The position numbers were made by a program, and so were the translations under genes. This document shows, piece by piece, positions 1-64,000 of a DNA stretch of 64,000 nucleotides. Origin of the DNA: Aeromicrobium tamlense (GTDB lineage: Bacteria > Actinomycetota > Actinomycetes > Propionibacteriales > Nocardioidaceae); assembly GCF_013408555.1 (NCBI RefSeq), contig NZ_JACBZN010000001.1:2542001-2606000 (forward strand). The letters run 5' to 3'. The notes beneath the pieces were generated by a model. The model worked only from the letters and a program-made list of their open reading frames with translations. It was not told the DNA's origin and did no database searches. The stretch's first letter is position 1, and every line of letters starts with the position of its first letter.

Positions 1-2773
1 ACTGCTTGCCCTGCTTGACGTCGTCGCGGAACGTGGGCGCGTAGAGCACGACACGGTCCTCGGGACGCAGGCCGAGACGGCGGCGGGTGACCTCGCCGAC
101 CTCCTTCGCATCGCGGGCCAGCACGTCGTTGCGCGGGTAGCCGGCCTCGAGGACGCGTCCCTCGTAGCGGAACGCCGAGCGGAACGCCTCCGTCGCGTAC
201 GGGCTCGGCGACAGCAGCATCGACCACGTGGCGGTCTTGGCCGAGACGCGCTCGAGGTAGCCCGGGGCGCGGCCCGTGGTGGAGACCGCGTCGTACTGCA
301 TCCGCTTGAGCGGGGTGCCATGCCACGTCTGGAGGTAGGTGGTGCCCTTCGCCGGCTTCACGACCGGGCCGAAGTTCTGGTTGTTGACCCAGTACCGGGC
401 GCGGGACAGGTGCCAGTGGAACGCGGGCGAGCCCGGCTCGACCTTGCGCGTCGTGACGTCGAGCGGACGGAAGGTGCTGCGGGTGCTCCACACGTAGCGG
501 AACGGGGCACCGCGACAGACCAGCTCCTCGTAGATCGCGCGCGGGCTGTCGGCGACGGCCCGGCCGGTGTCGCTCTCGAGGACCACGAGGTCGCGGCGTG
601 GCAGCATCCGGCCCACGGCCGCGATCGCCTTCATCGACGGCTGGAAGAGTCGGCCCTTGCGGAACGCGCGGTACGTGCGGCGGCCGTACGACGAGTCGCG
701 CAGACGCCACAGCGGCACCCACGCGGAGCGCGCGGTGCGGACGGACTCGAAGACCTGCTCGCTGTAGGAACCCGTGGCGGGCTCGAGGAACAGCGCGCTG
801 CGGCGGGCGTGCTCGGCGTCCTGCGGGAAGCCGGCGCGCCACGAGGCGACCACGGCCTCGGCGAGCGGCTCGACCTCGCGGAAGACGTCGCCCGGCAGGT
901 CGAGGTCGAGGTCGAGGTGGGACGGCCTCTTGCCGAGGAAGCGCTGCCGGTCGAACTGGTGGTAGAAGACCGGGCGGCCCTGGAAGCTGAAGTCGAAGCC
1001 CACCGAGGAGTAGTCGGTGACCATCGCCGCGTGGCTGCGCAGCAGGGTCTGCACGTCCACGTCGCCCTGGCGCAGGACGGTGGCGCCCTCGACGGCGAGC
1101 GCATCGCCGAAGAAGCGCATGTTCGGATGCAGGATCACCGTGACCGGCAGGCCCTCGGCGATCGCCTGCCGGATCGGCTCGGAGGTCAGGAAGGCGCGCC
1201 AGCGCTCCAGGAACTCGCTCTCCTCGAACGCGGCCGGGCGACTCAGCCAGTCGCGCCACGTGGGGATCACGAGGATGCCGCGCGGCGGCTGCTCCGTGGG
1301 CTCGAGGAGGCGGTCGAAGCGGCTCAGGCCCGTGACGCGCACCTGCTGCGGCCGGTACCGGAGGTCGTTGATCATCAGCTCGCGCTCGCGCGGGGAGCTG
1401 ACGTGGACGAAGTCGGTGTGGAACGCCGGGCTGAGGCGGCCGTACGTCTCGGCCATGTTCTTCGTGCCGAGCACGCCGTGCTGGAGGAACACGCGGTTGC
1501 CGCGCATCCACCGGACCGCGCGGCGGTCGGACGTGGCCAGCACGAAGCTCGCGTTGTGCGTCGTGACGAAGCGACGCGCCATGAAGCACGCGCGGATGTG
1601 CTCGCGGGAGCGCACCGTGACGACGTTCCCGAGCGGGTCGACGTTGGCGCGCTCGGGGCTGTCCTCGGTGATGACGTAGTAGGCCCGCCGGCCGGGGTGC
1701 TGCTGCCGGACCCAGCGGAAGAGGTGGAACCCGGCGTCCTGCGCCTTGTACGGGGTCTCCCCCACCACCCACACCGACGAGAACGCGCGGATCACGGTCC
1801 ACAGCGGGCCGAGCCGTCGCAGCCGCGTGAGGTAGCGGTGGGCGTCGCGGGTGAAGAGCTCGCGGGCGAACGACAGGTTCTTGGACTTGAAGGTCAGGAA
1901 CGGCACGAGGACCTGCGTGAAGCCCTCGTCCGAGCCCGTGAGCGGCTTCAGTCGGCGGAAGCCGCGCAGGTCGCCCGGCACGGCGAGACCGCGGCGCAGG
2001 GGCGTGCCGTCGTTGCCGTCCACGACCACGGCGATGTCGACCGACTGCTCGTTCGCGGGCATCCCGGCGGCCACGAGGGCAGTGACGTCGATGGCGCCCG
2101 CGATCGGGTGCGTGATCTCACGGCTCAGCGGATCGCGGGTGCCCGCGCCGACCTGCAGCGGCAGCCGGTGGGCGAACTCGGTGGCACGGACCGTGACCTC
2201 GAGCTCGGCGTTCCGACCGTCCGCGTGCATCGTGATCAGGTCGGCCTCGAACGCGAAGCCATGGGCCGAGCCGCGCACCGCGGTGACCTTCGTGAGGATC
2301 TTCGGGATGCGCTGCACGCCCACGCGGATCGACAGGTAGCCGTCGCGGGTGGCGTACCACCAGACCGGGCGCTCGCGGGTCTCGCCGATCTCGGAGACGA
2401 TCGCGGACCGGTCGCCCGGGCCCGCCGTGAGCCGGCGGGTGACCTTCTTGCCCGCGGCGCTCTTCAGGTGCAGCTGGACGTCGATCGAGTGGGAGCTGGT
2501 GGGCGCGCGGTCGGGCACGTCGGCCGTGACCGCGAACTCGGCGCGGCCGCTCGCGGGGACCTTGACCTTCGCGCCCCCGCCGCGGACCTGCAGCGTCACG
2601 GCGTCGACGACCATCCCGTCCCGGGCGGTGCCTGCGAGAGTGACCCGACCGTCGGCGTCCACCGCGACCCGGACCGCGTCGACGATCGGCGGGGCCGCGT
2701 CGTCGCCGCGGGTGACGGCACGCTTGACGCGGGCCAGTCGCGCCCTCAGGGCTGCGGGAATCCGTGGTGCCAC
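1..2773 (-). CDS. TagB/TagF-like CDP-glycerol glycerophosphotransferase family protein, C-terminus cut by window edge
   Basis: This family transfers polyol-phosphate units from CDP-polyols during wall teichoic acid synthesis at the cytoplasmic membrane. The visible 924 codons hold an N-terminal beta-rich region (about 1-370) and a first transferase domain. That domain has FLQHGVLGTKN near residue 431, ILVIPTWRDWL, and VTDYSSVGFDF near 588. A second domain begins with TYLQTWHGTPLKRMQ near 817 and LSPSPYATEAFRSAF, and is cut at VLYAPTFRDD. The tandem layout matches the 1109-residue paralogue at 21461-24790, so about 170 residues are missing. The GTG start at 2773 has a GGAGG Shine-Dalgarno sequence about 7 nt upstream. 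The gene is divergent from the acetyltransferase at 2873. The exact donor (glycerol, ribitol or other) cannot be read from sequence. Confidence 0.88.
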   Translation of the reverse strand, partial: MAPRIPAALRARLARVKRAVTRGDDAAPPIVDAVRVAVDADGRVTLAGTARDGMVVDAVTLQVRGGGAKVKVPASGRAEFAVTADVPDRAPTSSHSIDVQLHLKSAAGKKVTRRLTAGPGDRSAIVSEIGETRERPVWWYATRDGYLSIRVGVQRIPKILTKVTAVRGSAHGFAFEADLITMHADGRNAELEVTVRATEFAHRLPLQVGAGTRDPLSREITHPIAGAIDVTALVAAGMPANEQSVDIAVVVDGNDGTPLRRGLAVPGDLRGFRRLKPLTGSDEGFTQVLVPFLTFKSKNLSFARELFTRDAHRYLTRLRRLGPLWTVIRAFSSVWVVGETPYKAQDAGFHLFRWVRQQHPGRRAYYVITEDSPERANVDPLGNVVTVRSREHIRACFMARRFVTTHNASFVLATSDRRAVRWMRGNRVFLQHGVLGTKNMAETYGRLSPAFHTDFVHVSSPRERELMINDLRYRPQQVRVTGLSRFDRLLEPTEQPPRGILVIPTWRDWLSRPAAFEESEFLERWRAFLTSEPIRQAIAEGLPVTVILHPNMRFFGDALAVEGATVLRQGDVDVQTLLRSHAAMVTDYSSVGFDFSFQGRPVFYHQFDRQRFLGKRPSHLDLDLDLPGDVFREVEPLAEAVVASWRAGFPQDAEHARRSALFLEPATGSYSEQVFESVRTARSAWVPLWRLRDSSYGRRTYRAFRKGRLFQPSMKAIAAVGRMLPRRDLVVLESDTGRAVADSPRAIYEELVCRGAPFRYVWSTRSTFRPLDVTTRKVEPGSPAFHWHLSRARYWVNNQNFGPVVKPAKGTTYLQTWHGTPLKRMQYDAVSTTGRAPGYLERVSAKTATWSMLLSPSPYATEAFRSAFRYEGRVLEAGYPRNDVLARDAKEVGEVTRRRLGLRPEDRVVLYAPTFRDDVKQGKQ

Positions 2774-2860
2774 CTGGTCGCCTCCGCCTCTTCTCGGTCG
2801 TGTCTCCCGGGGCCGAACGGCCGGAGCCAAGTCAAGCACGACGGCGTCTGCCCGGAGCGA

Positions 2861-2866
2861 TAGCGT
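2861..2866 (+). promoter_or_regulatory. -10 box of leaderless-type promoter for the acetyltransferase at 2873
   Basis: TAGCGT lies exactly 6 nt before the ATG at 2873 and there is no Shine-Dalgarno sequence, which is the arrangement of leaderless actinobacterial transcripts. Confidence 0.6.
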
Positions 2867-2872
2867 GGCGCC

Positions 2873-3463
2873 ATGAGCGCCACCGTGAAGCCCACCGCCC
2901 AAGTCGACGACCGCGCCACGCTGGGGTCCGGCACCACCGTGTGGGAGCTCGCCCAGGTGCGCGAGAACGCCACGCTCGGCGAGCAGTGCATCGTCGGCCG
3001 CGGTGCCTACATCGGCTCGGGCGTGCAGATCGGCGACCGGGTCAAGATCCAGAACCACGCGCTCGTCTACGAGCCCGCGCAGGTCGCCGACGGCGTCTTC
3101 ATCGGCCCCGCCGCCGTGCTGACCAACGACGAGTTCCCGCGCGCGGTCGCCCCCGACGGCTCGCTCAAGTCCGGCGCCGACTGGACGCCCGTGGGCGTCA
3201 CGATCGACGAGGGCGCCTCGATCGGCGCGCGTGCCGTCTGCGTCGCCCCGGTGCGGATCGGCGCCTGGGCGCTCGTGGCCGCGGGTGCCGTCGTGACGAA
3301 GGACGTGCCCCCGCACGCGCTCGTGGTCGGCGTGCCGGCGCGACGCATCGCGTGGGTCGGCCGCGCCGGGCGCCCGCTCGACGACCAGGGCGACGGCACC
3401 TTCACGTGCCCCGAGACCGGCGAGACCTACCGCGAGACCGACGGGCGGCTCGCGCTGGCCTGA
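2873..3463 (+). CDS. wbpD: Hexapeptide-repeat UDP-sugar N-acetyltransferase (WbpD-like)
   Basis: 196 residues, almost all left-handed beta-helix hexapeptide repeats (for example IGSGVQIGDRVKIQNHALVYE, then GASIGARAVCVAPVRIGAWALVAAGAVV). It ends with a VVGVPARRIAWVG motif and a short zinc-ribbon-like tail. The sequence resembles WbpD, which acetylates the 3-amino group of UDP-2-acetamido-3-amino-2,3-dideoxyglucuronate. The other four enzymes of that route lie in the opposing operon at 3477-10250, which supports the assignment. The gene is divergent from the teichoic-acid-type transferase and convergent with the epimerase, 13 bp away. Substrate specificity is inferred from context. Confidence 0.85.
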   Translation: MSATVKPTAQVDDRATLGSGTTVWELAQVRENATLGEQCIVGRGAYIGSGVQIGDRVKIQNHALVYEPAQVADGVFIGPAAVLTNDEFPRAVAPDGSLKSGADWTPVGVTIDEGASIGARAVCVAPVRIGAWALVAAGAVVTKDVPPHALVVGVPARRIAWVGRAGRPLDDQGDGTFTCPETGETYRETDGRLALA

Positions 3464-3476
3464 AGGCCCACCCCGC

Positions 3477-4532
3477 TCAGCGGCTGAGGGCCTCCACGAC
3501 GCGCTGGGCGGCGCGGCCGTCGCCGTAGGGCGTGGCGTCCGTGGGCTGCGGGTCGAGGCTGGCCAGGGCCCACGCGATCGTGCGCGGGTCGGACGCCAGC
3601 ACGTTCCAGCCCAGCTCCACCGTCTCGACCCACTCGGTCTCGGTGCGCACGGTGACGCACGGGACCCGCAGCAGGAAGGCCTCCTTCTGCAGGCCTCCCG
3701 AGTCGGTGATCACCGAGTGCGCGCCTGCCGCAGCGGCCACGAGGCGTCCGTACGGCAGCGGCTCGTGCACGCGCACCGAGCCCTGCTCGAGCACGATGCC
3801 GAAGTCGGCGCAGCGCTGCACGAGGCGCGGGTGCGCCAACAGCACGACCGGACGCTCCAGGCCCTGCAGGCCCTCGACGATCGCGCGCAGGCGCTCGGGG
3901 TCGTCGGTGTTCTCGGCCCGGTGGATCGTGGAGACGTGGTACTCCCCCGGCGTGACGCCGAGGTCGGGGATCTCGAGCTCGCCGGAGTCGATCCGGCGCT
4001 TGATGCCCGTCAGCACGTCGGTCATGACGTCGCCGACGAGCACGGAGCGCTCGGCGAGACCCTCGGTGGCGAGGTGCGCCATGGCCTGCTCGGTGGGCGC
4101 CAGCAGCAGGTCGGCGGCGTGATCGGTCAGAACGCGGTTGTGCTCCTCGGGCATCGCGCGGTTGAACGACCGCAGCCCGGCCTCGAGGTGCGCGAGCGGG
4201 ACCTGCAGCTTCGCGGCGCTGACCGCTCCGGCCAGCGTGGAGTTCGTGTCGCCGTAGACCAGGACCCAGTCGGGACGGTGCTCGAGGATGACGTCGTCCA
4301 TCCGCGCGAGCATCGCGCCGGTCTGGGCGCCGTGGCCGGCCGAGCCGATCTCGAGGTTCACGTCGGGCTCGGCGATGTCGAGCTCGCGGAAGAACTCGCC
4401 CGACATCCGCTCGTCGTAGTGCTGGCCGGTGTGCACGATGACGTGCTCGACGCCGGCCGCGCGGAACGCGTGGTCGATGGGCGCCAGCTTCACGAACTGC
4501 GGGCGGGCCCCGACGATGCTGAGGACCTTCAC
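3477..4532 (-). CDS. wbpI: UDP-N-acetylglucosamine 2-epimerase family (WecB/WbpI-like)
   Basis: This is a non-hydrolysing UDP-HexNAc 2-epimerase of about 351 residues, the usual length. It starts KVLSIVGARPQFVKLAPID and carries VHTGQHYDERMSGEFF, VYGDTNSTLAG, HLEAGLRSFNRAMPEEHNR and the ITDSGGLQKEAFLLRVPC active-site region. The GTG start at 4532 is preferred because it directly follows the dehydrogenase stop (4534-4536) and places the GARPQF motif correctly; an upstream ATG at 4562 would overlap the neighbour. It is last in the leftward operon. It could make UDP-ManNAc (WecB) or convert UDP-GlcNAc3NAcA to the manno form (WbpI); the surrounding pathway favours WbpI. Confidence 0.88.
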   Translation of the reverse strand: MKVLSIVGARPQFVKLAPIDHAFRAAGVEHVIVHTGQHYDERMSGEFFRELDIAEPDVNLEIGSAGHGAQTGAMLARMDDVILEHRPDWVLVYGDTNSTLAGAVSAAKLQVPLAHLEAGLRSFNRAMPEEHNRVLTDHAADLLLAPTEQAMAHLATEGLAERSVLVGDVMTDVLTGIKRRIDSGELEIPDLGVTPGEYHVSTIHRAENTDDPERLRAIVEGLQGLERPVVLLAHPRLVQRCADFGIVLEQGSVRVHEPLPYGRLVAAAAGAHSVITDSGGLQKEAFLLRVPCVTVRTETEWVETVELGWNVLASDPRTIAWALASLDPQPTDATPYGDGRAAQRVVEALSR

Positions 4533-4533
4533 G

Positions 4534-5817
4534 TCAGCCGCCGATGACGACGCGGCGGACACCGGTCCAGCGCTCGGGATCGGTGACGCGGCGGCCGTCG
4601 ACGATGACCTCGACGCCCGGGAAGTCCGAGGCCGCGAGCTCGCGGTACTCCGCGTGGTCGGCCTGGACGACGATCGCGTCGACGGGCTCGCCGTCGTACG
4701 CGGGCAGCTTGAGCGCCTCGAGCTCCTCGGGCTTGTACATCGGGTCGCTGACGTGGACCTCGGCGCCGCGGGCGCGCAGCTCGTCGACCGTGCCGAAGAC
4801 GCCGGAGAACGCCGTCTCCTTCACACCGCCGCGGTAGGAGGCGCCGAGCACCAGGACGCGCTTGCCGGTGAGGTCGCCCGCGGCGGCCGCCAGCAGGTCG
4901 ACCGCGTAGGCGGGCATCGCGGCGTTGGCCTCGCGGGCCGAGCGCACGACGGTGGCGTCGGGGTCGTTCCACAGGTACAGCCGCGGATAGACCGGGATGC
5001 AGTGGCCGCCGACGGCGATGCCCGGCAGGTGGATGTGGCTGAACGGCTGACTGTTGCAGGCCTCGATGACCTTGAGCACGTCGATGCCGTGCTGGTCGGA
5101 GAAGCGGGCGAACTGGTTGGCCAGGCCGATGTTGACGTCGCGGTACGTGGTCTCGGCGAGCTTCGCCAGCTCGGCGGCCTCGGCGGTGCCCATGTCCCAG
5201 ACGCCGTTCGGGCGGGGCAGGTCCTGGCGCTCGTCGAAGTCCAGCACGGTCTCGTAGAACTCGACGGCCTTGGCCGTGGCGGCCTCGTCGAGTCCGCCGA
5301 CCAGCTTGGGGTACTTGCGCAGGTCGGCGAAGACGCGACCGGTGAGCACGCGCTCGGGGCTGAAGACGAGGTGGAAGTCCTGGCCGGCGGTCAGGCCCGA
5401 GCCATCCTGCAGCATCGGCGCCCAGCGGGTGCGGGTGGTGCCGACCGGGAGGGTCGTCTCGTAGATGACGGTGGTGCCGGGCTTGAGGCCGCGCGCGATG
5501 TCCTGCGTGGCCGAGTCCATCCAGCCGAAGTCGGGCGTGCCGTCGGCGCCGACGAACAGCGGCACGACGATGACGACGAACTCCGACTGCGAGACGGCGT
5601 CGGCGGTGTCGGTGGTGGCGACGAGGTGGCCGGAGCCGACGACCTCGGCCAGCTTCTCGGCGAGGTGGGCCTCGCCGGGGAAGGGCTCGGTGCCGGCGTT
5701 CACCGTCTCGACGACGGTGGGGCTGACGTCGGCGCCGAACACCTTCTGGCCCTTCGAGGCGAACTGGACGGCCAGCGGGAGGCCGATCTTGCCCAGTCCG
5801 ACGACGGTGATGTTCAT
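4534..5817 (-). CDS. wbpA: Nucleotide-sugar 6-dehydrogenase (UDP-GlcNAc/ManNAc 6-dehydrogenase, WbpA-like)
   Basis: NAD-dependent four-electron oxidation of a UDP-sugar C6 alcohol to the uronate. The 427-residue protein has the N-terminal Rossmann motif VVGLGKIGLPLA, the ETTLPVGTTR loop, the central dimerisation domain, and the catalytic cysteine in GGHCIPVYPR. The C-terminal UDP-binding domain includes VLVLGASYRGGVKETAFS. The ATG at 5817 overlaps the stop of the upstream glycosyltransferase by 4 nt, implying translational coupling. Within the cluster it fits step one of UDP-ManNAc3NAcA synthesis (UDP-GlcNAc to UDP-GlcNAcA). A UDP-ManNAc dehydrogenase role is the alternative. Confidence 0.9.
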   Translation of the reverse strand: MNITVVGLGKIGLPLAVQFASKGQKVFGADVSPTVVETVNAGTEPFPGEAHLAEKLAEVVGSGHLVATTDTADAVSQSEFVVIVVPLFVGADGTPDFGWMDSATQDIARGLKPGTTVIYETTLPVGTTRTRWAPMLQDGSGLTAGQDFHLVFSPERVLTGRVFADLRKYPKLVGGLDEAATAKAVEFYETVLDFDERQDLPRPNGVWDMGTAEAAELAKLAETTYRDVNIGLANQFARFSDQHGIDVLKVIEACNSQPFSHIHLPGIAVGGHCIPVYPRLYLWNDPDATVVRSAREANAAMPAYAVDLLAAAAGDLTGKRVLVLGASYRGGVKETAFSGVFGTVDELRARGAEVHVSDPMYKPEELEALKLPAYDGEPVDAIVVQADHAEYRELAASDFPGVEVIVDGRRVTDPERWTGVRRVVIGG

Positions 5818-6653
5818 GGGGTTCCTTCGAGGGTGGGGGTCGGGGCCGCGCCGTAGGCGGCGGCGAGGGTCTGCGGGTCGCGGGCCTTGACCGTGGCGTC
5901 GGCGCGGTGGCCGTACTCGGCGACCAGCAGCGGGCGCGCCTGGGCGGCCCACGGACGCTTCGGCTTCTTCTCGCCGGTGCGGTCCCACACGACGCGGACC
6001 GGGTGGTCGATCCGGGCGGCGGCCCGCACGGCGACGGACATCATCACGGGGCCCTCGGCGTGGATCACGTCGGGCGCGAGCTCGTCGAGGGCGGGACCGA
6101 GGTGCAGCTCGGGATCGAGCAGCGCGGGGTCGAGGCGTGCCCACGCGTGCTGACGCGACGTGGTGCGCCACAGGCGGCGGGCCGCGCGGTCGACGGGACG
6201 GCGACGGCCCTTGCGGACCTTGTAGGCCTCGCGGGTGGCCTCGGTGCGCTCGGCGACCCAGCGGCGCTCGGCGCGCGCCAGGAAGAGGCGAGCGCGCGGG
6301 ACGAGGGGCACCTTGGTGTTGCCACTCTTCACGTAGGCGACGTCGCGCTGGAACATGGACTCGCTGACGCGCGCCTGCGCCGCGGCCTGGCGGACGCCGG
6401 CCTTCAGCAGGGTGCGGTAGCCCAGCGGCTTGGTCCAGCGCGGCGAGCGCGCACCGTGACGGCCGGCACCGAGCCACTTCGGCACTGGCACCGTGGAGAC
6501 GGCAACGTCGTCGACGAGCAGCGGCCCGCCCTCGAGGGCGTCGCCCTTGGCCAGCACGTGCACCTCGAACCCGAGGTCGCGCAGGGCGGTGACGTGGGCG
6601 CCGAGGGGCTCGGCGGCGGTGTCGCGCAGGACGACGACGCGCAGGGCGCTCAT
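5814..6653 (-). CDS. Short glycosyltransferase-family protein containing only the N-terminal GT-B-like half
   Basis: 279 residues. The N-terminus (RVVVLRDTAAEPLGAHVTALRDLGFEVHVLAKGD) and the segment DVIHAEGPVMMSVAVRAA...VRVVWDRTGEK align by eye with the first half of the adjacent GT4-type protein (6650-8164; DLIHANDFRMLFVAARA...VKLVWDAHEF). It also has the same charged, arginine-rich middle insert. It then stops without the C-terminal nucleotide-sugar-binding domain. Start and stop overlap both neighbours by 4 nt, so it is an intact operon member and not obvious sequence debris. It may be a non-catalytic partner of the neighbouring transferase; function is not established. Confidence 0.75.
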   Translation of the reverse strand: MSALRVVVLRDTAAEPLGAHVTALRDLGFEVHVLAKGDALEGGPLLVDDVAVSTVPVPKWLGAGRHGARSPRWTKPLGYRTLLKAGVRQAAAQARVSESMFQRDVAYVKSGNTKVPLVPRARLFLARAERRWVAERTEATREAYKVRKGRRRPVDRAARRLWRTTSRQHAWARLDPALLDPELHLGPALDELAPDVIHAEGPVMMSVAVRAAARIDHPVRVVWDRTGEKKPKRPWAAQARPLLVAEYGHRADATVKARDPQTLAAAYGAAPTPTLEGTP

Positions 6654-8164
6654 GCGGTGGCTCCGATCACGGCGGGGTCGAAGCCGACCAGGTCGCGGTA
6701 GACCTCGTGCATCGCGTCGGCCTGGTGCTCCCAGGTCCACGCGTCGAGCAGGCCGGGCTGGTCGTAGGCCGCGACGTAGCGCTCGCGGTCGGCCAGCACG
6801 GCACGGACGGCGCGGACGAAGTCGTCGACGTCGCCGACGCGGAAGACCTCGCCCTGGCCCGTGCGGCGGATCGTCTCGGCCATGAACCTCACGTCGCTGC
6901 CCACGATCGGCAGGCGGGCCTGCGAGTACTCGTAGAACTTCGTGGCGAGCGAGATCTCGTGGTTCATCATGTGGATCAGCGAGTGCACGCCCAGCGTGGC
7001 CGACGACAGGTACGGCACGATCTGCTCGACCGGCACGTAGGGCAGGATGTGCAGCCGCTCGGCGGCGCCCAGCTCGGCGGCACGCTCCTGGAGCCCGAGC
7101 ACGACCGGCGAGTCGGGCTGGCCGACGACGAGCGCGACGTGCAGGTCGGGCAGGTGGCCGAGGGACTCGATGACCACGCCGACGCCGCGGTTGGGGTCGA
7201 CGTAGCCGCTGTAGACGATGAGCGGGACCTCGTCGGCCAGGCCGCAGCGGGCGCGGACGCTGGGCGCCTCGGGCGGCGGGTCCTGGACGATCGGCGTGTT
7301 GAGCACGATCGTGGGGCGCTCGGGCAGGCCGTGGTGCTCCTGCAGCAGGTCGGCGATCGGGTCGCTGACGGTGAGCACGGCGTCGGCATACTGCGCGTGC
7401 TCGGCCTCGAGCTGCTGCAGCGACGGGATCCAGCGCGGGTGCGCGGTGGCGTGCTCGACGCCGGGCATGAACTCGTGCGCGTCCCACACCAGCTTCACGT
7501 CGCGGCCGGCGGCGCGGGCGCGGAACGTGGCGCGCGCGGCGACGAACAGCATGCGGAAGTCGTTGGCGTGGATGAGGTCGGGCCGCAGCCGGTCGATCGC
7601 CGGCGCGAACGCCTCGTCCCACGACTCGATGTTGGGGTCGAGGTGGTTCCAGGACTTCGTGCCGAGGACCTTCATCCACGCGGCGGTGCTCAGGCGGTCG
7701 ACCAGGCCGTGCATGCGGTGGCGCTTGCGGCGCACCTCGATCGTGCGCTCTCGACGGAAGCCGCGCCACGACGCGAGGGCCCGGTTGGCGGCGATGCGGG
7801 CCGACAGGACGACGCGCCCGGGGCCCGACGCGCTGCGGCGGCGGTCCTCCAGGACACGCGCCTGCGCCTCGCACCAGCCGAACAGCTGGTTGGCCCGCGC
7901 GCCCGTGCGGTACGCCAGCGGGTCGCGCCAGCGCGGCGACCGCGCGAGGTGCGCGCGCTCGATCCGCTCGGGGCGGTAGTCGACGAGCTCGACCGTGGCG
8001 TCGCCGACCTTCCACGGAGGGATGACGTCCTCGGTGCGGTTGATGCCCAGGAGCGTGACCTCCCAGCCGCGCTCGGCCATGGAGCGCGCCTGCTTCTGCA
8101 CCCGCGAGTCGCGACGCACGTCGTTGTCGACGAGCATCACGACCTTGTTCGGCTGGCCGCTCAC
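6650..8164 (-). CDS. GT4-type (GT-B fold) glycosyltransferase
   Basis: 504 residues. The N-terminal acceptor domain begins KVVMLVDNDVRRDSRVQKQARSM and is interrupted by a long basic helical insert (about 90-180). DLIHANDF and VWDAHEFMPG follow. The C-terminal donor domain starts at IVYSGYVDPNRGVGVVIESL and ends with the family's E-rich motif region (NHEISLATKFYEYSQARLPIVGSDV). It is probably a membrane-associated transferase adding a sugar to a lipid-linked envelope glycan; donor and acceptor are unknown. The GTG start at 8164 overlaps the upstream stop (GTGA). A shorter paralogue follows directly downstream. Confidence 0.85.
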   Translation of the reverse strand: MSGQPNKVVMLVDNDVRRDSRVQKQARSMAERGWEVTLLGINRTEDVIPPWKVGDATVELVDYRPERIERAHLARSPRWRDPLAYRTGARANQLFGWCEAQARVLEDRRRSASGPGRVVLSARIAANRALASWRGFRRERTIEVRRKRHRMHGLVDRLSTAAWMKVLGTKSWNHLDPNIESWDEAFAPAIDRLRPDLIHANDFRMLFVAARATFRARAAGRDVKLVWDAHEFMPGVEHATAHPRWIPSLQQLEAEHAQYADAVLTVSDPIADLLQEHHGLPERPTIVLNTPIVQDPPPEAPSVRARCGLADEVPLIVYSGYVDPNRGVGVVIESLGHLPDLHVALVVGQPDSPVVLGLQERAAELGAAERLHILPYVPVEQIVPYLSSATLGVHSLIHMMNHEISLATKFYEYSQARLPIVGSDVRFMAETIRRTGQGEVFRVGDVDDFVRAVRAVLADRERYVAAYDQPGLLDAWTWEHQADAMHEVYRDLVGFDPAVIGATA

Positions 8165-9150
8165 GCCAGATCGACCCGCTGACCGCCTCCGTCGGCGGAG
8201 TCGATCATCGCCTGCGCCACCTCGACGGTGCGGCGGCCCTGCGCGAGGGTGACGATGTCGGTGTCCTGACCGAGGACGGCATCGCGGAACGTCTCGTGCT
8301 CCACCAGCAGCGGCTCGCGCTTGGGGATCGCGAAGCGCGTGACGTCGCCCTCGGCGACGCCCCGGAAGGCGCTCAGCGCGTCCCAGTCGAGCGCGACGGT
8401 GGCGTTGCGGTGGAACGTCAGGTCGGCGGTGAGGGTGTCGGCCACGTAGGCGCCGCGCTCGCCGGTGATGACGGTGCAGCGCTCCTTCATCGGGCTGAGC
8501 CAGTTCACCAGGTGGCTGACGATGATGTCGCCCGACAGCGTGCCGACGGCGGCGACCATGTCCTCGTGCGGCCGGCCGCTCTTGGTGACGGTGCGCGCGC
8601 TGATGTCGAGGTAGGACTCGCCGGTGACGAACGACGCGATGTCGATGTCGTGCGTGGCGAGATCCTTGACGACGCCCACGTCGGCGATGCGGTGCGGGAA
8701 CGGGCCCTGGCGGCGGGTGACGACCTGGTAGATCTGGCCGAGCTCGCCCTCCTCCAGCTTGGCGCGCAGCGCCTGCAGCGAGGGGTTGTAGCGCTCGATG
8801 TGGCCGACGCCGCCGACCAGGCCGGCGTCGCCGAACGCCTTCTCGAGACGGGCGGCGCCCTCGACCGTGGAGGCCAGCGGCTTCTCGATCAGCGCGTGGA
8901 CGCCGGCGGACGCGAGCGCCAGGCCGACCTCCTCGTGCAGGCTCGTGGGGCACGCGACGACCGCGTAGTCGATGCCGAGCGCGATGAGCGACTCGACGTC
9001 GGGCACGACGTCGGCGCCGAACAGGCCGGCCTCGAGGGCGGGGTCGCTGATCGCGACGAAGTCGACGCCGTCGAGCTGGCCGAGGATCCGCGCGTGGTTG
9101 CGACCCATCGCGCCGGCACCGATGAGGCCGGCGCGCAGCGGGGCGCTCAC
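8161..9150 (-). CDS. wbpB: Gfo/Idh/MocA oxidoreductase, probable UDP-GlcNAcA 3-dehydrogenase (WbpB-like)
   Basis: 329 residues with N-terminal Rossmann motif GLIGAGAMGRNHARIL and the family signature ALIEKPLAS near residue 85-90. The C-terminal alpha/beta domain has GVGHIERYNPSLQALR and DLATHDIDIASFVTGE. In the Wbp pathway this enzyme oxidises C3 of UDP-GlcNAcA to give the 3-keto sugar for transamination. The next gene downstream of its start (9147-10250) is the matching aminotransferase, overlapping by 4 nt. The family is broad, so the substrate is assigned from context. Confidence 0.85.
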   Translation of the reverse strand: MSAPLRAGLIGAGAMGRNHARILGQLDGVDFVAISDPALEAGLFGADVVPDVESLIALGIDYAVVACPTSLHEEVGLALASAGVHALIEKPLASTVEGAARLEKAFGDAGLVGGVGHIERYNPSLQALRAKLEEGELGQIYQVVTRRQGPFPHRIADVGVVKDLATHDIDIASFVTGESYLDISARTVTKSGRPHEDMVAAVGTLSGDIIVSHLVNWLSPMKERCTVITGERGAYVADTLTADLTFHRNATVALDWDALSAFRGVAEGDVTRFAIPKREPLLVEHETFRDAVLGQDTDIVTLAQGRRTVEVAQAMIDSADGGGQRVDLA

Positions 9151-10250
9151 GCGGTGGCTCCGGCCTCGTTGACGGCCGCGACGATGCGGTCGACGTCGGC
9201 GTCGCTCAGGCTCGGGTGCACCGGGATCGAGACGACCTCGGCGGCCGCCTGCTCGGTGGCGGGCAGGTCCCAGCGCGGGTCAGGGGCGCCGTCGACGAGG
9301 TACGGGCGCAGGCGGTGCACCGGCGTCGGGTAGTACACGGCGTTGCCGATGCCGGCGTCGGTGAGGCGCTTCTGGAAGCCGTCGCGGTCGTTCTCCACGC
9401 GCACCGTGTACTGGTGGTAGACGTGGCGTGCGCCCTCGGCGACCGGGGGTACGACGACCGAGGTGATCTCGGCGTCGAAGCGGGCGGCGATCGCGCGGCG
9501 GCGCTCGGTCCACTCGTGCAGGCGGGTGAGCTGCGTGCGGCCGATCGCGGCGGCGACGTCGGTGAGGCGCATGTTCACGCCGACGATCTCGTTGGCGTAG
9601 CGCTGCTCCATGCCCTGGTTGCGCAGCAGGCGGATCGTGCGCGCGACCTCGGCGTCGTTCGTGGTGACCATGCCGCCCTCGAGCGAGTGCATGTTCTTGG
9701 TCGGGTAGAAGCTGAACGCGGCGGCGGAGCCGAAGCCACCGACCGGCTTGCCGCCGATCGCGGCGCCGTGCGCCTGGGCCGCGTCCTCGACGACCGCGAG
9801 GCCGTGCGTGGAGGCCAGCTCCATGATCGTGGTCATCGCGGCGGGGTGTCCGTAGAGGTGCACCGGCATGATGCCCGCGGTCTTCGGGCCGATCGCGGCG
9901 CGGACGGCCTCGGGGTCGACGCAGAACGAGTCGAGGTCGATGTCGACGAACACCGGCTCGGCGCCGACGAGCTTGATCGCGTTGCCCGACGCGGCGAACG
10001 TGAACGACGGGACGATGACCTCGTCGCCCGGGCCGATGCCCAGCGCCATCAGGGCCAGCTGGAGCGCCGAGGTGCCGGAGTTGACGGCCACGGCGTGCTC
10101 GGAGCCGGCGACGGCGCTGAACTCCTCCTCGAAGGCCTTGACCTCGGGACCCTGCACGACCATGCCGCTGCGGAGCACGCGCACCGCGGCCTCGATGTCG
10201 ACCTCGTCGATGATGGGCTTGGCGGGCGGGATGAAAGGCTGTTCAGACAC
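9147..10250 (-). CDS. wbpE: DegT/DnrJ/EryC1/StrS sugar aminotransferase (WbpE-like)
   Basis: PLP-dependent sugar aminotransferase of about 367 residues. Visible motifs are IPPAKPIIDEVDIEAAVRVL, AVNSGTSALQLAL, VVEDAAQAHGA and the Schiff-base lysine in FSFYPTKNMHSLEGG. A C-terminal HxYHQYTVRV-type region (RHVYHQYTV) follows, as usual for the family. The GTG at 10250 is preferred (VSEQPFIPPAKP), with GTAGGG 8 nt upstream; GTG 10259 and ATG 10286 are also in frame, and the latter overlaps the preceding gene. It pairs with WbpB to make the 3-amino sugar later acetylated by the product of 2873-3463. Confidence 0.88.
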   Translation of the reverse strand: MSEQPFIPPAKPIIDEVDIEAAVRVLRSGMVVQGPEVKAFEEEFSAVAGSEHAVAVNSGTSALQLALMALGIGPGDEVIVPSFTFAASGNAIKLVGAEPVFVDIDLDSFCVDPEAVRAAIGPKTAGIMPVHLYGHPAAMTTIMELASTHGLAVVEDAAQAHGAAIGGKPVGGFGSAAAFSFYPTKNMHSLEGGMVTTNDAEVARTIRLLRNQGMEQRYANEIVGVNMRLTDVAAAIGRTQLTRLHEWTERRRAIAARFDAEITSVVVPPVAEGARHVYHQYTVRVENDRDGFQKRLTDAGIGNAVYYPTPVHRLRPYLVDGAPDPRWDLPATEQAAAEVVSIPVHPSLSDADVDRIVAAVNEAGATA

Positions 10251-10260
10251 GGGTAACACC

Positions 10261-11892
10261 CTACTTCGTATGTGGGGACGGGCCATGTTCCGGCACCGCC
10301 GCGGGGGCAGAGTTCTCGAACCAGCGCGCCAGCACCTCGGCCGAGCGGCGGCCGTCGTGGACGGCCTCCACGAAGGCCCGGCCGTCGCGGGCGGCGGCGC
10401 GGCCCGCCTCGCGGTCGGCGAGCAGCCCGAGGACGACGTCGCGCAGGGTCTCGGGGTCGGCCTGCAGGATCGGCACCTCGAGACCCGTCTCGGCGCGGAC
10501 GTGCGCGCGCACGCCGGGCGACACGTGGCTGACCACGGTGCGGCCCGCGGCGAGGGCCTCGCACGCCGCGACGCCGTAGTCGGCGGCGCCGAACTGGTCG
10601 ACGACGATGTCGGCGGTGCCGAACACCTGCGGCATCTCCTCGATCGGCACGCCCTGGACGCGGCGGTACTCGATGAGGCCCTGCGCGTCGAGGTCGGCGA
10701 GCACGGGGTCGATGTGGTGCGACCCCTTCTGCTTGCTGCTCGGGGCGTGCGCCACCACGGGGCGCTCGCGCTCGAGGACGGGCTCGTCGCTGTGCCAGCG
10801 GTCGACGTCGACCACGAGCGGCAGCCACGTGCCGTTCGGGACGAACTCGAGCAGACCGGGGGTGGAGAGGAAGACCGGTCCGGGGTCGCTCGTGTAGACC
10901 TCGACGTTGCGCCGCGAGGAGTGCTCCAGCTGTCGCACCCAGGCCGCGTCCATGCCGTCGTACTGGGCCCAGCGCTCGTTCGCCGCGTGCACCGACGGGA
11001 TGCGGGCGTCGCTGCCGTGCGAGAGCAGCGCGACGCGCAGGCCGGCGTCGCGCAGCTCGGCGACGACGTGCTCGAGCGGCATGACGGACTCGCCCAGCAC
11101 CGGCAGGCCGGCCTCGACGATCACGTGCGTGTAGGTGGCGAGGACGTGCTCGCGCCAGGCGCGGCGCCAGCCGAGGTCGCCCTGGAAGCGGCGACGGTCG
11201 ACCGTGAGGTCGGCCGGGTACGGGTGCAGGAGGCGGCGGTCCTTGAAGTTCTGCGCGGCGGCGCCCGGGACGTGCGCGTCGACGGCGCGGGCCCAGGCGT
11301 GCGCCTGTCCGGCGTAGTTCGCGGGGGCGATCAGGAGCCGGGCGGGGCCGTCGGCGATCGGTGGCATCGTGGCGTCGGCGGCGTCGGGTCCGGCGGGTGG
11401 CGTGGGTGCGGGCACGTCGACGCGCTCGGCCTCGAGCGCCTCGCGGACCCGCGCGGCACGGTTGACGAACACGGTGCCCTCGACGCGGCGGCCGAGCTCC
11501 CACACGCTGCGGCAGGCGGCGTCGTCCATCGCGACGACGACGTCGGCCCACTGCGCCAGCTCGACGGGCCGGTCGTCCTCGCGGCACCACGTGGCGAGGC
11601 GCTCGCGCAGCTTCGGGGCGGGCGCGGGCTCGGGGGCCGGAGGCGGCGTGGGACGCGAGCCGGTGACCCGGCTCCACACCCGCGCGCCGAAGCCGCGCGG
11701 CGCGGGCTCGACCTTCGGCGGCTTCGGCAGCGGCGGCATCACCGCGAACTCGGCGTCGAAGGCGGGCTTGGGGCGCTTGGCCGCGAGGACGCGCACCTCG
11801 ACGTCGCCGCCGAGGTCGAGCTTCTCCAGCAGGTTGTCCAGCCACGTCTCGGGGTAGCGGGCGCGGGCCGTGACGGCGAGGACGCGGGTCAT
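10261..11892 (-). CDS. Glycosyltransferase, paralogue of the N-terminal half of the 881-residue protein at 14417
   Basis: 543 residues. An N-terminal region of about 180 residues with a proline-rich linker is followed by a GT-B-like module. That module has IAPANYAGQAHAWARA, VALLSHGSDARIPSVHA, FVPNGTWLPLVVDVDRW, HAPSSKQKGSHHIDPVL, EYRRVQGVPIEEMPQVF and DIVVDQFGAADYGVAACEA. The same string of motifs appears in the protein at 14417-17062, so the two share ancestry. The ATG at 11892 overlaps the upstream stop (ATGA). It is probably a cytoplasmic-face envelope glycan transferase; donor and acceptor are unknown. Confidence 0.8.
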   Translation of the reverse strand: MTRVLAVTARARYPETWLDNLLEKLDLGGDVEVRVLAAKRPKPAFDAEFAVMPPLPKPPKVEPAPRGFGARVWSRVTGSRPTPPPAPEPAPAPKLRERLATWCREDDRPVELAQWADVVVAMDDAACRSVWELGRRVEGTVFVNRAARVREALEAERVDVPAPTPPAGPDAADATMPPIADGPARLLIAPANYAGQAHAWARAVDAHVPGAAAQNFKDRRLLHPYPADLTVDRRRFQGDLGWRRAWREHVLATYTHVIVEAGLPVLGESVMPLEHVVAELRDAGLRVALLSHGSDARIPSVHAANERWAQYDGMDAAWVRQLEHSSRRNVEVYTSDPGPVFLSTPGLLEFVPNGTWLPLVVDVDRWHSDEPVLERERPVVAHAPSSKQKGSHHIDPVLADLDAQGLIEYRRVQGVPIEEMPQVFGTADIVVDQFGAADYGVAACEALAAGRTVVSHVSPGVRAHVRAETGLEVPILQADPETLRDVVLGLLADREAGRAAARDGRAFVEAVHDGRRSAEVLARWFENSAPAAVPEHGPSPHTK

Positions 11893-13139
11893 CGACGGTC
11901 CTCCTTCGCGTCGAGGTCCTCGAGGGCCGCCGGCCAGGCCGAGACGCGCCACGTGGGCACGACCGTGGCGGGGTCGAGCGCCAGCGCGGCGCGGATCGCG
12001 TCGGTGATGGCCTGCGGGGTCAGGTCGGCGGCGCGGACCACCTGGCTGGCCTCCTCGAACGGGTGGCCCGGGCCCGGCTGCTGCGCCGTGCACCAGACCA
12101 CAGGGACGCCCGCGGCGAGGTGGTCGGCGGTGCGGCCCGCTGGCAGGTCGCCGCGTGAGACGACGACCACGAGGTCGAGTCCGCGGTGCACCTCGGGCAG
12201 GTCGTCCACGGACGGCGAGGCCTCCGCGACGACGCCGGCCGGGGCGGCCTGCGCGAGCACCGAGGGGGCGACGCCGGCGGCTGGAGGGCGGCCGAACACC
12301 GCGAGGATGGCCTCGGTCAGGACGGGGTAAACGGCGCGGGCGGCGATCCAGCCCTCGACGACCTCGACGAACGCGCTCCAGGCGTCGGGCTCGACGAAGC
12401 AGCCCACACGCAGCGGCCAGTGCTCGCGGCGGGCCGGGAGCGCCGCGCCGGGCTCGGGCTCGGTGCCGAAGCCGTCGGGCACGACGAGCGCGCGCTCGGC
12501 GGCCGTGGGGTCGACGTCGCGCAGGCGTGCCCGGGTGCCCTCGTCGGGGCACCACACGGTGGCGCGGGAAAGGGCGTCGCGAACACGCTGGCCACCGATC
12601 TCGAAGTCGCCGCCGGTCGTGCGAGCGAGGTCGACCACGAGGTCCGCGCCGTGACGCGCGCTGACGTCGGCGGCGACGGCGACGGTGACCATCGGGGCCG
12701 CGACGGCCACGACGAGGTCGACGCCCTCGGTGTCCGCGACTCGCAGCGCCTCCTCGCGCAGGCGGTCGTGCACGTGGCCGAAGCCCGGCTCGTCGAACTG
12801 GGCGGCGGCGCGGGCCAGCCACTCGTCGCGCCAGCCGGCCGGGTCGAGGGCTCGCTCGTACGACCAGCGGTCGATCCGCTGGAGCTCGTCGGGGTGGTCG
12901 TCCGCGATGCGGATGATGCGGACGTCGTCGGGGATCCGGCGCGCGAGTGCGGGGTCGAGGCCGTCGTCGCGCACGGCGGCGGGGCTGTCGACCGTGATCA
13001 CGGTGACGAGGCAGCCGGCGTCGGAGAGCGCCGCGACCAGATCGGCGGTGCGACGGGAGAGGGAGGAGTCGATCGGAGGGACACTCCACCCGAGGACGAC
13101 GGCGCGCGAGACGGCCGCGCCTCCCCCTACAGATCGCAC
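11889..13139 (-). CDS. Predicted glycosyltransferase-like protein, first gene of the leftward glycan operon
   Basis: 416 residues with a GT-B-like layout. The N-terminal domain has VVLGWSVPPIDSSLSRRTADLVAALSDAG and GVDLVVAVAAPMVTVAVAADV. The second half has LRVGCFVEPDAW, LDLVVVVSRGDLPAGRTADHLAAGVPVVW and a C-terminal helical end. The similarity is to generic glycosyltransferase folds, so the function is tentative. The GTG at 13139 is chosen because TAGGGT lies 7 nt upstream, as in other leaderless starts here. The gene is divergent from the acyltransferase at 13218 and overlaps the next gene by 4 nt. Confidence 0.7.
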   Translation of the reverse strand: MRSVGGGAAVSRAVVLGWSVPPIDSSLSRRTADLVAALSDAGCLVTVITVDSPAAVRDDGLDPALARRIPDDVRIIRIADDHPDELQRIDRWSYERALDPAGWRDEWLARAAAQFDEPGFGHVHDRLREEALRVADTEGVDLVVAVAAPMVTVAVAADVSARHGADLVVDLARTTGGDFEIGGQRVRDALSRATVWCPDEGTRARLRDVDPTAAERALVVPDGFGTEPEPGAALPARREHWPLRVGCFVEPDAWSAFVEVVEGWIAARAVYPVLTEAILAVFGRPPAAGVAPSVLAQAAPAGVVAEASPSVDDLPEVHRGLDLVVVVSRGDLPAGRTADHLAAGVPVVWCTAQQPGPGHPFEEASQVVRAADLTPQAITDAIRAALALDPATVVPTWRVSAWPAALEDLDAKEDRR

Positions 13140-13146
13140 GACGCCC

Positions 13147-13152
13147 ACCCTA
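13147..13152 (-). promoter_or_regulatory. -10 box for the eight-gene leftward glycan operon
   Basis: TAGGGT on the minus strand, 7 nt before the GTG at 13139. It probably drives a leaderless transcript through to 3477. Confidence 0.5.
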
Positions 13153-13205
13153 ACGGCCGGGTGCACGCCGCCCGCGACGGCCGCGCAGCCACCGCGTCGC
13201 GTTGT

Positions 13206-13211
13206 TACGTT
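13206..13211 (+). promoter_or_regulatory. -10 box of leaderless-type promoter for the acyltransferase at 13218
   Basis: TACGTT lies exactly 6 nt before the GTG at 13218, without a Shine-Dalgarno sequence. It is divergent from the operon promoter at 13147-13152. Confidence 0.55.
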
Positions 13212-13217
13212 CTTCGG

Positions 13218-14300
13218 GTGACGACTGCGACTACACCGACGGCCACCGAGTCCACGGTGTGGATCTCCTGGCTGCGCGCGATCGCCATCGTCGGCGTCGT
13301 CACGATCCACTCGGTGGCGCCCAACGCCGCCGCCGAGGACGCCCGCTCCACGACCGTGGGGACCCTGGCCATCTGGCTCGACATCGGCGCCGTGTGCGCG
13401 GTGCCGCTGTTCGTGATGCTCAGCGGCTCGGTGCTGCTCGACCCCCGCCGGTACGGCAGCCACTCGGTCTTCCTGCGCAAGCGCGCGGCCCGGCTCGTCC
13501 CGGCCCTGGTCTTCTGGCACCTCTGGTACTGGGCGCTGGTCACTCGCCAGGACGGCACCGCGCTGCCGTGGCGTGACGCCCTGCTGGAGACGGTCACCGG
13601 CGAGCTCTACACGGCGCTGTACTTCTTCTGGATCATCATCGGGCTCGCCCTGATCACGCCGCTCGTGATCGGCTTCGTCTCCACCTCGAGCCGCCGCGCC
13701 GTGCTCGTCGCCGGTGCCGCGCTCGCCACGATCCCCGCGCTCTCGCTCGCCACGATCCAGCCGCGCGAGGCATCGGTGGTCCTGGTCGAGACGGCCTGGA
13801 CCTGGTGGTTCGGCTACCTCGGGGTCTACCTCCTGGGCTGGGGCCTGCGCGGGCTGCGGCTCCGCGGGCTCGCGCTCGCGGCGGTCTCGGCCGTGACCCT
13901 CGCGCTCGGCGCCCTCGGGTGCTGGCAGTGGCGCAACCCCGAGGCGCCTCAGTGGCTCCAGACGATCAGCCCGGTCAGCTACTACGGCGCGGGCACGATC
14001 CTCTACGCGATCGGCGTGTTCCTGGTGGCGCAGGCGCTCATCCAGCCCGACGGGCTGCTGCGCGTGCTGGCCCGCGGCATCGGCGCCCGCCTCGGCACCA
14101 CGCTCGGGGCGGCCACGCTCGGCGTCTTCGGCCTCCACCTGACGTTCGTGTGGCTGCTGCCCGAGCTGGGCATCGGCGGCGACCTCCCCGCCGCCGAGGC
14201 CGTGGGTCCCCTGCTCGGACGCCTCGCGATCACCCTCGTCGCCAGCTTCGCCATCGTGCTAGTGCTGCGGCGGGTTCCCGTGGTCCGCTCCGTCCTGTGA
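13218..14300 (+). CDS. Membrane acyltransferase, acyltransferase-3 family (OafA/WecH-like)
   Basis: 360 residues with about ten hydrophobic segments. The protein opens STVWISWLRAIAIVGVVTIHSV; the R and H in this first membrane region are the family hallmark. It continues VPLFVMLSGSVLL and FGLHLTFVWLLPELGIGG. Such proteins O-acetylate or otherwise acylate surface polysaccharides at the membrane, and the position beside the glycan operon fits. The GTG start gives VTTATTPTATESTVW with a correctly placed first membrane helix. No SGNH domain is present, unlike the second acyltransferase at 24939. Confidence 0.85.
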   Translation: MTTATTPTATESTVWISWLRAIAIVGVVTIHSVAPNAAAEDARSTTVGTLAIWLDIGAVCAVPLFVMLSGSVLLDPRRYGSHSVFLRKRAARLVPALVFWHLWYWALVTRQDGTALPWRDALLETVTGELYTALYFFWIIIGLALITPLVIGFVSTSSRRAVLVAGAALATIPALSLATIQPREASVVLVETAWTWWFGYLGVYLLGWGLRGLRLRGLALAAVSAVTLALGALGCWQWRNPEAPQWLQTISPVSYYGAGTILYAIGVFLVAQALIQPDGLLRVLARGIGARLGTTLGAATLGVFGLHLTFVWLLPELGIGGDLPAAEAVGPLLGRLAITLVASFAIVLVLRRVPVVRSVL

Positions 14301-14416
14301 TCGCGGCGTCCGTCCGCCGCTCGTCGCCGTGGGTTCACCGTGACGCAGCATGGTGCCGATAACGTGAGGCGGGACCTCGACGCACGCGACGACCGGGAGA
14401 GGGTGGAGCAAGACCG

Positions 14417-17062
14417 ATGGACGTGAGCACGATCCGCGACCTCGTCGACCCCTTCCCCGACGTCCATGCCGCGTCCACGCGCGTCTTCCTCGGCCCGGCG
14501 AACTCCGCCGGTCAGGCGGGTCAGTGGGCCAAGGCGCTCGGCCGGCTGGCTGACGACACGTGGGCGATCAGCTACCGCTACTGCGTGACGCCCCACCTCG
14601 CGCCGGCACACCTGCGGGTGGACTCGAACCTCGCCCGCTACTCGATCGACTGGAACCCGCGCCTGCGCGACTTCGTCGTCGAGAGCTTCACGCACGTGCT
14701 GATCGAGTCGAACCACGCGCTGTGGAGCGGGCCCGACCTCGACTTCGACAACCGCGCGGTCGTCGAGGAGCTGAAGGCGGCGGGCGTGTCCGTGGCGATG
14801 GTGGCGCACGGGTCCGACGTGAAGATCCCGAGCGTCTACCGGCACCTGCACCCCGACACCCAGTACGAGCAGCTCGACCCCGACCTCGTCGACACCCTCG
14901 AGACGATCGCGCGCCGCAACGTCGAGGACTTCGCCGCGTTCGACGGGCCCACCTTCGTTACGAGCCCCGTCCTCATCCCGTTCGTGCCCGGCTCGCGCTG
15001 GCTGCCCCTCACGCTCGACGTGGAGCGGTGGACGTGCGACCGGCCGGTGCTCGAGCGCGCCCGGCCGGTCGTCGTCCACAGCCCGAGCTCGGCGCAGAAG
15101 AACAGCGTGTGGATCGACCCCGTCCTGCAGGAGCTGCACGACGAGGGCGTCCTCGAGTACCGGCGGCTCCAGGGCATCCCTCACGACGAGATGCCCGACG
15201 TCATCCGCGACGCCGACATCGTCGTCGAGCAGCTCGGCGCCGGCGGCTACGGCGTGGCCGCGTGCGAGGCGATGGCGGCCGGGCGGGTCGTGGTGGGCAC
15301 CGTCGACCCCACGATCCGGCGTCACATCAAGGCGGTGACCGGCCACGACGTGCCCATCGTGCGCGCCACCCGCGAGACGATCGCCGAGGTCGTGCGCGAG
15401 CTCGTCGCCGACCCCGAGCGCTCGCGCCGGCTGGGCGCCGAGGGCGTGGAGTACGTCAACGCCATCCACGACGGGCGGTACGCCGCCGACGTCCTGCGCA
15501 CCTGGATCGACCCGGAGGGCGAGCCCCTCAGCGACGTGCGTCCCGCCGAGACCCCGCCCGAGCCGGACTGCACCGTGATCGTGGCGGTCCACAACACCGC
15601 CACCTACCTGCCCGAGGCGCTGGCCAGCCTCGAGCGACAGACGATCGGCCTCGACGCACTCCAGCTCGTGCTGGTCGACGACGGCTCCACGGACGACAGT
15701 GGCCGGATCCTCGACGAGTTCGCCGCGCGCCACGGCGACAACGTCGTCGTGATCCACCAGCCGCCGTCCGGGACCCCGGCCGTGCCGTTCAACCGCGGCC
15801 TCGAGCGGGCCACCGGGCGCTACGTGTTCTTCCTGGGCTCCGACGACGTGCTCGACGACGACGCCCTCGAGCTCCTCGTGGGCCACGCCGACGGGTGGGA
15901 GTCCGACGTCGTCTTCGGCCGGATGGAGCCGATCGGCGAGCGCGCCGTGCCGATCCTCATCTACCGCGCCGGGCGCGTGCGCGACATGGACCTCTACGCG
16001 TCGCGGCTGCCCTACAACCTCTCGAACACGAAGCTGTTCCGGCGCGAGCTCGTCGAGCGGCTGGGCCTGCGGTACCGCGAGGACATGCGTCAGCGCTGCG
16101 ACCAGCCCTTCACGCTCACCGCCATGGTGAACGCGCGCCGGATCTCGATGATCGGCGACGGCGCGACCTACCACGCGCGCGAGCGGCACGACCGGTCCAA
16201 CGTCACGTACACCGCCGACGCGGCCGAGAAGTACGCCTCGACCGAGATCGTCATGGAGACGATCGCCGACTGCATCCCGCCCGGCCCGCAGCGCGACCAC
16301 GTGATGAAGCGCCAGTTCGACAACACGATCCGCGGCGACCTGCGCGACTCGCTCGCCCTGCGCGACGACGTCGAGCGGGCGTTCGTGTTCGACCGGATCG
16401 AGGACCTCGCGCAGCGCTACCTGACCGACAACCTGTTCCGCCGGATGCACGTGATCCACCGCGCGATCATCGCTGCGGCGCTGCGGCGCGACGTCGAGAC
16501 GACGCTCGCGCTGCTGCAGGCGGACGAGGACAAGGGCCGCGGCGTCGACCTCCACGTCGTCGACGGGCGTGCGCACTTCGCCTACCCCGGCTTCGACCCT
16601 GCCGACGCGGAGTCGCGCCCGGCGTACGAGATCACGTACGAGAAGCCCGTGAAGCGGATCGCCTCGCTCTTCGGTCGCGCGAAGGCCCAGCTCGACGGCA
16701 CGTCGGTCGTCATCACCGGACGGTCGCGCGTGCGGGGCGCGCCGACGTACGCGGGTCGCCTCGTGCGCGACTCCAGCGTGCCCAGCGAGGCGACGCACGC
16801 GAAGCGACCTCCCCAGCGCGGGCGCGAGATCGACGCGCACCTCGACACCGAGGCAGGGACGTACCGGCTCACGATCGACGCGGGCTCGCTGTCGGAGCGC
16901 GTCTACCGCCCGAGCATCGCGCTGCAGGTCGGCGACCTCTGGTACGACGTCCCGCTGCGGTTCGAGGGCGAGCACCCGCTGCGGACCGGCCTGCTGCGCA
17001 AGCGCACGATCGGCGTCGCCCGCGCGGACGACGCCGGGCACCTCGTCCTCGACGTGGAGTGA
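14417..17062 (+). CDS. Bifunctional-looking glycosyltransferase: GT-B-like module fused to a GT2 module
   Basis: 881 residues. Residues 1-360 match the transferase at 10261-11892 (FLGPANSAGQAGQWAKAL, MVAHGSDVKIPSVY, WLPLTLDVERW, HSPSSAQKNSVWIDPVL, GYGVAACEAMAAGR). From about residue 385 a GT2 domain begins (CTVIVAVHNTATYLPEALASL) with LVDDGSTDDSG near 420 and the metal-binding FFLGSDDVLDDD near 474. This is followed by a TarP/TarS-like C-terminal extension to residue 881 with a beta-rich end. The ATG at 14417 has GGTGGAG upstream. Two catalytic modules in one chain suggest addition of two successive sugars, or synthesis plus decoration of a polyol-phosphate polymer. Confidence 0.85.
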   Translation: MDVSTIRDLVDPFPDVHAASTRVFLGPANSAGQAGQWAKALGRLADDTWAISYRYCVTPHLAPAHLRVDSNLARYSIDWNPRLRDFVVESFTHVLIESNHALWSGPDLDFDNRAVVEELKAAGVSVAMVAHGSDVKIPSVYRHLHPDTQYEQLDPDLVDTLETIARRNVEDFAAFDGPTFVTSPVLIPFVPGSRWLPLTLDVERWTCDRPVLERARPVVVHSPSSAQKNSVWIDPVLQELHDEGVLEYRRLQGIPHDEMPDVIRDADIVVEQLGAGGYGVAACEAMAAGRVVVGTVDPTIRRHIKAVTGHDVPIVRATRETIAEVVRELVADPERSRRLGAEGVEYVNAIHDGRYAADVLRTWIDPEGEPLSDVRPAETPPEPDCTVIVAVHNTATYLPEALASLERQTIGLDALQLVLVDDGSTDDSGRILDEFAARHGDNVVVIHQPPSGTPAVPFNRGLERATGRYVFFLGSDDVLDDDALELLVGHADGWESDVVFGRMEPIGERAVPILIYRAGRVRDMDLYASRLPYNLSNTKLFRRELVERLGLRYREDMRQRCDQPFTLTAMVNARRISMIGDGATYHARERHDRSNVTYTADAAEKYASTEIVMETIADCIPPGPQRDHVMKRQFDNTIRGDLRDSLALRDDVERAFVFDRIEDLAQRYLTDNLFRRMHVIHRAIIAAALRRDVETTLALLQADEDKGRGVDLHVVDGRAHFAYPGFDPADAESRPAYEITYEKPVKRIASLFGRAKAQLDGTSVVITGRSRVRGAPTYAGRLVRDSSVPSEATHAKRPPQRGREIDAHLDTEAGTYRLTIDAGSLSERVYRPSIALQVGDLWYDVPLRFEGEHPLRTGLLRKRTIGVARADDAGHLVLDVE

Positions 17063-17063
17063 C

Positions 17064-17699
17064 TCAGGGCGCCAGGCGGTCGCGCGCCCAGGCGTCGCCG
17101 TCGCGCGTGAAGCGGATGCGGTCGTGGAGACGGTTCTCGCGGCCGTGCCAGAACTCGAGGACCTCCGGCGCGATCCGGTAGCCGCCCCAGCCCTCGGGCC
17201 GGTGGTCGGCGGCTCCCCCGCGCTCGGCCTCGTGCCAGCGGCGGTCCAGCTCGTCACGCCCCTCGACGACCTGCGACTGCGGCGACGCCGCGGCGCTGAT
17301 CCGCGCGCCCTCGGGTCGGGCGGCGAAGTACGCGTCGGACTCGTGCGCCTCGAGCCGGGTCACGGCGCCCTCGATCCGCAGCTGGCGGTGCAGCGCGTGC
17401 CACAGCAGCACGGCCGCGGCCCGCGGGTTCTCGGCCAGCTCGCGGCCCTTGCGCGAGTCGTAGTTCGTGAAGAACACCGCGCCCGACGCGTCGAAGCCCT
17501 TGAGCAGCACGATCCGCACCGAAGGCTCGCCCGCCGCCGTGGCGGTGGCCAGGGCCATCGCGTTCGGCTCGTGCACGCCCGCGGCCACGGCCTCGGAGAT
17601 CCACGTCTGCGCCAGCGCGACCGGGTCGTCGCCCGCCGTGCCCTCGTCCAGCCCCACCCGCGCGTACTCGGTTCGCATCCGCGCCAGCTCGTCGCTCAT
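17064..17699 (-). CDS. pdxH: Pyridoxamine 5'-phosphate oxidase
   Basis: FMN-dependent oxidation of pyridoxamine/pyridoxine 5'-phosphate to PLP in the cytoplasm. The 211-residue protein is full length. It has the FMN-binding RIVLLKGFDASGAVFFTNYDSRKG region, WHALHRQLRIEG, SPQSQVV, and the C-terminal PLP-binding signature WGGYRIAPEVLEFWHGRENRLHDR. It is convergent with the glycosyltransferase at 14417 (1 bp apart). The ATG at 17699 has TACGGT exactly 6 nt upstream, pointing to a leaderless start. Apparently a housekeeping gene embedded in the envelope locus. Confidence 0.96.
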   Translation of the reverse strand: MSDELARMRTEYARVGLDEGTAGDDPVALAQTWISEAVAAGVHEPNAMALATATAAGEPSVRIVLLKGFDASGAVFFTNYDSRKGRELAENPRAAAVLLWHALHRQLRIEGAVTRLEAHESDAYFAARPEGARISAAASPQSQVVEGRDELDRRWHEAERGGAADHRPEGWGGYRIAPEVLEFWHGRENRLHDRIRFTRDGDAWARDRLAP

Positions 17700-17705
17700 G
17701 CGCCC

Positions 17706-17711
17706 ACCGTA
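17706..17711 (-). promoter_or_regulatory. -10 box of leaderless-type promoter for pdxH
   Basis: TACGGT on the minus strand, 6 nt before the ATG at 17699. Confidence 0.55.
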
Positions 17712-17738
17712 GCCAGCGACCGCGTCCTCCTCAGCGCC

Positions 17739-17820
17739 ACTTCACGAGGTTTCCTGTCACTTCACGAGGGTTGCGAACCTCGTGAAGTGACAGTTTCCCC
17801 GGTTAACCGGGGAAACTGTC
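17739..17820. repeat. Composite intergenic palindrome element (two overlapping inverted repeats)
   Basis: A 12-nt unit CACTTCACGAGG occurs at 17739-17750 (as far as its last base matches) and again at 17758-17769. The second copy begins a perfect inverted repeat with 16-bp arms (17754-17769 and 17778-17793) around an 8-nt loop. Its last five bases (GACAG) start a second, perfect 32-bp palindrome without spacer, 17789-17820, centred on GGTTAACC. The element lies between the divergent pdxH and citrate synthase genes and so cannot be a simple terminator for either. A REP/BIME-like repeat or a protein-binding site is possible. Confidence 0.85.
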
Positions 17821-17893
17821 AGCGCTCCGCCGACCAACCGGCGGGGCGGGAAACGGACCGTGCCGCACGGCGTGAGACGCGCGCAGGGCACTA

Positions 17894-17909
17894 TTGAGTC
17901 ATGACTCAA
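17894..17909. promoter_or_regulatory. 16-bp perfect palindrome over the citrate synthase start codon
   Basis: TTGAGTCATGACTCAA is centred on the ATG at 17901. A weak -10-like CACTAT sits at 17889-17894. It could be an operator or chance codon choice (Met-Thr-Gln). Confidence 0.35.
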
Positions 17910-19016
17910 GTGCACCACGGACTGGAAGGCGTCGTAGCGTTCGAGAGCGAGATCGCCGAACCCGACAAGGAAGGCTCCGCGCTCCGGTACCGCGGCGTCG
18001 ACATCGATGACCTCGTCGGCCGCGTGCCGTTCGAGAAGATCTGGGGCCTGTTGGTCGACGGCACCTACGACCCGGGCCTGCCCCCGGCCGAGCCGTACCC
18101 CATCCCCGTGCACTCGGGCGACATCCGCGCCGACGTCCAGAGCGCGATCGCGCAGATGGCTCCCGTGTGGGGCCTGCGCCAGCTCTACGACATCGAGACC
18201 CCCGAAGAGGTCCGCGACGACCTCGCCCGCACCGCCGTCATGGTGCTCTCCTACGTCGCCCAGGCCGCCCGCGGCCTCGGCAAGCCGATGGTCCCCCAGA
18301 GCGAGATCGACAAGTGCGACACGATCGTCGAGCGGATGCTGACCCGCTGGCGCGGTGAGGTCAACCCCGACCACGCCAAGGCCATCGACGCCTACCTGGT
18401 CTCCGCCGCCGAGCACGGCATGAACGCGTCCACCTTCACGGCGCGCGTCATCTCCTCCACCGGCGCCGACGTGGCCGCCGCGCTGTCCGGCGCGGTCGGC
18501 GCGATGTCGGGCCCGCTGCACGGCGGCGCCCCGTCGCGCGTGCTGGGCATGATCGAGCAGGTCGAGAAGACCGGCGACGCCGAGGCGTACGTCAAGAACC
18601 TCCTCGACTCCGGCGAGCGCCTCATGGGCTTCGGCCACCGCGTCTACCGCGCCGAGGACCCCCGCGCCCGCACGCTGCGCCGCACCGCCAAGGAGCTCGC
18701 CGCGCCCCGCGCCGAGGTCGCCGAGGCCCTCGAGCAGGCCGCCCTCAAGGAGCTGCGCGAGCGTCGTCCCGACCGCGTCCTGGAGACGAACGTCGAGTTC
18801 TGGGCCGCGATCGTGCTGGACTTCGCCGAGATCCCGGCGAACATGTTCACCGCGATGTTCACCTCCGCCCGCACCGCCGGCTGGAGCGCCCACATCCTCG
18901 AGCAGTACAAGACCGGCCGCCTGATCCGCCCCTCGGCGATCTACACCGGTCCGGCCGAGCGCCGCGCCGACGAGGTCGACGGCTGGAACCCGGCCTGGGG
19001 CGAGTCCAAGGCCTGA
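17901..19016 (+). CDS. citA: Citrate synthase (CitA-type)
   Basis: Condenses acetyl-CoA and oxaloacetate to citrate. The 371-residue protein is the short bacterial type. It has LRYRGVDIDDL, AEHGMNASTFTARV (substrate-binding His), GPLHGGAPSRV (catalytic His region) and GFGHRVYRAEDPRA. The acidic catalytic position is in LETNVEFW, where the more usual NVDF motif has Glu in place of Asp. This is, to my recollection, common in actinobacterial CitA. The gene is monocistronic with a strong hairpin at 19034-19067. The start lies within a 16-bp palindrome and no Shine-Dalgarno sequence is evident. Confidence 0.95.
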   Translation: MTQVHHGLEGVVAFESEIAEPDKEGSALRYRGVDIDDLVGRVPFEKIWGLLVDGTYDPGLPPAEPYPIPVHSGDIRADVQSAIAQMAPVWGLRQLYDIETPEEVRDDLARTAVMVLSYVAQAARGLGKPMVPQSEIDKCDTIVERMLTRWRGEVNPDHAKAIDAYLVSAAEHGMNASTFTARVISSTGADVAAALSGAVGAMSGPLHGGAPSRVLGMIEQVEKTGDAEAYVKNLLDSGERLMGFGHRVYRAEDPRARTLRRTAKELAAPRAEVAEALEQAALKELRERRPDRVLETNVEFWAAIVLDFAEIPANMFTAMFTSARTAGWSAHILEQYKTGRLIRPSAIYTGPAERRADEVDGWNPAWGESKA

Positions 19017-19033
19017 GCCTCGCACGATCCCGC

Positions 19034-19067
19034 ACGGGGTGTCGCCACGGTCGTGGCGACACCCCGT
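19034..19067 (+). terminator. Rho-independent-type hairpin after citrate synthase
   Basis: A perfect 15-bp stem (19034-19048 with 19053-19067) and a GGTC loop begin 18 nt after the stop codon. The following T-tract is poor (GCCGTTTCC), as usual in high-GC actinomycetes. Confidence 0.75.
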
Positions 19068-19125
19068 CGCCGTTTCCCCTCCCCTTGCAGCCGTTTCTGG
19101 CGGCAGGTGTGCTTCACTCCTGTCC

Positions 19126-20121
19126 GTGACCAGGATGCGCGCGGTGACGCTCGCCCTCGGCGCATTCCTGACCGCGGGCTACGCGCCCACCGTCGAGCGC
19201 ACGACACGCCGCGGGGTCGCCGGCGTCCGCGACGACCTCTTCACGATCGCGCCCGGTCTCGACCCCGACCGGGTCCTCACGGTGGGTCCGCACCCGGGCT
19301 GGGAGCCCCGGCCGGGCCTCGAGCTCGACGCGCAGCTGCCCGTCCCGTGGCCCGAGTCCTACCTGACGACGTACCACCAGCACTTCGCCCCGTGGCCGTT
19401 CCAGGTCAACGCCTCCCTGCTCGCCTCTCACGTCCGCCGGCACCCCGAGAGCCGCGACCTCGTGCGGCCGATCGCGGAGGCCCTGTACGACCGGCTGCTG
19501 GAGCACACCGAGCAGGTCGGCGACGCACGCTTCGTCGTCTACCGGTTCGCCCGTCGGTACGAGGGCGTGCGGGTCAGGGCGCCGTGGACCTCCGGCCTCG
19601 GCAACGGCGCCGCGATCTCCGGTCTCGTCGCGCTCGACCACGCCTTCCACGACCCCCGCTACCTGCTCACGGCGCGTGAGCTGGCCGCCGCCTACCGCGT
19701 CCGCGGACCGTCGACCGAGCACCTGTGGTTCAGCCTCGTGGCCGACGAGGGCTACCTCTGGTTCGAGGAGCAGCCGCTCGACGATCCGGTCCAGCCGGTG
19801 ATCCTCAACGGGCACGTCACCGCGCTGACCGGGCTGTACTACCTGTGGGACCGCGGCGGCCGCGATCCCGAGGTGCACGAGCTGCTCTCGGCGGGCCTGA
19901 CCGCCGCCGCGCACTACACGCCGCGCTTCCGGGTGCCCGGCGCGGCGAACCGCTACCAGCTGCGCGAGCCCGGGCACGCCGACTACGGACCCGCTCGCAC
20001 GGTGCGCCAGCAGCAGGTCATGTACGCGATGACCGGCGACCGTCGGTTCCTCCGGATGCGCGACCTGTTCGCCGCCGACATGGGCATCGATCCCGAGGCG
20101 TATCCCACGCCGCTTGCCTAG
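19126..20121 (+). CDS. D-glucuronyl C5-epimerase-like protein (GLCE_C domain), probably exported or membrane-anchored
   Basis: 331 residues. A short basic N-terminus and hydrophobic stretch (RAVTLALGAFLTAGYAP) suggest a signal or anchor. The body resembles the C-terminal domain of heparosan/glucuronyl C5-epimerases: YHQHFAPWPFQVN, WTSGLGNGAAISGLVAL, GYLWFEEQP followed by VILNGHVTALTGLYYLWD, and the end RTVRQQQVMYAMTGDRRFLRM. These enzymes invert C5 of uronic acids within a polymer. Its location near a uronic-acid nucleotide-sugar cluster makes modification of an envelope glycan plausible. The start may be GTG 19126 or ATG 19135. Confidence 0.72.
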   Translation: MTRMRAVTLALGAFLTAGYAPTVERTTRRGVAGVRDDLFTIAPGLDPDRVLTVGPHPGWEPRPGLELDAQLPVPWPESYLTTYHQHFAPWPFQVNASLLASHVRRHPESRDLVRPIAEALYDRLLEHTEQVGDARFVVYRFARRYEGVRVRAPWTSGLGNGAAISGLVALDHAFHDPRYLLTARELAAAYRVRGPSTEHLWFSLVADEGYLWFEEQPLDDPVQPVILNGHVTALTGLYYLWDRGGRDPEVHELLSAGLTAAAHYTPRFRVPGAANRYQLREPGHADYGPARTVRQQQVMYAMTGDRRFLRMRDLFAADMGIDPEAYPTPLA

Positions 20122-20139
20122 CCGTCCCTTCGTGGACCG

Positions 20140-20168
20140 TTGCCATATTGGGCCCAATGCAGTAGACT
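20140..20168 (+). promoter_or_regulatory. Sigma70-type promoter of the DUF222/HNH gene
   Basis: The -35 TTGCCA (20140-20145) and -10 TAGACT (20163-20168) are separated by exactly 17 bp. The spacer contains a perfect 12-bp palindrome ATTGGGCCCAAT (20147-20158). The LexA-type box begins immediately after the -10. Confidence 0.75.
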
Positions 20169-20184
20169 TCGAACATCGGTTCGA
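20169..20184. promoter_or_regulatory. LexA-binding SOS box (mycobacterial/actinobacterial type)
   Basis: TCGAACATCGGTTCGA matches TCGAAC-N4-GTTCGA with perfect arms. Overlapping the transcription start region, it should repress the HNH gene until DNA damage inactivates LexA. Confidence 0.8.
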
Positions 20185-20201
20185 GGGGTTTGGGGGATCT
20201 G

Positions 20202-21458
20202 GTGGACGTCGTCGGTGGGCTCAGGTCGGGGCAGCGGTTCCTGGCCGACGCGCGCTCGCGCGACCTGTCCGCCTTGTCGTCCGAGCAGCTCGCTGCTGAG
20301 GTGGCGGCGGTGCAGGCGCTGCGTCGCGAGGCTGACGCACTGCACCTCGCGCTGGTGGCCGCAGCCGACCGGAGCGACGCCCACCGCGCGACCGATGCCG
20401 CGAGCCTGACCGCGCTGGTCGCCACGGAGTCCGGGGTGACGCGGCGCGACGCCGCGAAGGAGATCCGCCTGGCGCACCGGATCGAGGCCGCCCCGCGGGT
20501 GAGGGAGGCGCTGGCCGAGCCGGGCATGTCCACCACCAAGGCCGCGATCGTGACCGACGCGCTCGACACCCTCCCGACGGGCCTGACGGTCGAGCAGCGT
20601 GACCTCGTCGAGGCGGACATGGTCGCGGCGGCGCGGGTGATGACAGCCGACCAGCTGCGTCGCAAGGCGCGTCGCGCGATCGAAGTGGTCGACGTCGAAC
20701 GGGCCGACCGGATCGAGAACGACCAGCTCACCCGCGACGAGGCCGCCCAGCGACAGCAGCGCGAGTTCTGGATCGGCCGTCCCGACGAGACCACCGGGCT
20801 CGTTCCGTTCGGCGGCAGGACCGACGCCGTGACCGCGGACATGCTGCGCGCGGTCGTGGAGTCGAAGACCTCCCCGCGCGCCACCACGGATGAGAACGCA
20901 CGCTTGCGGCCGCAGGAGAAGGCGGGCGAGGCATTCGCCGAGATCGTCCGTCACCTTCCGCGTGATGGGTACGGCAACCACGGCGGCGTCGCCGCGACCC
21001 TCGTGGTCACCGTCGACGAGCAGACCCTCCGAGGCCAGACCGACCGCGCCGGCGTCACCGAGCACGGCACGCCGGTCTCGGCGGGACAGCTCAGGAAGCT
21101 GGCCTGCAACGCCGGCATCCTCCCCGTCGTGATGAACGGCCCGTCCCAGGTCCTCGACGAAGGCCGCGCCAAACGCCACCACACCGCCGCCCAACGCATC
21201 GCCCTCGCCCAACGCGACCAAGGGTGCGCGTTCCCCGACTGCGACCGACCACCCGGATGGACCGAAGCACACCACGTCATCCCGTGGAGCCACGGCGGAC
21301 CCACCGACCTCACATCAGGGGTCCTGCTCTGCAGTCACCACCACCACCGCGTCCACGACGCCCACATCGCCATCCGCTTCGGAGACGACGGCCTGCCCGA
21401 GTTCCGCCTCCGCGACCAATGGCGCCGCAAGCACCGCTACCGACCGCTGGCGGCCTGA
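20202..21458 (+). CDS. DUF222 / 13E12-repeat-family protein with C-terminal HNH nuclease domain
   Basis: 418 residues. The alpha-helical DUF222 region spans roughly 20-290. It is followed by the HNH domain: CAFPDCDRPPGWTEAHHVIPW, SHGGPTDLTSGVLLC, SHHHHRVHDA, with paired Cys and the AHH, N-like and H positions of HNH folds. This actinobacterial family is multi-copy and often SOS-controlled, and a LexA box lies 18 bp upstream of the chosen start. GTG 20202 is preferred (GGGGGA just upstream); TTG 20190 is also in frame. Molecular role is unresolved: nuclease, mobile-element remnant or damage-response protein. The last base lies 2 bp from the convergent gene. Confidence 0.85.
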   Translation: MDVVGGLRSGQRFLADARSRDLSALSSEQLAAEVAAVQALRREADALHLALVAAADRSDAHRATDAASLTALVATESGVTRRDAAKEIRLAHRIEAAPRVREALAEPGMSTTKAAIVTDALDTLPTGLTVEQRDLVEADMVAAARVMTADQLRRKARRAIEVVDVERADRIENDQLTRDEAAQRQQREFWIGRPDETTGLVPFGGRTDAVTADMLRAVVESKTSPRATTDENARLRPQEKAGEAFAEIVRHLPRDGYGNHGGVAATLVVTVDEQTLRGQTDRAGVTEHGTPVSAGQLRKLACNAGILPVVMNGPSQVLDEGRAKRHHTAAQRIALAQRDQGCAFPDCDRPPGWTEAHHVIPWSHGGPTDLTSGVLLCSHHHHRVHDAHIAIRFGDDGLPEFRLRDQWRRKHRYRPLAA

Positions 21459-21460
21459 CC

Positions 21461-24400
21461 TCAGTCGGGGATCGCGCCGCGCTCGGACTCGCTGAAGACC
21501 TCGTCGATGACGCGGTCCGCGGCGTGCCCGTCCTCCAGGCCGCCGAAGCGCTCGCGGAACGCCGCCAGGCGGTCGGCGTAGCGCGTCTCCAGCTCGGGCA
21601 GGCTCGCCACGGCGTCGATGACCTCGTCGCTCGTGCGCAGCACCGGGCCGGGCGCGATCTCCTCGAGATCGACGTAGAAGCCGCGCAGGTCGTCGCGGTA
21701 GTGCTCGAGGTCGTACACGTAGGAGATGATCGGCCGGCCGCGCTGGGCGTAGTCGAACATGATCGACGAGTAGTCCGTGATCAGGGCGTCGGCCACCAGC
21801 AGCAGGTCCTGCGTGTCCGGGTACTTCGAGACGTTGACGATGCTCGCGTCGAGGTCCTTCGGCCAGGCGAACTTCACCAGCGGGTGCAGGCGCACCAGCA
21901 GCGTGACGTTCTTGCCCAGCCGCTCCGCGAAGCGACCCAGGTCGAGCGCCATGTCGTGCGCCCACGCGCCCTTCGCGCCCGCGGCGCGACCGTCGTCGCG
22001 GAACGTCGGCGCGTAGAGCACCACCGTGCGGTCCTCGGCCAGACCCAGCCGCAGTCGCGTCTCCCGCGCCCGTTGCGCGCCCTTCACGGTGTGGAACACG
22101 TCGTTGCCCGGGTAGCCCGACTCGATGATCGGCCCGGTGAAGCCGAAGGCGCTGCGGAACGCCTCGGTCGCGTAGGGGCTCGGCGAGACGAGGCTGGACC
22201 AGCGGTCCACCAGCTCCTGCGCCTTCGCGTGATAGTCGTCGGCCCGGCCGTACATGACCGGCACGTCGTTCTGCATCCGCTTGAGCGGGGTGCCGTGCCA
22301 CGTCTGCAGGTAGTGGGTGCCACGCGGCCGCTGGCAGAGGTCGTGCACGTTCTGGTTGAACACCCAGTACTTCGCCCGCGAGAGGGTCCAGAAGTAGCGC
22401 GGCGTCAGCCGGAACACCTTGTGCGTGCCCGGCGGCACCCGCAGCGTGGAGTTGTTGACGTACCAGAGGTCGAGCGACGTGCCGCGCTCGTGCAACCGCT
22501 CGAACAGGGCGCGCGGGCTGCCGCCGTAGGCGTTGCCGCGGTCGCTCTCGAACACCGCGATGTCGCGCCGCGGCAGCAGGCTGCCGAACCGGAACATCAG
22601 CGACATCGCGCGGTAGTAGTGAGGCCCGGCGCGGAAGCGCTTGAAGGCGTCGCGCACCCAGCGCTGGTTGCGCAGCCGCAGCAGCCGCGTGGACAGGCCG
22701 TCGGCCGTGCGGACCATCTCGTAGTTGCGCTCGCCGTAGCCCGAGGTCGGCAGCTCGAGGTACTTCGCCGCCCGGCGGGCGTACAGGTCGTTCATCGCGA
22801 ACCCGGACTCGGCGGACGTCGCCACCTCGGCCGCGAGGTCGGCGGCACGGTGCGCGATCGGGCCGGGCAGCTCGGTGGCTGCGTCCACGAAGGGCGTGCG
22901 GGCGCCGGTCAGCACGGCGTCGTCGAAGCGGAAGAAGAACACCGGACGGCGCAGGAACGCGGCGTCCCACGCCACGCTCGAGTAGTCGGTGACGAGCGCG
23001 GCGCTCGTGCGGATGAGCTCCTGCACGTCGGCGTCGCGCGGCGCGATCGAGATGCCCTCGAGCGGCAGGTCGTCCACCAGCGCCCGCAGGTTCGGGTGCA
23101 TCACCATGAGGATCTCGACGCCCTGCTGCTGCAGACCCTGGATCCGCGGATCGTTCAGGAACTCCAGCCAGTTGGCCAGGTAGGTGCTGGTCAGCACGCT
23201 CTCGCGGCTGGTCAGCCAGTCGCGCCACGTGGGCATCACCAGCAGGCGGCGCTGCACCTGCGGCTCGCCCTCGAAGAGCGAGTCGTAGCGGGCGAAGCCG
23301 GTGACGGCGACCTGCGACGGGAAGAAGTCGAGGTCCTCGATGAAGATCTGGCGCTCGGCCGCGGAGTTCACCACGACGCGGTCCGGCGGCATCTCCTGCA
23401 TGTGCAGGCGGCCGTAGTTGAGGCGCACGTTCTTCATGCCGGTGACGCCGTGCTGGAGGAACACGCGCAAACCGCGCGCGTGGCGGGCCAGCCGCGGCGA
23501 GCGCGAGGCGTGCAGGTACTCGGCGTGGTGGCTGCCCACGAAGCGCGAGGCCAGCGCGGTGTACCGGATGTGCTCGCGCGAGCGGGCGGTGACGACCTGG
23601 CCGAACGGCTCCACCTTGTCGCGGTCGGGCGAGTCCGCGTCGATCACGTAGTACGCGCGGCGCTCGGGGTGATTCCGGCGGATCCAGCGGAAGAGCGCGA
23701 AGCCGTTGTCCTGCGCCTTGTAGGGCACCTCACCGACGAGCCAGATGCCCGAGAACGGTCGCAGCGGCGTCATCAGCCACGCCCACCGCGAGACCCGGCG
23801 CAGGTAGCGGTGGTTGTCGACGGTGAACCGCTCCGACCAGAAGGCGAGGCGCTTGGCGCGGAAGGTCAGGTAGGGCACCCACTGGTCGACGTGGCCGCCG
23901 CCGGTGGTGGGCACCGGCAGGTCGCGCAGCCGGAAGTGGCGGAAGCTCTTCTCCGCGAACGGCACGCGCACCGGCAGGTCGAAGCCGCTCAGGTCCATGA
24001 TCAGGTGCGGGTCGATGATGCCCTCGCGCTCGTCGTCGGAGACGGCGTCGGGCATGAGGTCGAAGCTGATCGCGTACTCGTACAGGCCGTGCGTCGCGGT
24101 GGCGTCGCGCTCCACGATCTGCACGGGGATCTCCTGCGTGCTGCCGGAGAAGCGCCACTGCAGCGACAGCCGGATGTCGCTGGCGGGTCGCGAGAAGGTC
24201 TTGAGCAGCAGCTCGGTGGCGATGCCCCTCGGGCCGACGTCGAGGCGCGTGCCCTCCACCTCGAAGCGGCGGATCGGCTCGGCGGCATACCGCACCGAGA
24301 CGTTGCCCTGGTCGGTGACGTGCGTCCAGGCGTGCACCTGCTCGCCGAACGGCGAGGCGGCGCCCTCGAGCTCGATGCGGTCGAGCGCGGCGGCCGTGTC

Positions 24401-24790
24401 GGTGTGGTCGAAGCGGCCCAGGCGGAGCTCGGAGCGCTTCGTGCCGCTGCCCTCGACCTCGACGAAGAGGTCGAAGCGGCCGGCGGCGCGACCGCCGAGC
24501 TCCCACAGCTGCACGGGGTCGAGCGTGAACTCGAAGCGGGCGGAGGCCGGCTGCTCGAGCCGCACCGCCACCTGGTCGAGGCGGCTGGCCGGCCGCACCA
24601 CGAGGGCGACGACGCGCACCGGGTCGCGGAACTCGCCGGAGTAGTGGATCAGGCCGGCATCGTGCCGGATCGCGAGACGCGCGTGGGGGCGGGGCGCCGG
24701 ACCGCGACCGAGAGCTCGGCGCAGGCGGTCCTTCGCGCGCTCGGGGACCATCGCCACGACGCGGCGACGCACTCGACCCACGTCAGGCAT
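21461..24790 (-). CDS. Tandem-domain CDP-glycerol glycerophosphotransferase family protein (TagB/TagF-like)
   Basis: 1109 residues. The N-terminal beta-rich region (about 1-370) is followed by transferase domain 1: FLQHGVTGMKNVRLNYG near 445, MLVTDYSSVAWDAAF-type motif near 605, then a helical linker. Domain 2 has YLQTWHGTPLKRMQND near 830, VLYAPTFRDD, and ITDYSSIMFDYAQRGRPII near 1007. The family polymerises or primes polyol-phosphate chains of wall teichoic acid. The paralogue at the left edge of the window has the same architecture. ATG 24790 has GAGGAG 4 nt upstream and is preferred to ATG 24814. Confidence 0.9.
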   Translation of the reverse strand: MPDVGRVRRRVVAMVPERAKDRLRRALGRGPAPRPHARLAIRHDAGLIHYSGEFRDPVRVVALVVRPASRLDQVAVRLEQPASARFEFTLDPVQLWELGGRAAGRFDLFVEVEGSGTKRSELRLGRFDHTDTAAALDRIELEGAASPFGEQVHAWTHVTDQGNVSVRYAAEPIRRFEVEGTRLDVGPRGIATELLLKTFSRPASDIRLSLQWRFSGSTQEIPVQIVERDATATHGLYEYAISFDLMPDAVSDDEREGIIDPHLIMDLSGFDLPVRVPFAEKSFRHFRLRDLPVPTTGGGHVDQWVPYLTFRAKRLAFWSERFTVDNHRYLRRVSRWAWLMTPLRPFSGIWLVGEVPYKAQDNGFALFRWIRRNHPERRAYYVIDADSPDRDKVEPFGQVVTARSREHIRYTALASRFVGSHHAEYLHASRSPRLARHARGLRVFLQHGVTGMKNVRLNYGRLHMQEMPPDRVVVNSAAERQIFIEDLDFFPSQVAVTGFARYDSLFEGEPQVQRRLLVMPTWRDWLTSRESVLTSTYLANWLEFLNDPRIQGLQQQGVEILMVMHPNLRALVDDLPLEGISIAPRDADVQELIRTSAALVTDYSSVAWDAAFLRRPVFFFRFDDAVLTGARTPFVDAATELPGPIAHRAADLAAEVATSAESGFAMNDLYARRAAKYLELPTSGYGERNYEMVRTADGLSTRLLRLRNQRWVRDAFKRFRAGPHYYRAMSLMFRFGSLLPRRDIAVFESDRGNAYGGSPRALFERLHERGTSLDLWYVNNSTLRVPPGTHKVFRLTPRYFWTLSRAKYWVFNQNVHDLCQRPRGTHYLQTWHGTPLKRMQNDVPVMYGRADDYHAKAQELVDRWSSLVSPSPYATEAFRSAFGFTGPIIESGYPGNDVFHTVKGAQRARETRLRLGLAEDRTVVLYAPTFRDDGRAAGAKGAWAHDMALDLGRFAERLGKNVTLLVRLHPLVKFAWPKDLDASIVNVSKYPDTQDLLLVADALITDYSSIMFDYAQRGRPIISYVYDLEHYRDDLRGFYVDLEEIAPGPVLRTSDEVIDAVASLPELETRYADRLAAFRERFGGLEDGHAADRVIDEVFSESERGAIPD

Positions 24791-24926
24791 GCTCTCCTCG
24801 GTTCCCGTCGACATCACGGCGGGTCGACGCCCACCGGGTACGCAGGTGTCGATTCTAGTGGTGCGGACCCGACGGCTGCCCGTCACCCGCCGGACGGCGG
24901 ATTGGGCGCGACGAGGTCCGGCCTCG

Positions 24927-24932
24927 TATCGT
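24927..24932 (+). promoter_or_regulatory. -10 box of leaderless-type promoter for the acyltransferase at 24939
   Basis: TATCGT lies exactly 6 nt before the GTG at 24939; no Shine-Dalgarno sequence. Confidence 0.55.
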
Positions 24933-24938
24933 GGTGCG

Positions 24939-27008
24939 GTGCCCGCCAGCCCTCCTCGCGACCGTTTCCGGGCCGAGATCACGGCCCTGCGCGCCGTCGC
25001 CGTGATGCTCGTCGTCCTCTTCCACCTGTGGCCGGGGCGTCTGCCCGGCGGCTACATCGGCGTCGACGTCTTCTTCGTGATCTCCGGATTCCTCATCACG
25101 GGACACCTGCTGCGCGAGACGGCCGACACCGGCCGGGTCGACCTGGCGAGGTTCTGGGCCCGTCGGGCCCGCCGCCTGCTGCCCGCCGCGTACCTGGTGC
25201 TGGCCGTGTCCGCGATCGCCGTGTGGCTGTGGATGCCGCTGGTCTCGTGGCGCCAGAACTTCAAGGAGATCGTCGCGTCGGCGCTGTACGTGCAGAACTG
25301 GGCGCTCGCGGCCGACTCGGTGGACTACCTCGCCGCCGAGAACGACCCCACCGCGGTGCAGCACTACTGGACGCTCTCGATCGAGGAGCAGTTCTACCTC
25401 GTGTGGCCGCTGCTGGTGCTGCTCGCCACCGTGCTGGCCGTGCGGATGGGCCGCTCGCGCAGGCTCATGGTGGCGATCGTGCTCGGTGCCGCCACCGCCG
25501 CGAGCCTGGCGTACTCGCTCTGGATCACCCAGGCGAACCCGCCGGCGGCGTACTTCGTCACCCCGGCCCGCGCCTGGCAGTTCGGTGCCGGCGCGCTCCT
25601 GGCCCTCTGGATGGGCAGCGCCACGGTGCGCCGCGGCACCCCCACTGCGCTGCTGTCGTGGGCGGGCTTCCTGACCCTCGCCTGGTGCGGTTTCGTCTAC
25701 GACGAGTCCACGCCGTTCCCCGGCACCGCGGCGATCGTGCCCGTCGTCGCGACGCTGGTGGTCATCTGGGCCGGCGAGCCGCGCGGCCTCCTCTCCCCCG
25801 CGCCGCTGATGCGCTGGCGTCCCACGCACACGCTGGGCGAGATCTCGTACTCGATGTACCTGTGGCACTGGCCGCCGATCGTCATCCTGCCGTTCGTCCT
25901 CGGCGCCGAGCTGGGCTTCTGGGAGCGCGTCGGGATCCTCGTGTTCACGATCGTGGTCTCGTGGGCGACGAAGCGCTGGGTCGAGGACCCGGTGCGGTTC
26001 ACGCACCGGTTCGGCCTGCGCCGCCCGGCCACCACCGGCCTCGCCACCCTGGTCGGCGCGGCGCTGCTGGTCGGCGGCTCGATGGTGGGCGTCCAGTCGG
26101 CCGCCTCCGCCCAGGAGCGCGCAGCCAAGGTCGCCGCGCAGCTCGAGGAGGACGCGCCGCCGTGCTTCGGTGCCGCTTCTCGCGATCCCGAGAACCCGTG
26201 CCACAACCCCGACCTCGACGACCAGCTGATCCCGACGCCCGAGGCCGTGGTCACCGACTACGCGAAGGACTACCCCGGCTGCTTCGCCGGCGTCCACGAC
26301 ACCGAGCTGAACGACTGCACGTTCGGCGACCTCTCCGACCGCTCGCTGCCGCACGTGACGCTGCTGGGCGACTCGCACGCGCGCTCGTTCCTGCCGGCGC
26401 TGGTCCGGATGGCCGACCAGAAGCTCATCACGCTGTCGGCGCAGCTCAAGTCCAGCTGCTCGTGGACGCGCGACGAGATCCGCCACGACGACCCGCTGCG
26501 CGTCAGCAGCTGCCAGGAGTGGAAGCAGAACCTCCAGAAGTGGCTGCTCGACCGCACCGACTCCACCGACCTGATCCTGACCACCGGCTACGCCCAGATG
26601 CTCACCGGCTCGTACGACGAGCGGGTCGAGAGCATGGAGGCCGCCTGGCAGCCGGTCGTCGACCGCGGCGTGCGCGTCGTCGCGATCCGCGACAACCCGC
26701 GCCTGCCGCGCGCGCCGCAGAAGTGCCTGTCGCAGCTCGACGAGATCACGCCCGACGCCTGCGCGTTCACCCGCGAGGAGGCGCTGTCGAAGTTCGACGC
26801 GTTCGCCGCCACGGGACGCCGGGTGGACGGCGCGCAGACGCTCGACCTGAGCGACCTCTACTGCGACGACGAGACCTGCCCGGCGATCATCGGCGGCGTG
26901 AACGTCTACCGCGACATCACCCACCTGAGCGTCACGTACGTGCGCACGATGACGCCCTACGTGTACCGGCGCCTGGTGGACATGAACGCCCTGCCGCGAC
27001 CCTCCTGA
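24939..27008 (+). CDS. Acyltransferase-3 / SGNH-domain membrane O-acetyltransferase (OafA-like)
   Basis: 689 residues. The N-terminal integral-membrane acyltransferase-3 domain starts FRAEITALRAVAVMLVVLFHLWPGRLPGGYIGVDVFF, the canonical R and H region. It continues WTLSIEEQFYLVWPLLVLL and ISYSMYLWHWPPIVILPFVLG. A C-terminal extracytoplasmic SGNH domain begins with VTLLGDSHARSFLPALV near residue 470 and ends near DITHLSVTYVRTM with the Asp/His pair. The architecture matches enzymes that O-acetylate peptidoglycan or surface polysaccharides across the membrane. The GTG start places TATCGT 6 nt upstream. Confidence 0.92.
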   Translation: MPASPPRDRFRAEITALRAVAVMLVVLFHLWPGRLPGGYIGVDVFFVISGFLITGHLLRETADTGRVDLARFWARRARRLLPAAYLVLAVSAIAVWLWMPLVSWRQNFKEIVASALYVQNWALAADSVDYLAAENDPTAVQHYWTLSIEEQFYLVWPLLVLLATVLAVRMGRSRRLMVAIVLGAATAASLAYSLWITQANPPAAYFVTPARAWQFGAGALLALWMGSATVRRGTPTALLSWAGFLTLAWCGFVYDESTPFPGTAAIVPVVATLVVIWAGEPRGLLSPAPLMRWRPTHTLGEISYSMYLWHWPPIVILPFVLGAELGFWERVGILVFTIVVSWATKRWVEDPVRFTHRFGLRRPATTGLATLVGAALLVGGSMVGVQSAASAQERAAKVAAQLEEDAPPCFGAASRDPENPCHNPDLDDQLIPTPEAVVTDYAKDYPGCFAGVHDTELNDCTFGDLSDRSLPHVTLLGDSHARSFLPALVRMADQKLITLSAQLKSSCSWTRDEIRHDDPLRVSSCQEWKQNLQKWLLDRTDSTDLILTTGYAQMLTGSYDERVESMEAAWQPVVDRGVRVVAIRDNPRLPRAPQKCLSQLDEITPDACAFTREEALSKFDAFAATGRRVDGAQTLDLSDLYCDDETCPAIIGGVNVYRDITHLSVTYVRTMTPYVYRRLVDMNALPRPS

Positions 27009-27042
27009 GGGCCGAACGGGCGGAGAAAGAACGATGCCGCGG

Positions 27043-27073
27043 CGCCGTATCACCCCCCCGAGGTGATGCGGCG
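27043..27073 (+). terminator. Hairpin terminator after the SGNH acyltransferase
   Basis: A 12-bp stem (27043-27054 with 27062-27073, one G-U pair) with a 7-nt C-rich loop, 34 nt after the stop. The remaining intergenic DNA to 27178 holds no gene. It does contain a perfect 12-bp palindrome GGAACTAGTTCC at 27120-27131 and a CGCATG/CATGCG inverted repeat around 27084-27109. Confidence 0.65.
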
Positions 27074-27178
27074 ACGCGGCGGTCGCATGAGGAGACATTA
27101 ACCCATGCGCTAGTCCTTTGGAACTAGTTCCGTGGTTCTTTCCGGCGTGTTGTCACTGAGAGTTGAACCCTGAGGGAC

Positions 27179-27973
27179 TCAGCCGAGGGCGACGAGCTCG
27201 GTCACGTCGTCCTGCGGCAGCTCGTCCACGACGGCCGTCACCGTCAGCCGGTTCAGGTTCACCGCGGCGTGGTGCTGCGACAGGAACGCCGTCTCCGAGG
27301 CGTCCATTCCCGTGGCGATCCGGACCATCGTCTCGCGGGGAGCCAGCGCTGTCGCGTCGACGACGTGCCACTCCCCGTCGATGTACGCCTCGGCGACCGC
27401 GTGGAAGTCCATCGGCTGCAGGCCCGGGGCGTAGACCGAGACCAGCCGGGCGGGCACGTCGTGGGCGCGCAGGAGGGCGATCACGAGGTGCGCGTAGTCG
27501 CGGCACACGCCCTGGCGCTTGAGCATGGTCTGGACGGCGCCGTCGGTCGGCCGGCTGCTGCCCGGCACGTAGGACAGATGGGTGCCGACCCACGACGTGA
27601 CCGCGTCGAGCAGGTCCTTGCCGGCGAGACCCGTGAACTCGGCCTTGGCGATCGCGAAGAGCGAGTCCGAGGGCGCGTAGCGGCTGGGCCGGCGGTACTC
27701 GATGATGTCGAGCTCCTCCGTGGCGATCGGGCCCGCGTGACCCGTGACGACGGCCTCGTAGTCGATCGTGATGGGCCCGGCGGGAGCGTCGACGCGGTGC
27801 AGCCGGGTCTCGTGGCGCCCCGCGATCTCGCGGGCCTCGAGCGCGGTCCCGTCCTGGACCACCCGCAGCGTCTCGCGCTCGGTGGCGATGTTGGCGGCGA
27901 CGGCGATCGAGAGGACGAGGTCGGCGCGGTCGAAGGCGTGCAGTTCGAGGTGGGCGGTGACGGTGCGCTTCAC
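27179..27973 (-). CDS. Transglutaminase-like cysteine protease-fold protein
   Basis: 264 residues. The N-terminal beta domain (HLELHAFDRADLVLSIAVA) is typical of bacterial transglutaminase N-terminal regions. The core follows with the catalytic triad visible: Cys in RQGVCRDYAHLVIALLRA, His in PMDFHAVAEAYIDG, Asp in WHVVDATALAPR. No signal peptide is evident, so it is probably cytoplasmic. Members often act as peptidases or amidases rather than cross-linking enzymes. The GTG at 27973 has CAGCAT 6 nt upstream, a weak leaderless-type -10. It is downstream of meaB on the same strand after a 43-bp gap. Confidence 0.88.
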   Translation of the reverse strand: MKRTVTAHLELHAFDRADLVLSIAVAANIATERETLRVVQDGTALEAREIAGRHETRLHRVDAPAGPITIDYEAVVTGHAGPIATEELDIIEYRRPSRYAPSDSLFAIAKAEFTGLAGKDLLDAVTSWVGTHLSYVPGSSRPTDGAVQTMLKRQGVCRDYAHLVIALLRAHDVPARLVSVYAPGLQPMDFHAVAEAYIDGEWHVVDATALAPRETMVRIATGMDASETAFLSQHHAAVNLNRLTVTAVVDELPQDDVTELVALG

Positions 27974-28016
27974 CGCACCATGCTGGCACGCACCTCCGCG
28001 TACCGCGATCCGGCGG

Positions 28017-29000
28017 TCAGGAGTCGAAGGCGGCGAGGATCTCGTCGGCGGCGGCCGCCGGCGAGAGGCGCCCCGCGAGGACCTCGTCGCGCACCTGCTG
28101 GCGGACCTGCGCGACGGACTCGTCGGTGGCGAGCCGCTGCTCGATCTCGTCGCGGACGAGCGTCCACGTGAAGTCGAGCTGCTGCTGCGCGCGCTTCTCC
28201 TCGACGCCGCGGTGGCCCATGAACTCGCGGTGACGCAGGACCCGGCTCCACACGGTGTCGATGCCGGTGCCCTCGAGCGCCGAGCAGGTCAGCACGGGCG
28301 GCACCCAGTCCTGCGTGCCGGCGTAGACCAGGCGCAGGGCGCCGGCCAGCTCGCGGGCGGTGGACTCGGCCTCGCGGGCGCGCTCGCCGTCGGCCTTGTT
28401 GACCGTGATGACGTCGGCGATCTCGAGGATGCCCTTCTTGATGCCCTGCAGCTGATCGCCGGTGCGGGCCAGCGTGAGGAACAGGAACGTGTCGACCATG
28501 CCGGCGACGGTGATCTCGGACTGGCCGACGCCGACGGTCTCGACCAGCACCACGTCGTACCCGGCGGCCTCGAGGATCGTCAGGGCCTGGCTGGTGGCGC
28601 GCGCGACGCCGCCGAGGCTGCCCGCGCTGGGCGAAGGCCGGATGTAGGCGTTCGGGTCGGTGGACAGGCGGACCATGCGGGTCTTGTCGCCCAGCACCGA
28701 GCCGCGCGTGCGCACGCTGGAGGGGTCGACGGCGAGGACGCCGACCCGGTGGCCGCGCTCGGTGAGGTGCACGCCGAGGGCCTCGATGAACGTGGACTTG
28801 CCGACGCCGGGGACGCCGGAGATGCCGACGCGGACCGCTCCCCCGACCTTCGAGTCGGGCGCCGAGGACAGGCCGGCGAGCAGCTCGCGGGCGGCAGCGC
28901 GGTGGTCGGTGCGGCGTGACTCGACGAGGGTGATCGCTCGCGAGACCGCTGCCCGCCGGCCGGCGCGGACCCCCTCGGCCACCTGCTCCACGTCGATCAC
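28017..29000 (-). CDS. meaB: MeaB/ArgK-type G-protein chaperone of methylmalonyl-CoA mutase
   Basis: 327 residues. Walker A is in VGISGVPGVGKSTFIEAL, switch regions in LAVDPSSVRTRGSVLGDKTRM and VLVETVGVGQSE, and the guanine-specificity motif in VITVNKADGERA. A C-terminal helical dimerisation arm follows. MeaB gates cofactor loading and protects the adenosylcobalamin-dependent mutase. The mutase genes lie just upstream on the same strand, separated by one acyltransferase gene. GTG 29000 has TAGACT 7 nt upstream. Confidence 0.95.
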   Translation of the reverse strand: MIDVEQVAEGVRAGRRAAVSRAITLVESRRTDHRAAARELLAGLSSAPDSKVGGAVRVGISGVPGVGKSTFIEALGVHLTERGHRVGVLAVDPSSVRTRGSVLGDKTRMVRLSTDPNAYIRPSPSAGSLGGVARATSQALTILEAAGYDVVLVETVGVGQSEITVAGMVDTFLFLTLARTGDQLQGIKKGILEIADVITVNKADGERAREAESTARELAGALRLVYAGTQDWVPPVLTCSALEGTGIDTVWSRVLRHREFMGHRGVEEKRAQQQLDFTWTLVRDEIEQRLATDESVAQVRQQVRDEVLAGRLSPAAAADEILAAFDS

Positions 29001-29007
29001 GCCAGTG

Positions 29008-29013
29008 AGTCTA
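29008..29013 (-). promoter_or_regulatory. -10 box for meaB
   Basis: TAGACT on the minus strand, 7 nt before the GTG at 29000; leaderless-type spacing. Confidence 0.5.
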
Positions 29014-29028
29014 GGGCGTGGGCCGGAG

Positions 29029-30375
29029 TCACCACGGCAGAGGCGGTCCCAGGTCGAGCTCGTCGATCACGTCGTGCACGATCGCGAGGAGCGCCTCGTC
29101 GGAGTTGTCCCCGCCGGGCCGGAACGCGACGGCGTTGATCACCACGCGGCCGCCGGAGAACGTGACGCCCAGGAATCCCTGGCCACCCATCCGCACCAGC
29201 TCCGCGGTCGGCCGCCCCGGCTCGTTGAACTGGCCGAAGGCGTACTGGCACGGCTGGCCGTCGATCCGCTCCACCGGATCGGGCACGCGGCCGAGGTTCG
29301 AGCAGCCCACCGCGTTGACGTCGGCGCCCAGCGCGAACCGCTCGAGGCGGCGCAGCAGCCGGACGGGCACGAAGGGGACGAGCGGGAGCGCCGCCAGCAG
29401 GGGCAGCTGCTGCGCGTCCTGCGCGCTCAGGGCGGCCTTCATCGCCGCGCGCGCGGGACGGAGGTCGCGGGTCACCTCGGCGGGATCGAGCGTGACGACG
29501 ACCGACGACAGGGCGTTGCCGCGCAGGTCGTCGTCGCCCTCGCGGACGCTGACCGGGATCGTGAGGTTGACCGTGCCGTTGCGCTGGACGCGCCCCAGGT
29601 GGTGACCGAGGCGGGCGGCCACCGCCGCCGCGAGGACGTTGGACGTGCCGCCGAGACGCTCCGCGCACGCGTCCCAGGCCGCCTCGGACACGAAGGTCAC
29701 GATCCGTGCGGCGCCGTCGCGGTCGGGCAGCCGGGTCGTGCGGGTGTGAGTGGGCGTGGCCGGGAGCGCGGCCGTCGACTCGCGGTGCGGCAGACTCCGC
29801 TCGGCGCGCATCTGGCGGACGACGGCGCCCAGGGCCCGCGCCTTCTCGGGCAGCGATGCCAGCACCTCGCTCCACTGGGACAGGCGGCTGCCTTGCGCGG
29901 CCCCACGTCGCGGGTGGGTGAGACCGAGGTCGCGGCCCTCGACCGCCTCGCGCAGGCCGAGCAGGACGCCGACCCCGTCGGTGACCGTGTGGGAGACGAC
30001 GATCGCGACCGCACTGCCGCCGTCGTCCAGCCGCACCACGCCGAAGCGCCACGGCGGACCCGAGACCGGGTCGATGGGCCGGCGTGAGACCTCGACCGAC
30101 CACTGCTCGACCTGCGACCGCGGCCGCGGGGCGGGCTCCACCTCGATCGGCACCGGGCGGTCGGGACGGACCCAGCGCGCCCGGCCGCCCCAGACCTGCG
30201 CGGGCTCCACGACGCGGGCGAACCGCCCGTGCTGCAGCCGCTCCGACAGCCGCCGCAGCGCCGCGAGGTCGACCGCGCGGTCGTAGACCCACGTGTAGTG
30301 CAGCGTCGGGTGGTGCCCCATCGCACGGAACGCCAGGTACGAGGCGTGATCCATGTAGTCCAGACGCGTGTCCAC
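29029..30375 (-). CDS. WS/DGAT-like acyltransferase (wax ester/triacylglycerol synthase family)
   Basis: 448 residues. It begins LDYMDHASYLAFRAMG, similar to the MSPxDAxF-type opening of the family. The condensation-type active-site motif is VVSHTVTDGVGVLLGL: SHxxxDG in place of HHxxxDG, with the catalytic second His kept. A C-terminal DUF1298-like half has NAVGCSNLGRVPDP and ITFSGGRVVINAVAFRPG-type strands (GVTFSGG). It could make neutral lipids or be a divergent acyltransferase of other substrate. It is nested between mutB and meaB. The GTG at 30375 has TAGCCT 6 nt upstream. Confidence 0.78.
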   Translation of the reverse strand: MDTRLDYMDHASYLAFRAMGHHPTLHYTWVYDRAVDLAALRRLSERLQHGRFARVVEPAQVWGGRARWVRPDRPVPIEVEPAPRPRSQVEQWSVEVSRRPIDPVSGPPWRFGVVRLDDGGSAVAIVVSHTVTDGVGVLLGLREAVEGRDLGLTHPRRGAAQGSRLSQWSEVLASLPEKARALGAVVRQMRAERSLPHRESTAALPATPTHTRTTRLPDRDGAARIVTFVSEAAWDACAERLGGTSNVLAAAVAARLGHHLGRVQRNGTVNLTIPVSVREGDDDLRGNALSSVVVTLDPAEVTRDLRPARAAMKAALSAQDAQQLPLLAALPLVPFVPVRLLRRLERFALGADVNAVGCSNLGRVPDPVERIDGQPCQYAFGQFNEPGRPTAELVRMGGQGFLGVTFSGGRVVINAVAFRPGGDNSDEALLAIVHDVIDELDLGPPLPW

Positions 30376-30381
30376 GCCCGC

Positions 30382-30387
30382 AGGCTA
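30382..30387 (-). promoter_or_regulatory. -10 box of leaderless-type promoter for the WS/DGAT-like gene
   Basis: TAGCCT on the minus strand, exactly 6 nt before the GTG at 30375. Confidence 0.55.
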
Positions 30388-30407
30388 GTGCAACCGACAG
30401 TTACACG

Positions 30408-32515
30408 TCACGCGTCGGAGGAGCGCAGCTTCTCCAGCAGGTCGAGCGCCGAGTCGGCGATGACCGTGCCGGGCAGGAACACCTCGGCCGCGCCCATCTC
30501 CTTGAGCGTGGGCACGTCGTCCGGGGGGATCACGCCGCCGATGACGACCATGATGTCCGGACGGCCCTGCTCCTCCAGTGCGGCCTTGAGCGCCGGCAGC
30601 AGGGTGAGGTGCCCCGCTGCGAGGGAGGAGACGCCCACGACGTGGACGTCGGCGTCCACGGCCTGCTGGGCGACCTCCTCCGGCGTCGAGAACAGCGGGC
30701 CCACGTCGACGTCGAAGCCCATGTCGGCGAACGCCGTGACGATGACCTTCTGGCCGCGGTCGTGGCCGTCCTGACCCATCTTCGCCACGAGGATGCGCGG
30801 GCGGCGACCCTCCTCGCGCTCGAACTCGTCGGTGGCCTCGATGACCCGGGCGATGTTGCCCGACTGGCCGGCCTCGCTGCGGTACACACCCGAGATCGTA
30901 CGGATGACCGCTTGGTGACGCCCGTACACCTTCTCCAGCGCGTCGCTGATCTCGCCGACCGTGGCCTTGGCCCGCGCCGCGTTGACCGCGAGGTCGAGCA
31001 GGTTGCCGTCGAGCGAGCCGTCGCGGCGCGAGCCGCGCTCGGCCGAGTTCGTGAGCGCCTCGAGGGCCGACCGCACGTCGTCGTCGTTGCGCTCGGCGCG
31101 GAGGCGCTCGAGCTTGGAGATCTGCGACGCGAGCACGGCCTTGTTGTCGACCTTGAGGACCTCGAAGGGCTCCTCGTCGGGCACCCGGTAGGTGTTGACG
31201 CCGACGACGACCTGCTGGCCGGAGTCGATGCGGGCCTGCGTGCGCGCGGCGGCCTCCTCGATGCGCATCTTGGGGATGCCCTCGTCGATCGCCTTGGCCA
31301 TGCCGCCGGCCGCCTCGACCTCCTGGATGTGGGCCCAGGCACGGTTCGCGAGGTCGTGCGTCAGCTTCTCGACGTAGTACGAGCCGGCCCACGGATCGAT
31401 CGTCTGCGTGGTGCCCGACTCCTGCTGCAGCAGCAGCTGGGTGTTGCGGGCGATGCGGGCGCTGAAGTCCGTCGGCAGCGCGATGGCCTCGTCGAGCGCG
31501 TTCGTGTGCAGGCTCTGGGTGTGGCCCTGCGTGGCCGCCATCGCCTCGATCGCCGTGCGCTGGACGTTGTTGTAGACGTCCTGCGCCGTGAGGCTCCAGC
31601 CCGAGGTCTGCGAGTGCGTGCGCAGGCTCAGCGACTTGGGGTTCTTCGGGTCGAAGTCGCTGACCAGCCGGGCCCACAGCGCGCGGGCGGCGCGCAGCTT
31701 GGCGACCTCCATGAAGAAGTTCATGCCGATGGCCCAGAAGAAGCTCAGGCGGGGCGCGAAGGCGTCGATGTCCAGGCCCACGTCGAGGCCCGAGCGGATG
31801 TACTCGACGCCGTCGGCGAGCGTGTACGCCAGCTCGAGGTCGTTCGTCGCCCCGGCCTCCTGGATGTGGTAGCCGGAGATCGAGATGGAGTTGAACCGCG
31901 GCATCCTGGCCGCCGTGTACGCGAAGATGTCGGAGATGATCCGCATCGACGGCGCGGGCGGGTAGATGTACGTGTTCCGGACCATGAACTCCTTGAGGAT
32001 GTCGTTCTGGATGGTCCCGGCCAGCTGCTCGGGCTTCACGCCCTGCTCCTCGGCCGCCACGATGTAGAGCGCCAGCACCGGCAGCACGGCGCCGTTCATG
32101 GTCATCGAGACGCTCATCTGGTCGAGCGGGATGCCGTCGAACAGGGTGCGCGTGTCGTAGATCGAGTCGATCGCGACGCCGGCCATGCCCACGTCGCCGA
32201 CGACGCGCGGGTTGTCGGAGTCGTAGCCGCGGTGGGTGGCCAGGTCGAACGCGACCGACAGGCCCTTCTGGCCGGCGGCCAGGTTGCGGCGGTAGAACGC
32301 ATTGGACTCCTCGGCGGTGGAGAAGCCGGCGTACTGGCGGATCGTCCACGGCTGGGTCGTGTACATCGCCGGGTAGGGACCGCGCAGGAACGGGGTCATG
32401 CCCGGGTAGGTGTCGAGGGCGTCGAGGCCCTCGAGGTCGGCCGGCGTGTAGAGCCGCTTGATGCCGATCCCCTCAGGGCTCTGCCACGGCTCACCGGCGA
32501 AGGACTTCGGTGTGG

Positions 32516-32519
<4 letters not shown>
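30408..32519 (-). CDS. mutB: Methylmalonyl-CoA mutase large (catalytic) subunit
   Basis: Adenosylcobalamin-dependent isomerisation of methylmalonyl-CoA and succinyl-CoA. The 703-residue protein has the TIM-barrel mutase domain ([74 protein letters not shown]). The C-terminal cobalamin-binding domain has the cobalt-ligand motif MGQDGHDRG and [16 protein letters not shown]. The ATG at 32519 overlaps mutA by 4 nt. Length and motifs are fully typical. Confidence 0.97.
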
Positions 32520-35484
<2,965 letters not shown>

Positions 35485-35490
35485 CTGGGT

Positions 35491-36009
35491 TCAGTCGACG
35501 ACCGTCGCGTCGCGGTGGAGCTCGCGGTGCTCCTCATAGATCGCGGCATTGAGGTGCAAGGTGGCGACCTCGTCGTCGGTGAGCTCGCGGCGCACCTTGC
35601 CGGGGACACCGGCCACGAGCGAGCGCGGCGGGATGACGGCGCCCTGGGGCACGAGGGCGTTCGCGGCGATGAGGCACTCGTCGCCGATCTCGGCGCCGTT
35701 GAGGATCGTGGCGCCCATGCCCACCAGGACGTGGTCGCCGACGGTGGCGCCGTGGATGATCGCGCCGTGGCCCACCGAGACGCCCTCGCCGAGGGTCAGC
35801 GGCTTGCCCTGGTCGACGTGGAAGACACAGTTGTCCTGCACGTTGCTGCGCCGACCGATCGTGATCGGCTCGTTGTCGGCCCGCAGGACCGCGCCGTACC
35901 AGACGCTCGACCCCTCCTCGAGGACGACCGAGCCCACCAACGTGGCGTTGGGGGCGACGAACGCCGACTCGTGGACCTGCGGTGACCTGTCTCCCAGCGC
36001 GATCTTCAT
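35491..36009 (-). CDS. Gamma-carbonic anhydrase family hexapeptide protein
   Basis: 172 residues of left-handed beta-helix. Motifs are VHESAFVAPNATLVGSVVLEEGSSVWYGAVLRAD, IGRRSNVQDNCVFHVDQGKPLTLGEGVSVGHGAIIHGATVGDHVLVGMGATILNG, and a short C-terminal helix. The metal-ligand His pattern (H in CVFHVD, VGHGAIIHG) is present. Such proteins (YrdA/CaiE/PaaY-like) may be carbonic anhydrases or acyl-CoA thioesterases; the sequence cannot decide. The ATG at 36009 has TACGGT 6 nt upstream. Confidence 0.92.
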   Translation of the reverse strand: MKIALGDRSPQVHESAFVAPNATLVGSVVLEEGSSVWYGAVLRADNEPITIGRRSNVQDNCVFHVDQGKPLTLGEGVSVGHGAIIHGATVGDHVLVGMGATILNGAEIGDECLIAANALVPQGAVIPPRSLVAGVPGKVRRELTDDEVATLHLNAAIYEEHRELHRDATVVD

Positions 36010-36015
36010 GGCCTC

Positions 36016-36021
36016 ACCGTA
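36016..36021 (-). promoter_or_regulatory. -10 box of leaderless-type promoter for the gamma-carbonic anhydrase-like gene
   Basis: TACGGT on the minus strand, exactly 6 nt before the ATG at 36009. Confidence 0.55.
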
Positions 36022-36031
36022 GCGCTCGGCG

Positions 36032-37063
36032 TCAGGCTCTCGACCGCCCCCGCCGGGCCACGAACACGACCGCCAGCGCCAGCACCGCGGCGAGGCCGAT
36101 CCCGCCCACCACGAGCGTGCGAAGGTCGATCGCGAACCCCTCGGACTGCTCCGAGGACCTGGCGGCCGGCTCGGCCGACGGAGTCGGCTTTGGCGTCGAG
36201 GTGGCCACCGTCGCGACGCGGTCGGCCGCGACCTCGGACACCGGAAGGTCGAGTCGGTACAGCGGTGAGGCCTCGCCCTCGCTGCCCACGAGGACCGCGT
36301 CGTCCGACACGAACGCGACGGTCTCGGACTGCTCGAGCGGCGGCAGCGACCCGCTGCCGACGGGGCTCCAGTCCGCGGGGTCCATCGACCACAGGGCGCC
36401 GTAGGACACCAGCGCCACGCGCGAGCCGTCGGGCGAGTAGGCGCCGTCGGTGACGAGCGGCGGCATGCCCGAGGTCGTCACCTCGAACTCGGTGGACCCG
36501 GCGGGATCGAGGTCGCCCTCGGCGAGGGTCAGGAGCGTGGCGTCGGCGACGGTCTTCGTGACGACCTGCAGCAGGTCGGACCCCGGCGGTGCGAGCAGCG
36601 TCTCGACGTCGGCCGGCCCGCCCTCCAGCGAGACCGCGAAGCGACGCGGCTCGACCGTGGCGGTCGCGCGACCGGGCTCGTCGATCGCGAAGAGCGCGAG
36701 GTCGTCGCGCTCGCGCCGGTTGTCGCCCACGTCGCCGATCCACAGCGTGCCGTCGCGCAGCGCGAGCGCCTCGACGTCGCGGAAGTCCGCGCGCACCGTG
36801 GTGACGCCGGCGACCTCGCCGGTCGAGAGGTCGACCGCGAAGACCTCGGCGGCGTTGCCGGAGTCGTTGACCGTATAGGCGAGGTCGTCGTGCTCGGCGC
36901 TGACCGCGAGTCCGCTGGACTCGGTGATGCGCGGGTCGCTCAGCACGACCTCGGGCTCGGCGCTGGCGGCGCCCGCGCGGTCGGCGAGCGAGGCCACCAC
37001 GACCACGACGATCAGAGCGATGAGCAGGCCGGGGATCAGCAGCCTGCGGTGGCGGGGGTTCAC
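36032..37063 (-). CDS. Exported beta-propeller-like protein with C-terminal membrane anchor
   Basis: 343 residues. An N-terminal signal/anchor (RRLLIPGLLIALIVVVVVASLAD) is followed by repeated beta-strand blades (GLAVSAEHDDLAYTVNDSG, VFAVDLSTGEVAG, ALALRDGTLWIGDVGDN, GAYSPDGSRVALVSYGALW). A Pro/Ser/Glu-rich stalk (TPKPTPSAEPAARSSEQ) leads to a C-terminal transmembrane helix (VVGGIGLAAVLALAVVFVARRG). The layout resembles a cell-surface sensor or wall-associated propeller. I do not recognise a specific function. The GTG at 37063 has GAAGG upstream. Confidence 0.8.
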   Translation of the reverse strand: MNPRHRRLLIPGLLIALIVVVVVASLADRAGAASAEPEVVLSDPRITESSGLAVSAEHDDLAYTVNDSGNAAEVFAVDLSTGEVAGVTTVRADFRDVEALALRDGTLWIGDVGDNRRERDDLALFAIDEPGRATATVEPRRFAVSLEGGPADVETLLAPPGSDLLQVVTKTVADATLLTLAEGDLDPAGSTEFEVTTSGMPPLVTDGAYSPDGSRVALVSYGALWSMDPADWSPVGSGSLPPLEQSETVAFVSDDAVLVGSEGEASPLYRLDLPVSEVAADRVATVATSTPKPTPSAEPAARSSEQSEGFAIDLRTLVVGGIGLAAVLALAVVFVARRGRSRA

Positions 37064-37092
37064 AGGGTCACCTTCGTCCCTCGGGGGCGGGT

Positions 37093-37098
37093 TATCGT
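37093..37098 (+). promoter_or_regulatory. -10 box of leaderless-type promoter for the DUF2530-like gene
   Basis: TATCGT lies exactly 6 nt before the ATG at 37105. GGAGG overlaps this spacer, so a leadered reading is also possible. Confidence 0.45.
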
Positions 37099-37104
37099 GG
37101 AGGC

Positions 37105-37545
37105 ATGGCCCGCGACAAGCGCTCCCGCATCCCCGACCTGGGCCGTCCCGAGGTCACCGAGCTCGAGTTCGGCAAGACGACCCACCGGGTCGCCGCGGTC
37201 GAGCCGATGGACGTCGACGGCGTCCGCACGATGACCGTCGGCACGATCGGCTGGGGTGTCGTGGCGCTCGCGCTGCTGCCGTTCTGGGGCAACCTGCAGG
37301 ACCAGGGCCGCACGTGGTGGCTGTGGACCGCGTTCGCCGGACTGGGACTGGGCCTCATGGGCATCGAGTTCTGCAAGCGCCGTCGCGACATGCTGGCCGA
37401 GCGCGCCGCCACCGCGCCGGTGCAGACCGTGATCCCGGCCGACGACGTCCCGTCGCCGATCGCCTCGCCCCTCGTGGAGACCACGAAGGAGCCCCCGACC
37501 AGCCAGTCCACCGACCGGCCCATCGGCCGGCGTCGCCGCAGCTGA
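37105..37545 (+). CDS. DUF2530-like small membrane protein
   Basis: 146 residues. A polar N-terminus with VEPMDVDGVRTMTVGTIGW leads into two transmembrane helices (GWGVVALALLPFWGNL and TWWLWTAFAGLGLGLMGIEFC). A positively charged CKRRRDML and a disordered Pro/Thr-rich tail follow. This matches my recollection of the DUF2530 family, a short actinobacterial inner-membrane protein without known function. It is convergent with the DUF3027 gene. Confidence 0.75.
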   Translation: MARDKRSRIPDLGRPEVTELEFGKTTHRVAAVEPMDVDGVRTMTVGTIGWGVVALALLPFWGNLQDQGRTWWLWTAFAGLGLGLMGIEFCKRRRDMLAERAATAPVQTVIPADDVPSPIASPLVETTKEPPTSQSTDRPIGRRRRS

Positions 37546-37582
37546 GGCCACCCGGCCCCGCATCGCACCGCGCACGACCGGC

Positions 37583-38305
37583 TCAGAAGTCCTCGAGCTC
37601 GGCACGCATCGTGTCGAAGACCGGATCGGGCAGCTTCGAGGCCGAGGCCGAGCGCTTGGGCCGCGTGCCCGAGTGCGCGCCGCAGCCGTGCGTGAGGGCG
37701 ACGACCCGGCCGTCGGCGTTGGCCATCTTGTTGGCGCACACGCCGAAGCGGTCGGACAGGTCGCCCGCGAGCGAGACCAGGAAGCCGCACGTGCCGCACA
37801 CGCCCGGCGCCTGCTTGGCGATGGGGGTGTCGGGTCCGGACTCGCCCTCGTACCAGCGCTCGGCGGCGTCCTCGCGCCCCTCGAGCGACAGGACCCACTC
37901 GCGACCGAGACCGATCTCGCGCGCGTAGTGGCGGTCGACCACGCCGGTGCCGTCGCCGTCGCCCGCGGACCACGCGGGCACGAGGCGGATGTCGTCCTCC
38001 TCGGGCGGCAGGACGTCTCCGGGACCGAGGTCGCCGGGGCGGATGCGCTCGCGGTAGGGCGTCCACGCGGGCGCGACGATCGCGTCGTCGCCGGGCAGCA
38101 GCACGATGTCGTTGATCGTGACCTCGTCGCCGAGCACCGACGTGCTGACGGCCCAGTACCAGCCGCGGTAGCCCGGCAGCAGGCAGGCGAAGCGCTCGGT
38201 GACGAGGCCGGGCGCCTCCTCGGTGCTGCCGAGGTGGTCGCCGACCGTGCCGTCGTCGGCGCTGGCGTCGAGGGCCGCGCGTGCAGGAGAGGTCGACGTG
38301 CTCAT
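37583..38305 (-). CDS. DUF3027 family protein
   Basis: 240 residues, soluble. Motifs include ARAALDASADDGTVGDHLG, CLLPGYRGWYWAVSTSVL, DIVLLPGDDAIVAPAWTPYRERIRPGDLGPGDVLP and a cysteine cluster GVCGTCGFLVSLAG...FGVCANKMANADGRVV...HGCGAHS that could bind zinc. This is the layout of actinobacterial DUF3027, of unknown function. The ATG at 38305 has GACAAT 6 nt upstream, a leaderless-type arrangement. Confidence 0.82.
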   Translation of the reverse strand: MSTSTSPARAALDASADDGTVGDHLGSTEEAPGLVTERFACLLPGYRGWYWAVSTSVLGDEVTINDIVLLPGDDAIVAPAWTPYRERIRPGDLGPGDVLPPEEDDIRLVPAWSAGDGDGTGVVDRHYAREIGLGREWVLSLEGREDAAERWYEGESGPDTPIAKQAPGVCGTCGFLVSLAGDLSDRFGVCANKMANADGRVVALTHGCGAHSGTRPKRSASASKLPDPVFDTMRAELEDF

Positions 38306-38370
38306 GGCTCGATTGTCCCCCACCGCCCCAGAGCGGACCAACAGGGCCGACCCGTGGCGCGCGGCAGTCG

Positions 38371-39288
38371 TCAGGGCACCAGCAGACCCGCCAGCAGGAC
38401 CATCACCGGAAGGGACACGAGGGTCGTGATGACGACGCTGTCGCGTGCCAGCACCTCGCCGCGGCCGAACTGGGCGGCGTAGACGAAGACGCTCTGCGCG
38501 GTCGGCAGGGCGGCCATGACGGTGACGCCGGCGACCTCGTAGGCGTCCAGCCCCAGAGCGTGCCGCGCCACGAGGTAGGTGACGAGCGGCTGCCAGACCA
38601 GCTTGAGCACGGTCACGAAGGCCACCTCCGTCCGGTTGCCGTGCCCGATCCTGGGTCCGAACCGCAGGGCGACGCCGAACGCCAGGACGGCCGACGGGAT
38701 CGCCATCGCGCCCAGCAGGGAGATGGGCTCGTCGACGAACCGCGGCAGGTCGACCTCGCCCAGCGAGAGGGCGACGCCGATGATCGCGGCGATGGAGATC
38801 GGGTTGCTCAGTCCTGCCTCGAGGAAGCCGCGCACCGTCACCCGCCGGCCGTCCTCCATGCTCAGCAGGGTGACGGCGATCGGCGTCATGACCATCAGCT
38901 GCAGCATGATCGTGGGCAGCGCGAAGGCGACGTCGCCGGCCACGTAGGCGGCGATCGGCAGGCCCAGGTAGCCGGAGTTGGCGAAGGAGGACGCGAGTCC
39001 GCCCACGACCACGTCCTTGCCGGGATGGCCCCGCCACCGGGCCCACGGCACGTAGACGAGCAGCACCGCCACGACGCCGATCGCGGCGACCAGGAACCAG
39101 GGGCCGAACACCGTGGCCAGGTCCGTCGAGCCGAGGATCTCGATCAGCAGGGCCGGGGTGGCGACGAAGTACACCAGCCGCGCGAGCACGACCTGGCTGG
39201 ACTCCTCCAGCACGCCCGTCGCCGCGAGGAGGTACCCCACCGCGATCAGGGCACCGATGACGGCGAACCCCTCGAGCGCGCCCGTCAC
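38371..39288 (-). CDS. AEC-family (auxin efflux carrier-like) transporter
   Basis: 305 residues with about ten hydrophobic segments. It begins LEGFAVIGALIAVGYLLAATGVL and includes LARLVYFVATPALLIEIL, GLASSFANSGYLGLPIAAYV (the conserved SN-YxGLP region) and TVMAALPTAQSVFVYAAQFGRGEVLARDSVVITT. These are diagnostic for the family. Bacterial members export or import small carboxylates; the substrate is not predictable. The start is close to the stop of the upstream cold-shock gene (3 bp), so the two are probably co-transcribed. Confidence 0.9.
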   Translation of the reverse strand: MTGALEGFAVIGALIAVGYLLAATGVLEESSQVVLARLVYFVATPALLIEILGSTDLATVFGPWFLVAAIGVVAVLLVYVPWARWRGHPGKDVVVGGLASSFANSGYLGLPIAAYVAGDVAFALPTIMLQLMVMTPIAVTLLSMEDGRRVTVRGFLEAGLSNPISIAAIIGVALSLGEVDLPRFVDEPISLLGAMAIPSAVLAFGVALRFGPRIGHGNRTEVAFVTVLKLVWQPLVTYLVARHALGLDAYEVAGVTVMAALPTAQSVFVYAAQFGRGEVLARDSVVITTLVSLPVMVLLAGLLVP

Positions 39289-39291
39289 GCG

Positions 39292-39687
39292 TCAGGCGTC
39301 GAGATCCGTCGCCAGGCGACGCAGCAGCTGCGCGACCTGGCGGGCGCGCTTGCCCTCGGGGTGGCGACCGTGGCGGTAGCCCTCGCCGAGGCCGTCGAGG
39401 AGGTTGACGAGGTCCTCGACGATGACGACCATCTCCTCGGGCGACTTGCGGCGGGCGTGCGCCTGGGCCTGGGAGACCGACGGGGTCGGGTCGAGCACGC
39501 GGACCTGCAGGGCCTGGTCGCCGCGACGGCCGGCCGCGATGCCGAACTCGACGCGCGTGCCCGCCTTGAGGGTGGTCACGCCGTTCGGCAGCGCGTCGGA
39601 GCGCACGTACACGTCCTCGCCGTCCTCACGACTGAGGAAGCCGAACCCCTTCTCGGGGTCGTACCACTTGACCTTGCCGGTGGGCAT
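39292..39687 (-). CDS. Cold-shock-domain protein with C-terminal extension
   Basis: 131 residues. An N-terminal cold-shock domain (PTGKVKWYDPEKGFGFLSREDGEDVYVRSDALP) has RNP1-like KGFGFL and RNP2-like VYVRSD motifs. A 60-residue helical extension (SPEEMVVIVEDLVNLLDGLGEG) follows, longer than classic CspA. This is common in actinobacteria; the role is nucleic-acid binding. ATG 39687 has AAGGA upstream; a -10-like TAGACT lies about 35 nt further up (near 39723-39728). Confidence 0.9.
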   Translation of the reverse strand: MPTGKVKWYDPEKGFGFLSREDGEDVYVRSDALPNGVTTLKAGTRVEFGIAAGRRGDQALQVRVLDPTPSVSQAQAHARRKSPEEMVVIVEDLVNLLDGLGEGYRHGRHPEGKRARQVAQLLRRLATDLDA

Positions 39688-39762
39688 GACCGTTCCTTTG
39701 CGTTCTCTCGATGCGACGCCTGCAGTCTAGTCGGGCGGGCACCCGCGGCGCGCCCGCGACGC

Positions 39763-40737
39763 TCAGGCCTCTTCGTCGAAGTCGACCGAGATCGTCTGGA
39801 ACCCCTTGTGCCGCTGCATGCGCGCGTACTGGGCGTAGGCGCGGCGGTCGCCCGCGGTCAGCACGACGTTGTCGGTGAACGGCGTCAGCAGCGCGCGCGG
39901 GTAGAGGTGGCGGCGGCGCACCACGTTGATCTGCAGCCCGATCACGATGGTCGAGGTGAGCAGGAAGAGCAGCGCGATGAGGCCGAGGACGACCGCGAAG
40001 GTCTGGTTCATCGACGAGGCGCGCACGACGACGCCCTGCACGTAGGCGTCCCCGCCGAACTGCAGGAGCTGCCAGCCCAGGGCGCAGAACAGCGAGCCGG
40101 GCAGGACCGACCGCCACGACGCCCGCTTGAGGCTGACGAGCTTGAAGACCGTGACGAAGATGCCCCACGAGACGAGGAAGCCGACCACGCGCATGACCCA
40201 GCCGAGGTCGGGCAGGTGGTCGATGCCGACGACCTGCGGGTTGTCGACGATGGACTGCAGGATCGCGATGAACGCGATGCCCAGGCCGCCGATGCCGAGG
40301 ACGACGAAGCTGCGCAGCCGCATGACGATCGGGTTCGGCCGGCTGTTGCGTGGGACGCCCCAGGCCACGTTCGCCGCGTTCTGGGTGGACTGGCCCACGC
40401 CGAGCGCACCGTAGAGCGCGGCGAGCGAGCCGACGACGATCGCCGTCGTGCTGCCGGTCAGGCCCTCGGGCCGGCCGAGCTGGTCGCCGACGATCGGGAA
40501 CTGGCCGAGCGCCGTGTCGAGCAGGCGCTCCTGCAGCTCGGGGTCGTCCTGCAGCACGAAGCCGAGGACCGACGAGGCGATCAGCAGCAGCGGGAAGATC
40601 GCGATGAACGAGTAGTACGTCATGATCGCCGCCAGGTACGGGCCCTGGTCGTCGAAGAACTTGTAGAGCACCGCGATCGGGAATCCGAGGACCGGGTGCT
40701 TCCGCTGGAAGCGGTCGACCCGGGCGACGATGCTCAT
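39763..40737 (-). CDS. YihY/BrkB-family inner-membrane protein
   Basis: 324 residues with six or more transmembrane helices. It opens LYKFFDDQGPYLAAIMTYYSFIAIFPLLLIASSVLGFV, the family signature (the AxYxSFxAxFPLLL region). It continues GLGIAFIAILQS, VGFLVSWGIFVTVFKLV, SLFCALGWQLLQFGGDAYVQGVV and LIALLFLLTSTIVIGLQINV. The family was once called RNase BN; function is uncertain. Its ATG overlaps the stop of the MazF-like gene by 4 nt. Confidence 0.92.
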   Translation of the reverse strand: MSIVARVDRFQRKHPVLGFPIAVLYKFFDDQGPYLAAIMTYYSFIAIFPLLLIASSVLGFVLQDDPELQERLLDTALGQFPIVGDQLGRPEGLTGSTTAIVVGSLAALYGALGVGQSTQNAANVAWGVPRNSRPNPIVMRLRSFVVLGIGGLGIAFIAILQSIVDNPQVVGIDHLPDLGWVMRVVGFLVSWGIFVTVFKLVSLKRASWRSVLPGSLFCALGWQLLQFGGDAYVQGVVVRASSMNQTFAVVLGLIALLFLLTSTIVIGLQINVVRRRHLYPRALLTPFTDNVVLTAGDRRAYAQYARMQRHKGFQTISVDFDEEA

Positions 40738-41240
40738 GGCAGGTATTGTCGCGCAGCCTCCAGCACGCGTTCGTACACCCCGCGGGGAAGGATGGCTCCT
40801 TCTCGGCGGACGTCGGCCTCGCGGACCTCGATCAGCCGGTTCAGCCGCACCTCGCTGGGCCGGCCCTTCGCGTCCCACGCGCCCGAGCCGATGTCCATCC
40901 AGAAGCGCCCGGCTCGCGCCTCCTGGGCCCGGTCGCGGTCGTGGTCCTTCGAGGTCAGCTGGAGCGCCACGAGGGAGCCGTCGCCGCGGCGACCGATGAT
41001 GAGGACCGGACGGTCCTTGCCCTGGCGGGGGTCGTCCTCGTACGGCACCCACGTCCAGACGATCTCGCCCGGGTCGGGGCGGCCGTCGTGGTCGCCGGCC
41101 CACGTGTGGTCGATCCCGGACGACCGTCGCGGACGCGCCGACGGCGCCCGCCCGGACGAGCCGGAGGGCGCCGACGACGAGACGGAGCGGCCGATCGCGA
41201 CCAGCCGTCGCAGGACGGCGGGCAGGTCGGGTCGCGCCAC
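40734..41240 (-). CDS. PemK/MazF-fold protein without an adjacent antitoxin
   Basis: 168 residues. A polar, Ser/Arg-rich N-terminal region of about 55 residues is followed by a MazF-like core: PDPGEIVWTWVPYEDDPRQGKDRPVLIIG, VALQLTSKDHD, and a C-terminal helix. In classic systems MazF is an mRNA endonuclease paired with a small antitoxin. Here the neighbours are an acyl-CoA synthetase (5 bp upstream) and a YihY protein (overlapping), with no antitoxin-like gene. It is therefore either a solitary toxin-fold protein with another role or controlled from elsewhere. GTG start. Confidence 0.75.
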   Translation of the reverse strand: MARPDLPAVLRRLVAIGRSVSSSAPSGSSGRAPSARPRRSSGIDHTWAGDHDGRPDPGEIVWTWVPYEDDPRQGKDRPVLIIGRRGDGSLVALQLTSKDHDRDRAQEARAGRFWMDIGSGAWDAKGRPSEVRLNRLIEVREADVRREGAILPRGVYERVLEAARQYLP

Positions 41241-41244
41241 GCGC

Positions 41245-42849
41245 TCAGGCGGTGGTCTCGAAGGCGGGCAGCTGGCGCTTCATGACCTTGCCGGTGGGGT
41301 TGCGCGGCAGCTCGTCGAGGAACATCACGCCACGCGGCACGGCCGAGCGGGCGACGTTGTCCTTGGAGAACTGCACGAGCTCGTCGGCGGTGACGTCGCT
41401 GCCCTCCTTGCGCACGACGTAGGCGGCCAGGCGCTGACCCCACTCGGGGTCGGCGATGCCGGTGACGACCACGTCGGCCACCTCGGGGTGCTCGACGAGG
41501 CAGTCCTCGAGCTCGCGCGGGAAGACGTTCTCGCCGCCGGAGATGATCATGTCGTCGTCGCGGCCGGCGACGAAGAGTCGACCGTCCTCGTCGAAGTAGC
41601 CGAGGTCGCCCGAATCCATGAGACCCGAGTGGAACGCCTTGTTGCGGCCGTCGGTGTAGCCGCCGAACGGCATGTCGTTGACCACGTGGATCACGCCGAT
41701 GTCGCCCTGGGGCACCTCGTTGCCGTCGTGGTCGAGGATCTTGACCGTGGTGCGCCACGGGACGCGGCCGGCGGTGCCGGGCGCGGCGCGCAGGTCCTTC
41801 GGGTCGGCGATCGTGATCCAGCTGGTCTCGGTCGCGCCGTAGAAGTTGTAGATGGAGTCGGTGTACATGTCCATGAAGTGCAGCGCCAGGTCGCCGGCCA
41901 GGGCCGAGCCGCTGGAGGCGGTGATCGCCAGGCTGGACACGTCGGTCTCCTTGACCACCTTCGGGTCGGCCTTGACCATGCGCTGGAGCATGAGCGGCAC
42001 GACCACCAGCACGCGCACCTTGTACTTCTCGATGTCGCGCAGGGTCTGCTCGGGGATGAACTTGCGGCGCAGCACGAACGTGGGGCACGTCGAGAGGCCG
42101 AAGCCCAGGTTGATCAGGCCCCACGAGTGGAACAGCGGCGCGCCGATCGCGACGACCGAGTTGCTCTGGTACGGGATCGCGCCGAAGTAGGCCAGCAGCG
42201 GCTTGAGGTCCTCGGGCTCCTTGCGCTTCGCGCCCTTGGGCAGGCCGGTCGTGCCGGAGGTGAAGATGATCATCTCGCCGTGCTTGGGCGGCACGGGCTG
42301 GTCGGCGCCGGGCTTGCCGGCCGTGACGGACTCGATGGAGGGGATCTCGGAGGGTGCGTCGGCGTCGGCCCAGGCGAGCAGCAGGCGGCTGCGGCGGACG
42401 TCCTCGACGAGGGGCAGGAACTCCTGGTCGAGGATGAGCAGCTCGGCGCCCTCGCGCTCGGCCAGGTCGGTCAGCTGGGCGCGGCTGGACATGGTGTTGA
42501 GCAGCAGGATGCGACCGCCCATCTGCACCACGGCGACCAGGGCGATGACGAGGTAGCGGTGATTGCGCGCCAGGACGGCGACCGAGTCGCCCGCCTCGAT
42601 GCCGCGCTCGCGCAGCACCTCGGTGAACTGGTTCACCTGCTTGACGAGGTCCTCGTAGGTGATCTCGCCGGCGTCGTCGATGATGGCGATCTGCTTGGGG
42701 TAGCGCTTCGCCGCGGCGTTGATGCCGGACGGCAGGCCCGGTCCCCACTTCTTCAGGACGCGCGCCGCGCCGATGAGCTTGTGCGGCGGGAGCGCCTTGA
42801 TGATGCCGATGCGCCGCAGGACCTTCAGCTTGTAACCCAAATCACCCAT
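41245..42849 (-). CDS. Fatty acyl-CoA synthetase (AMP-binding enzyme)
   Basis: 534 residues. The ANL-superfamily core is clear: phosphate loop IIFTSGTTGLPKGAKR, ITASSGSALAGDL, YNFYGATETSWIT, the SGDLGYFDEDGRLFVAGRDDDMIISGGENVFPRE hinge region, and the C-terminal catalytic lysine in NPTGKVMKRQL. It activates a carboxylic acid as acyl-AMP and then acyl-CoA; chain length is not predictable. It heads a three-gene operon with the MazF-like and YihY genes. The ATG at 42849 has TACGCT 7 nt upstream. Confidence 0.93.
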   Translation of the reverse strand: MGDLGYKLKVLRRIGIIKALPPHKLIGAARVLKKWGPGLPSGINAAAKRYPKQIAIIDDAGEITYEDLVKQVNQFTEVLRERGIEAGDSVAVLARNHRYLVIALVAVVQMGGRILLLNTMSSRAQLTDLAEREGAELLILDQEFLPLVEDVRRSRLLLAWADADAPSEIPSIESVTAGKPGADQPVPPKHGEMIIFTSGTTGLPKGAKRKEPEDLKPLLAYFGAIPYQSNSVVAIGAPLFHSWGLINLGFGLSTCPTFVLRRKFIPEQTLRDIEKYKVRVLVVVPLMLQRMVKADPKVVKETDVSSLAITASSGSALAGDLALHFMDMYTDSIYNFYGATETSWITIADPKDLRAAPGTAGRVPWRTTVKILDHDGNEVPQGDIGVIHVVNDMPFGGYTDGRNKAFHSGLMDSGDLGYFDEDGRLFVAGRDDDMIISGGENVFPRELEDCLVEHPEVADVVVTGIADPEWGQRLAAYVVRKEGSDVTADELVQFSKDNVARSAVPRGVMFLDELPRNPTGKVMKRQLPAFETTA

Positions 42850-42856
42850 GGCGCAG

Positions 42857-42862
42857 AGCGTA
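42857..42862 (-). promoter_or_regulatory. -10 box for the acyl-CoA synthetase operon
   Basis: TACGCT on the minus strand, 7 nt before the ATG at 42849. Confidence 0.45.
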
Positions 42863-42881
42863 ACAGTCGAAATCCGTGGGT

Positions 42882-42897
42882 CTGAGGCTTTCCTCAG
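42882..42897 (-). terminator. Small hairpin between the DUF779 gene and the acyl-CoA synthetase operon
   Basis: CTGAGG and CCTCAG arms around a 4-nt loop. The 150-bp gap 42850-43000 otherwise shows no gene. It may be a weak terminator of the aldehyde dehydrogenase-DUF779 transcript. Confidence 0.35.
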
Positions 42898-43000
42898 GCT
42901 TCCGACGTGGGACGTGTGCGCCCCGTGTGACTGATGGGAAAGATGCCTCGAACGGGTGGTCGTTCATGGTCCCGACGGGTCCGCGGTCGACGGGCTCGGA

Positions 43001-43429
43001 TCAGCCGCTCACCCCGCCCCGCACCACGGGTCCCATCCGTGCCGTCTCCTCCTCGGTGAAGACCCGCGACCGGATGATGAACCGGTGCCCCGTCGGACCC
43101 TCGATCGAGAAGCCGGCACCGCGTCCCGGGACGACGTCGATCGTGATGTGGGTGTGCGACCAGTACGCGAACTGCGCCGCCGAGATCCACACCGGGACCG
43201 GCTCGGGCGTGCCCGGCTCGAGCTCGCCCAGCAGCACGTCGGCGGCGCCGATCAGCAGGGTGCCCCGGGTGTAGCACATCGGCGCGGACCCGTCGCAGCA
43301 TCCACCGGACTGGTGGAACATCAGCGGCTGGTCGTGATCGGCCCGGAGGCGGCGGAGCAGGTCCGCCGCCTCCGGGGTCACGGCCACCCGGGCCGTCGGA
43401 AGGGAGGAGCCGACGGACTCGGGTGACAT
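43001..43429 (-). CDS. DUF779 family protein linked to aldehyde dehydrogenase
   Basis: 142 residues, soluble. It contains ARVAVTPEAADLLRRLRADHDQPLMFHQSGGCCDGSAPMCY (paired cysteines), VWISAAQFAYWSHTHITIDVVPGRGAGFSIEGPTGHRFIIRSRVFT. This is the DUF779 family, which is regularly found beside acetaldehyde/aldehyde dehydrogenase genes. The conserved Cys/His set suggests metal or redox chemistry, but the role is unknown. ATG 43429 is preferred (GGAGG 5 nt upstream, within the upstream frame); ATG 43441 is also in frame. Confidence 0.88.
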   Translation of the reverse strand: MSPESVGSSLPTARVAVTPEAADLLRRLRADHDQPLMFHQSGGCCDGSAPMCYTRGTLLIGAADVLLGELEPGTPEPVPVWISAAQFAYWSHTHITIDVVPGRGAGFSIEGPTGHRFIIRSRVFTEEETARMGPVVRGGVSG

Positions 43430-43446
43430 CTCGGCCTCCATGGGGA

Positions 43447-44970
43447 TCAGAAGAAGCCGACGGCGTTGGGCGAGTAGCTGACGAGGAGGTTCTTCGTCTG
43501 CTGGTAGTGGTCGAGCATCTGCGAGTGGTTCTCGCGGCCGATGCCGGAGTTCTTGTAGCCGCCGAACGCCGCGTGCGCGGGGTACTGGTGGTAGCAGTTG
43601 GTCCAGACCCGGCCCGCCTCGATCGTCCGGCCCGCCCGGTAGGCGGTGTTGGTGTCGCGGCTCCACACCCCGGCGCCCAGGCCGTACAGGGTGTCGTTGG
43701 CGATGCCCATCGCGTCGTCGAAGTCGTCGAAGCCGGTCACCGAGACCACCGGGCCGAAGATCTCCTCCTGGAAGATGCGCATCTTGTTGTGGCCCTGGAA
43801 GATCGTCGGCGCCACGTAGTAGCCGCCCGACAGGTCGCCGCCGAGGTCGACGCGCTCGCCGCCGGTGATGATGCGGGCGCCCTCGTCCACGCCGATCTGG
43901 ATGTAGGACAGGATCTTCTCGAGCTGGTCGTTGCTGGCCTGCGCGCCGATCATCGTGTCGGTGTCGAGCGGGTTGCCCTGCTTCACCAGCTTGGTGCGCT
44001 CGGTCGCCGCGGGCAGGAACTGCTCGAGGATCGAGTTCTGGATGAGCGCGCGGCTCGGGCACGTGCAGACCTCGCCCTGGTTGAGCGCGAACATCGTGAA
44101 GCCCTCGAGCGCCTTGTCGTAGAACGCGTCGTCCGCGCTCGCGACGTCCTCGAAGAAGATGTTCGGGCTCTTGCCGCCCAGCTCCAGGGTGACGGGGATG
44201 AGGTTCTGCGCCGCGTTCTGCATGATGAGGCGGCCCGTGGTGGTCTCACCGGTGAAGGCGATCTTGCGGATGCGGCTGCTGGACGCGAGCGGGGCGCCGG
44301 CCTCGGCGCCGAAGCCGTTCACCACGTTGAGCACGCCGGCGGGCAGCAGGTCGGCGATCAGCTCCATCAGCAGCATGATCGACGCGGGCGTCTGCTCGGC
44401 GGGCTTGAGGACCACGGCGTTGCCGGCCGCGAGCGCGGGGGCGAGCTTCCACGTGGCCATCAGCAGCGGGAAGTTCCACGGGATGATCTGGCCGACGACG
44501 CCCAGCGGCTCGTGGAAGTGGTAGGCGACGGTGTCGTCGTCGATCTGGCTGATCGATCCCTCCTGGGCGCGGATGCAGCCAGCGAAGTAGCGGAAGTGGT
44601 CGACCGCGAGGGGGAGGTCGGCGGCCAGCGTCTCGCGGACGGGCTTGCCGTTGTCCCACGTCTCGCCGACGGCCAGCATCTCGAGGTTCTCCTCGATGCG
44701 GTCGGCGATCTTGTTGAGGATGTTCGCCCGCTCGGTGGTCGAGGTCCGGCCCCAGGCCGGCGCGGCGGCGTGGGCGGCGTCCAGCGCCTTCTCGATGTCC
44801 TCGGCGGTGCCGCGGGCGACCTCGCAGAACACCTTGCCGTTGACCGGGGAGACGTTCTCGAAGTACTGACCCTTGGCGGGGGCGACGTACTCGCCTCCGA
44901 TCCAGTGGTCGTAGCGCGGCTTGTAGGAAACGACGCTTCCCTCGGTGCCGGGTGCTGCGTAGACGGCCAT
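43447..44970 (-). CDS. NAD(P)-dependent aldehyde dehydrogenase (ExaC/AldB-type acetaldehyde dehydrogenase)
   Basis: 507 residues, full length. Motifs are [23 protein letters not shown] (cofactor site), [35 protein letters not shown] (catalytic Glu), [18 protein letters not shown] (catalytic Cys) and [19 protein letters not shown]. It oxidises an aldehyde, probably acetaldehyde, to the acid. It forms an operon with DUF779 and is preceded by its likely GAF-type regulator, a standard arrangement for alcohol or acetoin catabolism. The Shine-Dalgarno GAAGGAG lies 8 nt before the ATG. Confidence 0.93.
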
Positions 44971-44998
44971 CGGTGACTCCTTCGTCGGGGGGGGCAGG

Positions 44999-45014
44999 TG
45001 TGAGGGGGCTCACA
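44999..45014. promoter_or_regulatory. CRP/GlxR-like site upstream of the aldehyde dehydrogenase
   Basis: TGTGA-N6-TCACA, within a longer 8-bp-arm inverted repeat (44997-45016), 29-44 bp before the start codon. A perfect 10-bp palindrome GCAACGTTGC at 45039-45048 is a second candidate operator, possibly for the upstream regulator. Confidence 0.55.
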
Positions 45015-45064
45015 CCCGATGACCCGACGGTAGGCAGCGCAACGTTGCAGAAAGGTACGCGCGG

Positions 45065-46360
45065 TCAGCCCAGCTCGGCGTCGAGCCGCTCGAGGTGGTC
45101 GGCCACCTGCGCGAACCGCGGGGAGGAGGCCGGCAGGACCCGGGCGATGCGCTCCCAGATCTCGTAGTCGTCGCGGCCGTGGCCGGTGTCGGCGAACGAG
45201 AGCAGCGCGTCGGGGTCGTCGCCCACGAGCAGGTGCGAGCGCACCAGCTGGTGGAGGTCGTCGCGCGCCGCGGCGATCGCGGGCGACTGCGAGTCGGGCA
45301 GGATCGGCCCGCGGTAGCGCGCCACGGCCTGTCGCAGCCGGTCGGCGGCGAGGTCGTCGCGCACGCGCTGCACGTCGGTGTCGACGGCCGCGGCGAACCG
45401 GTAGGGGCGCGACTCCAGGCGCAGCCCGCCGAGGACCTGGCGCAGGCGCGACAGCTCGGCGCGGATCGTCACCTCGGGCAGCTCGTCGTCGCTCAGGGCG
45501 ACCGCCAGCTCGGCCGTGGTGAGGCCACGGTCGGCGGCCGCCACGAGCAGGGCGATCTCGCTGTGCCGGGCACTCAGCCGGGTGGTGGTCGTGCCGTGGT
45601 GCAGCACCGCGCCGCGCACGCCCAGCACGTCGAGTCGCGGACGTCGCACCCCGGGCGTGCCGACCGTGCGCGAGGCCGCGGCGCCGCGGACGCGCTCCAG
45701 GCGCAGCTCGGCCTCCACCGCCGCCGCCGTGGCGCGCACGAGCCCGAGGCTGGTCGCGCTGGCGACCTCGGCCCCGCCGGTGAGGTCGATGACGCCGAGC
45801 ACGGCGCCGGTGTCGGGGTCGTGGACGGGCGCGGCCGAGCAGCTCCACGGCGTGACGGGTCGGGCCAGGTGCTCCGGTCCCAGCAGCGAGACGGCGCGGT
45901 CGAGCGCGAGGGCGGTGCCCGGAGCGTTGGTGCCGGCGCTGGCCTCGCTCCAGTCGGCGCCCTCCACGAAGTTCATCTCCTCGGCCATCCGGCGCAGCCG
46001 GGCGGCGCCCTCGACCCACAGCAGCTGGCCGGCCGCGTCGCTCACCGCGACCAGCAGCCCGGCGTCGGCCGCGCTCTCGACGAGGAGCCGTCGCACCACG
46101 GGCATGCCGGCGGCGAGCGGGTGGTGGCGGCGGATCTCCTCGAGCCGCGCGGAGTCGAGCGTGATGGCGGCGAGGTCACGCTCGGGGTCGAGCCCGCCGA
46201 GCAGGCTGCGCCGCCACGACTCGCTGACCACCGAGCGGACCGGCCCGTCGACGGCGCCGGTGGAGAGGAAGGAGTCGTGGGCGTCCTGCAGCGCCCGCGC
46301 CAGCGCGTCGGGATCGACTCCCGGCGGCACGGCGAAGGGCGATTCGGTGGACCCCGGCAT
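45065..46360 (-). CDS. GAF-domain transcriptional regulator (AcoR-like N-terminus, no AAA+ domain)
   Basis: 431 residues. The N-terminal half looks like AcoR-type sensors: SEVVSESWRRS-type motif (VRSVVSESWRRSLLGGLDPER), SDAAGQLLWVEG, MNFVEGADWSEASAGTNAPGTALAL, and the GAF-like segment WSCSAAPVHDPDTGAVLGVIDLTGG. The C-terminal half has a winged-helix-like segment (LSARHSEIALLVAAADRGLTTAELAVAL) in place of the sigma54-activating AAA+ and Fis domains. It is likely to control the downstream aldehyde dehydrogenase-DUF779 operon. The ATG has TAGGAT 6 nt upstream and a CRP-like site overlapping the -35 region. Confidence 0.85.
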   Translation of the reverse strand: MPGSTESPFAVPPGVDPDALARALQDAHDSFLSTGAVDGPVRSVVSESWRRSLLGGLDPERDLAAITLDSARLEEIRRHHPLAAGMPVVRRLLVESAADAGLLVAVSDAAGQLLWVEGAARLRRMAEEMNFVEGADWSEASAGTNAPGTALALDRAVSLLGPEHLARPVTPWSCSAAPVHDPDTGAVLGVIDLTGGAEVASATSLGLVRATAAAVEAELRLERVRGAAASRTVGTPGVRRPRLDVLGVRGAVLHHGTTTTRLSARHSEIALLVAAADRGLTTAELAVALSDDELPEVTIRAELSRLRQVLGGLRLESRPYRFAAAVDTDVQRVRDDLAADRLRQAVARYRGPILPDSQSPAIAAARDDLHQLVRSHLLVGDDPDALLSFADTGHGRDDYEIWERIARVLPASSPRFAQVADHLERLDAELG

Positions 46361-46366
46361 GAGGGG

Positions 46367-46372
46367 ATCCTA
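46367..46372 (-). promoter_or_regulatory. -10 box of leaderless-type promoter for the GAF regulator
   Basis: TAGGAT on the minus strand, exactly 6 nt before the ATG at 46360. Confidence 0.55.
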
Positions 46373-46380
46373 ACGCGTCG

Positions 46381-46396
46381 TGTGAAGCGGATCACA
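46381..46396. promoter_or_regulatory. CRP/GlxR-like site upstream of the GAF regulator
   Basis: TGTGA-N6-TCACA (GTGTGA/TCACAC arms), 9-24 bp upstream of the predicted -10. Overlap with the -35 region suggests repression. Confidence 0.55.
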
Positions 46397-46418
46397 CGAT
46401 CGACTCGGGATCGCGGCC

Positions 46419-47609
46419 CTAGGACCCCGCGACGACACCCCGCTCGCGCAGCAGCCCCACGACCGCCTCGACGCACTCGCCGACTCCCATGAGGGACGTG
46501 TCGATCGTCAGGTCGGCGTCCTCGGGTCGCTCGTAGGGCGAGTCGATCCCCGTGAAGTCGCGGATCAGGCCCGCCCGCGCCTTGGCGTAGAGACCCTTGC
46601 GGTCACGGGCCTCGGCCACCGCCAGCGGCGTGGCCACGTGGACCACGAGGAACGGCGAGCGCGGCTCCACCCGCTCGCGCATCGCGTGACGGACCGCGGC
46701 GAACGGGGCGATCGGGGCGCAGACGGCCAGTCCCCCGGCCTCGGCGACCCGCGCCGCCACCCAGGCGATGCGGGTGAGGTTCCGGGCCCGGTCCTCGCGA
46801 CTCCAGCCGAGACCGTCGGAGAGCTCGCGGCGCACGTCGTCGCCGTCGAGCAGGACGGCGTGCGTGAGGCCGCGCGCCGTCACCGCCTCGACCACGGCGC
46901 GGCCGACGGTGGACTTGCCCGCCCCGGAGAGCCCGGTGAGCAGCAGCACCGCCCCGCGGGCGTCGCGCACGTCCGGGCGGCGGAAGTCGAGCGGGTCGCT
47001 CACGCCGAGCGATCGCAGCGCGATCCCGAGCACCTCCTCGGGCGTCGTCGCGTCGTTCACCGCGGGGGCGGGGAGGTACCAGGCCTGCGCATGCGGGACC
47101 TGCTCCGCGCACCGCCGCAGCTCCTCCATGAGCGTCATGTCGCCGGCCCAGCCGTCCTGCGCCACCCCGACGAGGGCGAGCGGCCGGCCGTCCGCGGCGC
47201 TCGCCGCCCGCATCACGTCGGCGGCGCTGACCCGGCCGCCGAACAGCGCGACGACGTGGTCGCGCAGGTCGACCGGGACCACGAGCCGCGCCCGCCGGGC
47301 CGGCGGGTGCTCGGCCGCGCGCACGGCGCGGACCCGGCCGGCGACCCACGTCAGGCCGTCCTGCCCGGCACGCGTGTCCGACAGCACGAGCACAGCGAGC
47401 GGCGTGTTGTCGGGGTCGGTGAGGGTCAGCGAGCCCTGGTCGACCGCGTCGCGGGCGGCCTCGGCGGACACCGCGAGCTGCGGCGCGACGGGCCAGTCGG
47501 CGGGCGTCCGCCCCGGCAGGCAGTACCCGTCCACCGGGTCGAGGAAGCCACCGAGGATCAGCTCCAGCCCGTCAAGCTGCGCGCCCCGGAGCACCGCCGT
47601 CGCGCTCAT
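46419..47609 (-). CDS. cysC: Adenylylsulfate kinase with N-terminal degenerate ATP-sulfurylase-like region
   Basis: 396 residues. Residues 1-200 resemble the PUA-like and sulfurylase parts of ATP sulfurylase ([42 protein letters not shown]) but lack a clear catalytic HxxH motif. From about residue 220 an APS kinase domain follows: Walker [45 protein letters not shown], and [25 protein letters not shown]. It phosphorylates adenylylsulfate to PAPS, the sulfate donor. It is divergent from cysDN across a 176-bp gap. The ATG at 47609 has only a weak GGGAC upstream. Confidence 0.87.
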
Positions 47610-47785
47610 CGGCACGTCCCGGCGGACCAGTCCGCGGACAGGGTGTCCACGTTGTGGGCGCGTCCGGGGAGCCACGGGTCCATGGGCGACGATTGTGGCA
47701 CAGCCGATGCCCGCGGTCGGCCGCGTCCGAGCGCCCACCGATCGCACCCCCGGCACCGCTCGACCCCATGGGGAGGAACCCGTCG

Positions 47786-48706
47786 ATGACCGACACGCGT
47801 GAGTCGCGTCGCTACGGCATGAGCCAGCTCGACCATCTCGAGGCCGAGGCGATCTACATCATCCGCGAGCTCGTCGCCGAGAACGAGCGCCCGGCGCTGC
47901 TGTTCTCCGGCGGCAAGGACTCGGTCGTGATGCTGAACCTCGCCGTCCGAGCCTTCGCGCCCGGGCCCATCCCCTTCCCGGTCGTGCACATCGACACCGG
48001 CCACAACTTCGACGAGGTCCTCGCGTTCCGCGACCGCGTCGTCGACGAGCTGGGCGTGCGCCTCATCGTGGGCTCGGTCCAGGACGCGATCGACGAGGGC
48101 TTCGTCCGCGAGGAGCCGAACGGCTCACGCAACCGCATCCAGACCCCCGTCCTGATCCGCACCGCCGAGCAGCACGGCCTCACCGCCCTGTTCGGCGGCG
48201 CCCGCCGCGACGAGGAGAAGGCCCGCGCCAAGGAGCGCGTCTTCTCCTTCCGCGACGACTTCGGCCAGTGGGACCCCAAGAACCAGCGCCCCGAGCTGTG
48301 GTCGCTCTACAACGGCCGCATCCACCCGGGCGAGAGCATCCGCTGCTTCCCGCTGTCGAACTGGACCGAGCTCGACATCTGGCAGTACATCGCCCGCGAG
48401 GGCATCGAGCTGCCCGACATCTACTACGCCCAGAAGCGCGAGGTCTTCCTGCGCGGCGGCATGTACTTCACGATCAACCAGCACTGCGCGCCGCGCGAGG
48501 ACGAGGAGGTGTTCGTCGAGTCGGTCCGCTACCGCACGGTCGGCGACGCCACCCTGACCGCGGCCGTCCCCTCCACCGCCGCCACGCCCGAGGAGGTCGT
48601 GGCCGAGGTCGCGGCCACCCGCATCACCGAGCGCGGCGCCACGCGCGGCGACGACAAGGTCAGCGAGGCCGCGATGGAGGACCGCAAGAAGGAGGGCTAC
48701 TTCTGA
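47786..48706 (+). CDS. cysD: Sulfate adenylyltransferase subunit 2
   Basis: 306 residues; the ATP-pyrophosphatase-fold subunit that adenylates sulfate to APS with CysN. It has [19 protein letters not shown] (PP-loop), [58 protein letters not shown] and [23 protein letters not shown] 47786 has GGGAGG 9 nt upstream. Its TGA overlaps the cysN ATG by one base, implying translational coupling. Confidence 0.97.
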
Positions 48707-49950
48707 TGGACATCCTGCGATTCGCCACGGCCGGCTCGGTCGACGACGGCAAGAGCACCCTGATCGGCCGGCTGCTGTTCGACTCGAAGTCGATCTTCAC
48801 CGACCAGCTCGAGGCCGTCGAGGCCACCAGCGCCCAGCGCGGCGACGAGTACACCGACCTGGCCCTGCTGACCGACGGCCTGCGCGCCGAGCGCGAGCAG
48901 GGCATCACGATCGACGTTGCGTACCGCTACTTCTCGACGCCGAAGCGCAAGTTCATCATCGCCGACACCCCCGGGCACATCCAGTACACGCGCAACATGG
49001 TCACGGGCGCCTCCACGGCCGATCTGGCGATCATCCTCGTGGACGCTCGCAAGGGCCTGCAGGAGCAGAGCCGCCGCCACGCCACGCTCGTGTCGCTGCT
49101 GCGGGTCCCGCACGTGGTGCTGGCCATCAACAAGATGGACCTGGTCGACTGGTCCGAGGACGTCTACCGCCAGATCAGCGACGAGTTCGTCGACTTCGCC
49201 GCGCGGCTGGAGTTCACCGACGTCACCACGATCCCGCTGTCGGCGCTCACCGGCGACAACGTCGTGTCGCGCTCGGCGAATATGGGCTGGTTCGAGGGCC
49301 CGTCGCTCATGCACCACCTGGAGAACGTCTACATCGCGAGCGATCGCAACCTCGTCGACGTCCGCTTCCCGGTGCAGTACGTGATCCGTCCGCAGAACGG
49401 CCAGGGCGACTACCGCGCCTTCGCGGGCCAGGTCGTCAGCGGCGTCATGCGCCCCGGCGACGAGGTGCTCGTGCTGCCCAGCGGCCTGCCCAGCCGGATC
49501 AAGGCGATCGACACCGCGAAGGGCGAGCTGGCCGAGGCGTTCGCGCCGATGTCGGTCACGGTGCGCCTCGAGGACGAGGTCGACGTGTCGCGCGGCGACA
49601 TGATCGTGCGGCCGAACAACCAGCCCGTCGTCACGCAGGACCTCGACGCGATGGTCTGCTGGATGGACGCCAGCGCGATGACCGTGGGTGGCAAGTACGC
49701 CATCAAGCACACCACCCGCTCGGCGCGCGCCCTGGTCAAGGAGATCAAGTACGAGCTCGACGTGAACACGCTGCACCGGAACCAGGCACCGGGCAGCCTA
49801 GGCCTCAACGCGATCGGTCGCGTGGTGCTGCGCACGACCCAGCCGCTCATGGTCGATCCCTACCAGCGCAACCGCCAGTCGGGCTCGTTCATCCTCATCG
49901 ACGAGGCCACGAACCGCACCGTGGGCGCCGGCACGATCACCGAGCACTGA
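48706..49950 (+). CDS. cysN: Sulfate adenylyltransferase GTPase subunit 1
   Basis: 414 residues; an EF-Tu-like GTPase driving APS formation. Motifs are G1 AGSVDDGKSTLIGRLL, EREQGITIDVAYRYF, G3 DTPGHIQYTRNM, G4 NKMDLVDW, then beta-barrel domains. It is the short form without a fused CysC kinase, and the kinase is separately encoded across the divergent promoter. No APS/PAPS reductase or sulfite reductase gene is in the window. A strong bidirectional hairpin follows at 49969-50015. Confidence 0.97.
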   Translation: MDILRFATAGSVDDGKSTLIGRLLFDSKSIFTDQLEAVEATSAQRGDEYTDLALLTDGLRAEREQGITIDVAYRYFSTPKRKFIIADTPGHIQYTRNMVTGASTADLAIILVDARKGLQEQSRRHATLVSLLRVPHVVLAINKMDLVDWSEDVYRQISDEFVDFAARLEFTDVTTIPLSALTGDNVVSRSANMGWFEGPSLMHHLENVYIASDRNLVDVRFPVQYVIRPQNGQGDYRAFAGQVVSGVMRPGDEVLVLPSGLPSRIKAIDTAKGELAEAFAPMSVTVRLEDEVDVSRGDMIVRPNNQPVVTQDLDAMVCWMDASAMTVGGKYAIKHTTRSARALVKEIKYELDVNTLHRNQAPGSLGLNAIGRVVLRTTQPLMVDPYQRNRQSGSFILIDEATNRTVGAGTITEH

Positions 49951-49968
49951 TCCGCGCCGCGCCCACCG

Positions 49969-50015
49969 ACGACGAACGGCCGTCGCTCCCCCAAGGAGCG
50001 GCGGCCGTTCGTCGT
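49969..50015. terminator. Bidirectional terminator hairpin between cysN and the sugar transferase
   Basis: A near-perfect 21-bp stem (49969-49989 with 49995-50015, one G-U pair) and a 5-nt loop between two convergent genes. Confidence 0.85.
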
Positions 50016-50028
50016 GGACCGGTGGGGC

Positions 50029-51477
50029 CTACCAGGCGCCCTTGCGCCCCAGGACCACGCCGACGGTCTTGAACAGGATCGACAGGTCCATGCGCAGGTT
50101 CCAGTTGTTCACGTACATCAGGTCGAGGCGGATCGACTCGTCCCACGAGAGGTTCGAGCGGCCGCTGACCTGCCACAGGCCGGTCATGCCGGGCTTGACG
50201 TGCAGCCGGCGCCAGACCCACTGGCTGTACTGCGAGGTCTCGCTCTCGATGGCCGGCCGCGGTCCGACGAGCGCCATGTCGCCGAGCAGCACGTTGAACA
50301 GCTGGGGCAGCTCGTCGAGCGAGGTCTGTCGCAGCAGCCGCCCGACGCGCGTGACCCGCGGGTCCTGCGTCATCTTGAACAGCGGGCCCGCGCCCTCGTT
50401 CATCTCGCGCAGCTCCTCGACGCGCTGGTCGGCGTCGACGACCATCGTGCGGAACTTGTAGATGACGAACGGGACGCCGTCCTTGCCCGTGCGCTCCTGC
50501 CTGTAGATCACCGGGCCGCGCGAGTCGATGCGGATCGCCAGCGCGAGCAGGCCCATCAGCGGGGCGCCGAACAGGATCGCCAGCAGCGCGAAGCTGCGGT
50601 CGAAGAACGCCTTGACGGCCTGGCCGACGAGGTGGCTGTTCGGCGGGTCGAGGGCCAGCGCCAGCTGGTCGCCGACACGCGTGGGTCGCACGAACTCGAC
50701 GTAGTCGTTCATGTCGGTCAGCACGAGGCACTCGATCTCGGCCCGCTGCAGGCCCCACGCGAGGTGGCGCAGCGACGGGTCGCCGAGGGCCTGGTCGGCC
50801 GTGATGACGACGCGGGCCCCGTGGACCGTGCGCAGCAGCTTCGGGACGTCGCGGACCACCGAGTTCACCGTGGCGCTGCCGAGCGGCTGCGTGGAGTCCC
50901 ACGTGCAGCGCCCGACCACCACGAGGTCGTGGCGGTCCTCCCAGCGGGCGGCCAGCCGGTTGACCGCGTCGGCCGGACCCACCAGCAGGGTGGGCACCCG
51001 GCGCATCGCGGCGCGGTGGGCCAGGGCGGAGCCCACGATCAGGACCGCGGTGACGCTCAGGACCACGACGGCCGAGCGCAGCTCGGCGGACACGACGTCG
51101 GACACCACGAGGGTCGCCAGCGCACCGAGGGCCAGGACGGCGATCAGTCGCTTGGCGGGGCGCAGCGAGCCCGCACGCTCGTAGGCCGGCAGCGCGGCCA
51201 GGCTCAGACCCAGCCAGCCGACGACGCCGGCGGCCAGGACCGCGAGCGCTCCGGGGGCCATCCCGACGGCCACGCCGGCGATGACGGTGCCCGTCAGCAC
51301 GAGCAGGTGCCCGAAGAGGCCCTGGCGGATCAGGTTCTCCAGAGACGATCGCCCCGTGGGGATCGCCGTGAGTTCCCGGTGCACGGAAGGAGATCCGAGT
51401 CCGGGGTCGCTGGTGATGGGCTCCACCAGACGCAGCGGAAGGACGGTCTCATCTCGTCCGTCGATCGCTGAAGTCAT
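50029..51477 (-). CDS. Polyprenyl-phosphate sugar-1-phosphate transferase (WbaP/EpsE-type initiating glycosyltransferase)
   Basis: 482 residues. Four N-terminal transmembrane helices (residues about 50-150) are followed by a cytoplasmic CoA-binding-like domain and the C-terminal catalytic Bac_transf domain. That domain starts at the fifth helix (FDRSFALLAILFGAPLMGLLALAIRIDSRGPVIYRQERTGKDG). It carries FVIYKFRTM, TSLDELPQLFNVLLGDMALVGPRPA and VKPGMTGLWQVSGRS. It transfers hexose-1-phosphate to undecaprenyl phosphate to start a surface glycan. ATG 51477 follows GGGGAG. A 563-residue upstream extension is possible but implausible. Confidence 0.93.
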   Translation of the reverse strand: MTSAIDGRDETVLPLRLVEPITSDPGLGSPSVHRELTAIPTGRSSLENLIRQGLFGHLLVLTGTVIAGVAVGMAPGALAVLAAGVVGWLGLSLAALPAYERAGSLRPAKRLIAVLALGALATLVVSDVVSAELRSAVVVLSVTAVLIVGSALAHRAAMRRVPTLLVGPADAVNRLAARWEDRHDLVVVGRCTWDSTQPLGSATVNSVVRDVPKLLRTVHGARVVITADQALGDPSLRHLAWGLQRAEIECLVLTDMNDYVEFVRPTRVGDQLALALDPPNSHLVGQAVKAFFDRSFALLAILFGAPLMGLLALAIRIDSRGPVIYRQERTGKDGVPFVIYKFRTMVVDADQRVEELREMNEGAGPLFKMTQDPRVTRVGRLLRQTSLDELPQLFNVLLGDMALVGPRPAIESETSQYSQWVWRRLHVKPGMTGLWQVSGRSNLSWDESIRLDLMYVNNWNLRMDLSILFKTVGVVLGRKGAW

Positions 51478-51791
51478 TGCCACTCCCCAATGCAAGCCAT
51501 CGGTGTCGAGCTGCGGACCCCTCCGCCTCACCGCTGACCCACGTGATGTCTGTGTGTCTGCGTACTCAGCCAAGAGCGACGTGGAGTGGTACCGATACAT
51601 GTCCGTGGACAAGCCCCCCGGCCCGGCTCCAGGCCACTCGATGCTCTCCCTCGCCGGCTTCCCCCGCCGGCGGCCATCGACTGGCACGACGCCCCTGCTT
51701 TCCCCTCGAAAGTAGGCCATCGTCGAACGGCTGTCTGGTCATTTCAGAAATTCGCGGATGTCGTCCATGTCACACGATCTCGTCCTGCGGT

Positions 51792-51847
51792 TTACCGGTG
51801 CCCGTGCGGTCGCACGTCGACGAATCGGGCACGGGCACCTGGGGTAA
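51792..51847 (-). terminator. Long hairpin in the 406-bp gap before the sugar transferase
   Basis: GGTGCCCGTGC (51797-51807) pairs with 51829-51839. An outer 5-bp stem (51792-51796 with 51843-51847) flanks it. It lies 37 nt after the hexapeptide gene's stop, so termination is likely. The rest of 51478-51883 is non-coding and relatively AT-rich; I see no gene there. Confidence 0.6.
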
Positions 51848-51883
51848 CTGGAAGTTTCGTGCAATGAGTCCCGAAATCGCGCC

Positions 51884-52633
51884 TCACGGCGTGTCGTCGA
51901 ATGACCACGTGGTCCCCTCACGCACCACACGCCCCGGAGACCCCATCACGACCACGTTCGGAGGCACCTTCTGACCGCGCACGACGGACCGCATGCCGAC
52001 GCACACGTGCGCACCGATCTCGACGTGTCCGGACACCACGGCCTCACGGCACAGCCACACGTGGTGACCGATGCGGATCGTGGCGCCGAACGGGTTGAGC
52101 CGCTCGCCCGTGGCCGCGTCCTCGAGGCGGTGCATGTCGTCGGTGGCGATGTAGACGCCCGCGGCCCACAGCTGGTCGCCGGCGGCCACGACGCGCCCCC
52201 CGTTGCGCGCGTCCACGACCGGCGACCGGGTGGCCACGAGGGGTCCGTGCAGCGCGATCGAGGAGCCGGGCCCGCAGTACAGCTCGCCGGCGGTCAGCAC
52301 GACGCGCTCGTCGAGGAACACCGTGGCGTCGTCGCCGCCGACCAGCAGCGAGGTCAGGTGGTCCATCGGCGCCCCCACCACGAGGAGCGCGCCGGAGTAG
52401 TAGAAGGTCGTCAGGCCGGCCAGGACGTGGTCGGGCAGCCGGGCCCCGGGAGCGGCGTACAGCACGTTGCCGAGGTCGTTCCACCACGACGGCAGCGGAC
52501 CGTCCATCCGGCGCCAGGCGACGGCGTCGAGCCGCTCGGGGTCGACGCCCGCCGCGACGAGCCGGTCCCGGTGCTCGGGGGTCAGCGCGTCGTCGGTGCG
52601 GGACAGGTCGGGCCACGTGGTCACGCCGGTCAT
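51884..52633 (-). CDS. Hexapeptide-repeat acyltransferase-like protein
   Basis: 249 residues. A helical N-terminus (LTPEHRDRLVAAGVDPERLDAVAWRRMDG) leads into a left-handed beta-helix (FYYSGALLVVGAPMDHLTSLLVGGDDATVFLDERVVLTAGELYCGPGSSIALHG). The C-terminal segment IRIGHHVWLCREAVVSGHVEIGAHVCVGMRSVVRGQKVPPNVVVMGSPGRVVREG is typical of CatB/LacA-like O-acetyltransferases. It may modify the glycan started by the downstream sugar transferase. Start choice (ATG 52633) is moderately certain. Confidence 0.75.
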   Translation of the reverse strand: MTGVTTWPDLSRTDDALTPEHRDRLVAAGVDPERLDAVAWRRMDGPLPSWWNDLGNVLYAAPGARLPDHVLAGLTTFYYSGALLVVGAPMDHLTSLLVGGDDATVFLDERVVLTAGELYCGPGSSIALHGPLVATRSPVVDARNGGRVVAAGDQLWAAGVYIATDDMHRLEDAATGERLNPFGATIRIGHHVWLCREAVVSGHVEIGAHVCVGMRSVVRGQKVPPNVVVMGSPGRVVREGTTWSFDDTP

Positions 52634-52651
52634 CCTCCCATCCCCCGGACG

Positions 52652-52689
52652 CACAGGACCCCGGCACCGCGCGGTACCGGGGTCCTGTG
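52652..52689 (-). terminator. Rho-independent-type terminator after groEL
   Basis: Perfect 13-bp arms (52652-52664 and 52677-52689) around a GC-rich loop that can itself pair, 13 nt after the groEL stop. Confidence 0.8.
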
Positions 52690-52701
52690 ATCAGGCGTGG
52701 C

Positions 52702-54372
<1,671 letters not shown>

Positions 54373-54399
54373 CTAGCACTCTCACTATACGAGTGCTAA
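54373..54399. promoter_or_regulatory. CIRCE element (HrcA operator) of groEL
   Basis: On the plus strand CTAGCACTC-N9-GAGTGCTAA. It matches the CIRCE consensus with a single mismatch at the first base of one arm. Confidence 0.93.
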
Positions 54400-54413
54400 T
54401 CCCGCCCGTTCAA
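54384..54413 (-). promoter_or_regulatory. groEL promoter
   Basis: On the minus strand -35 TTGAAC (54408-54413) and -10 TATAGT (54384-54389) with an 18-bp spacer. The -10 lies inside the CIRCE spacer, so HrcA binding would block it. Confidence 0.8.
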
Positions 54414-54456
54414 GCGACCCCGCACCCGAGGTCGGCCGAGGCCCCGGCCCCGATGC

Positions 54457-54660
54457 CTAGTGCAGCGGCTGGACGTTCTCGGCCTCGCGCCCCTTGGGGC
54501 CGTCGACCACCTCGAGCTCGACGTTCTGGCCGTCCTCGAGGGTCTTGAACCCGTTGATCGCGATCTTCGACCAGTGGACGAAGACGTCGTCCTGGCCGTC
54601 GACGGCGATGAAGCCGTACCCCTTGTCGGAGTTGAACCACTTGACGGTGCCATGCACCAT
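54457..54660 (-). CDS. cspA: Cold-shock protein (CspA family)
   Basis: 67 residues, classic single cold-shock domain. It starts [17 protein letters not shown] (RNP1 KGYGFI) with VFVHWSKI (RNP2), and ends [11 protein letters not shown]. It binds single-stranded RNA or DNA. AGGTGG precedes the ATG by 5 nt, and a leader of about 50 nt is likely from a GATACGCT-like box near 54709-54716. This groEL-cspA pair recalls the arrangement I remember from Streptomyces. Confidence 0.97.
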
Positions 54661-54759
54661 GAGACCACCTGTTCTGCGGGGGAAGGCCCGCTGCCGGACC
54701 CGGGACCAGCGTATCGGCAGGCGCGTGAATCGCCTACGGCGGACTGGCCGAAAGCCTGC

Positions 54760-55038
54760 TCAGCAGCCGCCGGCGACCGCGGGGATCACCGAGATCTGGG
54801 TGCCGTCGGGGGTCTTGGTGTCGAGGCCGTCGGCGAAGCGCACGTCCTCCTCGGCCACGTACACGTTGACGAAGCGGCGCAGCTTGCCGTCCTCGTCGAC
54901 GATGCGGGCCCGGATGCCGGGGTAGGCGGTCTCGAGCGAGTCGAGCACGGCGCTGAGGCGGTCGCCCTCGGCGCTGACCTGCGACTCGTCGTTCGTGTAG
55001 CTGCGCAGGATCGTGGGGATGCGGACGGACACGGCCAT
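54760..55038 (-). CDS. MoaD/ThiS-like sulfur-carrier protein (CysO-like) ending in Gly-Gly-Cys
   Basis: 92 residues, beta-grasp fold. It opens SVRIPTILRSYTNDESQV and includes RFVNVYVAEEDVRFADGL. It ends ISVIPAVAGGC, close to mycobacterial CysO as I remember it. Sulfur carriers are adenylated and thiocarboxylated on a terminal Gly-Gly. Here one Cys follows GG, so processing by a JAMM-type protease would be needed before activation, as in some HcyS/QbsE-type systems. The gene is 32 bp downstream of the threonine-synthase homologue and probably shares its SAM-riboswitch-controlled mRNA. GGAG precedes the ATG at 55038. Confidence 0.88.
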   Translation of the reverse strand: MAVSVRIPTILRSYTNDESQVSAEGDRLSAVLDSLETAYPGIRARIVDEDGKLRRFVNVYVAEEDVRFADGLDTKTPDGTQISVIPAVAGGC

Positions 55039-55070
55039 GGGGGCTCCTCGGGTGGTTTCGGTCGGACGGC

Positions 55071-56336
55071 TCAGGCGATGCCGGCCGCGGCGAAGGCGTC
55101 GTAGGTGGGGGCGATCGTGGCGCGCGGGCCGACGGAACCGGCGACCGCGTCGAGCGTCTTGAGGCCGTGACCGGTGTTGATCACGACGGTCTCGAGCTCG
55201 GGGTCCAGCTGGCCCGTCTCGACGAGCTTCCTCAGCACGGCCACGGTGGTGCCACCGGCGGTCTCGGTGAAGATGCCCTCGGTGCGCGCGAGCAGGACGA
55301 TCGCGTCGCGGATCTGGTCGTCGTCGACCTCCTCGACGCCGCCGCCGGTGCCGCGCGCGATGTCGAGCACGTAGATGCCGTCGGCGGGGTTGCCGATCGC
55401 GAGCGACTTGGCGATCGTGTCGGGCCGCACCGGCCGGATCGCGTCGACGCCGTCCTTGAACGCGGTGGCGACGGGGTTGCAGCCCTGCGCCTGCGCGCCG
55501 AAGACGCGGTACGGCTTGTCCTCGACCAGGCCCAGCGCGATGAGCTCCTGGAAGGCCTTGTGCACCTTCGTCAGCTGGGAGCCCGAGGCGACGGGGATGA
55601 CGATCTGGTCGGGCAGGCGCCAGCCGAGCTGCTCGGCGATCTCGTAGCCGAGCGTCTTGGAGCCCTCGGCGTAGAACGGCCGCACGTTGACGTTGACGAA
55701 CGCCCAGCCCTCGTCCTCGCCGGCGATCTCGCTGGCCAGCTTGTTGACGTCGTCGTAGTTCCCGTCGACGGCGACCAGGTTGTCGGTGAAGATCGCCGAG
55801 TTCACCTGCTTGGGCGTCTCGAGGTTGCTCGGGATGAACACGACCGTGCGGATGCCGGCGCGGGCGCCCGCGGCCGCGACCGCGTTGGCGAGGTTGCCGG
55901 TCGACGGACAGGCGAAGACCTTGCTGCCGAACTCGCGCGCGGCGCTGAGCGCGCAGGCGACGACGCGGTCCTTGAAGGAGTTGGTGGGGTTCGTGCTGTC
56001 GTCCTTGACCCACAGCTTCGACAGGCCCAGCTCGGCCGCGAGGTTGCGCGCGTCGAGCAGGCGGGTGAAGCCCGGCTCGAGGTTGGGGCTGTCCTCGATG
56101 TCGGCGGGGACGGGCAGCAGCGCCTTGTAGCGCCAGATGTTCGTGGGGCCGGCCTCGATCTGCTCGCGGGTGACCGTGCCGAAGTCGTAGGCGATCTCGA
56201 GCGGGCCGAAGCACTCGTAGCAGGCGTAGTGGGGACCGAGCTCGCGCGTGGCGCCGCACTCGCGGCACTTCAGGGCGGTGGCGGGGCCGAAGGCACCCTC
56301 GCGAAGGGTGGTGCGGTCAGGGATCGTGACACTCAC
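55071..56336 (-). CDS. Threonine synthase homologue with N-terminal zinc ribbon, SAM-riboswitch controlled
   Basis: 421 residues; PLP-dependent fold type II. An N-terminal zinc ribbon (CRECGATRELGPHYACYEC) leads into LWVKDDSTNPTNSFKDRVVACAL (Schiff-base Lys), ACPSTGNLANAVAAAGARAG and VIPVASGSQLTKVHKAF. GNPADGIYVLDIARGTGGGVEEV and ETAGGTTVAVLRKLVE follow. Threonine synthase acts on O-phosphohomoserine. The SAM-I riboswitch upstream and the sulfur-carrier gene downstream suggest a sulfur role, possibly homocysteine formation. GTG 56336 is chosen because GGAG lies 5 nt upstream; the ATG at 56351 lies inside the riboswitch P1 stem. thrC is the conservative alternative. Confidence 0.88.
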   Translation of the reverse strand: MSVTIPDRTTLREGAFGPATALKCRECGATRELGPHYACYECFGPLEIAYDFGTVTREQIEAGPTNIWRYKALLPVPADIEDSPNLEPGFTRLLDARNLAAELGLSKLWVKDDSTNPTNSFKDRVVACALSAAREFGSKVFACPSTGNLANAVAAAGARAGIRTVVFIPSNLETPKQVNSAIFTDNLVAVDGNYDDVNKLASEIAGEDEGWAFVNVNVRPFYAEGSKTLGYEIAEQLGWRLPDQIVIPVASGSQLTKVHKAFQELIALGLVEDKPYRVFGAQAQGCNPVATAFKDGVDAIRPVRPDTIAKSLAIGNPADGIYVLDIARGTGGGVEEVDDDQIRDAIVLLARTEGIFTETAGGTTVAVLRKLVETGQLDPELETVVINTGHGLKTLDAVAGSVGPRATIAPTYDAFAAAGIA

Positions 56337-56347
56337 GACGACTCCAT

Positions 56348-56457
56348 TCATCTCTCCGGGCCGGCGTTCGACCGCGGACGGAATTAGCACCTGGCCGGTG
56401 GTCGGCTGGTTGCTGGGGCTTCGTCGGGCCGTGTCCCTCTGCCCCTCGGGATGAGTG
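56348..56457 (-). promoter_or_regulatory. SAM-I (S-box) riboswitch in the leader of the threonine-synthase homologue
   Basis: Read on the minus strand, P1 is formed by TCATC (56450-56454) and GATGA (56348-56352). The conserved core AGAGGGA (56434-56440), GGCCC (56426-56430), GAAGCCCC, GCAACC (56408-56413) and GGTGCTAATTCC (56380-56391) is intact. The P1 3' strand abuts the GGAG Shine-Dalgarno sequence at 56342-56345, so SAM binding probably limits translation initiation. Confidence 0.9.
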
Positions 56458-56462
56458 ATGCC

Positions 56463-56468
56463 AGCCTA
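56463..56468 (-). promoter_or_regulatory. -10 box of the riboswitch-controlled operon
   Basis: TAGGCT on the minus strand, about 7 nt before the riboswitch 5' end. A weak -35 TGGACG lies 18 bp further upstream (56487-56492). Confidence 0.6.
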
Positions 56469-56530
56469 GGGGCGCGTCTCACGATACGTCCACTTCGTCC
56501 GGATGCCGAGACGAGCGGGAGGGGCGAGCG

Positions 56531-57304
56531 TCAGACCGGGGCGAACCGGTCGGCGAGGTCGCCGAGCCAGGCCGCGACGTCGTCGGGCCCGTCGAGCACC
56601 ACGTCGGCGAGCGCGACGAGCGCGTCCTGCTCCTCGGAGGCCGAGCACACGAGGGTGACGTCCATCCCCTGCTCGCGCAGGGCGATGGCCTCGCGGAACG
56701 CCGGCAGGTCGCCGAGGTCGTCGCCGGCGTAGATGACCGCACCGGGCGAGACGCGGCCGATGATGCCGCGCAGGGTCTGGCCCTTGTCGGTGCCCGAGGC
56801 GCGCAGCTCGATCACCTGGCGGCCGGGCTCGAGGTGCAGGCCGACCTCGGTGGCGAGCGCCTCGATCTGCGGAGCCAGCTCGTCGAGCAGGCCCGGCGCG
56901 ACGCCGCGCGTGTGCAGCGCGATCGCCAGGCCCTTGTCCTCGACCCGGATGCGCGACGCATCGTGCTCGCGCATCCACTGCGGCAGGCGCGCGGCCAGCT
57001 GCGAGACGGCCTCGGGGCGCGACGGCCGGGTCAGCTCGCCCGTGGCGGCGTCCCAGCGCTCGGCGCCGTACTGGCCGCAGACGACCAGGTGCTCCAGGCC
57101 GTCGCCCTCCTCGAAGCGGCCGAGCCGGCGCACCTGGTCGACGGGACGTCCGGTGATGATCGCGATCGTCCCCAGGATCGGCCCGAGACGCCGCAGCGCC
57201 GCGAGGGACTCGGGGTGGATGTACGCCGACGCGGGGTCCTCGACGATCGGCGCGAGCGTGCCGTCGAAGTCCAGCGCGAGCAGGGTGCGCCCCGGATCAG
57301 TCAT
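56531..57304 (-). CDS. otsB: Trehalose-6-phosphate phosphatase
   Basis: HAD-superfamily phosphatase releasing trehalose; 257 residues. Motif I is LLALDFDGTLAPIVEDPASA, motif II AIITGRPVDQV, motif III with Lys in SGTDKGQTLRGI, and motif IV VIYAGDDLGDLPAFREA. GTPase-like cap features match OtsB. Its synthase partner otsA lies divergently at 58300. The ATG at 57304 has CATACT 6 nt upstream, a weak leaderless-type -10. Confidence 0.95.
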   Translation of the reverse strand: MTDPGRTLLALDFDGTLAPIVEDPASAYIHPESLAALRRLGPILGTIAIITGRPVDQVRRLGRFEEGDGLEHLVVCGQYGAERWDAATGELTRPSRPEAVSQLAARLPQWMREHDASRIRVEDKGLAIALHTRGVAPGLLDELAPQIEALATEVGLHLEPGRQVIELRASGTDKGQTLRGIIGRVSPGAVIYAGDDLGDLPAFREAIALREQGMDVTLVCSASEEQDALVALADVVLDGPDDVAAWLGDLADRFAPV

Positions 57305-57334
57305 GGGAAGAGTATGGCGCGGCCGCACGAGGGG

Positions 57335-57895
57335 TCAGCGGGGGCTGGCCAGCACGACCGTCAGGTTGCTGGTGGACATGTTCCCCGTGGCGGGCATGAG
57401 GCGCACGATCCCGAGGTCGCTGCCGAGCAGCGCGGCCTCGGCCTGGCGTCCCGCCGGGTAGTAGACGGTGTCCTGCGGGACCCCACCGCGCCAGTCGGCC
57501 ACGGCGCCGACGGTCCAGCCGGCGGCACGGGCCTGGCCGGCGACGCGGGCGGCGAGGCCGCCGATGCCGATCTGGTTGTAGACCGAGACGCCGATCGACC
57601 GGGTCGCGGTGGGCTCGGTGGTCGGCTCGGTCGTGGGCTCGGCGGTGGGCTCGGTCGTCTTCTTCGGCTTCGGCTTCGCGGAGGCCTTCTTCGTGGGCTT
57701 GGACGTCGGGCCCGTGCTGGTGCGCTGCGCGGACTGCGCGGGCGCCTCGTCCTCGCGGACGGCCTCGATGATCGCCCAGCCGCCGAGGGCACCGAGGATC
57801 AGCCAGACGGCGGGCAGCACGACGACGTGCCACGGGCGACGACGCTCGGGCTCACGCCGGTCGTCGCGCGGTTCGAGGGGCGGCTGCTCCTCCAC
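57335..57895 (-). CDS. LytR_C-domain protein with N-terminal membrane anchor
   Basis: 186 residues. A charged cytoplasmic N-terminus is followed by one transmembrane helix (HVVVLPAVWLILGALGGWAIIEAV). A low-complexity Thr/Glu/Pro/Lys linker (repeated TEPT units) leads to an extracytoplasmic LytR_cpsA_psr C-terminal domain (RSIGVSVYNQIGIGGLAARVAGQARAAGWTVGAVADWRG). Such domains occur beside wall-polymer ligases; here it stands alone. One base separates its start from the DUF3263 stop, suggesting co-transcription. Confidence 0.85.
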   Translation of the reverse strand: MEEQPPLEPRDDRREPERRRPWHVVVLPAVWLILGALGGWAIIEAVREDEAPAQSAQRTSTGPTSKPTKKASAKPKPKKTTEPTAEPTTEPTTEPTATRSIGVSVYNQIGIGGLAARVAGQARAAGWTVGAVADWRGGVPQDTVYYPAGRQAEAALLGSDLGIVRLMPATGNMSTSNLTVVLASPR

Positions 57896-57896
57896 C

Positions 57897-58187
57897 TCAG
57901 CGGTCGGAGCCGGTACGCCGGGCCTGGCGCTGACGCTGGCGCTGCGAACGGAGGCGGCGCAGGCGCTTGACGAGCAGCGGGTCGTGCGCGAGCGCGTCCT
58001 CGGAGTCGATCAGCGCGTTGAGGATCTGGTAGTAGCGGGTGGCGGTCATGTCGAACTTGTCGCGGATCGCCTGCTCCTTGGCGCCGGCGTACTTCCACCA
58101 CAGGCGCTCGAGCTCGAGCATCTCGCGGTCGCGATCGGACAATGCGCCGTCGCGGACCGCTTGGTCGTGACTCTCCACCGCTGCCAT
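57897..58187 (-). CDS. DUF3263 small helical DNA-binding-like protein
   Basis: 96 residues. LSDRDREMLELERLWWKYAGAKEQAIRDKFDMTATRYYQILNALID looks like a helix-turn-helix resembling sigma-factor region 4, followed by a basic tail (KRLRRLRSQRQRQRQARR). This matches the actinobacterial DUF3263 family, probably regulatory. The ATG at 58187 has TACAGT 7 nt upstream. It is divergent from otsA. Confidence 0.88.
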   Translation of the reverse strand: MAAVESHDQAVRDGALSDRDREMLELERLWWKYAGAKEQAIRDKFDMTATRYYQILNALIDSEDALAHDPLLVKRLRRLRSQRQRQRQARRTGSDR

Positions 58188-58194
58188 GTGCCCG

Positions 58195-58200
58195 ACTGTA
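58195..58200 (-). promoter_or_regulatory. -10 box for the DUF3263-LytR_C genes
   Basis: TACAGT on the minus strand, 7 nt before the ATG at 58187. Confidence 0.45.
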
Positions 58201-58287
58201 CCGGCGAAATCACACGCTTGTCATTCCCGTTCGCCGAAACCGTCGCCCCACCGCGTGAGGTCCGCGGCGGGCGGGCCCGTTCTCCTC

Positions 58288-58293
58288 TAGGCT
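58288..58293 (+). promoter_or_regulatory. -10 box of leaderless-type promoter for otsA
   Basis: TAGGCT lies exactly 6 nt before the ATG at 58300; no Shine-Dalgarno sequence. Confidence 0.6.
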
Positions 58294-58299
58294 GGCCGC

Positions 58300-59724
58300 A
58301 TGGCGCCCGAGAAGACCGACTTCCTCGTGATCGCCAACCGCCTGCCCGTCGACCGCCGGATCGGCGACGACGGCGAGGTCTCGTGGCGCACGTCGCCCGG
58401 CGGTCTGGTCACGGCACTCGAACCGGTCATGAAGCTCCAGGGCGGGGCGTGGATCGGCTGGCACGGTGCCGCCGACGAGGACCTCCCCGAGTTCGAGCAC
58501 GACGGCCTGCGACTCGTCCCGGTGCCGCTGACCGAGCTGGAGGTCGAGGAGTACTACGAGGGCTTCTCCAACGGCACCCTCTGGCCGCTCTACCACGACG
58601 TCGTCGTCACCCCGGAGTACCACCGCGAGTGGTGGGACGCCTACGTCACGGTCAACCGCCGCTTCGCCGAGAAGGCCGCCTCCCTCGCCGCGCAGGGCGC
58701 GGTCGTGTGGGTGCAGGACTACCAGCTGCAGCTCGTCCCGCAGATGCTGCGCGAGCTGCGCCCCGACCTGCTGATCGGCTTCTTCCTGCACATCCCGTTC
58801 CCGCCCACCGAGCTGTTCCAGCAGCTGCCGTGGCGCCGCCAGATCCTCGAGGGCCTGCTGGGCGCCGACCTCGTCGGCTTCCAGATGCCCGGTGGCGCGC
58901 AGAACTTCGCCCGCCTCGTGCGTCAGCGCGTGGGCCACCGCACCGTGCGCGACACCGTCTTCCTGCCCGACGGCCGCAAGGTCCTGGCGCGGGCCTACCC
59001 GATCTCGATCGACGCGCGCGGCTTCGAGCAGCTCTCGCGCACCCCCGAGGTCATCGCCCGGGCGCAGGAGATCCGCGACAGCCTCGGCAACCCGCGGCAC
59101 GTGCTCATCGGCATCGACCGCCTCGACTACACCAAGGGCCTGCCCCAGCGGCTGCGCGCCTTCGGCGAGCTCGTGCGCGACGGCGTGATCGACGTCGACG
59201 AGGCCGTGTTCGTCCAGGTCGCCACCCCGTCGCGCGAGCGCGTGCACCAGTACCGCCTGCTGCGCGACGACATCAACCGCCTCGTGGGCCGGATCAACGG
59301 CGACATGGGCCGCATCGGCCAGCAGCCGATCCAGTACCTGCACGCCTCGTTCCCGCGCGAGGAGATGGCCGCGATGTACCGGGCCGCCGACGTCATGGTG
59401 GTCACCCCGCTGCGCGACGGCATGAACCTCGTCGCCAAGGAGTACATCGCCACGCGCTGGGACGACCGCGGCGCGCTCGTGCTCAGCGAGTTCGCCGGTG
59501 CCGCCGGCGAGCTCCGACAGGCGTTCCAGGTCAACCCGCACGACATCAACGGCATGAAGCAGGCGCTGCTCGAGGCCATGCAGGCGCCTCCGGTCGACCT
59601 GCGCAAGCGGATGCGCGCGCTGCGCAAGCAGGTGATGGAGAACGACATCGAGCGCTGGGCCACCACGTTCCTGGCCGAGCTCGCCGAGGCCCGTGACACC
59701 GGTCCGGCCGACGGTGACGACTGA
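58300..59724 (+). CDS. otsA: Trehalose-6-phosphate synthase
   Basis: GT20 enzyme transferring glucose from a nucleotide donor to glucose-6-phosphate. 474 residues: FLVIANRLPVDR, TSPGGLVTALEPVM, VWVQDYQLQLVPQMLRELRPDLLIGFFLHIPFPPTELF, GIDRLDYTKGLPQRLRAF, and VTPLRDGMNLVAKEYIA with the donor-binding E. Trehalose is a compatible solute and, in actinomycetes, a precursor of wall glycolipids. The 3' end overlaps the transporter gene by 11 nt with the GTG start chosen there. Confidence 0.97.
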   Translation: MAPEKTDFLVIANRLPVDRRIGDDGEVSWRTSPGGLVTALEPVMKLQGGAWIGWHGAADEDLPEFEHDGLRLVPVPLTELEVEEYYEGFSNGTLWPLYHDVVVTPEYHREWWDAYVTVNRRFAEKAASLAAQGAVVWVQDYQLQLVPQMLRELRPDLLIGFFLHIPFPPTELFQQLPWRRQILEGLLGADLVGFQMPGGAQNFARLVRQRVGHRTVRDTVFLPDGRKVLARAYPISIDARGFEQLSRTPEVIARAQEIRDSLGNPRHVLIGIDRLDYTKGLPQRLRAFGELVRDGVIDVDEAVFVQVATPSRERVHQYRLLRDDINRLVGRINGDMGRIGQQPIQYLHASFPREEMAAMYRAADVMVVTPLRDGMNLVAKEYIATRWDDRGALVLSEFAGAAGELRQAFQVNPHDINGMKQALLEAMQAPPVDLRKRMRALRKQVMENDIERWATTFLAELAEARDTGPADGDD

Positions 59725-61027
59725 GCTTCCGGCCCGGGTCCGGCGCGGCTACGCGCTCGGCAGCGTCGCCACCGGGACCTTCGGCACCGTCCCCGGACTG
59801 CTGCTGCTGCCCTACCTGACCGACGAGATCGGCATCGGCGCGGCGCTGGCCGGCGTGCTGGTGTTCGCGCCGAAGGCGTGGGACGTCGTCCTCAACCCGA
59901 TCGCGGGGCGCATCAGCGACCGCTCCACGCATCCCGCCGGGCGGCGCCGTCCGTTCCTCGTGCGGGCCGGGCTCACCCTGGCCGTGCTGTTCGCGGTGAT
60001 GTTCGCCGGTCCCACCGAGCCGCAGGCCCTGGCCGCCGCGTGGGTGGCCGTGGCGTTCCTGGGCTGCGCGAGCGCCTATGCGTTCTTCCAGGTGCCCTAC
60101 GTCGCGATGCCGGCCGAGCTGACGCTCGACTACGCCGAGCGGACGCGCCTCATGACGTGGCGCGTCGTCGTCCTCGCGCTGGCGATCCTGGTCTCGGGCG
60201 CCACCGCCCCGATCGTGGCCGACCAGCTGGGGCACGCGGCGATGGGCGCGTACGTCGGCCTCGTCATCGCGCTCGGCGTGCTGGGCGCGTGGTGGGGAAC
60301 GCGCGGCGCGCCCGAGCACCCCACCGAGACCGCGGGCGGCACGTTCGCCGACCAGCTGCGGCTCGTGGCCCAGAACCCCGACTTCCGCGCGGTGCTGCTG
60401 ACGTTCGTCGTGCAGGCCGCCGCGATCGGCACGGTGCTGGCGGGCGTGGCCTACGTGGCCGACGACCTGCTCGACAGCACGGCCGCCAACACGTTCCTGT
60501 TCGTCGCCTTCGTCGGTCCCGCGCTGCTCGTCACGCCGCTGTGGGAGCGCTACGCCACCACCCGCGGCAAGCGGTCGGGGTACGCCGTCGCCACCGTCTT
60601 CCTCGTGATCGGGATGGCCGCACTGCTGGCGGCGCACGAGGGCTGGCTCGCGCTCACCTATGTCGCCGCCGCACTCGTGGGCATCGGGTACGCCGGGGCC
60701 CAGGTCTTCCCGATGGCGATGCTGCCCGACGTGGCCGCCGACGACGCCTCGCGCAGCGGGGCCAACCGCATCGGCGTGTTCACCGGCGTGTGGACCGCGG
60801 GCGAGACGCTCGGCCTCGCCCTCGGGCCCGGCATCTTCGCGCTCGTGCTGACGGCCGGTGGCTACGTGTCGTCGACGTCCGGCGTCACCGTCGACCAGCC
60901 CGACGGCGCCCGCCTCGCGATCGCGCTGGGCTTCTCGGTGCTGCCGGCCCTCCTGTCCGCGATCAGCCTCGTGCTGCTGCGCGGCTACCGACTCGACGAC
61001 CGACTGAGGAGTGCCGATGTCGCCTGA
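59714..61027 (+). CDS. Glycoside-pentoside-hexuronide-type MFS transporter
   Basis: 437 residues, about twelve transmembrane helices. It opens RRGYALGSVATGTFGTVPGLLLLPYLTDEIGIGAALAGVLVFAPKAWDVVLNPIAGRISDRSTHPAGRRRPFLVRAG, where the DxxxxPxxGxxSDRT...GRRRP signature is typical of GPH cation symporters. YAFFQVPYVAMPAELT is also characteristic. The substrate is unknown; adjacency to otsA makes a sugar possible. GTG 59714 is preferred; GTG 59693 would lengthen the overlap with otsA. Confidence 0.88.
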   Translation: MTTELPARVRRGYALGSVATGTFGTVPGLLLLPYLTDEIGIGAALAGVLVFAPKAWDVVLNPIAGRISDRSTHPAGRRRPFLVRAGLTLAVLFAVMFAGPTEPQALAAAWVAVAFLGCASAYAFFQVPYVAMPAELTLDYAERTRLMTWRVVVLALAILVSGATAPIVADQLGHAAMGAYVGLVIALGVLGAWWGTRGAPEHPTETAGGTFADQLRLVAQNPDFRAVLLTFVVQAAAIGTVLAGVAYVADDLLDSTAANTFLFVAFVGPALLVTPLWERYATTRGKRSGYAVATVFLVIGMAALLAAHEGWLALTYVAAALVGIGYAGAQVFPMAMLPDVAADDASRSGANRIGVFTGVWTAGETLGLALGPGIFALVLTAGGYVSSTSGVTVDQPDGARLAIALGFSVLPALLSAISLVLLRGYRLDDRLRSADVA

Positions 61028-62426
61028 GCAGGTCCTCGCCGAGCTCGCCGCCCGCCGCGAGGGCGACCTCCCCACCCACGGCGGCCGCACGCTGGCGTAC
61101 GTCTACGACTCGGGACTGGCCGAAGCCGACGAGGTCGCCCGACAGGCCGTCGCGATGTACGCCGCCACGAACGGCCTCGACCCCACCGCCTTCCCCAGCC
61201 TGCTGTCGATGGAGGCCGACCTCGTCGGCTTCGCACGCTCGATCCTGCACGGTGGCGACGAGGTCGTCGGCACGGTGACGTCCGGCGGCACCGAGTCGAT
61301 CCTGCTGGCGGTGCAGACCGCGCGCGATGCCGCCGGCGTGGAGCGCCCGGCGATGGTCGTGCCCAGCACGATCCACGCGGCCTTCGCCAAGGCCGCCCAC
61401 TACTTCGGGGTCGAGCTCGTCGCGGTCCCGGTGGGAGCCGGACACCGCGCCGACGTCGACGCGATGACCGAGGCGATCGACCGTCTGGGCGACCGCGTGG
61501 TGCTGGTGGCCGCCAGCACGCCCTCGTATGCCCACGGCGTCATCGACCCCGTCGAGGAGCTGGCCGCCGTCACCCGCGAGCGCGGGCTGCGCCTGCACGT
61601 CGACGCGTGCATCGGCGGCTGGATCCTGCCGTGGACCCCCGACGCTCCCCCGTGGGACTTCGCGGTGCCCGGCGTCACCAGCCTCTCGGTCGACCTCCAC
61701 AAGTACGCGTACACGCCCAAGGGGGTGTCGCTGCTGCTGCACGCCGACGCGTCGCTGCGCCGGCCGCAGTTCTTCGCGCACGCCGACTGGCCCGGCTACA
61801 CGATGCTGAACTCCACCACGCAGTCCACGAAGTCCGGCGGACCGCTCGCCGCCGCGTGGGCCGTGGTCCAGCTGATCGGTGCCGACGGCTACCGCGACCT
61901 CGTCCGCCGCACGCTCGACGGCACCCGCGAGCTGGCCGACGGCATCGAGGCCACCGAGCACCTGCACCTCGTCGAGCGGCCCGACACCTCGCTCGTCGTC
62001 GTGGGCACCGACGACGCCGTCGACGTGTTCACGATCAGCGACCTCATGCTCGACCGCGGCTGGTTCGTGCAGCCGCAGATGCGGTTCGGCGACGAGCCGG
62101 CGAACCTGCACCTGACGATCTCGGCGGCCACGGCCGCGTCGGTGCCCGAGTTCCTCGACGCACTGCGCGCGTCGGTGGCGCAGGCGGCCGAGCAGGGACC
62201 GATCCACATCGACCCGCTGCTCGCCGAGGCGGCCGCGACGCTGGACCCGGACACCCTCGACGACGAGGCGTTCGACGGCCTGCTGGCGCTCGCGGGGCTG
62301 GCCGGCGAGGGCGGAGAGGTCGCGGTGCCCGAGCGCCTCGGACCGGTCAACGCACTCGTCGACGTCGCTCCGCCGCGGGTGCGGGAGGCGCTGATGATCG
62401 CCTTCCTCGACCGTCTGACACGCTGA
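61017..62426 (+). CDS. PLP-dependent decarboxylase/sphingosine-1-phosphate-lyase-like enzyme
   Basis: 469 residues, fold type I. Motifs are YDSGLAEADEVARQAVAMYAATNGLDPTAFPSLLSMEADLVG, VTSGGTESILLAVQTAR, LRLHVDACIGGWILP (cofactor Asp) and the Schiff-base Lys in SLSVDLHKYAYTPKGVSLLL. QPQMRFGDEPANLHLTIS follows near the C-terminus. The group includes glutamate decarboxylases, tyrosine decarboxylases and sphingosine-phosphate lyases; the HKYAYTPKG context is closest to the lyase-like group. Substrate unknown. GAGGAG precedes the ATG by 5 nt, and the gene overlaps the transporter end, so the two are probably coupled. Confidence 0.85.
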   Translation: MSPEQVLAELAARREGDLPTHGGRTLAYVYDSGLAEADEVARQAVAMYAATNGLDPTAFPSLLSMEADLVGFARSILHGGDEVVGTVTSGGTESILLAVQTARDAAGVERPAMVVPSTIHAAFAKAAHYFGVELVAVPVGAGHRADVDAMTEAIDRLGDRVVLVAASTPSYAHGVIDPVEELAAVTRERGLRLHVDACIGGWILPWTPDAPPWDFAVPGVTSLSVDLHKYAYTPKGVSLLLHADASLRRPQFFAHADWPGYTMLNSTTQSTKSGGPLAAAWAVVQLIGADGYRDLVRRTLDGTRELADGIEATEHLHLVERPDTSLVVVGTDDAVDVFTISDLMLDRGWFVQPQMRFGDEPANLHLTISAATAASVPEFLDALRASVAQAAEQGPIHIDPLLAEAAATLDPDTLDDEAFDGLLALAGLAGEGGEVAVPERLGPVNALVDVAPPRVREALMIAFLDRLTR

Positions 62427-62430
62427 TCCC

Positions 62431-63027
62431 GTGACCGATCCCTGGACCACGCCGGTGCCGATCGCCGGGCGCCTCGTGCGCCTCGAGCCCCTCGGACCCG
62501 AGCACGCCGAGGGCCTCGCCGCCGCCGGCGACGACCCCGCCGTCTTCGAGCACCTGCGCCGCTGGGACGTCATGTCCCCCGAGGTCGCGGCCGCCCACAT
62601 CGCGCGTGCCGTGGCCGACCCGGCGCTGGTGCCGTGGGCGCAGATCGACGCCCACACGGGCGAGGTGGCGGGGACGACCTCCTACTACGACGTCGACGCC
62701 GAGCTCCGCACCGTGGCGATCGGGCACACCTGGATCGGCCGGCGCTTCTGGCGGACCGGGCTCAACACCGAGGCCAAGCTGCTGCTGCTCACGCGGGCGT
62801 TCGACGAGCTCGGCTGCGTGCGCGTCGTGTGGCACACCGACATCCGCAACGACCGGTCACAGGCCGCGATCGCGCGGCTCGGCGCCCAGCGCGAGGGCGT
62901 GCTGCGCAAGCACAAGCTGCGCGACGACGGCAGCTGGCGCGACACCGTGACCTACTCGATGCTCGACGACGAGTGGCCCGCCGCGCGCGATCGGCTGACG
63001 GCGCGCCTCGCGGCCGACGCAGGATGA
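62431..63027 (+). CDS. GNAT-family N-acetyltransferase (RimJ/RimL-like)
   Basis: 198 residues. It opens PIAGRLVRLEPLGPEHAEGLAAAGDD and has the acetyl-CoA-binding region IGHTWIGRRFWRTGLNTEAKLLLLTRAFDELGCVRVVWHTDIRNDRSQAAIARLGAQREGVLRKH. This is the RimJ/RimL-type arrangement in which an N-terminal amine or small molecule is acetylated. The GTG start is 4 nt after the upstream stop, so it is probably part of the same transcript. Substrate unknown. Confidence 0.92.
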   Translation: MTDPWTTPVPIAGRLVRLEPLGPEHAEGLAAAGDDPAVFEHLRRWDVMSPEVAAAHIARAVADPALVPWAQIDAHTGEVAGTTSYYDVDAELRTVAIGHTWIGRRFWRTGLNTEAKLLLLTRAFDELGCVRVVWHTDIRNDRSQAAIARLGAQREGVLRKHKLRDDGSWRDTVTYSMLDDEWPAARDRLTARLAADAG

Positions 63028-63085
63028 GGCATTCGGGTACCGGAGCGGGGCGCGATGCCTCGTCGTTCGTCCCGGCGGAGCCGCG

Positions 63086-64000
63086 TCAGGAGACGATCTT
63101 GGCGTTCCGCAGGATGCGCTGCGTGGCCAGCGAGAGCACAAAGGCGATCGCCATGGCCGAGATCGTGACCGCGAACGCGGGGGTGGGGCCCGAGGGGCCG
63201 AACGCGCCGTCGGCCGCGCGACCCGCGAGCGACGCGCCCGTCGCGTAGCCCAGGCCCGTGCCGCCGGCCATGAACGTCATGGCCGTGCCGATCCGGGCGG
63301 GCGGCACGATGAGGCCGGCCAGCGCGAAGGCGCTGATCAGGTAGGGCGCGACCGCGAAGCCCAGGACCGCGATCACCGCGACGACCTGCGGGATCGTCTG
63401 GACGAGCAGCAGCGGCAACGCCAGGACGACCATCGCGCCCGACGCCCACAGCATGCGCGTGGCGTAGAGGACGCTGGCCGGGACGGCCGCCAGCGACAGC
63501 GCCGCGACCATGCTGCCGATGCCGAGCACCGCGTGGATGAGGCCCGCCACGTCGGGGTGGCCCTGCTGCGTGGCCAGCACGGTGGAGCCGGCCTGGATGC
63601 TGCCGAAGAAGGTGCCCATGAGGAACACGGCCACGGCCAGGACGATGAACGCCGAGGTCCACATCCTGACGCCGTGGGTGGGCGCGTGCTCGCTGCCGCG
63701 CGGCACGAGCGCGGCGGTGCGGTGGACCGCGAACCACGAGCCGAAGACCAGCAGCAGCGCGGCCGCGGCGAGCAGCGCGCCGTCGGCGCCGATCAGCACG
63801 CCGAGGATGCCGACGAGCGCCGGACCGAGCACGAACGACGCCTCGTCGCCCGCGCCCTCGTAGGAGAAGGCCAGGTCGACGAAGCGGTCGACCTCGTCGG
63901 AGCGGATGCGGCCCTCGCTGACGCGCAGCGCGAGGACGGGGCGCCAGCGCACGCGGGCCAGCGGTCCGACCTGCGGCATGACCAGGCCGGTGGCGGCGGC
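63086..64000 (-). CDS. MFS transporter, N-terminus beyond the window
   Basis: The visible 304 codons hold about eight hydrophobic helices: FVLGPALVGILGVLIGADGALLAAAALLLVFGSWFAV, MWTSAFIVLAVAVFLMGTFFGSIQAGSTVLA, AGLIHAVLGIGSMVAALSLA, and ALPLLLVQTIPQVVAVIAVLGFAVAPYLISAFAL. The preceding cytoplasmic loop includes FVDLAFSYEGAGDEASFVLGPALVG, the conserved loop seen in several drug-efflux-like MFS proteins. The open frame continues to the last base, so the start is to the right. Substrate unknown. It is convergent with the GNAT gene; the 58-bp gap shows only weak pairing. Confidence 0.88.
   Translation of the reverse strand, partial: AAATGLVMPQVGPLARVRWRPVLALRVSEGRIRSDEVDRFVDLAFSYEGAGDEASFVLGPALVGILGVLIGADGALLAAAALLLVFGSWFAVHRTAALVPRGSEHAPTHGVRMWTSAFIVLAVAVFLMGTFFGSIQAGSTVLATQQGHPDVAGLIHAVLGIGSMVAALSLAAVPASVLYATRMLWASGAMVVLALPLLLVQTIPQVVAVIAVLGFAVAPYLISAFALAGLIVPPARIGTAMTFMAGGTGLGYATGASLAGRAADGAFGPSGPTPAFAVTISAMAIAFVLSLATQRILRNAKIVS

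Follow-up and report, generated by a model that had tools for sequence, protein, structure and literature searches.

Organization of the metM-metO locus

The window analysed here is a stretch of 64,000 nucleotides (64 kb), corresponding to positions 2542001-2606000 of the single-contig genome of Aeromicrobium tamlense (3,367,060 bases). It carries a SAM-I riboswitch aptamer followed by metM, a gene for a threonine synthase (ThrC)-like PLP enzyme with a zinc ribbon, and by metO, a gene for a small sulfur carrier; csp and groEL lie further downstream (Table 1). The distance from the aptamer end to the GTG start of metM is 8 nt, and that from the metM stop to the metO start is 32 bp. An open reading frame of 439 aa from position 56390 was rejected as the gene start, since it begins within the aptamer.

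Table 1. Features of the metM-metO locus and its downstream neighbours in the window
Feature	Position	Strand	Remarks
SAM-I riboswitch aptamer (S box leader)	56345..56457	-	RF00162, full model
Shine-Dalgarno GGAG, probable	56342..56345	-	read from sequence; overlaps final aptamer base
metM, ThrC-like PLP enzyme with N-terminal zinc ribbon	55071..56336	-	421 aa; GTG start (inferred)
metO, ThiS/MoaD-family sulfur carrier	54760..55038	-	92 aa; PF02597 ThiS, 51.9 bits; ends AVAGGC
csp, cold-shock protein	54457..54660	-	PF00313; downstream synteny marker, outside the pathway
groEL	52702..54339	-	ORF translation; downstream synteny marker, named from translation

A sequence-only reading of this DNA had claimed an intact SAM-I aptamer at 56348-56457, a zinc-ribbon PLP threonine synthase homologue directly after it, and a carrier gene 32 bp further on. 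All three were recovered: the aptamer as a full-length match on the minus strand, the enzyme by its matches to PALP and TIGR00260, and the carrier by its ThiS match and -GGC end. The RF00162 (SAM) match covered model positions 1-108 of 108 with 74.6 bits (gathering score, 44.4; E=1.2e-15), and it was the sole Rfam match at gathering score in the window. When all 133 candidates in the genome were scored, this was the single SAM-I. In the aptamer alignment, 93.1% of cells were paired, compared with 40.2-45.5% in slid versions, and 14 of the 31 pairs were changed on both sides (shuffled mean, 10.0), with both counts leaning towards the model to which the alignment was fitted. Covariation of the aptamer is strong, and together with the score above the curated cut-off it identifies the element as RF00162.

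Immediately 3' of P1 lies a purine-rich, Shine-Dalgarno-like stretch. Among the 80 relatives, 79 have their first in-frame start codon, which this count assumes to be the start, 9-19 nt past the aptamer; one locus gave a negative distance and was left out, and it was taken as L099, whose BLAST match ran into the aptamer. Control by an intrinsic terminator was rejected. The search of 54300-56700 found no terminator-like site, a weak test because only 1.1 would be expected by chance, and the better argument is that the spacing between aptamer and start codon leaves no room for a terminator. Folded alone, the leader (56320-56460) did not stand out clearly from shuffled sequences (z -1.19; 24 of 200 were equally good), and its minimum-energy fold was without P1, the 5' strand of which pairs with the start-codon region. 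From the anatomy of the leader, P1-mediated translational control of metM is the simplest reading. Plentiful SAM would stabilise P1 of the aptamer, and because the 3' end of P1 touches the Shine-Dalgarno sequence, translation of metM, and probably of metO too, would then be turned down.

MetM is set apart from ThrC

The metM product matched PALP (PF00291) with 231.6 bits and TIGR00260 thrC with 258.1 bits, which is above the cut-off of 167.1, and its five best relatives among solved structures were all threonine synthases (best E 1.4e-47). The zinc-ribbon residues C24, C27, C39, and C42 were invariant across 18 aligned sequences. MetM and ThrC of the window genome shared 34% identity over 343 residues.

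In a tree of 139 of the 140 sequences (one of <=300 aa was omitted), the MetM set and ThrC were parted by a branch of 1.88; the earlier reading had suggested such a tree as a check. The support printed for the MetM node was low (0.438), possibly through displacement by re-rooting, and the ThrC set was scored as non-monophyletic on the same tree, which we ascribe to a root placed within the ThrC set. Because of this node support, the separation rests on the branch and on diagnostic columns, defined as columns at least 97% uniform in the MetM set and in the ThrC set and differing between the sets. There were 40 such columns: ThrC lacks 11 of them, 10 of these around the zinc ribbon, and the other 29 are substituted. 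The SFKDR motif with the PLP lysine is common to both sets. Several of the substituted columns fall in a segment that reads NSVNPxR in ThrC and NVNVRPxY in MetM, and which we take to be the phosphate-binding segment of ThrC structures.

SAM-I, metM, and metO are conserved as a unit

In a phylum sample of 100 genomes, 39 matched MetM at E<=1e-60; besides the genome of the window itself, these were 36 with an identity of 53-67% and 2 with one of 36-39%. The best 80 orthologous loci of a profile search were also fetched. They are 63-88% identical to the window MetM, and the nearest was from a Propionibacteriales MAG, followed by Nocardioides, Marmoricola, and Aeromicrobium and reaching Streptomyces, of which the sampled orthologs showed 63-67% identity. 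SAM-I lies ahead of metM in all of these best 80 actinobacterial loci (model R1). Of the 29 loci in the more distant phylum set, 20 were scanned and only six had it, so that the switch is a feature of just part of the MetM family. The metO gene adjoins metM in 72 of the best 80 loci and in 21/29 of the more distant set. The claim that SAM-I, the ThrC homologue, and the carrier form one unit is well borne out by these counts, and the linkage is far beyond chance.

Eight of the 80 loci were without adjacent metO, and only one of them (L133) was cut by a contig end. The other seven (L062, L065, L079, L090, L095, L096, and L131) carry SAM-I and metM without adjacent metO despite flanking DNA.

In the Streptomyces loci, csp and groEL are located downstream of metM-metO in the same order as in the window. 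The window thus combines a MetM ortholog with a downstream Gly-Gly carrier and an upstream SAM riboswitch, and the locus is, as judged by sequence, operon order, SAM-I, and the csp/groEL neighbourhood, the ortholog of Streptomyces metM-metO.

Carrier tails and the supply of sulfur and acceptor

In this carrier family, residues past the C-terminal Gly-Gly must be removed before the glycine thiocarboxylate forms. The window MetO has the Gly-Gly followed by Cys. Among the 72 adjacent carriers, 50 end in GG, 17 in GGC, and five otherwise (GGSR, GGS, GGQ, GGAR, GGAV). The window genome encodes three ThiS-family carriers, including a CysO-like protein 57% identical to MetO. This CysO-like carrier (L021:7000-7278) ends in AVAGGAA, that is, with two residues past Gly-Gly.

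Whole-genome searches covered 50 metM genomes, comprising those of 49 of the 80 loci and the window's own. A JAMM protein was present in 50/50, with exactly one in the window genome. The window genome also holds one full ThiF protein, which has a rhodanese domain, besides two partial ThiF matches below the cut-off. The Mec-like JAMM protease and the MoeZ-type activator for which the sequence-only reading had suggested a search are therefore each represented once. Trimming of MetO and CysO by one shared JAMM peptidase may be suggested from this anatomy. According to passages of PMC3227635, a single mycobacterial MoeZR protein sulfurates both MoaD-type carriers and CysO, and since it serves both types, a single activator for all three carriers of the window genome is plausible.

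The same reading had proposed looking for a second thrC beside hom/thrB, and a canonical hom-thrC-thrB cluster was found at about 2.066 Mb. Its thrB product (homoserine kinase) matched TIGR00191 with 204.1 bits; the supply of O-phosphohomoserine and the carrier activator are thus both encoded in the window genome. The window metM is not linked to hom/thrB, where a different gene, thrC, occupies that place, and a ThrC of the hom-thrC-thrB type was found in 49/50 metM genomes. With this separate cluster, threonine synthesis should not depend on the metM copy. A mec-cysO-cysM cluster is located at 2.30 Mb. Two TrpB-like proteins, named from reading of the sequence, were also noted, one a PLP protein of 450 aa (L020:6809-8161; genome about 646.8-648.2 kb) and another apart from it at 1.05 Mb.

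Coexistence with metX-metY

The earlier reading had pointed to metX and metY as the conventional genes to be weighed against the MetM route. They were found as an adjacent pair at 2.894-2.896 Mb, and with metX-metY present MetM/MetO is not the sole homocysteine route; it does not replace the conventional one in this genome. The metY product scored 648 bits with TIGR01326, over the cut-off. The metX product scored 365 bits with TIGR01392, under the cut-off of 500, and 393.5 bits with NF001209 (cut-off, 331). No metX exceeded 500 bits with TIGR01392 in the 50 genomes or in 14 controls. Of the 50 metM genomes, 24 were found to have metX, and these same genomes, with no others, to have metY, adjacent in 24/24; the pair was absent in 26. 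The metX matches comprised 23 full ones at 355-448 bits and one partial one (G108, 185.7 bits), which was counted as present, and weak paralogues of 143-171 bits were excluded. MetA (PF04204) was detected in one of the 50 genomes, one without metX-metY.

The window MetX (genome 2895457-2896437; L022:10458-11438) has 327 aa and is without two pieces that were kept in 6/6 relatives, a loop following HALTGDS and the segment DPxxxxGxY. The relatives' sequences were trimmed to 380 aa and their starts were not defined, so that the comparison excludes the N-terminus. The Ser, Asp, and His that presumably serve in catalysis are in place. Judging from its sequence, the window MetX may be impaired.

SAM-I was found in 50/50 metM genomes, in a search with strict filters that scored up to 60 candidates per genome and may miss weak copies. 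Exactly one copy was found in 47 genomes, and this must be that of metM, as each locus carries one. A second copy was found in Lentzea (L096), Yinghuangia (L104), and Pseudonocardia (L131); these second copies are shorter (94-97 nt) and lie on a different contig from metX-metY. Because of the strict filters, we rescanned the metX-metY regions, namely 23 others, extended by about 2 kb both ways unless the contig ended sooner, plus the window genome's own. SAM-I was found beside metX-metY in 0/24 by model R1 and by Rfam; in the R1 rescan the positive control (L060) was recovered and the sole other match had 11.7 bits (E 0.85). SAM-I thus goes with the MetM route, whether the conventional pair is present or not.

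In a Nakamurella MAG (the genome of L090), a SAM-IV riboswitch (L195:1585-1701; 110.3 bits) lies ahead of metY-metX. With SAM-I on metM, this genome has two SAM switch classes on two homocysteine routes. The metX-metY pair is therefore not always free of SAM control, SAM-IV being present in 1/24. Genomes were searched for six of the seven loci that lack adjacent metO despite flanking DNA, and five of these six hold the pair, versus 18 of 43 with adjacent metO; the association is weak (p 0.086, kinship ignored).

Proposed route and alternatives

We consider it very probable that the operon is metM-metO and would direct a carrier-fed, SAM-controlled synthesis of homocysteine. The sequence-only reading had proposed that a ThrC-like enzyme combines O-phosphohomoserine with a thiocarboxylated carrier to give homocysteine, and this gains support, as it is the reaction reported for MetM/MetO, of which the locus appears to be an ortholog. 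The reaction of MetM and the sulfur transfer are those that we infer by homology to the Streptomyces system. The JAMM peptidase would probably first remove the terminal Cys of MetO, and MoeZR (ThiF plus rhodanese) would then activate MetO and load it with sulfur, forming a thiocarboxylate at the C-terminal Gly-Gly. The abstract by Hasebe and colleagues reportedly names thiocarboxylated MetO as the sulfur donor. MetM would bind O-phosphohomoserine from ThrB, eliminate phosphate, and add the sulfur of MetO-COSH to yield homocysteine, which would lead to methionine and SAM.

Several observations speak against this assignment: TIGR00260 matches over its cut-off, and metX-metY is present, so that a homocysteine route may exist without MetM. 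The loci lacking adjacent metO, the few SAM-I elements in the more distant phylum set, the low support at the MetM node, and the leader fold without P1 also count against it. The TIGR00260 match would suit a true second threonine synthase, with SAM-I tuning how much O-phosphohomoserine goes to threonine and how much to methionine and with the carrier as a chance neighbour, and so would a cyanobacterial homologue for which passages of PMC12172450 report threonine synthase and deaminase activity in vitro, while judging it not fully MetM in cells. A plain threonine synthase was rejected in view of the separate hom-thrC-thrB cluster, which has its counterpart in nearly all metM genomes, and adjacency of metO in 72/80 loci does not look accidental. 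SAM-I is an OFF switch; cutting threonine at high SAM would probably be the wrong direction for sparing methionine. We therefore regard a second threonine synthase as unlikely, although it is the strongest of the alternatives.

Since metX-metY occurs in 24/50 metM genomes, the window's included, the operon might instead be a SAM-controlled remnant without an important role, with metX-metY doing the work. The chance of this seems slimmer still, because SFKDR and the zinc ribbon are intact and conserved, the aptamer is intact, and it is the window metX that is without two segments kept by its relatives. Least probable of all is that MetM draws on the carrier to make a different sulfur compound, such as cysteine from O-phosphoserine in the manner of CysM/CysO. 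The carrier family is the same and the genome's own CysO-like carrier is close to MetO, but MetM scores with ThrC models and far lower with cysM, and SAM-I control points to methionine. A role in cysteine synthesis was rejected because mec-cysO-cysM already exists in the same genome.

For the carrier-fed route in dual-route actinobacteria, we tentatively propose, at somewhat less than an even chance, that MetM/MetO would be the SAM-tuned branch and metX-metY mostly without a SAM riboswitch (23/24), that the JAMM that trims CysO would also trim MetO with GGC and other tails, and that one JAMM and one MoeZR would tie cysteine and methionine synthesis together.

In many Actinomycetota, a gene annotated as 'threonine synthase' can in fact encode a likely methionine enzyme, and SAM-I marks it. 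The coexistence with metX-metY (24/50) raises the question of why there are two homocysteine routes and which answers to SAM. There is also a caution for automated pathway tools, in that missing metX-metY need not mean methionine auxotrophy; the protein thiocarboxylate pathway of methionine synthesis was missing from pathway databases in 2017, as stated in a passage of PMC5764234.

Comparison with known systems

MetM resembles threonine synthase ThrC in fold, in the SFKDR motif with the PLP lysine, and in the expected substrate O-phosphohomoserine; unlike ThrC, it has a zinc ribbon and a carrier neighbour, comes with SAM-I control, and differs at the 29 substituted diagnostic columns. HcyS/HcyD/MetY of Wolinella produces homocysteine from a protein thiocarboxylate, as proposed for MetM/MetO. 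Its PLP enzyme is of the MetY type, with the Cys/Met metabolism fold, in place of a ThrC homologue, and its acceptor is an acylated homoserine in place of O-phosphohomoserine. CysM-CysO-Mec of mycobacteria includes a JAMM peptidase. As described in passages of PMC3227635, it shares with the present system a thiocarboxylate carrier, a PLP fold-II enzyme, and a MoeZR activator. MetM is, however, a different PLP enzyme with a different acceptor, and the window genome has a separate mec-cysO-cysM.

The thiocarboxylate-carrier route to homocysteine is already published for Streptomyces, and the idea is not new. MetM (ThrC-like) and MetO (carrier) were described in Streptomyces albulus (Hasebe et al., 2024; Appl Environ Microbiol 90:e01247-24), as cited in passages of PMC12172450 (mSystems 2025), where MetM is stated to convert O-phosphohomoserine into homocysteine. 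The same passages report a SAM riboswitch upstream of S. albulus metM and none at the cyanobacterial gene, a resemblance of S. albulus metO to a putative sulfur-carrier gene beside cyanobacterial thrC, and 51.6% identity to S. albulus MetM for the cyanobacterial homologue next to this metO-like gene. Neither MetM nor Hasebe was found in a 2026 review (PMC13257386). In the open-licence literature, we recognised no further paper on MetM/MetO, and among the papers listed for SAM riboswitches together with threonine synthase or thrC, none had a title on this system. Relative to the citing-paper passages, the present analysis adds the constancy of SAM-I at metM in 80 close orthologs, the coexistence with metX-metY in 24/50 genomes, and the survey of carrier tails.

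Like MetM/MetO of S. albulus as reported in these passages, the window has a ThrC-like enzyme, an adjacent carrier, and an upstream SAM riboswitch, and like the Streptomyces loci in our sample it has csp and groEL downstream. Unlike the reported S. albulus system, it belongs to a Nocardioidaceae host that has metY-metX besides, and its carrier ends in GGC.
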